DNA of 33,445 bases, taken from Bdellovibrionota bacterium. GTDB lineage: Bacteria; Bdellovibrionota; Bdellovibrionia; Bdellovibrionales; JAMPXM01. Below the pieces are notes generated by a model, which searched no databases, was not told the DNA's origin, and was given only the letters and a program-made list of their open reading frames with translations. Numbering within the stretch: position 1 is the first letter of the stretch; every line of letters begins with the position of its first letter. Below, piece by piece: positions 1 through 33,445 of this stretch. The position numbers were made by a program, and so were the translations under genes. The DNA is taken from NCBI GenBank assembly GCA_963170185.1, contig CAUJGS010000080.1, positions 1 to 33,445 on the forward strand, given 5' to 3'.

Positions 1-2029
1 GGCTCACTTCCAGGCTATAACTGCCGACGGTTCCAAATCCCGCGATCTCGATGATGTAGGTTTCTCCCGGAGTCGAACAAAACGTCACCGAAGGACAATT
101 CGCCGTCGCACCAGACGTCGCCTCATCCACCGCCAGCAAAGTCCCTTGGCGATAGGCCGCCATATCGAGCAGATCCCCGCTGGAACATGTCTCCCCGCTT
201 TGCGAGATCGAACTCACTCGCACCGTCGTTCGCGAAGACGTCGCCGTCACTTTATAGAGACGTCGCAGACCAAACTTGTTGAGATGCGTACCGGAAACTG
301 CGTAGCCACCCCACTTGATCGTGTCGTGCGTGGTCGCGGCGTTCGCTCCGCTTGCAAGCGGACGGTAGAGTTGCCAAAACGGCGCCGACTGCACAGCCCC
401 TAAAGCGCCTTGGCGATAGCGACGTGTCGCCGCGTAATCCAAACCCAGATAGTTTCCAGAATCCCAAACATCGTACACGGGCGAACCGCCACAACCGCCA
501 TCGCAAAGTGCATTGATCGTGGTGTTGAAGACCCCAGCGTTTGTCCAAGAGGACTGTAAACCATCCGTCGAAACACCGTTTCGTCTTGCGAAATGCGAGG
601 CGAAGGTGAGGATATTCGTCGTCGCTGGCGTCGTTTTATGATCGCCCTCTAAGACTTCGTGGATACGCGCGTACGTTCGAGAATTATCGCCAGGATTCGA
701 CCAAAGCCGCCACAGTACGTGCTGCACGGCTGTTTCCGACCAAGGGCCTCGGTCATCGTGAATCAAACCTCCGGGCGAATTCGCCGGCGGAGTTGAGACG
801 TCGATGCTAAATCCAGTGGCTTGCGCATTGCCACTGGTGTCTTGATAAACATTGTTCTCATCGTTGGTGAAACTGTTGTAGTGAACAAAGGCCGAAAACG
901 CATTGCCGAAGCCTTCGCCAAACGCGAGCCTCGGGTCGAGCGAGTCGTTTAGACTATGCGAGCCGCCAATCGAATCCGAACGATAGATTTTATTTTCCAA
1001 GTAGTGAGCGAACTCATGGGCGACGATATGACGATCTAGCTCGTCGGTGTCTACGTTCTCACGGCCCAAAATGGAGAGGTTCGCCACCCGCGACGTCGTT
1101 TCCGTCGTAAAGAAGCTCGTTCCGATATTTCCTTGGTAGCGATTTCCGCTTGTCGTCGTGTTATCGCTGCTCCAGTTCATGTACAAAAGCGGGAAATTGA
1201 TATTAGCGCGCCCCTGACAAGCCGTCTCAAGTCCCGCCACCGCCGTATCTAAGAGTGCAAATGGCGCCCCTGCCCGCTGCGTGTAGGCATTGGTTCCGTT
1301 CCACGTCATCGAAGCCGTGGCGTTTCGGGTCTGCGGTGTCGAATCATTTGGCGCCGCAAACGTCGACGTATCCAAAACATACTGCGGACGAAGTGAATAA
1401 TCGGTTTGCGAGAGCACATTGTTTGTCGAGTTGTTAACAACTCGAATGTCCCAGCTTGCCCCGTTGCAGTTTTCGTCCGGCCCAACACCGCCGGCACCAT
1501 CTTTCATGTAGTTTGTGACGGTCGAACGCGCGAGCACACGAACAAAGAGCGTGGCGCCGCCGGCCGCCGTCACCGAAATCGAATAATTTCCGGTGTCGTC
1601 GGTTCTTCCTGTCGCGATCACCGTGTTTGGCGACTGAATCACCTGAACCACCGCGCGACGAACCGGCAAAGTCGCGGCCGCCGAATAATCCATCCCGACG
1701 CCTACGGAGTTCGGATAGTAGCGCTGATAATTCACCAAGCCTGAAACCGTGAAGGTCGCAAGTGCGCCCACCTGACCCGCGGGCACACGCTCGGAAACCG
1801 GCACGGGTTCGATCGGAACATCGAGACCCTTAGCCGGTTCCGATGGCGACTCACCCGCAATATTGCCCAAGGACGCCGGACAAACATCGCCCGAGGTATC
1901 CGGTAGGTTTTGCGAACAAGCCGTCGAGAACAGCAGAGCAAAACTCGCTGCGAAAATCGGCAAGAAACAGGCGCGGCTTTGTCTCAGATCGAGACATTCA
2001 AATCGGAGGTTTTTAAGAGGTAGTTTCAC
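1..2029 (-). CDS. Exported zinc metalloprotease (HEFAH type), probable lipoprotein, C-terminus outside the window
   Basis: A single frame is open from a GTG at 2029 down to the window edge (676 codons, no stop seen), so the C-terminus is missing. A stop codon lies immediately upstream of the GTG in frame, which fixes this as the earliest start. The N-terminus is basic and then hydrophobic, ending in FSTAC-S near residue 38; this resembles a lipobox but is not a perfect match. A beta-sandwich-like region follows (about 85-160). The HExxH zinc motif is HEFAHYLEN at residues 338-346, and GEGFGNAFS about 25 residues later may supply the third ligand. Known: such motifs mark zincin peptidases. Inferred: a surface-anchored or secreted protease, in keeping with the serine protease gene next to it. 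No specific peptidase family could be assigned. Confidence 0.8.
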   Translation of the reverse strand, partial: MKLPLKNLRFECLDLRQSRACFLPIFAASFALLFSTACSQNLPDTSGDVCPASLGNIAGESPSEPAKGLDVPIEPVPVSERVPAGQVGALATFTVSGLVNYQRYYPNSVGVGMDYSAAATLPVRRAVVQVIQSPNTVIATGRTDDTGNYSISVTAAGGATLFVRVLARSTVTNYMKDGAGGVGPDENCNGASWDIRVVNNSTNNVLSQTDYSLRPQYVLDTSTFAAPNDSTPQTRNATASMTWNGTNAYTQRAGAPFALLDTAVAGLETACQGRANINFPLLYMNWSSDNTTTSGNRYQGNIGTSFFTTETTSRVANLSILGRENVDTDELDRHIVAHEFAHYLENKIYRSDSIGGSHSLNDSLDPRLAFGEGFGNAFSAFVHYNSFTNDENNVYQDTSGNAQATGFSIDVSTPPANSPGGLIHDDRGPWSETAVQHVLWRLWSNPGDNSRTYARIHEVLEGDHKTTPATTNILTFASHFARRNGVSTDGLQSSWTNAGVFNTTINALCDGGCGGSPVYDVWDSGNYLGLDYAATRRYRQGALGAVQSAPFWQLYRPLASGANAATTHDTIKWGGYAVSGTHLNKFGLRRLYKVTATSSRTTVRVSSISQSGETCSSGDLLDMAAYRQGTLLAVDEATSGATANCPSVTFCSTPGETYIIEIAGFGTVGSYSLEVS

Positions 2030-2107
2030 TTACCCAGTCTAATGCGAGAGAGGAAACTTCCCCAAACTCTGGCCAAGCGAACTGGATCAAGCCTGGACGT
2101 GTGAGCG

Positions 2108-2950
2108 CTACTTCACAATTTCACGCATCGCCCGCTTAATCCATTCGAGATGAGGCAAGACGTTTGTATAGTAGCCAAACTGATTGCAGTCTTTCGGGCC
2201 TCGACTTTCGAATGTGGAAGCCACTCCAATAATCCCACTTTTCCCGCGACCCGCTTTTAAAAGCGCCGGCCCTCCGGAATCCCCTTCGCAAAAACCACGA
2301 CCGTGATTCATGTCGACTTGGATCAAGAGCTCCTCGCTAGTGGAACTCGAAACAAAATCAATGGACTGCAAGTCCACCGTCCGCATACGACCAAGCCCTT
2401 CGTAACTTTCGTTTTCACCGCGTCCTGCGTTGCTGCGGCCAAACCCCACCGCCTGAACCCGGCTCATGCGACTTAAGCTGGCTCCGCGAAGATCTTGAGG
2501 CCGCGCAAGTTTAAGAGGCTTTGCCTCGGAATAGCTTTCAGCCAAACGAATAACGGCGACATCAGAAACATAGGTCGTCGAATCGTAGTCCGGGTGAGCC
2601 AGAACGCGGTCGACTTTCAACCTCGGGCCGTCGTCATAGGCATCAACCCCGATTTTGATAGATAGAGCCTGCGGCTCGCCACCATCGTCAGTCTCTGGAA
2701 GACAGTGCGCCGCCGTCAGCAGCACGCGATCCGTTAGAAAGCTTGCAGTGCAGACCTCAAACGCTTCTTCAGGTTCCGGCTCTACGATGTTGATAAGAGC
2801 CACGACCGATCTCGTTAGCGGATGCGAGGCTTCGATTTCCAAGCCGCCGATGATTTTCTCACGAGACGACCCGCTCACGGCAGCCAGCGACGCCGGCGCC
2901 ATGAACAACCCAGCCATCGATAAGATGACGAGCGGCCTTATGGAGTTCAT
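2108..2950 (-). CDS. Secreted chymotrypsin-fold (S1) serine protease
   Basis: The 280-residue product begins with a Sec signal peptide (hydrophobic from residue 6, probable cleavage near SLAA-V). The IIGG activation site is at 33-36. The catalytic triad is complete: His82 in TAAHC, Asp130 in SDVAVIRL and Ser225 in GDSGGP. Cysteines 67/83 and 221/255 fit the conserved S1 disulfides. The residue six before the catalytic serine, which is Asp in trypsin itself, is Gly219 here, so cleavage after Arg/Lys is not expected; this is inferred from alignment by eye. About 32 residues would be removed to activate the zymogen. It starts one base after the stop of the topoisomerase VI A gene and has no strong ribosome site, so it may be co-transcribed with that gene. 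Role: extracellular or periplasmic proteolysis. Confidence 0.93.
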   Translation of the reverse strand: MNSIRPLVILSMAGLFMAPASLAAVSGSSREKIIGGLEIEASHPLTRSVVALINIVEPEPEEAFEVCTASFLTDRVLLTAAHCLPETDDGGEPQALSIKIGVDAYDDGPRLKVDRVLAHPDYDSTTYVSDVAVIRLAESYSEAKPLKLARPQDLRGASLSRMSRVQAVGFGRSNAGRGENESYEGLGRMRTVDLQSIDFVSSSTSEELLIQVDMNHGRGFCEGDSGGPALLKAGRGKSGIIGVASTFESRGPKDCNQFGYYTNVLPHLEWIKRAMREIVK

Positions 2951-2951
2951 A

Positions 2952-4115
2952 TCAGATGTAAGATCCTGTTTTGATCTTGTCCAAAATGATCTTTTCAGTG
3001 GTCAAAGGATCACGTGGATCAACGGCAAAAAACGCCTGTTGTTCGCAACGAAGCTTGTTTTTCACAAGCCATTCAAGAATCGCAGAAAGCTTTCTGTTTT
3101 TCTTGTCTTGGAAGAACGGATCGTTTTGCAAAGCATCTTTCGCTTTTTTCAGCGAGCGCGCTTCGGCTTGGTCTTTTTCGCTGACGTTGTAGCAATCAAG
3201 ATCATACTTCTTCACGTCTTCTGGTAAAACGCCGAGGAAGTGAACATCTGGCGCCGAGAAGTCGGCATTTCGAATCAGCGAAGCCGCTGATCCAGCTTTC
3301 AATGTTCGATAGATGTTTTGCATCGTGTACGCATCGAGATCACCAAAGAAGAACATCGGAACCTTCAGCTGTTCTTGAATCAGTTTACACCAACCACGAA
3401 CACCGTTACTTGGAACCCCTTGTGCACCCATGACGATACAGTTGTTTCTGCGAGTCATGCCGTTTGCGACCAAAGTTCCAGCCGTACCTTCTGATTCGAC
3501 GACCAAGCAGAAGTCGATTTTCTTTTTCGCCTTCAGTTGAAGTGACTGCGGTTTGTTTTTTGGCTGAAACGGAGTTGTACCAAGAGTCGAAAGATCGACG
3601 ACAGCCTTGGTGCCATCGGCGAGAGTTTCAGTGACGACAAGTTGTTGGGAATATGTTTGGCCACCGCGATCGTTGGCAAAACAGTTCAGCTCTTCGCGGT
3701 AAACCTCGAGCATGTCGCCGACGAAGTCGATGATTGAGTCGCTTTCGTCCTGTCCCGCAAAATCGAGCGCTTTAAGCTTGGAGTCTTTTTTAATTTTACC
3801 TTTTGAGATGTAATACAATTCACGCTTTGTATTGACGGCGCCAGACTCCAAGTTCTGAAGCAATACTTCGAGCATGAACACAACACGCGCCATTTTTTGA
3901 ACCGAAGAAACATTGAGCTCGGTGCGCACCCGTTTATCACCAGGAGTCAAATAACCCGTTTTTGGATTATAAAACGAGTTATCTAGCGAACACTTTACCG
4001 CCTCAAGTACCGGGCGATTCGCGTTTTCAAGTTCTTCGAGCATCGAGTCACAAAGAAGGCGAACCTCTTTTGGGATATCTTTGGTGAGTTTGCGAATGCG
4101 AATGACTTTATCCAT
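2952..4115 (-). CDS. top6A: DNA topoisomerase VI subunit A (Spo11/Top6A family)
   Basis: Topoisomerase VI is a type IIB enzyme (A2B2) that passes one duplex through a double-strand break. Subunit A makes the break through a tyrosine and a Toprim domain. This 387-residue protein is of usual family length. The winged-helix catalytic motif is TKRELYYISK with Tyr102 as the likely nucleophile (it aligns with the Tyr of Spo11 RDIFY). The Toprim domain shows LVVESEG (Glu208), GAQGVPSNGVRG, and the metal-binding DxD at Asp260/Asp262 in FFFGDLDAY. A good ribosome site (AGAGGAG) precedes the ATG in the 12-base gap after the B subunit, so the two are co-expressed. The sequence is diverged from archaeal relatives (GDLDAY where archaea usually have DGDPYG), but every catalytic residue I can identify is kept. 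Confidence 0.93.
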   Translation of the reverse strand: MDKVIRIRKLTKDIPKEVRLLCDSMLEELENANRPVLEAVKCSLDNSFYNPKTGYLTPGDKRVRTELNVSSVQKMARVVFMLEVLLQNLESGAVNTKRELYYISKGKIKKDSKLKALDFAGQDESDSIIDFVGDMLEVYREELNCFANDRGGQTYSQQLVVTETLADGTKAVVDLSTLGTTPFQPKNKPQSLQLKAKKKIDFCLVVESEGTAGTLVANGMTRRNNCIVMGAQGVPSNGVRGWCKLIQEQLKVPMFFFGDLDAYTMQNIYRTLKAGSAASLIRNADFSAPDVHFLGVLPEDVKKYDLDCYNVSEKDQAEARSLKKAKDALQNDPFFQDKKNRKLSAILEWLVKNKLRCEQQAFFAVDPRDPLTTEKIILDKIKTGSYI

Positions 4116-4127
4116 TTCGAACTCCTC

Positions 4128-6059
4128 TTACTTACGAACCGCTTTGGACGTCGTCGTCGTCGCCGCCGCCTTTGCTGTCGTGGTGGTCGTTGCGGCTTTT
4201 GCGGTCGTGGCCGTCGTCTTTTCGGTGGCTTTCGCAGTTGTCGCAGCCTTACCTGTTCCTGACTTCACTTCGACACCTTTGGTCTCTATCACTTTGGCAG
4301 TCGTAGTTTTATTTGTGCCCCGAGGTGATTCGGACTCGTCAGAAACTTCCTGATCTTCGATATCAGTTTCATCGCCAGAAGCTTCGTCCGCCGCCACAAG
4401 GCCTCGCGAAGAAGCCGTGAAGAACAATCCCGCTTTTTCCTGACGCTCCTTCAATGCCTGAAGCTTCACGTCGGCTTCGGAAAGCTCCTTCTCCGCAGCT
4501 CGCGCATCGCGCCCCAAGAGCTTTTTCAAGCCCTCTTCCGCTTTCGCTTTACGCGCAGGCTTGGCTCCCGAGATGCGAACAAGGCCGTCGACAAGAATCG
4601 GTCCGAACTGCTCGATATGTGCGATTTTGCGCTCGAGATCGGCCTCTTTGTTTTCGCGGCGAATGTGGCGCGAAAGCTTTTGCCCAGCTTGCATCAGCGC
4701 GCGGCGAATCTCTTCGACCAATTCGTCGGAGGCATCGATGGTTTCTTTCGAAGCGTTCTTAAACTTGATGAACGGCGAAACCACCGAAATCGCGAAGACA
4801 TAGGGGCCAAGCGGCAGCGAGTCTTTCGACTGCTGAAGGCCATACGAACGCCAGTTCACACTTTCCACCGCGTTTGTGATCGCACATGCGCTCTTATCAA
4901 ACTGAAGCGGAACACGGTTGGCGAAACGAAGAAGCTGAATCGAATCGGTTTCAGCACCACGATTTAAGAAGCGCGCAAGTGCGACTTCCACAACCACCGG
5001 TTTAAAATCCGCGATGCGCGGCTTACGGGTCACGACCGAGAAAAAGTCGACGTCGCCCAAACGCAAGATCGACTTTGCCATCGACTCTTCACCGACAGTT
5101 AAAACCGAACGTGTTGAAGGCGACTGAAGCTCGGTTTTGCCGATGACCTGAAAGGCCGTTTTAAGCTGCTCTTCGTTTAATTTATTCGTCGGCTGCATGA
5201 GCAGCGCTTTGGGAAGACCGTTTTTAACGAGGTCTTTTAAAGTGAGATCGCTAACTCGCGAAAATCCTGTTTTCAGGAACTTTCCGAACTCCACTTTGCC
5301 GTAGAGACCGGCGTGCGTGATGAACTCACCAAGCTTCATCGTGTGCGGATGTGGCAAAGTCGCCGACGGAACATCTGGAACCGTGTCGCTGACACGTTCG
5401 ATATTCACCCAGTCGTTTTCCGCGAGCTTATACTTAATAGTGAGGTGCGGATTCACGAGAGTCGTACCTTCGAGGTACGTCAAAAGACCGCCGTCACCAT
5501 TTAATTGAATACGGCCGTCGATACGAAACTCCACACGCAGTCCGTGCGGTTTTTCCCAATCGATGGAGTCCTTTGATTTAATAGACCCCTTGTTCTGCTT
5601 GATATCGACGTCGATCGTGGCCTGAATCGCTTTGCGCATGCGCGACGTTTTGGACGTCACGAGAACGCCCGAAGCGTTCGTCAACTGAGCCCACGTCACC
5701 GCAGCCGAGATCCCGATCCCCTGTTGACCGCGCGTACATTGGCCGCGACCAAACTTCGACGAAGCCAAATATTCCCCGAAAACCTTGGGAAGATCGTCAG
5801 GATCGATGCCGGGACCGTTATCTTCGACAATGATTTCGATAAGGTCTGCAGACTTGCTCGATCCAGCGCCTGTTTTTCTGACTTCAACCGTGATTTCTGG
5901 AAGGATTCCAGCCTCTTCGCAGGCATCAAGAGAGTTGTCGACGGCCTCTTTTAGAGTGGTCAAAACCGCCTTCAAAGGCGAGGAAAACCCCACCTGTTGG
6001 AGGTTCTTTGCAAAGTATTCGGCCGTGCTGCTAGACGTAATCGTTTTCGCCATCTTCAC
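4128..6059 (-). CDS. top6B: DNA topoisomerase VI subunit B (GHKL ATPase, Top6B)
   Basis: Subunit B binds ATP, dimerises its ATPase domains and drives strand passage through subunit A. The Bergerat fold is plain: the N-box KEAVDNSLDA has the Mg-binding Asn42, then EDNGPGI, and the lid GRGQCTRGQQGIGIS. It is followed by an H2TH-like and transducer region to about residue 530. After an acidic stretch (about 555-575) comes an unusual tail of about 65 residues made almost only of Ala, Thr and Lys. The start is a GTG at 6059; an ATG two codons later (6053) is an equally good start. The adjacent A subunit and the intact ATPase motifs indicate a working enzyme. Topoisomerase VI is typical of archaea and plants and scattered in bacteria, so lateral origin is likely for the lineage, though codon use looks like the neighbours. 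Confidence 0.93.
   Translation of the reverse strand: MKMAKTITSSSTAEYFAKNLQQVGFSSPLKAVLTTLKEAVDNSLDACEEAGILPEITVEVRKTGAGSSKSADLIEIIVEDNGPGIDPDDLPKVFGEYLASSKFGRGQCTRGQQGIGISAAVTWAQLTNASGVLVTSKTSRMRKAIQATIDVDIKQNKGSIKSKDSIDWEKPHGLRVEFRIDGRIQLNGDGGLLTYLEGTTLVNPHLTIKYKLAENDWVNIERVSDTVPDVPSATLPHPHTMKLGEFITHAGLYGKVEFGKFLKTGFSRVSDLTLKDLVKNGLPKALLMQPTNKLNEEQLKTAFQVIGKTELQSPSTRSVLTVGEESMAKSILRLGDVDFFSVVTRKPRIADFKPVVVEVALARFLNRGAETDSIQLLRFANRVPLQFDKSACAITNAVESVNWRSYGLQQSKDSLPLGPYVFAISVVSPFIKFKNASKETIDASDELVEEIRRALMQAGQKLSRHIRRENKEADLERKIAHIEQFGPILVDGLVRISGAKPARKAKAEEGLKKLLGRDARAAEKELSEADVKLQALKERQEKAGLFFTASSRGLVAADEASGDETDIEDQEVSDESESPRGTNKTTTAKVIETKGVEVKSGTGKAATTAKATEKTTATTAKAATTTTTAKAAATTTTSKAVRK
4131..4331 (-). 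repeat. Low-complexity Ala/Thr/Lys coding tract (tail of Top6B)
   Basis: The last 67 codons or so of the topoisomerase VI B gene are a degenerate repeat of units such as TAKA, ATTT and TSKA. The DNA shows many GTCGTC/GTCGTT-like triplets. The encoded tail is basic and disordered in appearance, resembling the Lys/Ala tails of bacterial histone-like proteins. The open antisense frame over it is a by-product of the repeat. Confidence 0.85.
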
Positions 6060-6295
6060 CCCATTGGACGCTTGAAGTTTTGCGAGCCGCCATCATTTCA
6101 ATAGAGGGGCGGATCAATCAAGGCCCAACGCCGCAGATTGTGCCGCAGGGCTTCATAACTGCGCAGAACTCTGGCCAGAGAAAAGAAGGCTCAATACGAT
6201 CAGGCACAACCACTATGAACGAAGTCGAATCTGTGAAATTACCTAGCGAAAAACCCGAATTTCAAATTTTCATCCAGCACACTCACTCGCCGAAG

Positions 6296-6919
6296 ATGCT
6301 GAAAAAGCACGCGCCACATATGCCTAATTCCTTAGCGGCTGTGCTGACACTTTTTCTCTCGTCAGCTCTGACATTTTTGGTCGCGTCGACCCACAAGGCT
6401 CATGCACAAACGGATTCCGCAGCTCCAAGTTCGACCGCGGCACCGGCGGCTAGCACCCCAAAACCTTCGACAGCGCCAAAGCCCTCCGCTTCTCCGGCCA
6501 AACCTCCGGTGAAACCCAGTGCGACTCCTGCGTTTGTTCCCGAGCCGAGCAAAAAGTTTCCGAAAGTCGTGACCAAACTCATGGTGGAAGACCTGCAAAA
6601 CGGCCGCGGTCGCACGGCCAAGCCGAGCTCGAAAATTGTCGTGCACTTCACGAGCTGGCTCTACGATCCGACGCAACCACTTGGCCGCGGACCGCAATTT
6701 GAATCCACGCAAGGCAAACCGCCTTACAAGTTTCAACTTCAAAACCCCGAAACTCCGCATATCAAAGGCTGGGAGCAGGGACTCGTCGACATGCGAGTCG
6801 GTGGACGCCGTCGTTTAATTATCCCACCCGACATGGGATACGGGAACAATGGCGCCGGCCAAACCATTCCGCCAGGCGCTACACTCCTCTACGAAATTGA
6901 ACTCGTCGACGTCGAGTAG
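6296..6919 (+). CDS. Exported FKBP-type peptidyl-prolyl cis-trans isomerase
   Basis: The product catalyses proline isomerisation during folding of exported proteins. With the ATG at 6296 it has 207 residues. A signal peptide ends in AHA-Q at residues 35-38, a Pro/Ala/Ser-rich linker covers about 40-85, and an FKBP domain covers about 105-207. The domain shows KIVVHFTSWLYD, PQFESTQ, IKGWEQGLVDMRVGGRR and GYGNNG...IPPGATLLYEIEL, including the active-site Trp of the KGW motif. The usual FDS is FES here. An in-frame ATG at 6215 and a TTG at 6080 would give longer proteins, but those put about 27 or 72 extra residues before the hydrophobic core, so 6296 is preferred; no strong ribosome site decides it. 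Periplasmic or membrane-tethered location is inferred. Confidence 0.87.
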   Translation: MLKKHAPHMPNSLAAVLTLFLSSALTFLVASTHKAHAQTDSAAPSSTAAPAASTPKPSTAPKPSASPAKPPVKPSATPAFVPEPSKKFPKVVTKLMVEDLQNGRGRTAKPSSKIVVHFTSWLYDPTQPLGRGPQFESTQGKPPYKFQLQNPETPHIKGWEQGLVDMRVGGRRRLIIPPDMGYGNNGAGQTIPPGATLLYEIELVDVE

Positions 6920-6922
6920 TTC

Positions 6923-7783
6923 CTAGACCGGGACATGAAAGCTCAGAGCGAAGCCTGGCTTCGCCTTGTAGGCATGAATCGCCTCTGAAAAAGAACGGAT
7001 TGCGATCGCGTCTTCCACATGCGGGCTCGCCTTTTCATAAACACGAGGGCTCTCGAGCGCGGCCACTTGTTTTCCTGCTTGGTGTTCTGATTGATCTTTT
7101 GGTCGACCGTCCAACCAGTTGCGACCAACTGGTTCAACCAACACCGTCGTGTGTTCAACCACCCAGCCAAACGGAAAGCCCGCTTTACGCTTGGCAAGCT
7201 CGCGAACATTGGGTGGCTCGAAAGCTCCATCAAAGCCCCCAGCAGAGTCCCCACCGACCGTCCGACTCCAAACGATCACCAAGACCGGTTCTTCGTAATC
7301 AGACGGCGACGCGATCTGCATGAACTCCGAAGCCACCCAGTCTAAAACCTCATCGGCTGTTAGGCGCCGAAGCTCATCCGCCGAAAGGCCACCAAAGTAG
7401 AACTGGCTGACCGCAAAACAATTCACGTCTTTTTTGGCCTCACCCAAAAGAGCCAGGTGCTCTGGCGCCAACCAAAGTCCCTCAAGGCCCCCTTCAATGT
7501 CGACACCGATCGCGCCTGAGGCCATCTCATCCATCGCACGCTCGACATCTAACTTATGCCCGCGAGTTTGATTGCACGCTTTGCACGACGGCACGACATT
7601 GGACTTCGTGGTCTTCCCACCACGCGCCAGCGGCGTGAGATGATCCATCGTCAGTTGCGATTTAGGAAACTTTTGACCGCAGTGATGACAAAGCCCTGGG
7701 CCGATTTGGTTCTTCCACCACTGCGATTCGCGCATCTCGCGCGCTTTGGCTCGTTCACGTTTGATATGGGCTTGATCCGCCAT
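6923..7783 (-). CDS. HNH endonuclease-domain protein with uncharacterised C-terminal domain
   Basis: The N-terminal 80 residues form an HNH nuclease module. Zinc cysteines are at 32/35 (CHHC) and 67/70 (CKAC), the catalytic pair Asp47-His48 is in TMDHLTPLARGG, and Asn62 and Asn71 follow. The basic N-terminus (residues 8-18) could contact DNA. The remaining 200 residues have no family I recognise; they contain a mixed alpha/beta region with DVLDWVASEF-like helices and a Trp-rich centre. Small HNH proteins act in restriction, repair or mobile elements, but no partner gene of that sort is adjacent. The gene ends three bases from the end of the converging FKBP gene. Confidence 0.8.
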   Translation of the reverse strand: MADQAHIKRERAKAREMRESQWWKNQIGPGLCHHCGQKFPKSQLTMDHLTPLARGGKTTKSNVVPSCKACNQTRGHKLDVERAMDEMASGAIGVDIEGGLEGLWLAPEHLALLGEAKKDVNCFAVSQFYFGGLSADELRRLTADEVLDWVASEFMQIASPSDYEEPVLVIVWSRTVGGDSAGGFDGAFEPPNVRELAKRKAGFPFGWVVEHTTVLVEPVGRNWLDGRPKDQSEHQAGKQVAALESPRVYEKASPHVEDAIAIRSFSEAIHAYKAKPGFALSFHVPV

Positions 7784-7877
7784 TCCTTTTTAGCCCTACC
7801 ATGAAATCGGCATCTAGGGAACATGCCCGCTATAGAACTTGAACAACCGAACCCTCTCTGGTAGGCCTCAGAGCGCT

Positions 7878-8117
7878 ATGACACCACAACAGATGAAAGA
7901 ACGCCTAGAAAAGGCCTACCCAGGAGATCCCGTCGAGGTCGTTGACCTCACTGGCACCCATGACCACTACCAGGTCATGATCACCTCCAACGCCTTCAAA
8001 GGGCTGACGCGGATCCAACAACATAAACACGTGATGAACGTTTTCGATGCGGAACTCAAAACCGGAGAAGTTCACGCACTCACCATCACCACCAAACTGC
8101 CAGAATCGGCGAACTAA
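7878..8117 (+). CDS. bolA: BolA/IbaG family protein
   Basis: The 79-residue product fits the BolA family, which works with monothiol glutaredoxins in iron-sulfur cluster handling and iron sensing. The signature region is QVMITSNAFKGLTRIQQHKHVMNVF, with the His of the helix (QHKHV) a likely cluster ligand at the glutaredoxin interface, and a C-terminal EVHALTITT strand. The ATG at 7878 was chosen because it begins right at the first family helix; a TTG at 7839 would add 13 unrelated residues. The next gene, 16 bases downstream, encodes the expected glutaredoxin partner, which strongly supports the call. Confidence 0.9.
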   Translation: MTPQQMKERLEKAYPGDPVEVVDLTGTHDHYQVMITSNAFKGLTRIQQHKHVMNVFDAELKTGEVHALTITTKLPESAN

Positions 8118-8133
8118 GAGAGGTCACTTAAAA

Positions 8134-8439
8134 ATGTCAGACGTCAACGCACGCATCGAAAAGATTCTCGCGGAAAATAAAATCGTTCTCTTCATGAAAG
8201 GCAGCCCGCAATTTCCAATGTGCGGTTTCTCGGCGCGTGCCGCTGCTATTTTGCAGGAGTGCGGAGCCAAGTATTTCTCCGTCGATGTTCTTCAGGATCC
8301 CGACATCCGCGAAGGCATCAAAGCTTACGGCAACTGGCCAACGATCCCGCAGCTCTACGTCAACAAAGAACTCGTCGGCGGCAGCGACATCTTGATGGAG
8401 ATGTATGAAAGCGGCGAACTTCAACCAATGGTGAAGTAG
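8134..8439 (+). CDS. grxD: Monothiol glutaredoxin, Grx4/GrxD type
   Basis: The 101-residue protein carries the monothiol active site CGFS in PMCGFSARA, the preceding KG motif (LFMKGSPQFP), the glutathione-binding TIPQLYVN and the GGSDI loop, all diagnostic of Grx4/Grx5 proteins that bind a [2Fe-2S] cluster with glutathione. It passes clusters to target proteins or to BolA. The ATG at 8134 lies ten bases after an AGAGAGG ribosome site. It forms a two-gene operon with bolA. Its sequence and length are ordinary for the family. Confidence 0.95.
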   Translation: MSDVNARIEKILAENKIVLFMKGSPQFPMCGFSARAAAILQECGAKYFSVDVLQDPDIREGIKAYGNWPTIPQLYVNKELVGGSDILMEMYESGELQPMVK

Positions 8440-8460
8440 GCTCTCGCCTGCACCGGCAAA

Positions 8461-9486
8461 TCAACTCGGAATCGCGGGAAGCGCGGCTTGCGCTTCGTGA
8501 TATTCGCGCACCAGTTTTTCGACGATCTCGCGGCAGTCCATGATTTCGTCGACGAGCCCGACCGACTGACCGGCGCTCCAAACCGTCTTCCACGATGGCT
8601 TCTCGCCGCTCCCACCTGCGGCACCTTCCAGAGACTTCATCCCGAGATAGTGAATCAACGGAACCGCGTACTTTTTGGTTAGCGGATGATCCTTCAAAAT
8701 TTTCAACGCAAGCGGAAGATCCGTTCCGATCTTTTTGACGTAGTCGGTGTTGATCACCGCGGCCGGAGTGCCCGACACACGTGTCGTCATGACGATGTCT
8801 TCCGGCGACGCCTTCACCACAGCATCCTTGTAGCTCTGGTCCACGCCGGCTTCGCGACTCGCGATAAAACGTGTGCCGACATGAACACCACTTGCACCCA
8901 AAGCTATAGCCGCCAAAATCTGCGAGCCGTGAGCCACGCCTCCGGCCAAAATCACCGGAATCTTCATCTCACGCGCCAGCCAAGGCACCAGCACCAGCGG
9001 CGAAATCGGCCCGGCGTGCCCGCCCGCACCTGTTCCAACGGCCACGAGACCGTCGGCGCCCAAGTCCGCGACCTTCTTTGCATGCTCGAGGTTGGTCACA
9101 TCACAGTAAACTTTCGCTCCGTTTTTATGTGCATCGCGAATCACGCTCGCCGGACTTCCAAGCGAGGTGATAAAAAGCTCGACCCCTGCATCCAGCGCCG
9201 CTTTGACGTCCTCCGGCTGCCTCGTGTTGGATTTGTTCACGATGACGTTCACCCCGATGGGCTTTTTCGTGCGCTTTTTCATCTCCGCCAAAGCTTCGCG
9301 ATACTTTTCGATCGGGCGATAATTCAAAGCCGGAAATGTTCCAATGGCACCTGCCTCCGAGATCCCCACGACCATATCGACGTTGGAGACCAGAAACATC
9401 GGAGCCCCGATGATCGGAAATTGAATACCAAGCTGAGACGTCATCAATGTAGGGATTGCGCGAGCGGAGTTTGTCATGACCTTCAT
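8461..9486 (-). CDS. Nitronate monooxygenase / 2-nitropropane dioxygenase family flavoprotein
   Basis: An FMN-dependent TIM-barrel enzyme of the NMO family, which oxidises nitronates such as propionate 3-nitronate. Family features: LGIQFPIIGAPM near the N-terminus, GVNVIVNKSN, the catalytic His in GAGGHAG (about residue 157), PVILAGGVAHGSQILAAIALGASGVHVGTRFIAS for phosphate binding, and WSAGQSVGLVDEI near the C-terminus. The start is uncertain: a GTG at 9501, ATG at 9486 and ATG at 9477 are all possible and none has a clear ribosome site. The related enoyl-ACP reductase FabK shares the fold and the glycine-His motif, but the WSAGQSVGL ending favours NMO. It is divergent from the small membrane gene at 9529. 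Confidence 0.85.
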   Translation of the reverse strand: MKVMTNSARAIPTLMTSQLGIQFPIIGAPMFLVSNVDMVVGISEAGAIGTFPALNYRPIEKYREALAEMKKRTKKPIGVNVIVNKSNTRQPEDVKAALDAGVELFITSLGSPASVIRDAHKNGAKVYCDVTNLEHAKKVADLGADGLVAVGTGAGGHAGPISPLVLVPWLAREMKIPVILAGGVAHGSQILAAIALGASGVHVGTRFIASREAGVDQSYKDAVVKASPEDIVMTTRVSGTPAAVINTDYVKKIGTDLPLALKILKDHPLTKKYAVPLIHYLGMKSLEGAAGGSGEKPSWKTVWSAGQSVGLVDEIMDCREIVEKLVREYHEAQAALPAIPS

Positions 9487-9528
9487 CTTGCCCAGACCCA
9501 CGCCGTTCGGCTACCTTGGAGAGACATC

Positions 9529-9711
9529 ATGAAGTGCAATGTGTCGAAGTCCGGTCAAATATTACGCCTCATTTTGGGCACTCTGGTGACCGCATGGGCT
9601 GTTGCCGGCGGCCCGGGCTGGACCTGGGTCGGGCTTTTGATCCTCGCAACGGGTGCTTGGCGCCTGTGTCCCATCTTTCTCGCCCTAGGAATACGCCATC
9701 AGGACTCTTGA
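9529..9711 (+). CDS. DUF2892-type small inner membrane protein
   Basis: A 60-residue protein in a frame open from ATG 9529 with a GGAGAG ribosome site seven bases upstream. It has two hydrophobic segments (about 10-27 and 32-55) separated by GGPGW, and ends with ATGAWRLCPIFLALGI. The pattern (short N-terminal arm, two membrane helices, terminal CP-x-x motif) fits the DUF2892/YgaP membrane domain. In other bacteria this domain accompanies sulfurtransferases; here none is linked. It ends inside the first base of a strong hairpin. Confidence 0.75.
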   Translation: MKCNVSKSGQILRLILGTLVTAWAVAGGPGWTWVGLLILATGAWRLCPIFLALGIRHQDS

Positions 9712-9751
9712 AACCTCTCAGGTTTTCCGAAAACCAAGGGAGAGGTTTTTT
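9711..9751 (+). terminator. Rho-independent terminator or attenuator hairpin
   Basis: The arms AAACCTCTC (9711-9719) and GAGAGGTTT (9740-9748) pair, and an inner stem GGTTTTC/GAAAACC (9721-9735) extends the hairpin. A T-run follows to 9751. It overlaps the stop codon of the DUF2892 gene. The right arm GGGAGAGG is also the only ribosome-site-like sequence before the response regulator ATG at 9759, so the structure could also control its translation. Confidence 0.75.
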
Positions 9752-9758
9752 AAGTTTT

Positions 9759-10469
9759 ATGGCACTGATTCTACTTGTCGACGATGATCATGACTTTCTC
9801 GCGGTCGCGAGCAAGCTGCTTGGCCACATAGGGGCTGAAGTGGTGACTTGCACGGGCGCGCTGGAAGCTCTCGAGCACGCGCAAAAACGCGAGTTCGACG
9901 TGATCATCACCGATGCCAATATGAAGCCTCACACCGGATACGAGTTGATCAAATCGATCAAAGCGATTCCTAGCTATGACCTGATCCCGATTGCGATGAT
10001 CACTGGTCGCCGCGAAAAACGAGATGTCGAACGTGCTGTCGCTGTCGGTGCACAAGACTATATCGTGAAACCCATCGACCCAGAGCGCTTCCTTCAAAAA
10101 GTTCAGGAACTCATCGCTCATAGCGAGAACGCACGACGAGCGGCGCGCTTCGGCGAAGTTCCCATGGAAGAAGTGGCGAAACTTTCCGCCGCCGTCGTGA
10201 TCGTCGGCCTTTCCGAAAGCGGTGTCTTGCTGGACTCCGATCACAAGGTGCTCGAAGGGACAGTCATCACCTTGGGGGCCGAGCTCTTCGACAAAATCGG
10301 ATGCCCTAATCCGCAAGCGAAAATCAAAAGCTGCACGCCCGGATCTATCGAGGGCACGTTCGAAATTCGAGCCGCCTTTCATGGACTCGACGATCGTGCG
10401 ACCATCAAAGTTCGGCAATTCGTCCAAGCGAAGCTGGCGCAACAGAAGAAAAATGCGAGGGCCGCATAA
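9759..10469 (+). CDS. Response regulator with degenerate PilZ-like C-terminal domain
   Basis: The 236-residue protein has a receiver domain (1-120) with acidic pocket Asp8-Asp10, phospho-acceptor Asp52 in VIITDANMKP, Thr82 and Lys104 in YIVKPID. The C-terminal 100 residues start after a charged linker (ARRAARFGEVPMEE) and contain LSESGVLLDSDHKVLEGTVI, which has the strand layout of a PilZ domain. The c-di-GMP-binding RxxxR is absent and the (D/N)xSxxG motif reads GLSESG, so nucleotide binding is doubtful. The domain call is an inference from pattern only. The gene starts 13 bases after GGGAGAGG buried in the upstream hairpin, and its TAA overlaps the ATG of the next gene by one base, heading a four-gene signalling operon. 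Confidence 0.82.
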   Translation: MALILLVDDDHDFLAVASKLLGHIGAEVVTCTGALEALEHAQKREFDVIITDANMKPHTGYELIKSIKAIPSYDLIPIAMITGRREKRDVERAVAVGAQDYIVKPIDPERFLQKVQELIAHSENARRAARFGEVPMEEVAKLSAAVVIVGLSESGVLLDSDHKVLEGTVITLGAELFDKIGCPNPQAKIKSCTPGSIEGTFEIRAAFHGLDDRATIKVRQFVQAKLAQQKKNARAA

Positions 10470-10846
10470 TGCATATTCTCTTAGCTGAAGACGATCCCTC
10501 AGTTTCCATCGTGATTCAGATCAGTCTGGAAAAGATCGGCGGGCATACCGTGGAACTCGTGTCCGACGGAGCGCAAGCCGTGAATCTTGCCACTCGCCGC
10601 GCGTTTGACCTCATCATCCTTGACGGCATGATGCCACTTAAGTCCGGCCTTCAGGCGGCGGCGGAAATACGTTCCGCTGGAATTGTCACCACGCCGATCA
10701 TTTTTCTCAGCGCAAAAAACGACGAGAAAGATGTGCAAGCGTTCTTGAATCTTGGAACGGGCTTTATTCCAAAACCGTTTGAACCGACGGAAATTTGCGC
10801 ACGTATTGATGCCATTTTGAATGATGCAAACAAGGGGGCCGGTTGA
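10469..10846 (+). CDS. Single-domain response regulator (CheY-like receiver)
   Basis: The 125-residue product is a receiver only: acidic residues in LLAEDD (8-9), phospho-acceptor Asp52 in LIILDGMMP, Ser81 in FLSAKND and Lys102 in FIPKPFEP. There is no output domain. It starts at the TAATG overlap with the preceding regulator and ends overlapping the TTG start of the kinase gene (TTGA), so the three are translationally coupled. Single receivers of this type usually act as phosphate shuttles or as regulators by protein contact. The Hpt gene three genes along would be a natural partner. Confidence 0.93.
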   Translation: MHILLAEDDPSVSIVIQISLEKIGGHTVELVSDGAQAVNLATRRAFDLIILDGMMPLKSGLQAAAEIRSAGIVTTPIIFLSAKNDEKDVQAFLNLGTGFIPKPFEPTEICARIDAILNDANKGAG

Positions 10847-12174
10847 CCATTCGTGGCCAGCTCAACCTTTTAACAGCAGTGGTGATCGGCGGCTCAGGCT
10901 TTGCCGGTTACCAAGCCTATGAGACTCGAAGAGAGATCGAGGCTTACGACCGTTCCATGAACGACTCGCTTGAAACGCGTTCGGTTCTCTTGCTTCTCGA
11001 AGATCTCCCCTATCACGACGACACCTTCCGCCGCCTTCAAGTTGAGCGCGATCGTCTACAAGAGGCCGACCGTCGACGCGCTTTCGGAAATGCCGTCACG
11101 ACCTACGCCACAAAAAAACGCCCCGAGCTTCGCCGCTCGATTCGCCGAGCCCTGAAGGTCGAAGCGGATCACTACAACCGCAACCGCGGCAAACGCTCGG
11201 AAATCGAAGCGCGCTTTGAAAAGCTGATGATGCTCTCCAGCGGTATTTTGGGACTTGGCTTGTTCCTCGTCGTGCTCACAATCCACGCTCGCATTTTCCG
11301 CGCGATCAATCGACTTTCTCGTCGAATGCTCGACTTCTTGGTCGACCGCTACAGTTTCCAGTTCTCGCAGCCCGACGAAACCGAACTCGGCGATCTCCAG
11401 CGCACGTTCAACTCGCTAGCGCAAAAGGTCATCAACACGACCGATGAGCTCAAGCGTCTCGACCAGGCGAAGTCCGAATTCCTTTCGATCGCAAGTCACG
11501 AACTTCGCACTCCTATGACGTCGATCAAAGGTTCACTCTCCTTGCTCGCAACTGGCGTCGTCGGTCAGCTCGACGTGGGCTCACTTCGACTGATCAAAAT
11601 TGCCGAGGGGGAAACAGATCGCCTGATTCGCCTCATCAACGATCTTCTGGATCTCGCGAAAATCGAATCCGGCGGCCTTCCGCTCAATTTGGATTGGGTG
11701 CAGTGGGATGAGTTCTGCGGAAAGACCCTGGAAGGTCTTGCGGGACTCGCGATGCGCGCTGAAGTTCGTCTGGAGCTGGTGTCGATCCCTTCGATCGAAG
11801 TCAGCATCGACCGCGACCGCATGCAACAGGTTCTTACCAACCTTGTTTCCAACGCGATCAAGTTTAGCCCCAAAGGGAGCGCGGTGCGCGTCTCCATTAG
11901 CCGCGCCAAAACCGGCGACTTGGTCGTAAGTGTTCAAGATCAAGGCCCCGGTATCGCTTCAGAAGATCAGCAGCTGATTTTTGAAAAGTTCCGTCAAGGA
12001 GCGACAGCCGCCAATCCATTGGTAAAAGGCACCGGTCTTGGTCTGGCAATCGCCAAGGCACTCGTTGCCGAGCATGGCGGTTCGATCGGTGTTGAGAGTG
12101 CCATTGGCAAGGGCTCGAGTTTCTGGTTCACCCTTCCAAAATGGCGCGAGAGCGAACTCGCGAAAGTGGCTTAA
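10843..12174 (+). CDS. Membrane sensor histidine kinase
   Basis: A 443-residue kinase starting at TTG. Transmembrane helices lie at about 7-24 and 131-148. The segment between them is highly charged and helical (Arg/Glu-rich, residues 60-125), with no recognised ligand fold. A HAMP-like stretch (about 150-200) is followed by the DHp H-box SIASHELRTPMTSIKG with His219, then the ATPase domain with NLVSNAIKFSPKG (N box), VQDQGPGI (G1), FEKF and GTGLGLAIAK (G2). All kinase residues are intact. The rare TTG start overlaps the receiver gene, implying tight coupling. It is the only complete kinase in this block, so it is the likely phosphate source for the surrounding receivers and Hpt protein (inference). 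Confidence 0.94.
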   Translation: MTIRGQLNLLTAVVIGGSGFAGYQAYETRREIEAYDRSMNDSLETRSVLLLLEDLPYHDDTFRRLQVERDRLQEADRRRAFGNAVTTYATKKRPELRRSIRRALKVEADHYNRNRGKRSEIEARFEKLMMLSSGILGLGLFLVVLTIHARIFRAINRLSRRMLDFLVDRYSFQFSQPDETELGDLQRTFNSLAQKVINTTDELKRLDQAKSEFLSIASHELRTPMTSIKGSLSLLATGVVGQLDVGSLRLIKIAEGETDRLIRLINDLLDLAKIESGGLPLNLDWVQWDEFCGKTLEGLAGLAMRAEVRLELVSIPSIEVSIDRDRMQQVLTNLVSNAIKFSPKGSAVRVSISRAKTGDLVVSVQDQGPGIASEDQQLIFEKFRQGATAANPLVKGTGLGLAIAKALVAEHGGSIGVESAIGKGSSFWFTLPKWRESELAKVA

Positions 12175-12189
12175 ATCCTAGGCGGCGGC

Positions 12190-12570
12190 ATGAGCATCCA
12201 CGATGTTTTAGCGGAACTACGAAAAACCTATCTCGAAGCACTTCCCGCCCGAGCGGACGCCATTGAAAAACTCCTTCAAGAGCGCAAGTACGCGGAAGTC
12301 GAAACCGAGTTTCACAAACTTAAAGGCACCGGAAAAACCTACGGCTTACCGGAAGTCTCGCAAATCGGCGAAGTCGCCGAGCGCCTTGTCGAAAACGGCT
12401 CGACCTCTGCCGAAGAATCAGTACCCGCAGCCCTCAATGTCTTAAGGCGGATCGCTGCGACCAGAAACAACGGCGAGGTTCCCAATCTCGAAAATGATTC
12501 GGACTATCTGTACCTAGCCGAACTCGCCCGCGAACTCCACGAAACCACCTCGGGACGCAATAAACGATAA
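12190..12570 (+). CDS. Stand-alone Hpt (histidine phosphotransfer) protein
   Basis: The 126-residue protein has the Hpt core FHKLKGTGKTYGLPEVS with phospho-accepting His42 and the expected Lys and Gly residues (HxxKGxxxxxG). Flanking helices (about 5-32 and 52-70) would complete the four-helix bundle, and the C-terminal helices (about 80-118) are extra. It lacks kinase or receiver domains. It lies 15 bases after the kinase gene. Hpt proteins carry phosphate between receivers in multistep relays, which fits the two receivers coded just upstream. Confidence 0.88.
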   Translation: MSIHDVLAELRKTYLEALPARADAIEKLLQERKYAEVETEFHKLKGTGKTYGLPEVSQIGEVAERLVENGSTSAEESVPAALNVLRRIAATRNNGEVPNLENDSDYLYLAELARELHETTSGRNKR

Positions 12571-12632
12571 CGCTGCAAATTAGGGACGTCTGGCCCGTTG
12601 GCTTCATCGCAAAGCTAGCCTAATCTAGTCCC

Positions 12633-14018
12633 ATGGCAACGACCGCTCTTAAAGACTTAAGCTCACTCTTCCCCTCCGACCGCTTGGCCTTGGACGAAGC
12701 CTCGCTTGCGCACTACGGTCGCGATTGGACGAAACACTACGACATTAAACCGTTAGCCGTCGTCTTTCCGCTGAATGCGAACGAGGTCGCGCAGCTTGTG
12801 AAGTGGGCTCGCGCCAACCATATCGGACTCGTGCCATCAGGTGGACGCACGGGTTTAAGCGGCGGAGCCTGCGCACTGAAGGGCGAAGTCGTCGTCAGCT
12901 TCGAAAAGATGAATCAGATTCTTGAGTACAATGAAACCGATCGCACAGCGCGCGTTCAACCAGGCGTCGTAACCGAAGCTCTGCAAGAGTTCGCGAAAAC
13001 CAAAAACGCCTACTACCCTGTCGACTTCGCAGCCCGTGGCTCGAGCCACATCGGAGGCAATATCGCCACCAATGCGGGCGGCGTAAAAGTTCTTCGCTAC
13101 GGGCTGACGCGCGATTGGGTTGTGGGCCTCACTGTGGTCACTGGCGAAGGCGAAATCTTGGAACTCAACAAAGGACTGATTAAAAACGCCACCGGCTATG
13201 ACTTGCGCCATCTCTTCATCGGAAGCGAAGGCACTTTGGGCTTTGTGGTCGAAGCTCTTATCAAGTTCACTTCGCCACCCAAACCACTCACCGTCATGAT
13301 TCTTGGCCTAAGCGATCTCGATGCCGTTATGAAAGTGTATCGTGAGTTTCGTACCAAACTGCCGCTGACAGCTTTTGAGTTTTTCTCGGATATCGCGCTC
13401 GAAACCGTCACCAGCCACACCCATCTTCCAAAACCATTGAGCACAGCCTGCCCCAACTATCTTCTGATCGAAGTCGAAAACACCGACGCCTCGATGGAAG
13501 CCGCGATCTTGGAAAGCTTTGAGACTTGCATGTCCGAAGGCTGGGTGCTTGACGGCGCCATCGCGCAAAGTGAAGCGCAAGCACGCGACTTCTGGCGTCT
13601 GCGCGAGGACATTTCCGAAGCGACGGCTCCATTTACCCCTTATAAAAACGATGTGTCGGTCGTGGTCTCGAAAGTACCGGAATTTCTTCTTGAAACCGAC
13701 CGCACGCTAAAAAACGGCTATCCAGATTTTCGCGTCGTGTGGTTTGGACACATCGGCGACGGCAATATGCATATCAATATCCTGAAGCCCGACGGCCTGG
13801 CTCGAGACGAGTTCCTCAAGCGCTGCAAAGGCGTCAATCGCGAACTCTTTGAGATCATCTCCAAACTCGGCGGATCGATCTCGGCCGAACACGGTGTCGG
13901 CCTCGTGAAGCGCGATGACTTAAGTCACACACGCTCGGATGCCGAGATCACACTCATGCGAAAACTCAAATCGGCGTTCGATCCAGACGGAATCATGAAC
14001 CCGGGCAAAATGCTTTAG
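12633..14018 (+). CDS. FAD-linked D-2-hydroxyacid dehydrogenase (GlcD / D-2-hydroxyglutarate dehydrogenase type)
   Basis: A 461-residue flavoprotein with an N-terminal PCMH-type FAD-binding domain (PSGGRTGLSGGA at about 68-79; VDFAARGSSHIGGNIATNAGG at about 130-150) and a C-terminal FAD-oxidase C domain with HIGDGNMHINIL (about 373) and SAEHGVGLVKR (about 418), the metal/substrate site. The family oxidises D-lactate, glycolate or D-2-hydroxyglutarate to the 2-oxo acid. Sequence alone does not settle the substrate. A SerA gene lies 2 kb away; SerA makes D-2-hydroxyglutarate as a side product, which makes that substrate attractive (inference). The ATG has no ribosome site but follows a -10-like TAATCT by six bases, so the message may be leaderless. 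The regulator gene begins 10 bases after it. Confidence 0.9.
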   Translation: MATTALKDLSSLFPSDRLALDEASLAHYGRDWTKHYDIKPLAVVFPLNANEVAQLVKWARANHIGLVPSGGRTGLSGGACALKGEVVVSFEKMNQILEYNETDRTARVQPGVVTEALQEFAKTKNAYYPVDFAARGSSHIGGNIATNAGGVKVLRYGLTRDWVVGLTVVTGEGEILELNKGLIKNATGYDLRHLFIGSEGTLGFVVEALIKFTSPPKPLTVMILGLSDLDAVMKVYREFRTKLPLTAFEFFSDIALETVTSHTHLPKPLSTACPNYLLIEVENTDASMEAAILESFETCMSEGWVLDGAIAQSEAQARDFWRLREDISEATAPFTPYKNDVSVVVSKVPEFLLETDRTLKNGYPDFRVVWFGHIGDGNMHINILKPDGLARDEFLKRCKGVNRELFEIISKLGGSISAEHGVGLVKRDDLSHTRSDAEITLMRKLKSAFDPDGIMNPGKML

Positions 14019-14028
14019 GAATTCACTT

Positions 14029-14586
14029 ATGACAGACGACCTACAGCCTCGAATTCTAATTGTGGACGACGAACCCGAGATCCTCGAGGTCGTCAGCGAA
14101 CAGCTTTGTGATCTCGAAATTGAAATCGACGGCTTCCGAATCAAGCCTCTGCTGGAAACCGCCGACAACGGCATCACGGCCTTAAAAAAAATCAAAGCCA
14201 TCCGCTACGACGTTGTGATCTCAGACATTCGCATGCCCGCTCTGGATGGCCTCGAAATCGTCGAGCAACTCAATCAAACCGAACCCACGACGAAAGTGAT
14301 TCTTATTTCCGGGCACGCCGATAAAAACATCGCGATTCGCGCGCTCCGCCTCGGCGTCTTTGATCTCATCGAAAAGCCATGGCAGCGTGACATGCTCTGC
14401 GAGTCGGTAAAAAAGGCGTCGATTCTTGCCTACAAGAGACGGCTCAGTGAAATTGACTTCGAAAAAAAGATGGCCCGCTACGCGGCCGCGATGCCACCAG
14501 ATCGCTACGAACAACTGCGAAATGCCATGCGGTCGATCATGCTGAACCAAGTCGACTCTGACAAAAAGCCCACGGACGAAGGCTGA
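14029..14586 (+). CDS. Response regulator with short conserved C-terminal motif (paralogue of the 14588-15226 gene)
   Basis: The 184-185-residue product has a receiver (1-125) with acidic Asp13-Asp14, phospho-acceptor Asp66 in VVISDIRMP, Ser93 in LISGHADKN and Lys115 in LIEKPW. A longer loop than usual sits between helix 1 and strand 2 (CDLEIEIDGFRIKPLLETADNG). After a coiled-coil stretch (about 127-150) it ends with PPDRYEQLRNAMRSIML (155-171), which has no DNA-binding character. The converging neighbour has the same loop and C-terminal motif. An AGGA ribosome site lies before the ATG, ten bases after the dehydrogenase stop. Confidence 0.9.
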   Translation: MTDDLQPRILIVDDEPEILEVVSEQLCDLEIEIDGFRIKPLLETADNGITALKKIKAIRYDVVISDIRMPALDGLEIVEQLNQTEPTTKVILISGHADKNIAIRALRLGVFDLIEKPWQRDMLCESVKKASILAYKRRLSEIDFEKKMARYAAAMPPDRYEQLRNAMRSIMLNQVDSDKKPTDEG

Positions 14587-14587
14587 A

Positions 14588-15226
14588 TTAGGCGGCCCGG
14601 CGAGACTTCTTCTTTGTCTTTGAGCCCTGCTTCTTGAGCGAACTGTCGTGACCGAGCAAGGCCCCTAAGGCATTGCTCTCAGTGTCGGCTTCAACGGCGC
14701 TCGTTTTCTCCGCTCGTGCTTTTTCGACCAAGATCATCGAGCGAAACACCAGGCGCAACTGGCGATAGCGCTCGGCCGGCAATGCCGCAAGCTTCGAAAG
14801 TCGAACCTCGATCTCTTGTTCGATCTCACGACCACGAAACCCACTCTCAAGTGCGCGATGGATCACATCGCGCAAACGATCTAGATTGATAGGCTTGTCG
14901 AGAAAGTCGTAACACCCTAGACGAAGTGCGCGCACCGCGTGTTCTTTGTCCCCAAAGGCCGTCAGAAAAATCAAGGGGACCTCTTTTCCGAGCCCGCGAA
15001 TATTGGCCAAGAGGTCGAGCCCATCCATTATAGGCATTTTTATATCGGAAAGAATCGCGTCAAACCAGTTTGTCTGAACCAATTCAAACGCCTCGCGGCC
15101 GTTTGCGGCTCTCGTGACGCGAACATCGTGAGCTTCGCCGTCGATGAGGACCCTTTGTTCGGTCGCCACCGATTCGAGAATATCTAGAATATCTGATTCA
15201 TCATCGACGATGAGAAGCTCTAGCAT
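14588..15226 (-). CDS. Response regulator with short conserved C-terminal motif (paralogue of the 14029-14586 gene)
   Basis: The 212-residue product has a receiver with acidic Asp8-Asp9, phospho-acceptor Asp61 in AILSDIKMP, Thr89 and Lys111 in DFLDKPI. The same long loop as the convergent gene occurs (VLIDGEAHDVRVTRAANG). After a coiled-coil helix (about 120-147) comes LPAERYRQLRLVFRSMIL (149-166), matching the neighbour. The last 45 residues are disordered and end in a basic Lys/Arg cluster (KTKKKSRRAA). No known output domain. Stop codons of the two paralogues are one base apart, tail to tail. It is divergent from the DHp-only gene at 15330. Confidence 0.92.
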   Translation of the reverse strand: MLELLIVDDESDILDILESVATEQRVLIDGEAHDVRVTRAANGREAFELVQTNWFDAILSDIKMPIMDGLDLLANIRGLGKEVPLIFLTAFGDKEHAVRALRLGCYDFLDKPINLDRLRDVIHRALESGFRGREIEQEIEVRLSKLAALPAERYRQLRLVFRSMILVEKARAEKTSAVEADTESNALGALLGHDSSLKKQGSKTKKKSRRAA

Positions 15227-15272
15227 CGATCTCTTATCGGCATTTTCTGGACTCAGGCTAAATACGATTTAA

Positions 15273-15297
15273 CAACCGTTTCATATTGGGACGGTTG
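15273..15297. promoter_or_regulatory. Inverted repeat in divergent intergenic region, possible operator
   Basis: A perfect 7-base inverted repeat, CAACCGT-N11-ACGGTTG, sits in the 103-base gap between the divergent regulator gene (start 15226) and DHp-only gene (start 15330). Arm centres are 18 bases apart. No T-run follows on either strand, so it is not a terminator. A binding site for a dimeric regulator is inferred. Confidence 0.4.
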
Positions 15298-15329
15298 AAT
15301 TTGAGCCAGAACAGAGGAGAATTTAAGTC

Positions 15330-15605
15330 ATGGCAGATTCGCAAAAAACACGAAAAACGGCCTCAGAACTCAGCCTCTTTGAACTCGCCCAAGAGGGCCG
15401 GGAGTTCCTGCATGACATCTCAAACCCCTTGGCCATCGCAAGTGGACTTGTCGAAGCCTTTCGCGACGAAACGGCGCGCGAGAAACAAAAACTGACCGAG
15501 GGCCAAAAACGCAAGCTCGACAAAATGGTAAAAGCTCTCGAACGCATCGAAGACGCGATCACCGAACACCGCAAGCGCCTCATCGAAGCCCAGTCTCACC
15601 AATAA
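15330..15605 (+). CDS. DHp-like phosphotransfer protein without ATPase domain
   Basis: The 91-residue protein is nearly all helical. Residues 25-38 (FLHDISNPLAIASG) match the H-box of histidine kinases (H-[DE]-x-x-[NT]-P-L) with candidate phospho-histidine His28. A charged turn (RDETAREKQKLTEGQ) and a second long helix (about 60-86, KRKLDKMVKALERIEDAI) complete a two-helix DHp hairpin. There is no ATP-binding domain. Known parallels are Spo0B and ChpT, which are DHp-like phosphotransferases with a remnant ATPase fold; this protein is shorter than both. The likely role is phosphate transfer between receivers or kinase dimer interference (inference). A ribosome site (AGAGGAG) lies upstream. A weak hairpin (AAGG/CCTT) and six Ts after the stop (15605-15622) may end transcription. 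Confidence 0.8.
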   Translation: MADSQKTRKTASELSLFELAQEGREFLHDISNPLAIASGLVEAFRDETAREKQKLTEGQKRKLDKMVKALERIEDAITEHRKRLIEAQSHQ

Positions 15606-15646
15606 GGTACCGCCTTGTTTTTTGATTTGCGGCGCGTTGCAAGACC

Positions 15647-16867
15647 CTAAGTTATCAGGGCGCGTGTGCGAAGACTCGTCTTCAGCTGCGAAATATCTTT
15701 CACCAGCTCCTCGCTCTTGGCCCCCGACACATCCGTGATCAGGTAGCCGACGGTCTGATCCGTCGCAAGACCTTGCGCCTGAATATTGGCACCGTGTTCA
15801 GAGATGATTGAGTTGATATCACCAAGAACACCGGGAACGTTTTTGTGGACATTGATAATGCGACTCGCACCTTCGTGAGCGCGAGGCAGATCAATCATCG
15901 GGAAATTCACCGCACCGGTGGTTGTTCCCTTCGTCAAAAAGGCGATAAAGCTTGCCGCCACCTCGAGGCCGATGGCTTCTTGTGCCTCCAAGGTGCTGCC
16001 GCCAATGTGAGGCGTGAGAATCACGTTCGGTAACCCCTGCAAAGGGCTCGTGAACTTTTGTTTGTTGCTCGCAGGTTCTTCGGGAAAGACATCAATCGCG
16101 GCACCAGAGAGCGCGCCGGAGCGAATCGCCTCGGCGAGAGCTTCGATATCCACCACGGTACCACGACTAGCGTTAATCAACGCCGCGCCTTTTTTCATCG
16201 AACGCAACTCTTTGGCGCCAATCATACTTCTTGTCTGCGAGGTGTCGGGAACATGAAGACTCACGAAATCCGCCGCTTTTAAAAGTTCGGGAAGTTTCCC
16301 GACGGATTGCGAATTGCCAAGCGGAAGCTTCTTCACGACGTCGTAGAAAAGAACCTTCATCCCAAACGCCTCGGCTAAAACGCTGACCTGACTTCCGATG
16401 TGGCCGTAGCCCACGATACCAAGAGTTTTGCCGCGCACTTCGTGAGCGCCATCGGCCGACTTGGTCCAAACTCCCTTGTGAGCATTGGTGTTACGATCGC
16501 CAAGCTGACGAGAAAGAGCTACGATCTCGGCAATCACAAGCTCCGCAACACTGCGCGTGTTGGAATGAGGGGCATTGAAAACCGGAATTCCCATCGCGTT
16601 TGCACGCTTGAGATCCACCTGGTCCGTGCCGATGCAAAAACAGCCGATCAGCTCAAGCGCTGGATGCCGTTTCAACACATCCGATGTCACTTGCGTCTTG
16701 GAGCGAATCCCAAGGACCTGAGCACCCTCAAGAGCTTCGTCAAGAGCCGCTCCGCTAGGAGAGTCCGGCAAAAGATCGACGTCATAGCCAGCCTCTTCGA
16801 GAGCGTTTTTGGCGCCAGCATGGATGTTTTCGAGAAGAACGATTCGGGGCTTCAGCTTTTTTCGCAT
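15647..16867 (-). CDS. serA: D-3-phosphoglycerate dehydrogenase with ACT domain
   Basis: SerA oxidises 3-phosphoglycerate with NAD+, the first step of serine synthesis. From ATG 16867 the protein has 406 residues, close to the 410 of E. coli SerA, to which it is visibly similar (FCIGTDQVDL, FNAPHSNTRSVAELVI, GIVGYGHIGSQ nucleotide-binding loop, LINASRGTVVD with the substrate Arg, DVFPEEPA with Glu, TPHIGGST with the catalytic His). Residues about 330-406 form an ACT domain (NVHKNVPGVLGDINSII) that in this family binds serine for feedback inhibition. A TTG at 16918 would add 17 residues, but those overlap the operator-like repeat, so the ATG is preferred. Its 60-base upstream gap is shared with the divergent sigma-54 activator. 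Confidence 0.94.
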   Translation of the reverse strand: MRKKLKPRIVLLENIHAGAKNALEEAGYDVDLLPDSPSGAALDEALEGAQVLGIRSKTQVTSDVLKRHPALELIGCFCIGTDQVDLKRANAMGIPVFNAPHSNTRSVAELVIAEIVALSRQLGDRNTNAHKGVWTKSADGAHEVRGKTLGIVGYGHIGSQVSVLAEAFGMKVLFYDVVKKLPLGNSQSVGKLPELLKAADFVSLHVPDTSQTRSMIGAKELRSMKKGAALINASRGTVVDIEALAEAIRSGALSGAAIDVFPEEPASNKQKFTSPLQGLPNVILTPHIGGSTLEAQEAIGLEVAASFIAFLTKGTTTGAVNFPMIDLPRAHEGASRIINVHKNVPGVLGDINSIISEHGANIQAQGLATDQTVGYLITDVSGAKSEELVKDISQLKTSLRTRALIT

Positions 16868-16891
16868 GCCGCCATAATGGCACAGTGGAGC

Positions 16892-16918
16892 TTGGCTGAA
16901 CACCCCCGAGACAGCCAA
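16892..16918. promoter_or_regulatory. Inverted repeat between serA and the sigma-54 activator, probable operator
   Basis: TTGGCTG (16892-16898) and CAGCCAA (16912-16918) form a perfect 7-base inverted repeat with a 13-base spacer, centres 20 bases apart (two helical turns). It fills the middle of the 60-base divergent gap between serA and the NtrC-type gene. TTGGCT may also serve as a -35 element for the plus-strand gene, with CAAAAT 18 bases on. Shared control of both genes is inferred. Confidence 0.5.
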
Positions 16919-16927
16919 AATATTCGC

Positions 16928-18331
16928 ATGTCGAAAACCAACCTTACTCGCCGCGTTCTGGTCCTGGATGATGACGACCTGGTTCCAGCATCGCTTCGCC
17001 TAGCCCTTCCTAGCCATTGGTCAATGACCGCGTGCTCAACACCGGATGAAGTCTGGTCGCGAAGCGATTTGACCGAGTTTTCTGCCGCATTTGTCGACAT
17101 GCACCTGACCGGTCGCCTGGAAACCGCCGAAGGTCTCGAGGTCATTCGACGTCTCAGTTCCATGGTGCCAATGCTCGAGTGTGTCGCAATGAGCGGCAAT
17201 CTTGACCGAAAACTGATGGAGCAAGGACTCGAATCCGGCGCCAGTCGGTTTCTTGGAAAGCCGATCGTGACAGAAGAGTTTCTTCACGTCTTAGAAAAAA
17301 TCGAAGCGCTCTTGGAGATTCGCGAAACGCGCGAGTCTCTTAGCCAAAGCCAAACTCACAATCCAACTCGTGCCCCAAGGTGGATCGGCAACTCCGAAAA
17401 GTCGAAAGACGTATTGAGGCAAATCGCTAGCCTCAAAGGCGAACCCGGCCCGATCCTCCTAGAGGGGGAATCCGGTTGCGGCAAAGAAGTCGCGGCTTTC
17501 TTGCTTCATCAACAAGAGCTGCCGCGCACTCGTCCCTTCATTCGCGTGAATCTCGGGGCAATTCCGGAATCGGTCTTTGAAAGCGAGATGTTTGGCCACA
17601 TGAAAGGAGCCTTCACGGGAGCCGACCAAAATCGTGCGGGCCTTATCGAAGCCGCAGCCGGTGGGGATCTCTTTCTCGACGAAATCGAAGCTTTGCCGCT
17701 TGCCAATCAAGCTAAGCTCTTGCGCTTTCTCGAATCCGGAGAAACCCGTCGCGTCGGCGCCCGAGAGGCCCAGCATGTTCAGGTGCGTGTGATCGTCGCC
17801 ACCAATCGCAGTCTTTCGGAGATGGTAAAAAGCGGCGAGTTCCGCGAAGACCTTCTCTGGCGCGTAAGTGGCAAGGTGGTGCGTCTTCCGGCCTTACGTG
17901 ATCGCCGAGAAGATATCCCTTTGCTGGCGGAATACTTTCTCTCGCTGGAACGACCTCGTCGCAACAAACACTTTGCTGACGATGCGCTCGCCTTGCTTCA
18001 GCGGCTGCCGTTTACGGGAAACATTCGCGAGCTAAAACGTCTTTGCGAACAAGTGAGCCTTCAAGCCCCCCTTCCCGTGATTCGGGAACAGGATTTGCGC
18101 CAAAGCTTGCCGACCGGATTGATGCCGACTGGCATCGCTTCGTCCATGAATCAGGAAGCCGAGCTTGATCTCAGTCTCGGTTTAAACGAGCTCACTGCGC
18201 GATATGAAGCCTATGTGATTCGTCAAGCTCTCACGCGCTTTACCGAACCAGATCTTGCCGCAGAGAAGATAGGAATTTCGCGTTCCAGTATGTATAAGAA
18301 GATGAAAGACTACGGGATCGAGCGACTTTGA
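16928..18331 (+). CDS. NtrC-family sigma-54-dependent response regulator
   Basis: From ATG 16928 the product has 467 residues. A receiver domain (8-125) has acidic Asp14-Asp16, phospho-acceptor Asp57 in FVDMHLTG and Lys111 in FLGKPI. The AAA+ domain (about 150-385) has Walker A GESGCGKE (180-187), the sigma-54 contact loop GAFTGA (227-232), Walker B LFLDEI (248-253) and arginine-finger region RDRREDIPLL. The C-terminal Fis-type helix-turn-helix contains DLAAEKIGISRSSMYKKMKDYGI. All parts needed to activate sigma-54 promoters are present. The frame is open upstream through the serA gene, but the ATG at 16928 begins exactly at the receiver. There is no ribosome site, so a leaderless start is possible. 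It could be the transcriptional output of the phosphorelay coded upstream (inference). Confidence 0.92.
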   Translation: MSKTNLTRRVLVLDDDDLVPASLRLALPSHWSMTACSTPDEVWSRSDLTEFSAAFVDMHLTGRLETAEGLEVIRRLSSMVPMLECVAMSGNLDRKLMEQGLESGASRFLGKPIVTEEFLHVLEKIEALLEIRETRESLSQSQTHNPTRAPRWIGNSEKSKDVLRQIASLKGEPGPILLEGESGCGKEVAAFLLHQQELPRTRPFIRVNLGAIPESVFESEMFGHMKGAFTGADQNRAGLIEAAAGGDLFLDEIEALPLANQAKLLRFLESGETRRVGAREAQHVQVRVIVATNRSLSEMVKSGEFREDLLWRVSGKVVRLPALRDRREDIPLLAEYFLSLERPRRNKHFADDALALLQRLPFTGNIRELKRLCEQVSLQAPLPVIREQDLRQSLPTGLMPTGIASSMNQEAELDLSLGLNELTARYEAYVIRQALTRFTEPDLAAEKIGISRSSMYKKMKDYGIERL

Positions 18332-18361
18332 CCGACGGACCGGGGATGAGGTTCCAGAAGC

Positions 18362-19297
18362 ATGTGGCAAATTTGGCATGAGCCTACCTACGTACAGACC
18401 TTCGCAATTGTGATGGGCGTTCTCCTCACATTGACGGTCGGCTTTTTCTTTTTGCGCAGCCGAAGCCCTCAGCTTCAAGCCGGTTGGGCGAGCCTTGTCA
18501 GCTGGTCGATCGCGACACCCGTTTTGTTTGTGCTCCTAGGCGCATCGGGCAACTGGGCACTGATCGGCCTTGGCATCGTCTCCGTCATGGCCTTCAAAAT
18601 TTTCTTTCAGCTCACGGGCATGTATCACCGATCTTATTTCGTGTGGCTTTCATATGGCGGGGTCGCGGCACTTTGCTATCTGATCCACACTGGAAGTCGC
18701 GAACTTTACAACACCATGCCGATGATCTTCTTTGCCGCGATCTGCCTGATCCCGATCGTTCGCAACTCGCACAAGCAAATGATCCAGTATATGGCGCTGA
18801 CGCTGATGGCGTTCATGTTCCTCGGCTGGTCGTTCTTGCACATGGGATGGATCCTGAAACTGGACCGTGGACCTTACCTTGCGATCTACATCACGATTCT
18901 CACGGAAGTCTTCGACAACTTGTCGCTCGCGGTCTCGCGGTTCTTCGGAAACCACAAAATGTTTTCGCGCATCACACCTCGTCGGAACTGGGAAGGCTTC
19001 TTCGTCGCGGCCCCCCTCACCATCCTCTTGGCATTTAGCTTTCGCCACCTCTTGCCGGAACAAAGCGAGCAATGGTGGATCGCCTCGGGCATCGCCGCCG
19101 TATTCGGCGGCAGCCTTGGGGACCTCGTGCTCTCGGTCATCCGTCGCGATCTCGGCATCAAAGACGTCGGCGTGTTTATCATCGGCCGCGGTGATTTTTT
19201 GTCAGTCATCGACCGCCTGATCTTCGTTGCACCAATTTTTTACTACCTCATGTGGTATCTCGAGGCGAATAAGACTCTCACTTCGTGGGTGCCCTGA
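18362..19297 (+). CDS. cdsA: Phosphatidate cytidylyltransferase (CDP-diglyceride synthase) family protein
   Basis: A 311-residue integral membrane protein with about eight hydrophobic helices. CdsA makes CDP-diacylglycerol from phosphatidate and CTP, the branch point of phospholipid synthesis. The CTP_transf_1 signature is recognisable in GGSLGDLVLSVIRRDLGIKDVG (about 249-270) followed by IGRGDFLSVIDRL. The usual ending of this signature is GHGGxLDRxDS, so the last part is altered (final Asp-Ser missing, reads DRLIF). Catalytic activity is therefore likely but not certain. A GAGG ribosome site precedes the ATG. The stop overlaps the start of the acyltransferase gene by one base (TGATG), placing both in one phospholipid operon. 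Confidence 0.85.
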   Translation: MWQIWHEPTYVQTFAIVMGVLLTLTVGFFFLRSRSPQLQAGWASLVSWSIATPVLFVLLGASGNWALIGLGIVSVMAFKIFFQLTGMYHRSYFVWLSYGGVAALCYLIHTGSRELYNTMPMIFFAAICLIPIVRNSHKQMIQYMALTLMAFMFLGWSFLHMGWILKLDRGPYLAIYITILTEVFDNLSLAVSRFFGNHKMFSRITPRRNWEGFFVAAPLTILLAFSFRHLLPEQSEQWWIASGIAAVFGGSLGDLVLSVIRRDLGIKDVGVFIIGRGDFLSVIDRLIFVAPIFYYLMWYLEANKTLTSWVP

Positions 19298-20037
19298 TGC
19301 GCGATTGGGACTACGAGAACGAGCAATGGACGAGGCTGCCGGGCTACCTCAAGCACCTCCCGATCTTCACCCGGCACTACGATCTGGTGAGTCTCGTTTT
19401 TCGTACGCTGTGGTCGATCATTCTAAAGTATTGGTTCTTCCGTTTTTATATCCGTCTCAAAGTCGTCGGCGACTTTCACGAGGTTCGACGCAACTATCCC
19501 AAGCTCCTTGTCATCAGCAATCACGCTAGCCACTTAGATGCCGTCTCCATTGCAGCGGCTATTCCGTTTCGCTACTGGCTTGATCTCTACATCGCGGCGG
19601 CAAAAGACTACTTCTTCACCAATCCGCTATTCACCTTCTTTTCTAAACACTGTCTCGGCGCGATCCCGATCGACCGCAAAGACAAAAAAGGGGAAGCCGT
19701 CGAGCTCTGTCTGACTCTGCTTTCAAAACTTGAGGCGATTTGGCTGATTATTTTTCCAGAGGGCACTCGCTCCAAAGATGGCTTCATCGGTCAGTTCAAA
19801 CGCGGCGTAAGTCTATTCAGCGAAAAGACCACGACGCCGCTTTTGTTTTTATATCTCGAAGGCAACGGCGATCTCTGGCCCAAGGGACGCATCTTCGCCG
19901 TTCCCGGCCCCCTGACGATTCACGTCGGCCCCGTCCACCCGCCTGCAAATATCGAATTGATCTACGAGAACTACCGTCAGTGGGTTATGAGCATCAACCC
20001 AAACGCCTTCCGTGAAGAAAATGAGGAGACGACATGA
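19297..20037 (+). CDS. plsC: 1-acylglycerol-3-phosphate acyltransferase (PlsC-like)
   Basis: A 246-residue membrane-associated acyltransferase of the PlsC family, which adds the second acyl chain to lysophosphatidate to give phosphatidate, the substrate of the preceding gene product. Motif I NHASHLD is at 75-81 (catalytic His76 and Asp81), motif II-like GAIPIDRKD at about 121-129, motif III FPEGTRSKDG at 153-162, and a later Pro-rich motif in VPGPLTIHVGPVHPP. A hydrophobic segment at about 30-52 may anchor it to the inner membrane. ATG 19297 was chosen because it overlaps the upstream stop; GTG 19285 would add four residues. Its end overlaps the next start by four bases (ATGA). Confidence 0.9.
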   Translation: MRDWDYENEQWTRLPGYLKHLPIFTRHYDLVSLVFRTLWSIILKYWFFRFYIRLKVVGDFHEVRRNYPKLLVISNHASHLDAVSIAAAIPFRYWLDLYIAAAKDYFFTNPLFTFFSKHCLGAIPIDRKDKKGEAVELCLTLLSKLEAIWLIIFPEGTRSKDGFIGQFKRGVSLFSEKTTTPLLFLYLEGNGDLWPKGRIFAVPGPLTIHVGPVHPPANIELIYENYRQWVMSINPNAFREENEETT

Positions 20038-20963
20038 CTTCGTTTCGCGACCTTCCAAACCCTCACGCCGACAGTCTCAAAAATCTTCAGCTCAAAGTCG
20101 GTGACTACGAAATTCACGCCGTTCCCACCGGCCTCTTTGGGCTCGATGGCGGAGCGATGTTTGGAACGGTTCCAAAAGTTTTGTGGGAGAAATCCAACCC
20201 CAGCGACAGCGCCAATCGAATCGCGATGGAAGCCCGTGCCTTACTCTTAAAATCCCCCACTCACCGCATTCTCATTGATTGCGGAATCGGCGGTGACTTT
20301 ATCGCGAAATATGGCGACAAGCTCGGAGCAAAGTTCGAAGAGATGTATGCGATCGACCGCGGAGCGACTTCGCTTGAAGGCTCGCTAAAACGCCTCGGTC
20401 TTACGACCGACGACATCACGCACGTGATCTTCACTCACCTTCACTTTGATCACGCGGGCGCAGCCACAAAAGCGGAAAACGGAAAAGTTGTTCCGACTTT
20501 CAAAAACGCCAAACACTTTGTTCAACGCGCCAACCTCGAAACCGCGCGCCATCCAAATCGTCGCGAAAAAGCCTCGTACTTTGGAGTGAACTTTGAAGCA
20601 GTGATCGCCAACCATCAGATGGAAATTCTCGACGGCCCGGTGAAAGACCTCCTGCCCGGAGTTTCGGTCGCCATCACAAACGGCCATACCATAGGCCAGC
20701 AATACGTGCGCATTTCAGATGGAAAGAACACAGTTTATTACTGCGGTGATTTGATTCCAACCTCGTCACACGTTCGCCTCCCCTGGGTGATGGGTTACGA
20801 CCTTCGTCCACTGGAACTCATCGAAGAAAAAGCCGTTCTGCTTGAGCAAGCCGCCCAGGAGTCCGCCTATCTTTTTTTTGAGCACGATCCTTACTTAGAC
20901 CTCGTGAATGTCATCGCTGATCGTGGTGACTTTGCAGTCCGCGATCGCTTTAGACTGACTTAA
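20034..20963 (+). CDS. Metallo-beta-lactamase-fold hydrolase (N-acyl-homoserine-lactonase-like group)
   Basis: The 309-residue protein has the full dinuclear metal site of MBL hydrolases: HLHFDH at 135-140, His218 in TNGHTIGQ, Asp239 in YCGDLIP and His284 in FEHDP. The layout, with a long N-terminal strand region and the CGDL and FEHD motifs, resembles the AHL-lactonase/YtnP-like branch, but the substrate cannot be told from sequence. There is no signal peptide, so it is cytoplasmic. It is translationally coupled to PlsC (ATGA overlap), which suggests a role tied to lipid or acyl-derived molecules. After the stop, a GGAAAT/ATTTCC hairpin (about 20972-20999) lacks a T-run and is not a convincing terminator. 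Confidence 0.88.
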
Positions 20964-21070
20964 GTATCGGCCGGAAATTCGCTCTGGATGCGGATTTCCA
21001 GGAATTATGTCAAACAGGCCTGGACCTCAGAACACTCGCCGCATCGAAGTTTTCCACACAGAATAACGAG

Positions 21071-22456
21071 ATGGCATTGTTCAAAGCTTTCTCTGGTTTG
21101 TTTCTTTCGGAAAAACTTCCTTCCACTAAACTCTTCTCAAATGGGATGACCGCACTCGTGCTCGCATGCGCACTGACGGCGTGTAACAAACCAAGCTTTG
21201 AAGCCGTTGATGGTTTACAAAGCGAAGGCCCAAGTGGCGAAGTCCCAACTCCGACGCCAGCACCAACACCAGAGCCAACTCCGGTGCCCACTCCAGAACC
21301 GACACCTGCACCAACTCCGGAACCAACACCAGAGCCCACACCTATTCCAACTCCAGTCCCTACACCGGTACCTACACCCGTACCAACACCAGAACCCACG
21401 CCTATTCCGACTCCAGTGCCTACACCTTCGCCCACGCCCGTTCCAACACCAGAACCCACGCCAGTGCCAACTCCGACACCGACGCCAACTCCCTCGCCCA
21501 CTCCAGTGCCGACACCTGTTCCAACACCAACTCCGGTTCCGACCATCACCGAGTACTTCAGCCAATCCGACACCGCAAACAAGGTCGACATTCTCATCGT
21601 CGACGACAACTCGGAATCGATGGAAAGCAAACAACGCAAGATGGGTTCTCGTTTTGCGAACTTCATCTCAGGTATCAAAGATCTCGATTATCAAATCGGC
21701 ATCACAACAACGGACGTCTCAGGACCTCGTGGTTCCGGCTGGGCGACAGACGGCCGCCTCGTCGACTACAAGGGAACGACGACGAAATTCCTGACACCCA
21801 CAACACCAAATGCGCAACAGCTCTTCCTCAACACGATCCGACGTGACGAAACCATCGACTGCGGTGATCGCACACGCTTTCCGTATTGCCCATCTAGTGT
21901 GGAGCAACCGCTGAAAGCGACGATCATGGCGCTTGACGAACGCTTTGCGGCCAACGCCGGCTTCTTCCGCGACGGCGTCGACCTCGCCCTTGTCGTCCTC
22001 TCGGACGAAGACGAAATGAGCGATGGAAAAAATCCGGCGATGACACGTCCGCGTGCGGTCATCGACGCATTCACGGCTGTGTTTGCCGACACGAAGCGAT
22101 TCATGGCTCACGGAATTATCATCAAGCCAAACGATTCAACGTGCCTGAACGCTCAGAGAAAAGATTCAGGTGTTGGATACTACGGCCATCAAGTAAATGC
22201 CCTTGCGACCATGACAGGCGGACGAACATATTCCATCTGCGATGCCGACTACGGAAAACATCTTTCGTCGATCTCGGACGATGTTCGTAAACTCGTCTCG
22301 AGCTTTGAGCTCAAGTTTGAGCCGATCCCAAGCTCGGTCAAAGTTTCCGTCTGGCCCGCCACTTCCATCAAATGGCGCGTAGAGGGAAAACTCGTCGTCT
22401 TCGACTCACCACCGCCAGCCGGTTCACGAGTCGAAGTGACCTATGTCGCCAAGTGA
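21071..22456 (+). CDS. von Willebrand factor A-domain lipoprotein with Pro-Thr repeat linker
   Basis: A 461-residue exported protein. The N-terminus has a signal sequence ending in a lipobox LTAC (Cys38). Residues 59-158 are an uninterrupted (P-T-P-x) linker. The C-terminal half is a vWA domain: strand [14 protein letters not shown] with a MIDAS-type DxSxS (Asp179-Ser181-Ser183), then Cys pairs at [10 protein letters not shown] and a second Asp-rich strand [17 protein letters not shown]-terminal beta domain (about 410-461) may be a sandwich. Known: vWA domains bind metal and other proteins. Inferred: an outer-membrane lipoprotein that uses the stiff linker to hold the vWA head away from the membrane. 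An in-frame ATG at 21146 would leave too short a signal peptide. Confidence 0.87.
21245..21544 (+). repeat. Tandem 12-base coding repeat (Pro-Thr-Pro-x)
   Basis: About 300 bases of degenerate tandem units of the form CCN-ACN-CCN-xxN encode the Pro-Thr linker. The fourth residue varies among Val, Glu, Ala, Ile, Ser and Thr. Both strands stay open across it, which creates long false frames rich in Gly-Val on the minus strand. Such tracts can change length by slippage or recombination. Confidence 0.9.
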
Positions 22457-22496
22457 TGCGCCGAATCGCTAGGTAACACAAAGCGTTCCCTACCGC

Positions 22497-22521
22497 CCTG
22501 CGCAGCATTTCGCTGCACAGG
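22497..22521 (+). other. Hairpin upstream of the RegB-like kinase gene
   Basis: CCTG-C-GCAGC and GCTGC-A-CAGG pair with one mismatch around a five-base loop. It lies between the vWA gene stop (22456) and the kinase start (22567). No T-run follows, so it is either a factor-dependent end of the upstream transcript or a leader structure for the kinase. Confidence 0.35.
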
Positions 22522-22566
22522 CTAAAAGAGGTCCCATCCTCCCCGGTGTTTGGCTATAGAGAACGG

Positions 22567-23898
22567 ATGCCGGGAACCAATAAATTTCAAGAGGCCCATC
22601 GGGCAATCGCCCAGGTGTTTAAGTTTCCGGAAGATGTTCACAACATCGAAACCGCGAAGCTCACGTGGATTGTCCGTTTGCGATGGATCGTCTGCACGTT
22701 CTTTCTGCTTCTCTCGCCGGCTGGCTACGTGGTCGGACTTCTCAACAAAAATACGCTCGCCATCTTTGTCGGCGCTCTTGGGTTACTGGCCCTCTTTAAT
22801 CTCTTCACGCGGCTCTTCTTTCTGGGAACTGAACAGGAAACTAGAAAATCTCCTCCAACTCCTATTCTCGTGAGCTCGCAATTCGCCGTCGATCTGGTCG
22901 CTGTCTCCAGTCTTTTGATGATCGCCGGAGGAATCACAAACCCACTTACCCCACTCTTTTTCGTCAACGTCGCACTCGGCGCCGTGCTTATTCGCGGCCA
23001 CTATGCCTGGCCCTACTGGGGCCTCAGCCACACATTTTTTTTCGGACTGCAAACACAGTACGTCCTTGAACGAGTCGATCCCACAACGGAGATCTCCCTC
23101 ATCTTCTGGACAGCGCCGCACATTTTGATCGCGGCGGTCTGGCTCGTGATGCGATCACTTGGTTCTTATCTCGAAAGTCAGTCCGAAGCCTTGGTAAGAA
23201 GCCGAACTTTCACCGAACGCCAAGACCGCCTTCGCGCCATTGGCGCGCTCGCAGCAGGCTTTTCCCACGAGTTCGCAAGCCCTTTGAATGCCGCAAAACT
23301 CCGCCTGGCCCGACTTCGCCGAGACGTCGACTCGAGTCGCGGTGCCGCCGCACTTTTGGAAAACATCGACGCCGCCGAAATCTGCGTCGCCGCCTGCGAG
23401 AAGGTCATTCACGAAATGAATGCTTCGCAGTTTGATGTCGGCTCTCACGAAAAACGAGCCATCCCAATTTCCGAGTTTCTCAATGACATCGGTGAAGCTT
23501 GGCGAGAAGAACATCCCGAAGCAAAACTCAACATCCAAGCAGACCTCGACTCACGGGTCGAAGTGCCGGTCGTGAGCTTCGCGCAAGTTCTTATCAACCT
23601 GCTCGACAACGCTCACGAGGCCAAGCCTGACGGTGAAATCCACATGAAACTGGAAAGAGCCGACTTGTGGATCAAACTCGCCGTCGAGGACACAGGCCCC
23701 GGTTTCTCCGACGCTGTCCTCGAACGCCGAGGCGAACCGTTTCTCACAACAAAACCCAACGGCACCGGCTTAGGTCTCTATGTCAGCGAAATCTTCGCTC
23801 AAAGCCTCGGCGGCCGCTTACTTATCGAAAACCGTTCACCTATGGGCGCAAGAGTCAGCCTAACGTGGCCAGCCTTTCACAACACGGAGCAAGTATGA
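22567..23898 (+). CDS. regB: RegB/PrrB-type redox-sensing histidine kinase
   Basis: From ATG 22567 the product has 443 residues. Five or six transmembrane helices fill about 30-200 (numbering from the GTG at 22546, seven residues longer). The segment GGITNPLTPLFF (128-139) matches the RegB quinone-site motif GGxxNPxxxL. The H-box is GALAAGFSHEFASPLNAAKL with His241. Cys284 in AACEKVI sits where RegB has its redox-active Cys (ERCR region), by my alignment. The ATPase domain has NLLDNAHEA, VEDTGPGF and GTGLGLYVS. RegB kinases sense quinone or thiol redox state and phosphorylate RegA. The adjoining gene, overlapping by four bases, encodes a RegA-like regulator, which supports the assignment. Confidence 0.87.
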   Translation: MPGTNKFQEAHRAIAQVFKFPEDVHNIETAKLTWIVRLRWIVCTFFLLLSPAGYVVGLLNKNTLAIFVGALGLLALFNLFTRLFFLGTEQETRKSPPTPILVSSQFAVDLVAVSSLLMIAGGITNPLTPLFFVNVALGAVLIRGHYAWPYWGLSHTFFFGLQTQYVLERVDPTTEISLIFWTAPHILIAAVWLVMRSLGSYLESQSEALVRSRTFTERQDRLRAIGALAAGFSHEFASPLNAAKLRLARLRRDVDSSRGAAALLENIDAAEICVAACEKVIHEMNASQFDVGSHEKRAIPISEFLNDIGEAWREEHPEAKLNIQADLDSRVEVPVVSFAQVLINLLDNAHEAKPDGEIHMKLERADLWIKLAVEDTGPGFSDAVLERRGEPFLTTKPNGTGLGLYVSEIFAQSLGGRLLIENRSPMGARVSLTWPAFHNTEQV

Positions 23899-24407
23899 CG
23901 AAAAACACAGTTCTGCTCTTGGAAGACGACCTCAATCTCGCATCAAGCCTGAAGCGCGAATTCGAAGACCATGGATTCGATGTCATTCTCGCAAGCCGCA
24001 TCAGTGAAATTCCGGAAAGCTCGGTGCTCACACACGCCGTGCTTGATCTGCGGCTTTCGGGCGGAGAATTTGGCCTTGAGGCGATTTCAAAAATCAAAGA
24101 CAAGTCGCCCGACGCAAAAATCGTCGTGCTCTCCGGTTACGGCAGTATCACGACAGCCGTTGAGGCCGTCAAACGCGGCGCTCTTGACTACCTCACCAAG
24201 CCGGCAAGCTTCGCCGAAATTCTTTCGGCCCTAGAGGGGCGCCGAGTCGCCGAAGACGCCGACTTCAAGCGCCGCTCGCTCTCGGAGATCGAGCACGAAT
24301 ACATCGACTTTGTCCTGACCAAAAATCGCGGCAATATCAGCCGAACAGCAAAGGACCTCGGCATCCATCGCCAGAGCCTGCAAAGAAAACTTAAAAAATA
24401 CACCTGA
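23895..24407 (+). CDS. regA: RegA/PrrA/ActR-type response regulator
   Basis: A 170-residue regulator of usual RegA length. The receiver has Glu10-Asp11-Asp12, phospho-acceptor Asp51 in AVLDLRLSGGEFGLEAI, and the very typical VVLSGYGSITTAVEAVKRGALDYLTKPA with the active-site Lys. The C-terminus holds a Fis-type helix-turn-helix, NISRTAKDLGIHRQSLQRKLKKY, the same style as RegA. Together with the kinase encoded just upstream (ATGA overlap) it forms a redox two-component system. Known targets of RegA are genes of respiration and energy balance; targets here are not known. No terminator is evident in the 110 bases after it. Confidence 0.92.
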   Translation: MTKNTVLLLEDDLNLASSLKREFEDHGFDVILASRISEIPESSVLTHAVLDLRLSGGEFGLEAISKIKDKSPDAKIVVLSGYGSITTAVEAVKRGALDYLTKPASFAEILSALEGRRVAEDADFKRRSLSEIEHEYIDFVLTKNRGNISRTAKDLGIHRQSLQRKLKKYT

Positions 24408-24517
24408 ACACAAGTAGCCGAACCGACTGAGCGGAATTGATCGCCGTGAAGCTTGAAGGCCAGAACCACGGCGGTGGACATCACCACTAAGATTTTTGTC
24501 GAATCAGTTTATTAAAA

Positions 24518-25261
24518 CTAACGGACGGTCTTTAAATAGATCGTCTGAATCACGCGCCCCTGCTTGTCGATGATCTGAAGCGGCTGCCCTTCTTGCAAAT
24601 AAATCGTCTTAGAAGAGCTGATCTGAATCGGCGTTGCTTGTGGCAGCGACTCTGCGGTGGTCACTGCCGCTCTCTCGGCTTGAGCGACTGGCATTGCTGG
24701 TTTCACCGGTGCCGCTTCCAATCGCGACTCGCCGTCGCGCTCAAGATCCACCCACAGAAGGTCAACTCCAGCACCGAGGCCCGATTGCCCCTCTAAGCTA
24801 AGATCGACCGACACCGAACCTTTGCTCAATCGCAAGCCGACACCGGCAGCGCCGCCAACTCCGACAGCCGCATTGCCGCGAACCATGCCATAACGTCCAA
24901 GCAAGTCTTCAGGTCCTTTCGTCACGCCAACACCGGCCGCCGCTCCTGAAAGAACAAGCCCTGTGACTCCAAGCCCAGCACCTGGACCACGCGCTTTCAC
25001 TTTCACCGGAACATGTTCCGTCGCGCCCGTCAGAAGGTCGTAACACGAAATCGTGCCGCTCCCGCTGACATCGGTGTAGCCAATGCCGACATAAACCGAG
25101 CGCCCAGTCGCACGAAAGCTCAGATTGCACGAAAACAAGATCGAGCTCACTTTTTCGTCGGCCATGGCTTGCGAAGAAACAACCATCGGTGCCACCGCCG
25201 ACATCACAGTCATTGTCGAAAGAAAGAGACCAAGAACCTTGTTTTTCGCAGAAACCGCCAT
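24518..25261 (-). CDS. Exported glycine-rich protein, possibly DUF992-like
   Basis: The 247-residue protein has a signal peptide (cleavage near AMA-DE, residue 34). A domain (about 40-175) has two cysteines (45 and 73) and Gly/Val-rich alternating strands such as GPGAGLGVTG, GNAAVGVGG and GLRLSKGSVSVDLSLEGQSGLGAGVDLL. The order (Cys near the start, then LLGRYG, GVG repeats, LxxEGQxGL) resembles DUF992 exported proteins, but this is a loose likeness by eye. A Pro/Ala linker (about 185-210) leads to a C-terminal strand pair TIYLQEGQPLQII and RVIQTIYLKTV. AGGAG precedes the ATG by about ten bases. Function unknown; periplasmic or surface location inferred. Confidence 0.78.
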   Translation of the reverse strand: MAVSAKNKVLGLFLSTMTVMSAVAPMVVSSQAMADEKVSSILFSCNLSFRATGRSVYVGIGYTDVSGSGTISCYDLLTGATEHVPVKVKARGPGAGLGVTGLVLSGAAAGVGVTKGPEDLLGRYGMVRGNAAVGVGGAAGVGLRLSKGSVSVDLSLEGQSGLGAGVDLLWVDLERDGESRLEAAPVKPAMPVAQAERAAVTTAESLPQATPIQISSSKTIYLQEGQPLQIIDKQGRVIQTIYLKTVR

Positions 25262-25309
25262 AAGCCCAGCACTCCTAAAGTCCCCATCGAGAGGGGTAAA
25301 TCGGGCCGC

Positions 25310-25338
25310 AACTTACGCAACGCATCAATTCATGTCAA
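25310..25338 (-). promoter_or_regulatory. Sigma-70-type promoter for the glycine-rich exported protein
   Basis: On the minus strand a perfect TTGACA (25338-25333) is followed by 17 bases and TAAGTT (25315-25310). Transcription would start near 25303 and run into the gene that begins at 25261. Confidence 0.45.
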
Positions 25339-25419
25339 GCGCCGCGTCACGAAGTCTGGAATTTCGGTAAATACAAGAAACTTCGATAGCTTAAGGGGCC
25401 AAATGCCGAAGAAGAGGTC

Positions 25420-27585
25420 GTGACAAAGGGGTTCCTCTTTTCTACAGCTTACGTGCTCGGGATCGTGGCCTGTTTGGTCGGGACGACTCCGCAGGTACGC
25501 GCTCAAACCTCCGTCCCCATCGCTCTCACTTTAAGTGGCGGAGTTTCGCTCGGAGCTTATCAGGCCGGATCGCTCTACTACACAAGTCAGCTGCTTCGCG
25601 AAAACCCCACTCTCTTTCAAACCAAACTTCTCACGGGTGCATCGGCCGGCGCACTCAACGCATTTTTTGCCGTGTTTGAAATCTGCGCGCCACCTGCATC
25701 AGGCGACACTCACAAGGATGTCTCCTCGTCCGAGTTTTATCGCGCCTGGACAGGTTTCGAAGCACGCGAGCTTCTCGCCGCCAAGAACAGCGGTAAATCT
25801 CTTTTCACGCGTGAAGCCCTCTCGCAAGTTAGTCACCGCCTCGAAGAAGCCTGGAAGAAAGGCCTTCCCGAAACTTGCGATATCGTCCTCGGAATTTCCG
25901 TCACGCGACTTCAGCCACTGACCGAGTCTTCGCGCATCGGCTTTTCACGCCAAGGTGAAAAGATCAATCTCCGCATCCGCGGGCGTGGCCAAGGGCGCTC
26001 GCCGCTTCTCACCAACTACGTCAACCCGACCCTCTTTCCACGCGCCTTGCTTTTGGAACTTAAGCCCGAAGACGACGCCCAAAACTTCGCGGCACTTCGC
26101 GATGTGCTCTTTGCAAGCTCCGCTTTCCCACTGGCGTTTGAACCACAAGAGCTTCGCACCTGCGTCTCCTCGGATTCCGAAACTTGGCGACACGCCAGTC
26201 TTCCGTTTCAATGCCCGACCGAAGGAATTCGCGCGGACCGTTTTCTCGACGGCGGGCTTGTCGACAACAAACCTCTCGCTCTGGCTGAAAAGATCGCGCG
26301 TGGCGGCCTTTTTGTCGCGTCTGACGGAACCATCCGTTGGCGCGAGATTCCCGTAGGAGCGGAATCACAAAACGGACTCCCGCGTTCGAGTTTGCTTTAT
26401 CTCTATTCTGATCTCGGGTCGCATGCCGACTTCAAAAAACCAGAACCGCAAATACCTAGCGCGCTAGAAAATATCACCGATGGCCTACTAGGACTGTTCT
26501 TTCAAGGTTCACGCAACCAAGACTCTACCGCGCTCCTTGAGCAATCGCCCGCTCTAGAAAACCAAATCGCTTCGCCCAAAAACCTCGTGCCGCGCTTAGG
26601 CGATCCACTGCTTGGTTTTTTTGGATTCTTTGAGCGCGATTTTCGTGTCTTCGATTTTCACTTAGGTCTTTGGGAAACGCGAAAGTATGTTCGCGAGACG
26701 TTAAAGCCATCACTTCGCATCGGCACCAAGTCCCTGGGAGCCGCTTTGAAATTGCCGGCACTGGCAAGCCCCCTCACCGAACAACGGCTTGCGTGCCTCG
26801 ACTCGGTCCTAGACGGCGTCGCAAACGACGCGTGCGAATCACTCTCCGACAAAGGCTTTGTCAAACTTGTCCGTGTAGCTGCCAAGCGGCGCCAGGCGCA
26901 GAATTCGGACTTTGCATTTCTAGCGGCCGCTCTTTCGGACGAACAATACGAATACCGTGATCTCGGGCTTGAGCCTCACGAAGCCTGGCGGGCACCCGCG
27001 AGAATCAAAACCGAAGCCATTTCCGCCATTTCAGATCTTGCCGCCGCACAGCCTCTCTCCGAGCGCTGGGCTCTTGGCGTCGGCGGTCCGGCCGCCCTCA
27101 ATCTGATCGAACCGCTACCAGTGGAAAGTGATCTCACGCTGACACTTGGCCCACAAGCCTCACTTCGTTACTCGGCCCTCACGTCCGCTAGCGAGTACGG
27201 TCGCACACGCATGGTGGCAGGCGTGGGAATAGAAGAGATAGATCGTTGGTTCGGCCCGGCGGCCGGTGCTCCCATCGCAACACCGTTTCTCGGATTTGAG
27301 ATCGAGCCGCGCTCTTGGCAAGCTCGATTTCTTCAAGGAAGGTTTTCGCTCACCGCGGGATACAAGTTCGGACGCGCTCACGCCAATGAGTCTTGTGAGA
27401 CAGCAAACACCGGGGCTTACGAACACCTGACAAACTGCCTCGGCGTCGTTCTTCGTCCCGGCGCTTCGCTCACGATCGTCGAACGACTGCGCCTACAGGC
27501 CGAGTTTGAGATCATGCCATTTCAGCAAGGTTCGCAAACCCCTTGGCGCCTGCACCCGTCTCTGGGTGTACAGTTCTATTTCTAA
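25420..27585 (+). CDS. Patatin-like phospholipase with C-terminal beta-barrel-like region
   Basis: A 721-residue exported lipase. A signal peptide ends near VRA-QT (residue 28). The patatin domain (about 33-300) has the oxyanion-hole loop SGGVSLGAYQAG (39-50), nucleophile Ser75 in GASAG, and Asp277 in DGGLVDNKPL, so the Ser-Asp dyad is complete. The middle (about 300-560) is helical and unassigned. The last 150 residues alternate polar and hydrophobic positions in short strands separated by turns and end in VQFYF, a terminal Phe typical of outer-membrane barrels. Known: patatins cleave phospholipid acyl chains, and some are autotransporter-like. Inferred: an outer-membrane phospholipase. It starts at GTG with AGAGG just upstream and ends overlapping the converging gene by four bases. 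Confidence 0.88.
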   Translation: MTKGFLFSTAYVLGIVACLVGTTPQVRAQTSVPIALTLSGGVSLGAYQAGSLYYTSQLLRENPTLFQTKLLTGASAGALNAFFAVFEICAPPASGDTHKDVSSSEFYRAWTGFEARELLAAKNSGKSLFTREALSQVSHRLEEAWKKGLPETCDIVLGISVTRLQPLTESSRIGFSRQGEKINLRIRGRGQGRSPLLTNYVNPTLFPRALLLELKPEDDAQNFAALRDVLFASSAFPLAFEPQELRTCVSSDSETWRHASLPFQCPTEGIRADRFLDGGLVDNKPLALAEKIARGGLFVASDGTIRWREIPVGAESQNGLPRSSLLYLYSDLGSHADFKKPEPQIPSALENITDGLLGLFFQGSRNQDSTALLEQSPALENQIASPKNLVPRLGDPLLGFFGFFERDFRVFDFHLGLWETRKYVRETLKPSLRIGTKSLGAALKLPALASPLTEQRLACLDSVLDGVANDACESLSDKGFVKLVRVAAKRRQAQNSDFAFLAAALSDEQYEYRDLGLEPHEAWRAPARIKTEAISAISDLAAAQPLSERWALGVGGPAALNLIEPLPVESDLTLTLGPQASLRYSALTSASEYGRTRMVAGVGIEEIDRWFGPAAGAPIATPFLGFEIEPRSWQARFLQGRFSLTAGYKFGRAHANESCETANTGAYEHLTNCLGVVLRPGASLTIVERLRLQAEFEIMPFQQGSQTPWRLHPSLGVQFYF

Positions 27586-28247
27586 TCGAGATTCACACCA
27601 AGCATCGTGCGCACATCGCGAAGCGGAGTGCTCCAGTTCTCTTCAAATTGGAATCCAGCAAAAAACTTCGCCGCCCTGCCCATCTGATAGAATTTCGTTG
27701 TCTGGTCCAAGAATTTTGGAATCTCTTCCGGCGTATAAAACGCCACATTCAAGTAGCCCGCCGACAGCAGCGTCATGTGATTCGGGCTATAAAACTGTCC
27801 AAGTTGAAAGCTCGCCAAGGCGTATTCATCAAGTGGCGACACGCCAAGTCCCAGTACGGCATGCCAGACATCGTGCATACGAAGCGCACGAAGCCCCAGA
27901 TACACAGGAGGAGACATCTCTTGTTGGTAGTAGATGCTAGTGTCGAGCCCAGCGAAATCCAATGCAATTCCGTTAGCGGTCAGATGCTGAAGGACGGCGC
28001 GTCCCAACGAGCCTTCCGGTGTCGCAGCCAATTCCTCGTTTGAGGGGAACCTTGGAATATACTTCTTCTCAAAGAGCTTCATGAACTCGCGATTATCTAA
28101 GATCGACTTCAGCACCCATTGCACCATCTCCGCGCGATTCGGAGCCGTGATAAGTCCTTTTTGAATGTCTAAGATCGCTTGCGTGTTCTGCGGGTTCTTT
28201 GCGAACTCGAAAAATGACTCCGTCATCAATCCAGGAATTGATTCCAT
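27582..28247 (-). CDS. Coq4 family protein
   Basis: A 221-residue protein with the Coq4 metal-site motif HDxxH-x11-E fully present: His125, Asp126, His129 and Glu141 in RMHDVWHAVLGLGVSPLDE. Helical segments on both sides fit the family fold, and a conserved Tyr/Phe-rich end (FYQMGRAAKFFAGFQFEENW) follows. Coq4 acts in ubiquinone synthesis and has been linked to removal of the C1 carboxyl group. ATG 28247 was chosen because AGGGAGG lies eight bases before it; the ATG at 28271 would overlap the upstream gene. It follows the Cys-rich mini-protein gene by 13 bases. No other ubiquinone gene is seen nearby, so the substrate is open. Confidence 0.85.
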   Translation of the reverse strand: MESIPGLMTESFFEFAKNPQNTQAILDIQKGLITAPNRAEMVQWVLKSILDNREFMKLFEKKYIPRFPSNEELAATPEGSLGRAVLQHLTANGIALDFAGLDTSIYYQQEMSPPVYLGLRALRMHDVWHAVLGLGVSPLDEYALASFQLGQFYSPNHMTLLSAGYLNVAFYTPEEIPKFLDQTTKFYQMGRAAKFFAGFQFEENWSTPLRDVRTMLGVNLD

Positions 28248-28260
28248 TTCAAAACCTCCC

Positions 28261-28608
28261 TTAGTTTCCATTGCTTCGCGTGCGGATCGTTTTTGCGCCG
28301 TACGCGTGATTCAAACGTTCTAACCATTTCGGCACACCGTAGGTTTCCGGACACGGAACCCAAGCACCTTCTTCTCCGCGAAGCACCGTGCACTCGACAG
28401 CTTCGGGCTTTGAGGCCTCACGCACTTCGTAGGTGACCTGACGACACTCGCCGCCTTCTCCACCACAAACCTCGACCGTCACCATCTGACCAGCTCGTGG
28501 TCCACCGCCAGCGCCACCGACACCACCAAGAGCCGGAACAGCCATCGACATCGTTAGCAACAAAGACATTGTCAGCGGTAAAAGTGATCGCCTCTTCGCC
28601 AATCTCAT
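28261..28608 (-). CDS. Small secreted four-cysteine protein (paralogue of the 29717-30025 gene)
   Basis: The 115-residue product has a signal peptide (basic start MRLAKRR, hydrophobic core to about residue 27, Ala/Gly-rich cleavage region). The mature part has cysteines at 48, 55, 73 and 86 in the pattern VTVEVCGG..GECRQVTYEVR, VECTVLRGEEG and VPCPETYGVPKWLERLN. The same pattern occurs in the neighbouring gene. I recognise no family. Two disulfides are likely. Its ATG overlaps the stop of the HTH gene by four bases (ATGA), and the Coq4 gene follows, so the three form one operon. Confidence 0.85.
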   Translation of the reverse strand: MRLAKRRSLLPLTMSLLLTMSMAVPALGGVGGAGGGPRAGQMVTVEVCGGEGGECRQVTYEVREASKPEAVECTVLRGEEGAWVPCPETYGVPKWLERLNHAYGAKTIRTRSNGN

Positions 28609-29573
28609 GTGTTTTCCTTCACCGGCAGATTCGCATTTTGCACATTCGTGTTTTGCAGAGCTGCCTTTGTCTCGAAAGTTTCAATATTCATCAATTCCGT
28701 CGCGCCAAATGTGAACACGCGCAACGAGCCGTGGTTAGCGGGGTCTCGCGCCAACGCCACTTTTTTTGCCGTGGCCTCGGCATCAATCGCAAGCCACTTC
28801 TGTAGAGTCTCGTCATTCAAACCCTCGGCGTAGAAACCCATGTAGTTGTTCCCGGTCTCGTAGCAGTTCTCGGGCTTCAAATGTTCTTGAAGCAGATGCC
28901 GCGCAACTCCGGCCGTTGTTTCCGGCGACATGTTGACTTGAGCACGGCCTTGGCAGATCTCACCTCGTCCAAAGTACTCCAGCGCTTCTTTTGCGACCAG
29001 GCGCTCGACGACTTTCAACCCGTACTCGCCAAAGCGCGCGCGAATCTGGCTTAGCTTCACAGGGCCTGTCGCGCACAAGATATAAATCTCACCCAAAATC
29101 GGGTTCGTCCGAATCTCGCGATCTAAGTCGCAACTGTAGGTTGCTCCCCGCTCGAGAGTCTGAGGGTTTGCCCGGCGAACAAATTCCGAAACTTCCTCGG
29201 GAAGCCGTTCCAGAAGTTTTGCATCGTCTTCTTCACCCAATAAGAACCGATAAATTTTAAAAACCGTCGCGTAAGTCGGTTTGTTTTCACGATTGCAGAT
29301 TCGAGACAGGGTTTTCTCGTGAATCTCGATTCGCTTCGCCATGTGTTTGAGACGCCGTTTCGGATTCTCACCTTGCTCGAGATAGATATTGAGATCTTGG
29401 GAAACTCTCTCCGCAGCACGAGCCATGATCGCACCGGCGGAATCCGCCGCGGGCATTTCAAATGCGGCTGAAACGCTGCTTTGGGTAGGTTTCGGCACAG
29501 TCATCTTCCTTGAAGAACGAGATGACAGAGAGGAGGTCATTTGACTCTCGCGATTCACATCCACCCTCGACAT
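28605..29573 (-). CDS. HTH-domain DNA-binding protein, uncharacterised
   Basis: The 322-residue protein has a disordered Ser-rich N-terminus (1-45), a helix-turn-helix of the Cro/XRE style at about 75-112 (HMAKRIEIHEKTLSRICNRENKPTYATVFKIYRFLLGE), and a large C-terminal domain (about 125-290) with a conserved-looking acidic EIYILCATGPVKLSQIRARFGEYGLKVVERLVAKEALEYF region that may be a second winged helix. Family not recognised. The start is uncertain: ATGs at 29573, 29540 and 29504 are all in frame. It heads the operon with the Cys-rich mini-protein and Coq4-like protein and is divergent from nothing close, so it may regulate that locus (inference). Confidence 0.8.
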   Translation of the reverse strand: MSRVDVNRESQMTSSLSSRSSRKMTVPKPTQSSVSAAFEMPAADSAGAIMARAAERVSQDLNIYLEQGENPKRRLKHMAKRIEIHEKTLSRICNRENKPTYATVFKIYRFLLGEEDDAKLLERLPEEVSEFVRRANPQTLERGATYSCDLDREIRTNPILGEIYILCATGPVKLSQIRARFGEYGLKVVERLVAKEALEYFGRGEICQGRAQVNMSPETTAGVARHLLQEHLKPENCYETGNNYMGFYAEGLNDETLQKWLAIDAEATAKKVALARDPANHGSLRVFTFGATELMNIETFETKAALQNTNVQNANLPVKENT

Positions 29574-29625
29574 GCGGCTTCACACCTAACACAGTCCCCA
29601 CACGGACTCGACGCTGGTTTTACCG

Positions 29626-29663
29626 ATAGAAAAAATGAAAAAGGGAGCGTTTCCGCTCCCTTT
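29626..29663 (-). terminator. Rho-independent terminator of the 29717-30025 gene
   Basis: A perfect 10-base stem, AAAGGGAGCG and CGCTCCCTTT, closes on a GAAA tetraloop when read on the minus strand. A T-rich run (TTTTTCATTTTTTC) follows on that strand. It lies 54 bases past the stop of the small Cys-rich gene and separates it from the HTH operon. Confidence 0.9.
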
Positions 29664-29716
29664 GATACAAACTGCGTTAGGTCTGCATCATCTAATTCTT
29701 TGGGGGAAAGTAAGAA

Positions 29717-30025
29717 CTACGGACCACCAACGATTTCGAATTGATCAACTGGCTTGCCGCCGAATTTCGCGAACGCTTGGTTCAAGCGTTTCAACCAGCC
29801 TGGAACGCCATATTTTGTTGGGCAAGGAACTTCGCCAGCTTCGCCGCTGAGAACTTTGCACTCAGTAACTTCTGGAGCCGATGCTGGACGAACGCGGTAT
29901 GTAACCATACGGCACTCAACTCCCGACTCTCCACCGCAAACTTCAACTGTTACGTACTGGCTTGCTGCCATAGCTGTGCTCGAAAGCATCATCGACGCCG
30001 CCGCTGCCATCATAAACTTTTTCAT
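29717..30025 (-). CDS. Small secreted four-cysteine protein (paralogue of the 28261-28608 gene)
   Basis: The 102-residue product has a short clear signal peptide (MKKFMMAAAASMML, cleavage at AMA-AS, residue 20). The mature part has cysteines at 30, 38, 56 and 68 in VTVEVCGGESGVECRMVTYRVR, VTECKVLSGEAG and VPCPTKYGVPGWLKRLNQAF, matching the neighbour nearly residue for residue while the two signal peptides differ. The C-terminal tail (GGKPVDQFEIVGGP) is unique. Function unknown. A GAAGGGG ribosome site lies before the ATG. It has its own strong terminator, so it is transcribed apart from its paralogue. Confidence 0.87.
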   Translation of the reverse strand: MKKFMMAAAASMMLSSTAMAASQYVTVEVCGGESGVECRMVTYRVRPASAPEVTECKVLSGEAGEVPCPTKYGVPGWLKRLNQAFAKFGGKPVDQFEIVGGP

Positions 30026-30212
30026 GAACTACCCCTTCGTGTTTCGATCGTTCGAATTTGAGTTCGAGTGCGATCTTTTGTTTTCAGTTCTGAAGGCGTT
30101 CCTGCCACCAGGGTTTTGCGAATTCAATAAAAAGCGAGGCGCCAACAGGGATTCACGGACTTGTCTCGCAAGCGCACCGAGTCTTCCATGACATGTCCAA
30201 ACGCAAAGGACT

Positions 30213-31064
30213 TTATATTTTCAAGAAGGCTTGCGCCGCTGGCGAAAGAATCGTTGTTTTACGTTTCAAGAGTTTCAGTTGAAACGTGATGTGATCATTT
30301 GCAAACAGATCCGACACGGAACCCGACTTGATGTCGGATCCAATAATGAAATCCGGCAAAACAGCCACTCCAAGTCCTTCGAGCACCATCGCTCGGTGAG
30401 CCGTCAGATTGTTGCTGGAAATTCGGATTTTGGTTTGAGAGTTTATTCGACGAAGGCGCTCTAGCGTCGGAAATCGTCTCGTCGAGGTGTCGTCGATTTC
30501 ACGCGAACCGATGAAGGACTCAAGAGTCTCTTTCTTTTTTCTCAAGTCTTTTCGTACGACCACATGAAACCGAATGTCTTTGGTTTGAAAGATCTCAAGC
30601 TCATCGGGAATATCCGGGATGTGAAAGAAAAGCCCGAGCTCGATTTCACCTCGCACAAGGCGTTCAAACATCATCGAGGCCGGTCCAGAGAATACTTGCG
30701 GATAAACCAAAGGGTGCTCGGCAAGCAGTGTTTTAAGCCTAGCTGGAATGTAGTGACTTGCTATCGGCTCGGCTGCGGCAATCAGGAGCGGCCCCTTACA
30801 CTCCCCCGAGATTCGTCCCAGCGACTGCTTCAACTCCTCCACCGAGCCAAATATTTTTTTGCATGACTCAAAAACCTCGTACCCCTGACGAGTCAACTGC
30901 ACGCGACGCCCGACCTTTTCAAAAAGCTTGAAGCCAAGATCTTCCTCCAAGAGCTTCACCATTCGGCTGATGGCCGGTTGCTGAATGCGAAGCCTCTTAG
31001 AGGCATTGGTAAACCCACGCTCCTGAGCGACCACGTAGAAGTATTGAAGGTGCAAGAGATTCAT
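30213..31064 (-). CDS. LysR-family transcriptional regulator
   Basis: A 283-residue regulator. The N-terminal winged helix (1-60) has the typical MNLLHLQYFYVVAQERGFTNAS...QPAISRMVKLLEEDLGFKLFEK pattern, and an effector domain of the periplasmic-binding fold follows (about 90-283: GPLLIAAAEPIASHYIPARL, GEIELGLFFHIPD, GLGVAVLPDFIIG). Effector not identifiable. It is divergent from the secreted-protein locus at 31213, and a palindrome overlaps its likely transcription start, which is the usual arrangement for autoregulation and for control of the divergent gene. Confidence 0.93.
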   Translation of the reverse strand: MNLLHLQYFYVVAQERGFTNASKRLRIQQPAISRMVKLLEEDLGFKLFEKVGRRVQLTRQGYEVFESCKKIFGSVEELKQSLGRISGECKGPLLIAAAEPIASHYIPARLKTLLAEHPLVYPQVFSGPASMMFERLVRGEIELGLFFHIPDIPDELEIFQTKDIRFHVVVRKDLRKKKETLESFIGSREIDDTSTRRFPTLERLRRINSQTKIRISSNNLTAHRAMVLEGLGVAVLPDFIIGSDIKSGSVSDLFANDHITFQLKLLKRKTTILSPAAQAFLKI

Positions 31065-31079
31065 TCATGCCTAAATAGC

Positions 31080-31100
31080 ATAGATTCTATCTGAATTATA
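31080..31100 (-). promoter_or_regulatory. lysR-type promoter -10 and palindromic operator
   Basis: On the minus strand a consensus TATAAT lies at 31100-31095, about 30 bases before the LysR start codon; the -35 region is weak. The palindrome ATAGA-T-TCTAT (31080-31090) falls right at the expected start of transcription, so a bound regulator could block it. Confidence 0.5.
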
Positions 31101-31143
31101 TATTTTATTGAGATTTGAAACCGGGCTATCGATTCTTCCAGAA

Positions 31144-31179
31144 ACGAGAACACGCAGACGAGACCACACGAACGAGACC
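31144..31179. repeat. Three direct repeats with 14-base period in the divergent intergenic region
   Basis: ACGAGAAC (31144-31151), ACGAGACC (31158-31165) and ACGAGACC (31172-31179) recur exactly every 14 bases between the LysR gene and the secreted-protein ORF at 31213. They could be regulator sites or part of the leader. The rest of the 148-base gap shows nothing else clear. Confidence 0.55.
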
Positions 31180-31212
31180 GATTAATACACAACCACTTGA
31201 TCTGGAGAGAAC

Positions 31213-31338
31213 ATGAAATCGATCACCGGTACTTCAATAACACTTCGAACACTGCTTGCGCTCACCACGGCCATACTCCTTAAGCCTGCTCTAGCGACCG
31301 CGTCCGGCTGCGGCTCTTCGACCTCTCACGCACAGTGA
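31213..31338 (+). CDS. Signal-peptide ORF, apparently cut off by a frame change
   Basis: The 41-residue product starts at ATG 31213 with an ideal ribosome site (GGAGAG). It has a complete signal peptide: basic start, hydrophobic TLLALTTAILL, and cleavage region ALA-TA. Only about a dozen residues (SGCGSSTSHAQ) follow before the stop. The next ORF begins within the stop (GTGA overlap), lies in another frame and has no signal peptide or ribosome site of its own. It is most likely the N-terminus of one gene split by a frameshift (real or a sequencing error). Coupled translation of two proteins is the alternative. Confidence 0.7.
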   Translation: MKSITGTSITLRTLLALTTAILLKPALATASGCGSSTSHAQ

Positions 31339-31790
31339 TAGAAAAGACCTTTGCCTACCAACGACCTCAAACTTTTTCAGTCGTGAGTCAAACCGCCGAA
31401 CTGGTAACAGTGAAAAGCGAATCGACTGGAAAAACCTATGACCTCAAGTGGGAGCGCACGGAAGCCTCCGACGATGTGTATGATTACCAAGGCGTTGATC
31501 TCTATGACGTCATGTTCGAAGAGGGGCATGGCTGTGGGCCGATCTATCGCTGTGTCACGGGTCAGATCGTCTTCCGCATCACCGACGCTAAAAACCGCAC
31601 CACCACGACCTTCACCTATCCTCAGGTTCTTGAAACAACAATCCCAACAGGCATGACCTACATTGTTGATAGCCCTCTACTGGACGCCTTCGGTTCGATG
31701 AAGCTCGACACCACACCACTGTCTCACTACCGAGATGGCGGATCGATGAACCCGGACAACTTTAACCGATGCGGCTACGGAAGCTGGTAA
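31335..31790 (+). CDS. Hypothetical protein, probable mature part of the split secreted protein
   Basis: A 151-residue ORF with a GTG start inside the stop of the signal-peptide ORF. In this frame the sequence upstream is open back to 31284 (LRLFDLSRT precedes the GTG), so a frame change anywhere between about 31284 and 31335 would join the two. The protein is beta-rich and acidic, with three cysteines (two in GHGCGPIYRC and one in RCGYGSW at the end). No family recognised. It lies divergent from the LysR gene and 30 bases from the convergent ATPase gene. Confidence 0.7.
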   Translation: MIEKTFAYQRPQTFSVVSQTAELVTVKSESTGKTYDLKWERTEASDDVYDYQGVDLYDVMFEEGHGCGPIYRCVTGQIVFRITDAKNRTTTTFTYPQVLETTIPTGMTYIVDSPLLDAFGSMKLDTTPLSHYRDGGSMNPDNFNRCGYGSW

Positions 31791-31820
31791 ACCCTATTGG
31801 CTTCGCAAGAACGATCTTCT

Positions 31821-33445
31821 CTAGATTCGGATGCGAAGCAAGCGAAGCGAGTTTGCGATCACCAAGAGCGTCGCTCCCATATCGGCCGCGACGGCTAGCC
31901 AGAGACTGGAATAACCGATTGCACCGAGAACAATGAAGATCGCCTTGGTGACAAGAGCAAAGCCGATGTTGAAGCGAATGACATTCAATGTACGACGGCC
32001 GTGAGCAATCGCTCGCGCCATTTGATTGAGATCATCCGTCATAAGCGCAATATCGGCCGTTTCGATAGCCGCATCCGTCCCCGCAGCTCCCATTGCAAAT
32101 CCGATCGTCGCTCGCGCCAGAGCCGGAGCGTCGTTGATTCCGTCTCCCACCATCCCGACATAGGTATGACGATCCAAAAGCGTCTGAAGCTCTCGAACCT
32201 TGTCCTCAGGTAAAAGATCCCCTTTGGCGACATCGATTCCGACACGCTTTGCAATCGAACTCACCGTTCGCTGGTTGTCTCCGCTGAGCATCGCCACTTC
32301 GCGAATCCCGGCATCGTGAAGGCTCGCAATGGCCTCCAAGACATTCGCTCGCGGTTCATCAGCGAGCCCCATAATGCCTAAGATCTCTCCGCCACAGCCT
32401 TCGTGCGGCTTGTGACCAACCACCAAAACGGACTGTGCTTGATCCTCAAGTGTTGCAAGATACGCCTCGACTTCAGCCGAACAGACACCAAGCTCGTGCG
32501 CGAGCTTGTGATTGCCGGCAAAGTACAAATGCCCATCGATTTGGCCTTCTATTCCTTTTCCTTGAATCACCTTAAAGTCATGAACAGGGCGAAGCGGCAC
32601 GCCGTTTTGTTCGCAATACAAGACCGCTGCTCTCGCAAGCGGATGTGTCGACTCTTTTTCAAGCGAGTGCACAACTCGAAGCAACTCGGCCTCGGCTCCC
32701 GACTTCAAAACCTTGCTTGAAACCACGCGAGGTGTCCCCTCGGTGATCGTCCCCGTCTTATCAACCGCCAAAGCGCGAAGCTTTCCAAGAGACTCTAGGA
32801 ACACCCCACCCTTGACCAAGACACCTGCTCTCGCCAGTGCCGTAAGCGCTGAAACAATCGAGATCGGTGTTGCGATAACAAGGGCACATGGACACGCGAT
32901 CACCAAGAAAACGAGTGAGCGATAAAACCAAAGACTCCACTCGCCACCAAACGCCAGCGGCGGAACGACGGCCACCAAAAGCGCGATCAAAGTTACGACC
33001 GGCGTGTAGATCTTCGCGAACTTATCGACGAAGAGCTGTGCGGGGGCTTTTTTGTTTTGCGCCTCTTCGATCAAGCGAATCACGTTGGCGATCTTCGAGT
33101 CTTTGAATCCGTGCGTGACTCGAACTTTCAACGTTCCCGACTCATTGATGGTTCCAGCAAGCACCGTGTCGCCAACCGTTTTCTCAACCGGTTGCGATTC
33201 TCCGGTGAGTGGCCCCTGATTCACCGCAGACGAACCTTTCGTCACAACGCCATCAAGAGGAATGCGTTCCCCGGCCAACACGACTATGACCTGTCCGATT
33301 GCGACCTGCTCAACAGAAACGGCTTCGGTCGAAGAGCCCGACGCACCGTCAGCCTCACCGCGTTCGACATTCGCTGTTTGAGGCGTGATCGACAAAACCT
33401 CTCGGATCGCACGACGAGCCCGCGAAACGCTGAATGCCTCAAGCA
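31821..33445 (-). CDS. Zn2+/Cd2+/Pb2+-type P1B ATPase (N-terminus outside the window)
   Basis: An inner-membrane pump that expels heavy metals using ATP. The frame is open through the window edge (541 codons seen; residues LEAFSVSRARRAI at the edge are typical P-ATPase sequence), so the N-terminal metal-binding domain and first helices are missing. Motifs in order: actuator TGES (GPLTGESQPVEK), membrane metal site CPC (ACPCALVIATP), phosphorylation DKTGT, HP motif STHPLARAAV, GDGINDAPAL, and a last helix pair with Lys...SLWLAVAADMGATLLVIANSLRLL. The CPC plus C-terminal Lys/Asp pattern is that of ZntA/CadA (P1B-2), not copper pumps. A Ser/Gly/Glu-rich insert (EADGASGSSTEA) in the actuator domain is unusual. 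Confidence 0.93.
   Translation of the reverse strand, partial: LEAFSVSRARRAIREVLSITPQTANVERGEADGASGSSTEAVSVEQVAIGQVIVVLAGERIPLDGVVTKGSSAVNQGPLTGESQPVEKTVGDTVLAGTINESGTLKVRVTHGFKDSKIANVIRLIEEAQNKKAPAQLFVDKFAKIYTPVVTLIALLVAVVPPLAFGGEWSLWFYRSLVFLVIACPCALVIATPISIVSALTALARAGVLVKGGVFLESLGKLRALAVDKTGTITEGTPRVVSSKVLKSGAEAELLRVVHSLEKESTHPLARAAVLYCEQNGVPLRPVHDFKVIQGKGIEGQIDGHLYFAGNHKLAHELGVCSAEVEAYLATLEDQAQSVLVVGHKPHEGCGGEILGIMGLADEPRANVLEAIASLHDAGIREVAMLSGDNQRTVSSIAKRVGIDVAKGDLLPEDKVRELQTLLDRHTYVGMVGDGINDAPALARATIGFAMGAAGTDAAIETADIALMTDDLNQMARAIAHGRRTLNVIRFNIGFALVTKAIFIVLGAIGYSSLWLAVAADMGATLLVIANSLRLLRIRI

Follow-up and report, generated by a model that had tools for sequence, protein, structure and literature searches.

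The DNA analysed here, called the window, is a 33,445-nucleotide stretch from a Bdellovibrionota bacterium (contig CAUJGS010000080.1, positions 1 to 33,445 of the forward strand). It raises the question of whether a dense group of signalling genes at positions 9759-15605 encodes one phosphorelay, and through which protein such a relay would act. An earlier note on this DNA had described the group as a candidate branched phosphorelay with no recognisable transcriptional output among its members and had pointed to a nearby sigma-54 activator as the nearest candidate output. We read the locus, with moderate confidence, as two adjacent modules: module A (9759-12570), which would constitute a linear four-step split phosphorelay, and module B (14029-15605), which would be a later insertion in one family.

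Gene content and layout of the locus

Pfam searches identified four receivers, one kinase, one Hpt protein and one HisKA-only (DHp-only) protein within 9759-15605, making seven signalling proteins and not six, as counted earlier; the kinds of protein and their positions were borne out by the Pfam matches and by intact acceptor residues. Each of the four receivers matched Response_reg at 81-93 bits, and the receiver Asp is present in RR1, RR2, RR3 and RR4. RR1 (9759..10469, plus strand; 236 aa; 87.6 bits) contains a receiver followed by a divergent PilZ-like C-terminal domain, and RR2 (10469..10846, plus strand; 125 aa; 80.7 bits) is a single-domain receiver. The two genes overlap by one base (TAATG) at 10467, and RR2 overlaps by four bases (TTGA, with a TTG start) at 10843 with the gene for the membrane histidine kinase HK (10843..12174, plus strand), which confirms the stop-start coupling reported for three of the genes. 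HK contains the HELRTP H-box at 219, an N box, DQGPGI and GTGLGL, with a complete CA domain and both HisKA (68.5 bits) and HATPase_c (108.4 bits) above cut-off. A simple hydropathy scan of HK detected one strong hydrophobic segment, at about 125-155, and an N-terminal segment below threshold. The stand-alone, monomeric-type histidine phosphotransfer protein Hpt (12190..12570, plus strand; 38.5 bits) has the acceptor motif HKLKG at 42, and H42, K45 and G46 are invariant in 22 orthologues.

Downstream of Hpt lies a non-signalling neighbour, the gene for a GlcD-like FAD-linked oxidase (12633..14018, plus strand) with FAD_binding_4 and FAD-oxidase_C domains. RR3 (14029..14586, plus strand; 90.9 bits), which starts 10 bp downstream of GlcD, encodes a receiver with a short helical extension and is a paralogue of RR4 (14588..15226, minus strand; 93.4 bits), a receiver with a C-terminal extension. 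RR4 is the divergent partner of the gene for the DHp-only protein (15330..15605, plus strand; 91 aa), and the two genes share an intergenic region of 103 bp (15227..15329). The genes are thus all present within 6 kb, as had been described, but the compact group is split by the oxidase gene and has RR4 on the minus strand. The span contains 4 receivers versus 0.07 expected from the 43 receiver domains of the 3.54-Mb assembly (P ~1e-6), an excess that is qualified by the fact that two-component genes normally cluster.

Conservation of the RR1-RR2-HK-Hpt genes

Conservation was surveyed by tblastn with sixteen window proteins against 40 neighbourhoods from relatives. The order and strand of RR2-HK-Hpt were kept in 32 of 32 kinase-bearing loci, spread across several families (f1-f8), and RR1 was located upstream of them in 27 of the 32. 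Most of the compared loci had been picked through Hpt or DHp matches, so the 32/32 count is biased; a separate search with HK is less biased. In separate genome-wide searches, HK and Hpt were found together in 38 of 60 genomes (that of the window, G000, counted), with Hpt beside HK in all 38; of the 22 genomes in which HK was absent, 19 lacked Hpt as well. RR1 is missing from its place in five cassettes (L058, L060, which is at a contig end, L063, L076 and L082), and RR1 may therefore not be the sole endpoint. GlcD often follows Hpt, and its orientation relative to Hpt is flipped in L069, L072 and L076.

Fused HK-REC-Hpt kinases beside RR1 homologues

Family f9 lacks the HK/Hpt cassette, yet most of its genomes contain RR1 homologues, mostly with 30-36% identity over the full length. 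At f9 loci L251-L253, L255, L256 and L258, the RR1 homologue adjoins or overlaps the gene for a single HK-REC-Hpt protein of ~835-850 aa. The same fused HK-REC-Hpt arrangement was found by an RR1 homologue in L263 and L266, whose families also keep the split cassette; at L254, L259, L261, L265 and L269, hybrid kinases were present, with Hpt encoded by a gene of its own close by. The window itself encodes HK, REC and Hpt in three separate genes and not as one polypeptide. A tree of 40 RR1 proteins separated the copies that neighbour fused kinases from those of split cassettes, each group falling in its own clade; the split-cassette clade has moderate support (82/89) and contains four paralogues as well. 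The fused kinases are distant from HK (37% over the core). Because of this distance, and because the RR1 copies that adjoin the fused kinases form a separate clade, the likeness between the fused and split forms is, judged from these comparisons, a parallel of architecture and no proof of orthology.

That RR1-family proteins are repeatedly linked to HK, REC and Hpt favours the order HK -> REC -> Hpt -> RR1, and the conserved gene order together with the fused HK-REC-Hpt proteins beside RR1 homologues supports a linear HK -> RR2 -> Hpt -> RR1 pathway that would operate as a split hybrid kinase. HK would autophosphorylate at H219 and hand the phosphoryl group on to RR2, the single-domain receiver, from which it would pass to H42 of Hpt and from Hpt to RR1.

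The same observations bear on a different possibility, namely that HK is an ordinary two-component kinase that acts on RR1 and RR2 in CheY-like branching, with Hpt serving only as a phosphate sink or buffer. The translational coupling of HK, RR1 and RR2 would fit such branching, as would those cassettes that keep RR2 and Hpt but not RR1; however, Hpt is present in 38 of 38 HK genomes, and RR1 homologues reside beside fused proteins in which REC and Hpt stand in series, making CheY-like branching quite improbable.

The linear split relay that we favour resembles the tripartite hybrid histidine kinases of the BarA type (HK-REC-Hpt in one protein, the response regulator in another) in its modules and their chemical order, but here the three modules are encoded by three operon genes. 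It likewise resembles the Bacillus KinA-Spo0F-Spo0B-Spo0A relay, which also has a separate kinase, single-domain receiver, phosphotransferase and terminal regulator; in contrast to the Bacillus relay, whose genes are unlinked, the window contains an operon, a true Hpt and an RR1 without a DNA-binding domain. As a means of telling intermediate from terminal receivers, the FATGUY motif is of limited scope, marking only some Recinter families (PMC9981736). If our reading is correct, the locus represents a natural experiment on how phosphorelays are split and fused, since relatives of RR1 occur with HK, REC and Hpt either separate or fused, and a comparison of the split and fused forms would test the effect of tethering on relay specificity.

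RR1 as a candidate output and the sigma-54 activator

The earlier impression that the locus has no recognisable output overlooked the PilZ-like C-terminus of RR1. Profile-profile comparison with hhalign gave 93.3% for the RR1 C-terminus against the PilZ set of the same genome and <=0.6% for unrelated controls; the receiver-profile control in this comparison was unusable, as the same domain had leaked in via two truncated RR1 copies. The Pfam PilZ model matched weakly in 4 of 21 RR1 orthologues, with the window RR1 below threshold, and the c-di-GMP motif pair RxxxR + [D/N]xSxxG was found in none of the 21. Structural models were built for sequences of the window and of one relative. A two-sequence model was of low confidence over the RR1 C-terminus (pLDDT 35-62), and the matches listed by a fold search with it were driven by the receiver. 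RR1 is like receiver-PilZ response regulators in having REC followed by a PilZ-like domain, but the c-di-GMP motif pair is absent from its orthologues. The PilZ-like profile match and the absent c-di-GMP motif together make RR1 a candidate non-DNA output, which would probably act by protein contact, and RR1 is likely the output of the relay.

The NtrC-type sigma-54 activator (16928..18331, plus strand) is a syntenic neighbour; of 9 genomes without HK, 8 keep it adjacent to SerA and/or CdsA. Since it is kept in genomes that have no kinase, it is unlikely to be a dedicated output, and we rejected it in that role; conservation of the gene at 16928 does not depend on HK, which makes the gene a poor candidate for the part that it had been assigned.

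Module B in family f1

The divergent RR4/DHp pair was detected in six f1 genomes (G000, G002, G003, G004, G006 and G012), and another, G008, contains DHp without RR4. RR3, the RR4 paralogue, was found in G000 and G004 only. Two f1 genomes (G007 and G010) keep the cassette and have neither an RR4 nor a DHp match, and tblastn of the neighbourhoods found no RR3, RR4 or DHp at the locus in families other than f1. With RR3, RR4 and DHp confined to f1 while RR1-RR2-HK-Hpt is kept elsewhere, the simplest reading of these comparisons is that RR1-RR2-HK-Hpt represents an old, order-wide four-gene unit and that RR3/RR4/DHp is a later insertion.

The idea that all seven genes form one conserved cluster was rejected, RR3/RR4/DHp being family-restricted. 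As to whether homologues of the genes are scattered singly in related genomes, a point raised together with the suggestion of a neighbourhood survey, the core four genes were found to be kept together, but the DHp-only family is mostly an orphan gene elsewhere.

These results also bear on the proposal that the whole locus is one branched relay, in which Hpt or RR2 would also feed RR3 and RR4, and the DHp-only protein would be a second shuttle or a drain on the same chain. Seven genes inside 6 kb, the start of RR3 10 bp after a GlcD gene that itself often follows Hpt, and the fact that module B, in six genomes, was inserted beside the relay rather than at some other site would all suit it. Against it, RR1-RR2-HK-Hpt persists in families whose locus yielded no RR3, RR4 or DHp, G007 and G010 keep the cassette without a DHp match, and RR4-like receivers elsewhere in f1 adjoin ordinary kinases (a complete one in L306 and a kinase tail in L308). 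We consider a single branched relay unlikely. The relay that the earlier note had proposed is thus well supported for RR1-RR2-HK-Hpt, through gene order and the fused HK-REC-Hpt proteins beside RR1 homologues, but is unsupported as a branched relay of all seven proteins.

In the two-module reading, RR4 and its paralogue RR3 would act with the DHp-only protein, presumably with no cross-talk between the modules. With RR3 starting so close after GlcD, the two modules may be transcriptionally linked. The kinase neighbours in L306 and L308 would suit a DHp-only protein that is a kinase-derived partner which lost its catalytic domain.

The DHp-only protein and its family

The DHp-only protein of the window matched HisKA at 28.8 bits (cut-off 26.9), with the hairpin motif HDISNPL (HDISNP at 28). 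It ends at residue 91, and Pfam searches found no HATPase match and no C-terminal degenerate CA-like domain. A model from the single sequence and single chain is a helical hairpin (mean pLDDT 77); a fold search with it and a PDB profile search returned no significant kinase-domain match and only coiled or helical bundles, a result that is uninformative for a single-sequence model. NCBIfam has no family for the protein and Pfam has only the generic HisKA, and searches of the open-access literature on stand-alone DHp proteins and Bdellovibrio relays turned up no account of this locus.

Of 291 genomes surveyed in the phylum, 116 contained matches to a nine-member DHp profile, and stand-alone DHp-only proteins of ~75-110 aa, counted by eye among short open frames, were present in about 80. 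The family is widespread and apparently undescribed. The acceptor His is invariant in 51 of 51 aligned members, which were gathered with a profile already holding the histidine. D or E follows the acceptor His in 48/51, N, S or T occupies the phosphatase position 32 in 48/51, and both R24 and R81 show the same degree of conservation (48/51 each).

A functionless leftover of a decayed kinase would agree with the absence of a CA domain, but about 80 of the 291 phylum genomes contain open frames of comparable length in which H is invariant and R24 and R80/R81 nearly so, which makes this reading very improbable. A functional DHp-only protein would most likely dimerise into a four-helix bundle, as ChpT and Spo0B do (PMC3433190). 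It would either shuttle phosphoryl groups between receivers or strip them from RR3/RR4, in the manner of Spo0B, ChpT and PhyT or of an NtrB-type phosphatase, without a catalytic domain. Spo0B, ChpT and PhyT have been described as degenerated kinases (PMC5898713). They share with the DHp-only protein a DHp hairpin, a phospho-histidine and no autokinase activity, but they keep a degenerate catalytic domain (PMC3433190, PMC5898713), whereas the DHp-only family of the window has no CA remnant.

The HDxxN motif could suit both the shuttle and the dephosphorylation role. The HisKA phosphatase motif is [E/D]xx[T/N], and the conserved D/E and N/S/T (48/51 each) match it. This match, together with the conserved partner in the window family being a single receiver, RR4, makes it a serious possibility, somewhat short of an even chance, that the protein is an RR4/RR3 phosphatase with an NtrB-like motif and not a phosphotransferase. 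The invariance of the histidine speaks against a phosphatase, since HisKA phosphatase activity can survive loss of this residue.

We tentatively propose, at rather less than even confidence, that the DHp-only proteins make up a class, spread across the phylum and so far undescribed, of minimal histidine phosphotransfer or phosphatase proteins that would work as dimers: bare hairpins that would act on orphan receivers and that were recruited in this family beside an older split phosphorelay. If so, a DHp hairpin can last as a signalling unit on its own, with not so much as a dead catalytic domain attached, and the family would inform the question of how kinases gave rise to shuttles like Spo0B and ChpT. 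Outside f1 and f18, a receiver gene adjoins the DHp-only relative in 7 of 17 loci; in f18, where synteny with lon and alaS close by is conserved, the DHp-only gene has no adjoining receiver.

Neighborhood of the signaling locus

Genes resembling topoisomerase VI subunits A and B, as judged by eye, lie at 2952-4115 and 4128-6059, both on the (-) strand, and tblastn of the neighborhoods of relatives showed that the subunit B-like gene is kept near the signaling locus order-wide, with 69-82% identity.

DHp-only genes in relatives

In family f18 of the relatives (loci L214-L246), the DHp-only orphan, a HisKA hairpin protein without a CA domain, is of the HDISNHIVVAHGM type, often missing the H-box Pro. 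Its gene lies between lon-like and oligopeptide-binding/alaS-like genes, and next to it the opposite strand encodes a small secreted protein. At locus L213, a histidine kinase ORF lies upstream of a DHp-only ORF (1139-1552) and its end overlaps the latter, so that the two possibly constitute a pair of kinase plus extra DHp. At L236 and L239, DHp-only genes are flanked by OmpR-type response regulators, a receiver class other than that of RR4, the receiver whose gene is transcribed divergently from the DHp-only gene of the window.

Other genes in the window

The ORF at 21071-22456 (+) is lipoprotein-like and contains a long threonine-proline repeat; opposite it, an antisense frame (21010-21678) is open. 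A RegB/PrrB-like kinase at 22546-23898 (+) and the next gene, at about 23900-24407 (+), for a receiver that carries a Fis-type HTH, together resemble a RegBA/PrrBA pair. Two small secreted paralogues, at 28261-28608 (-) and 29717-30025 (-), share the motif TVEVCGGE..ECR.VTY and flank, one on each side, a putative regulator gene (28605-29573).
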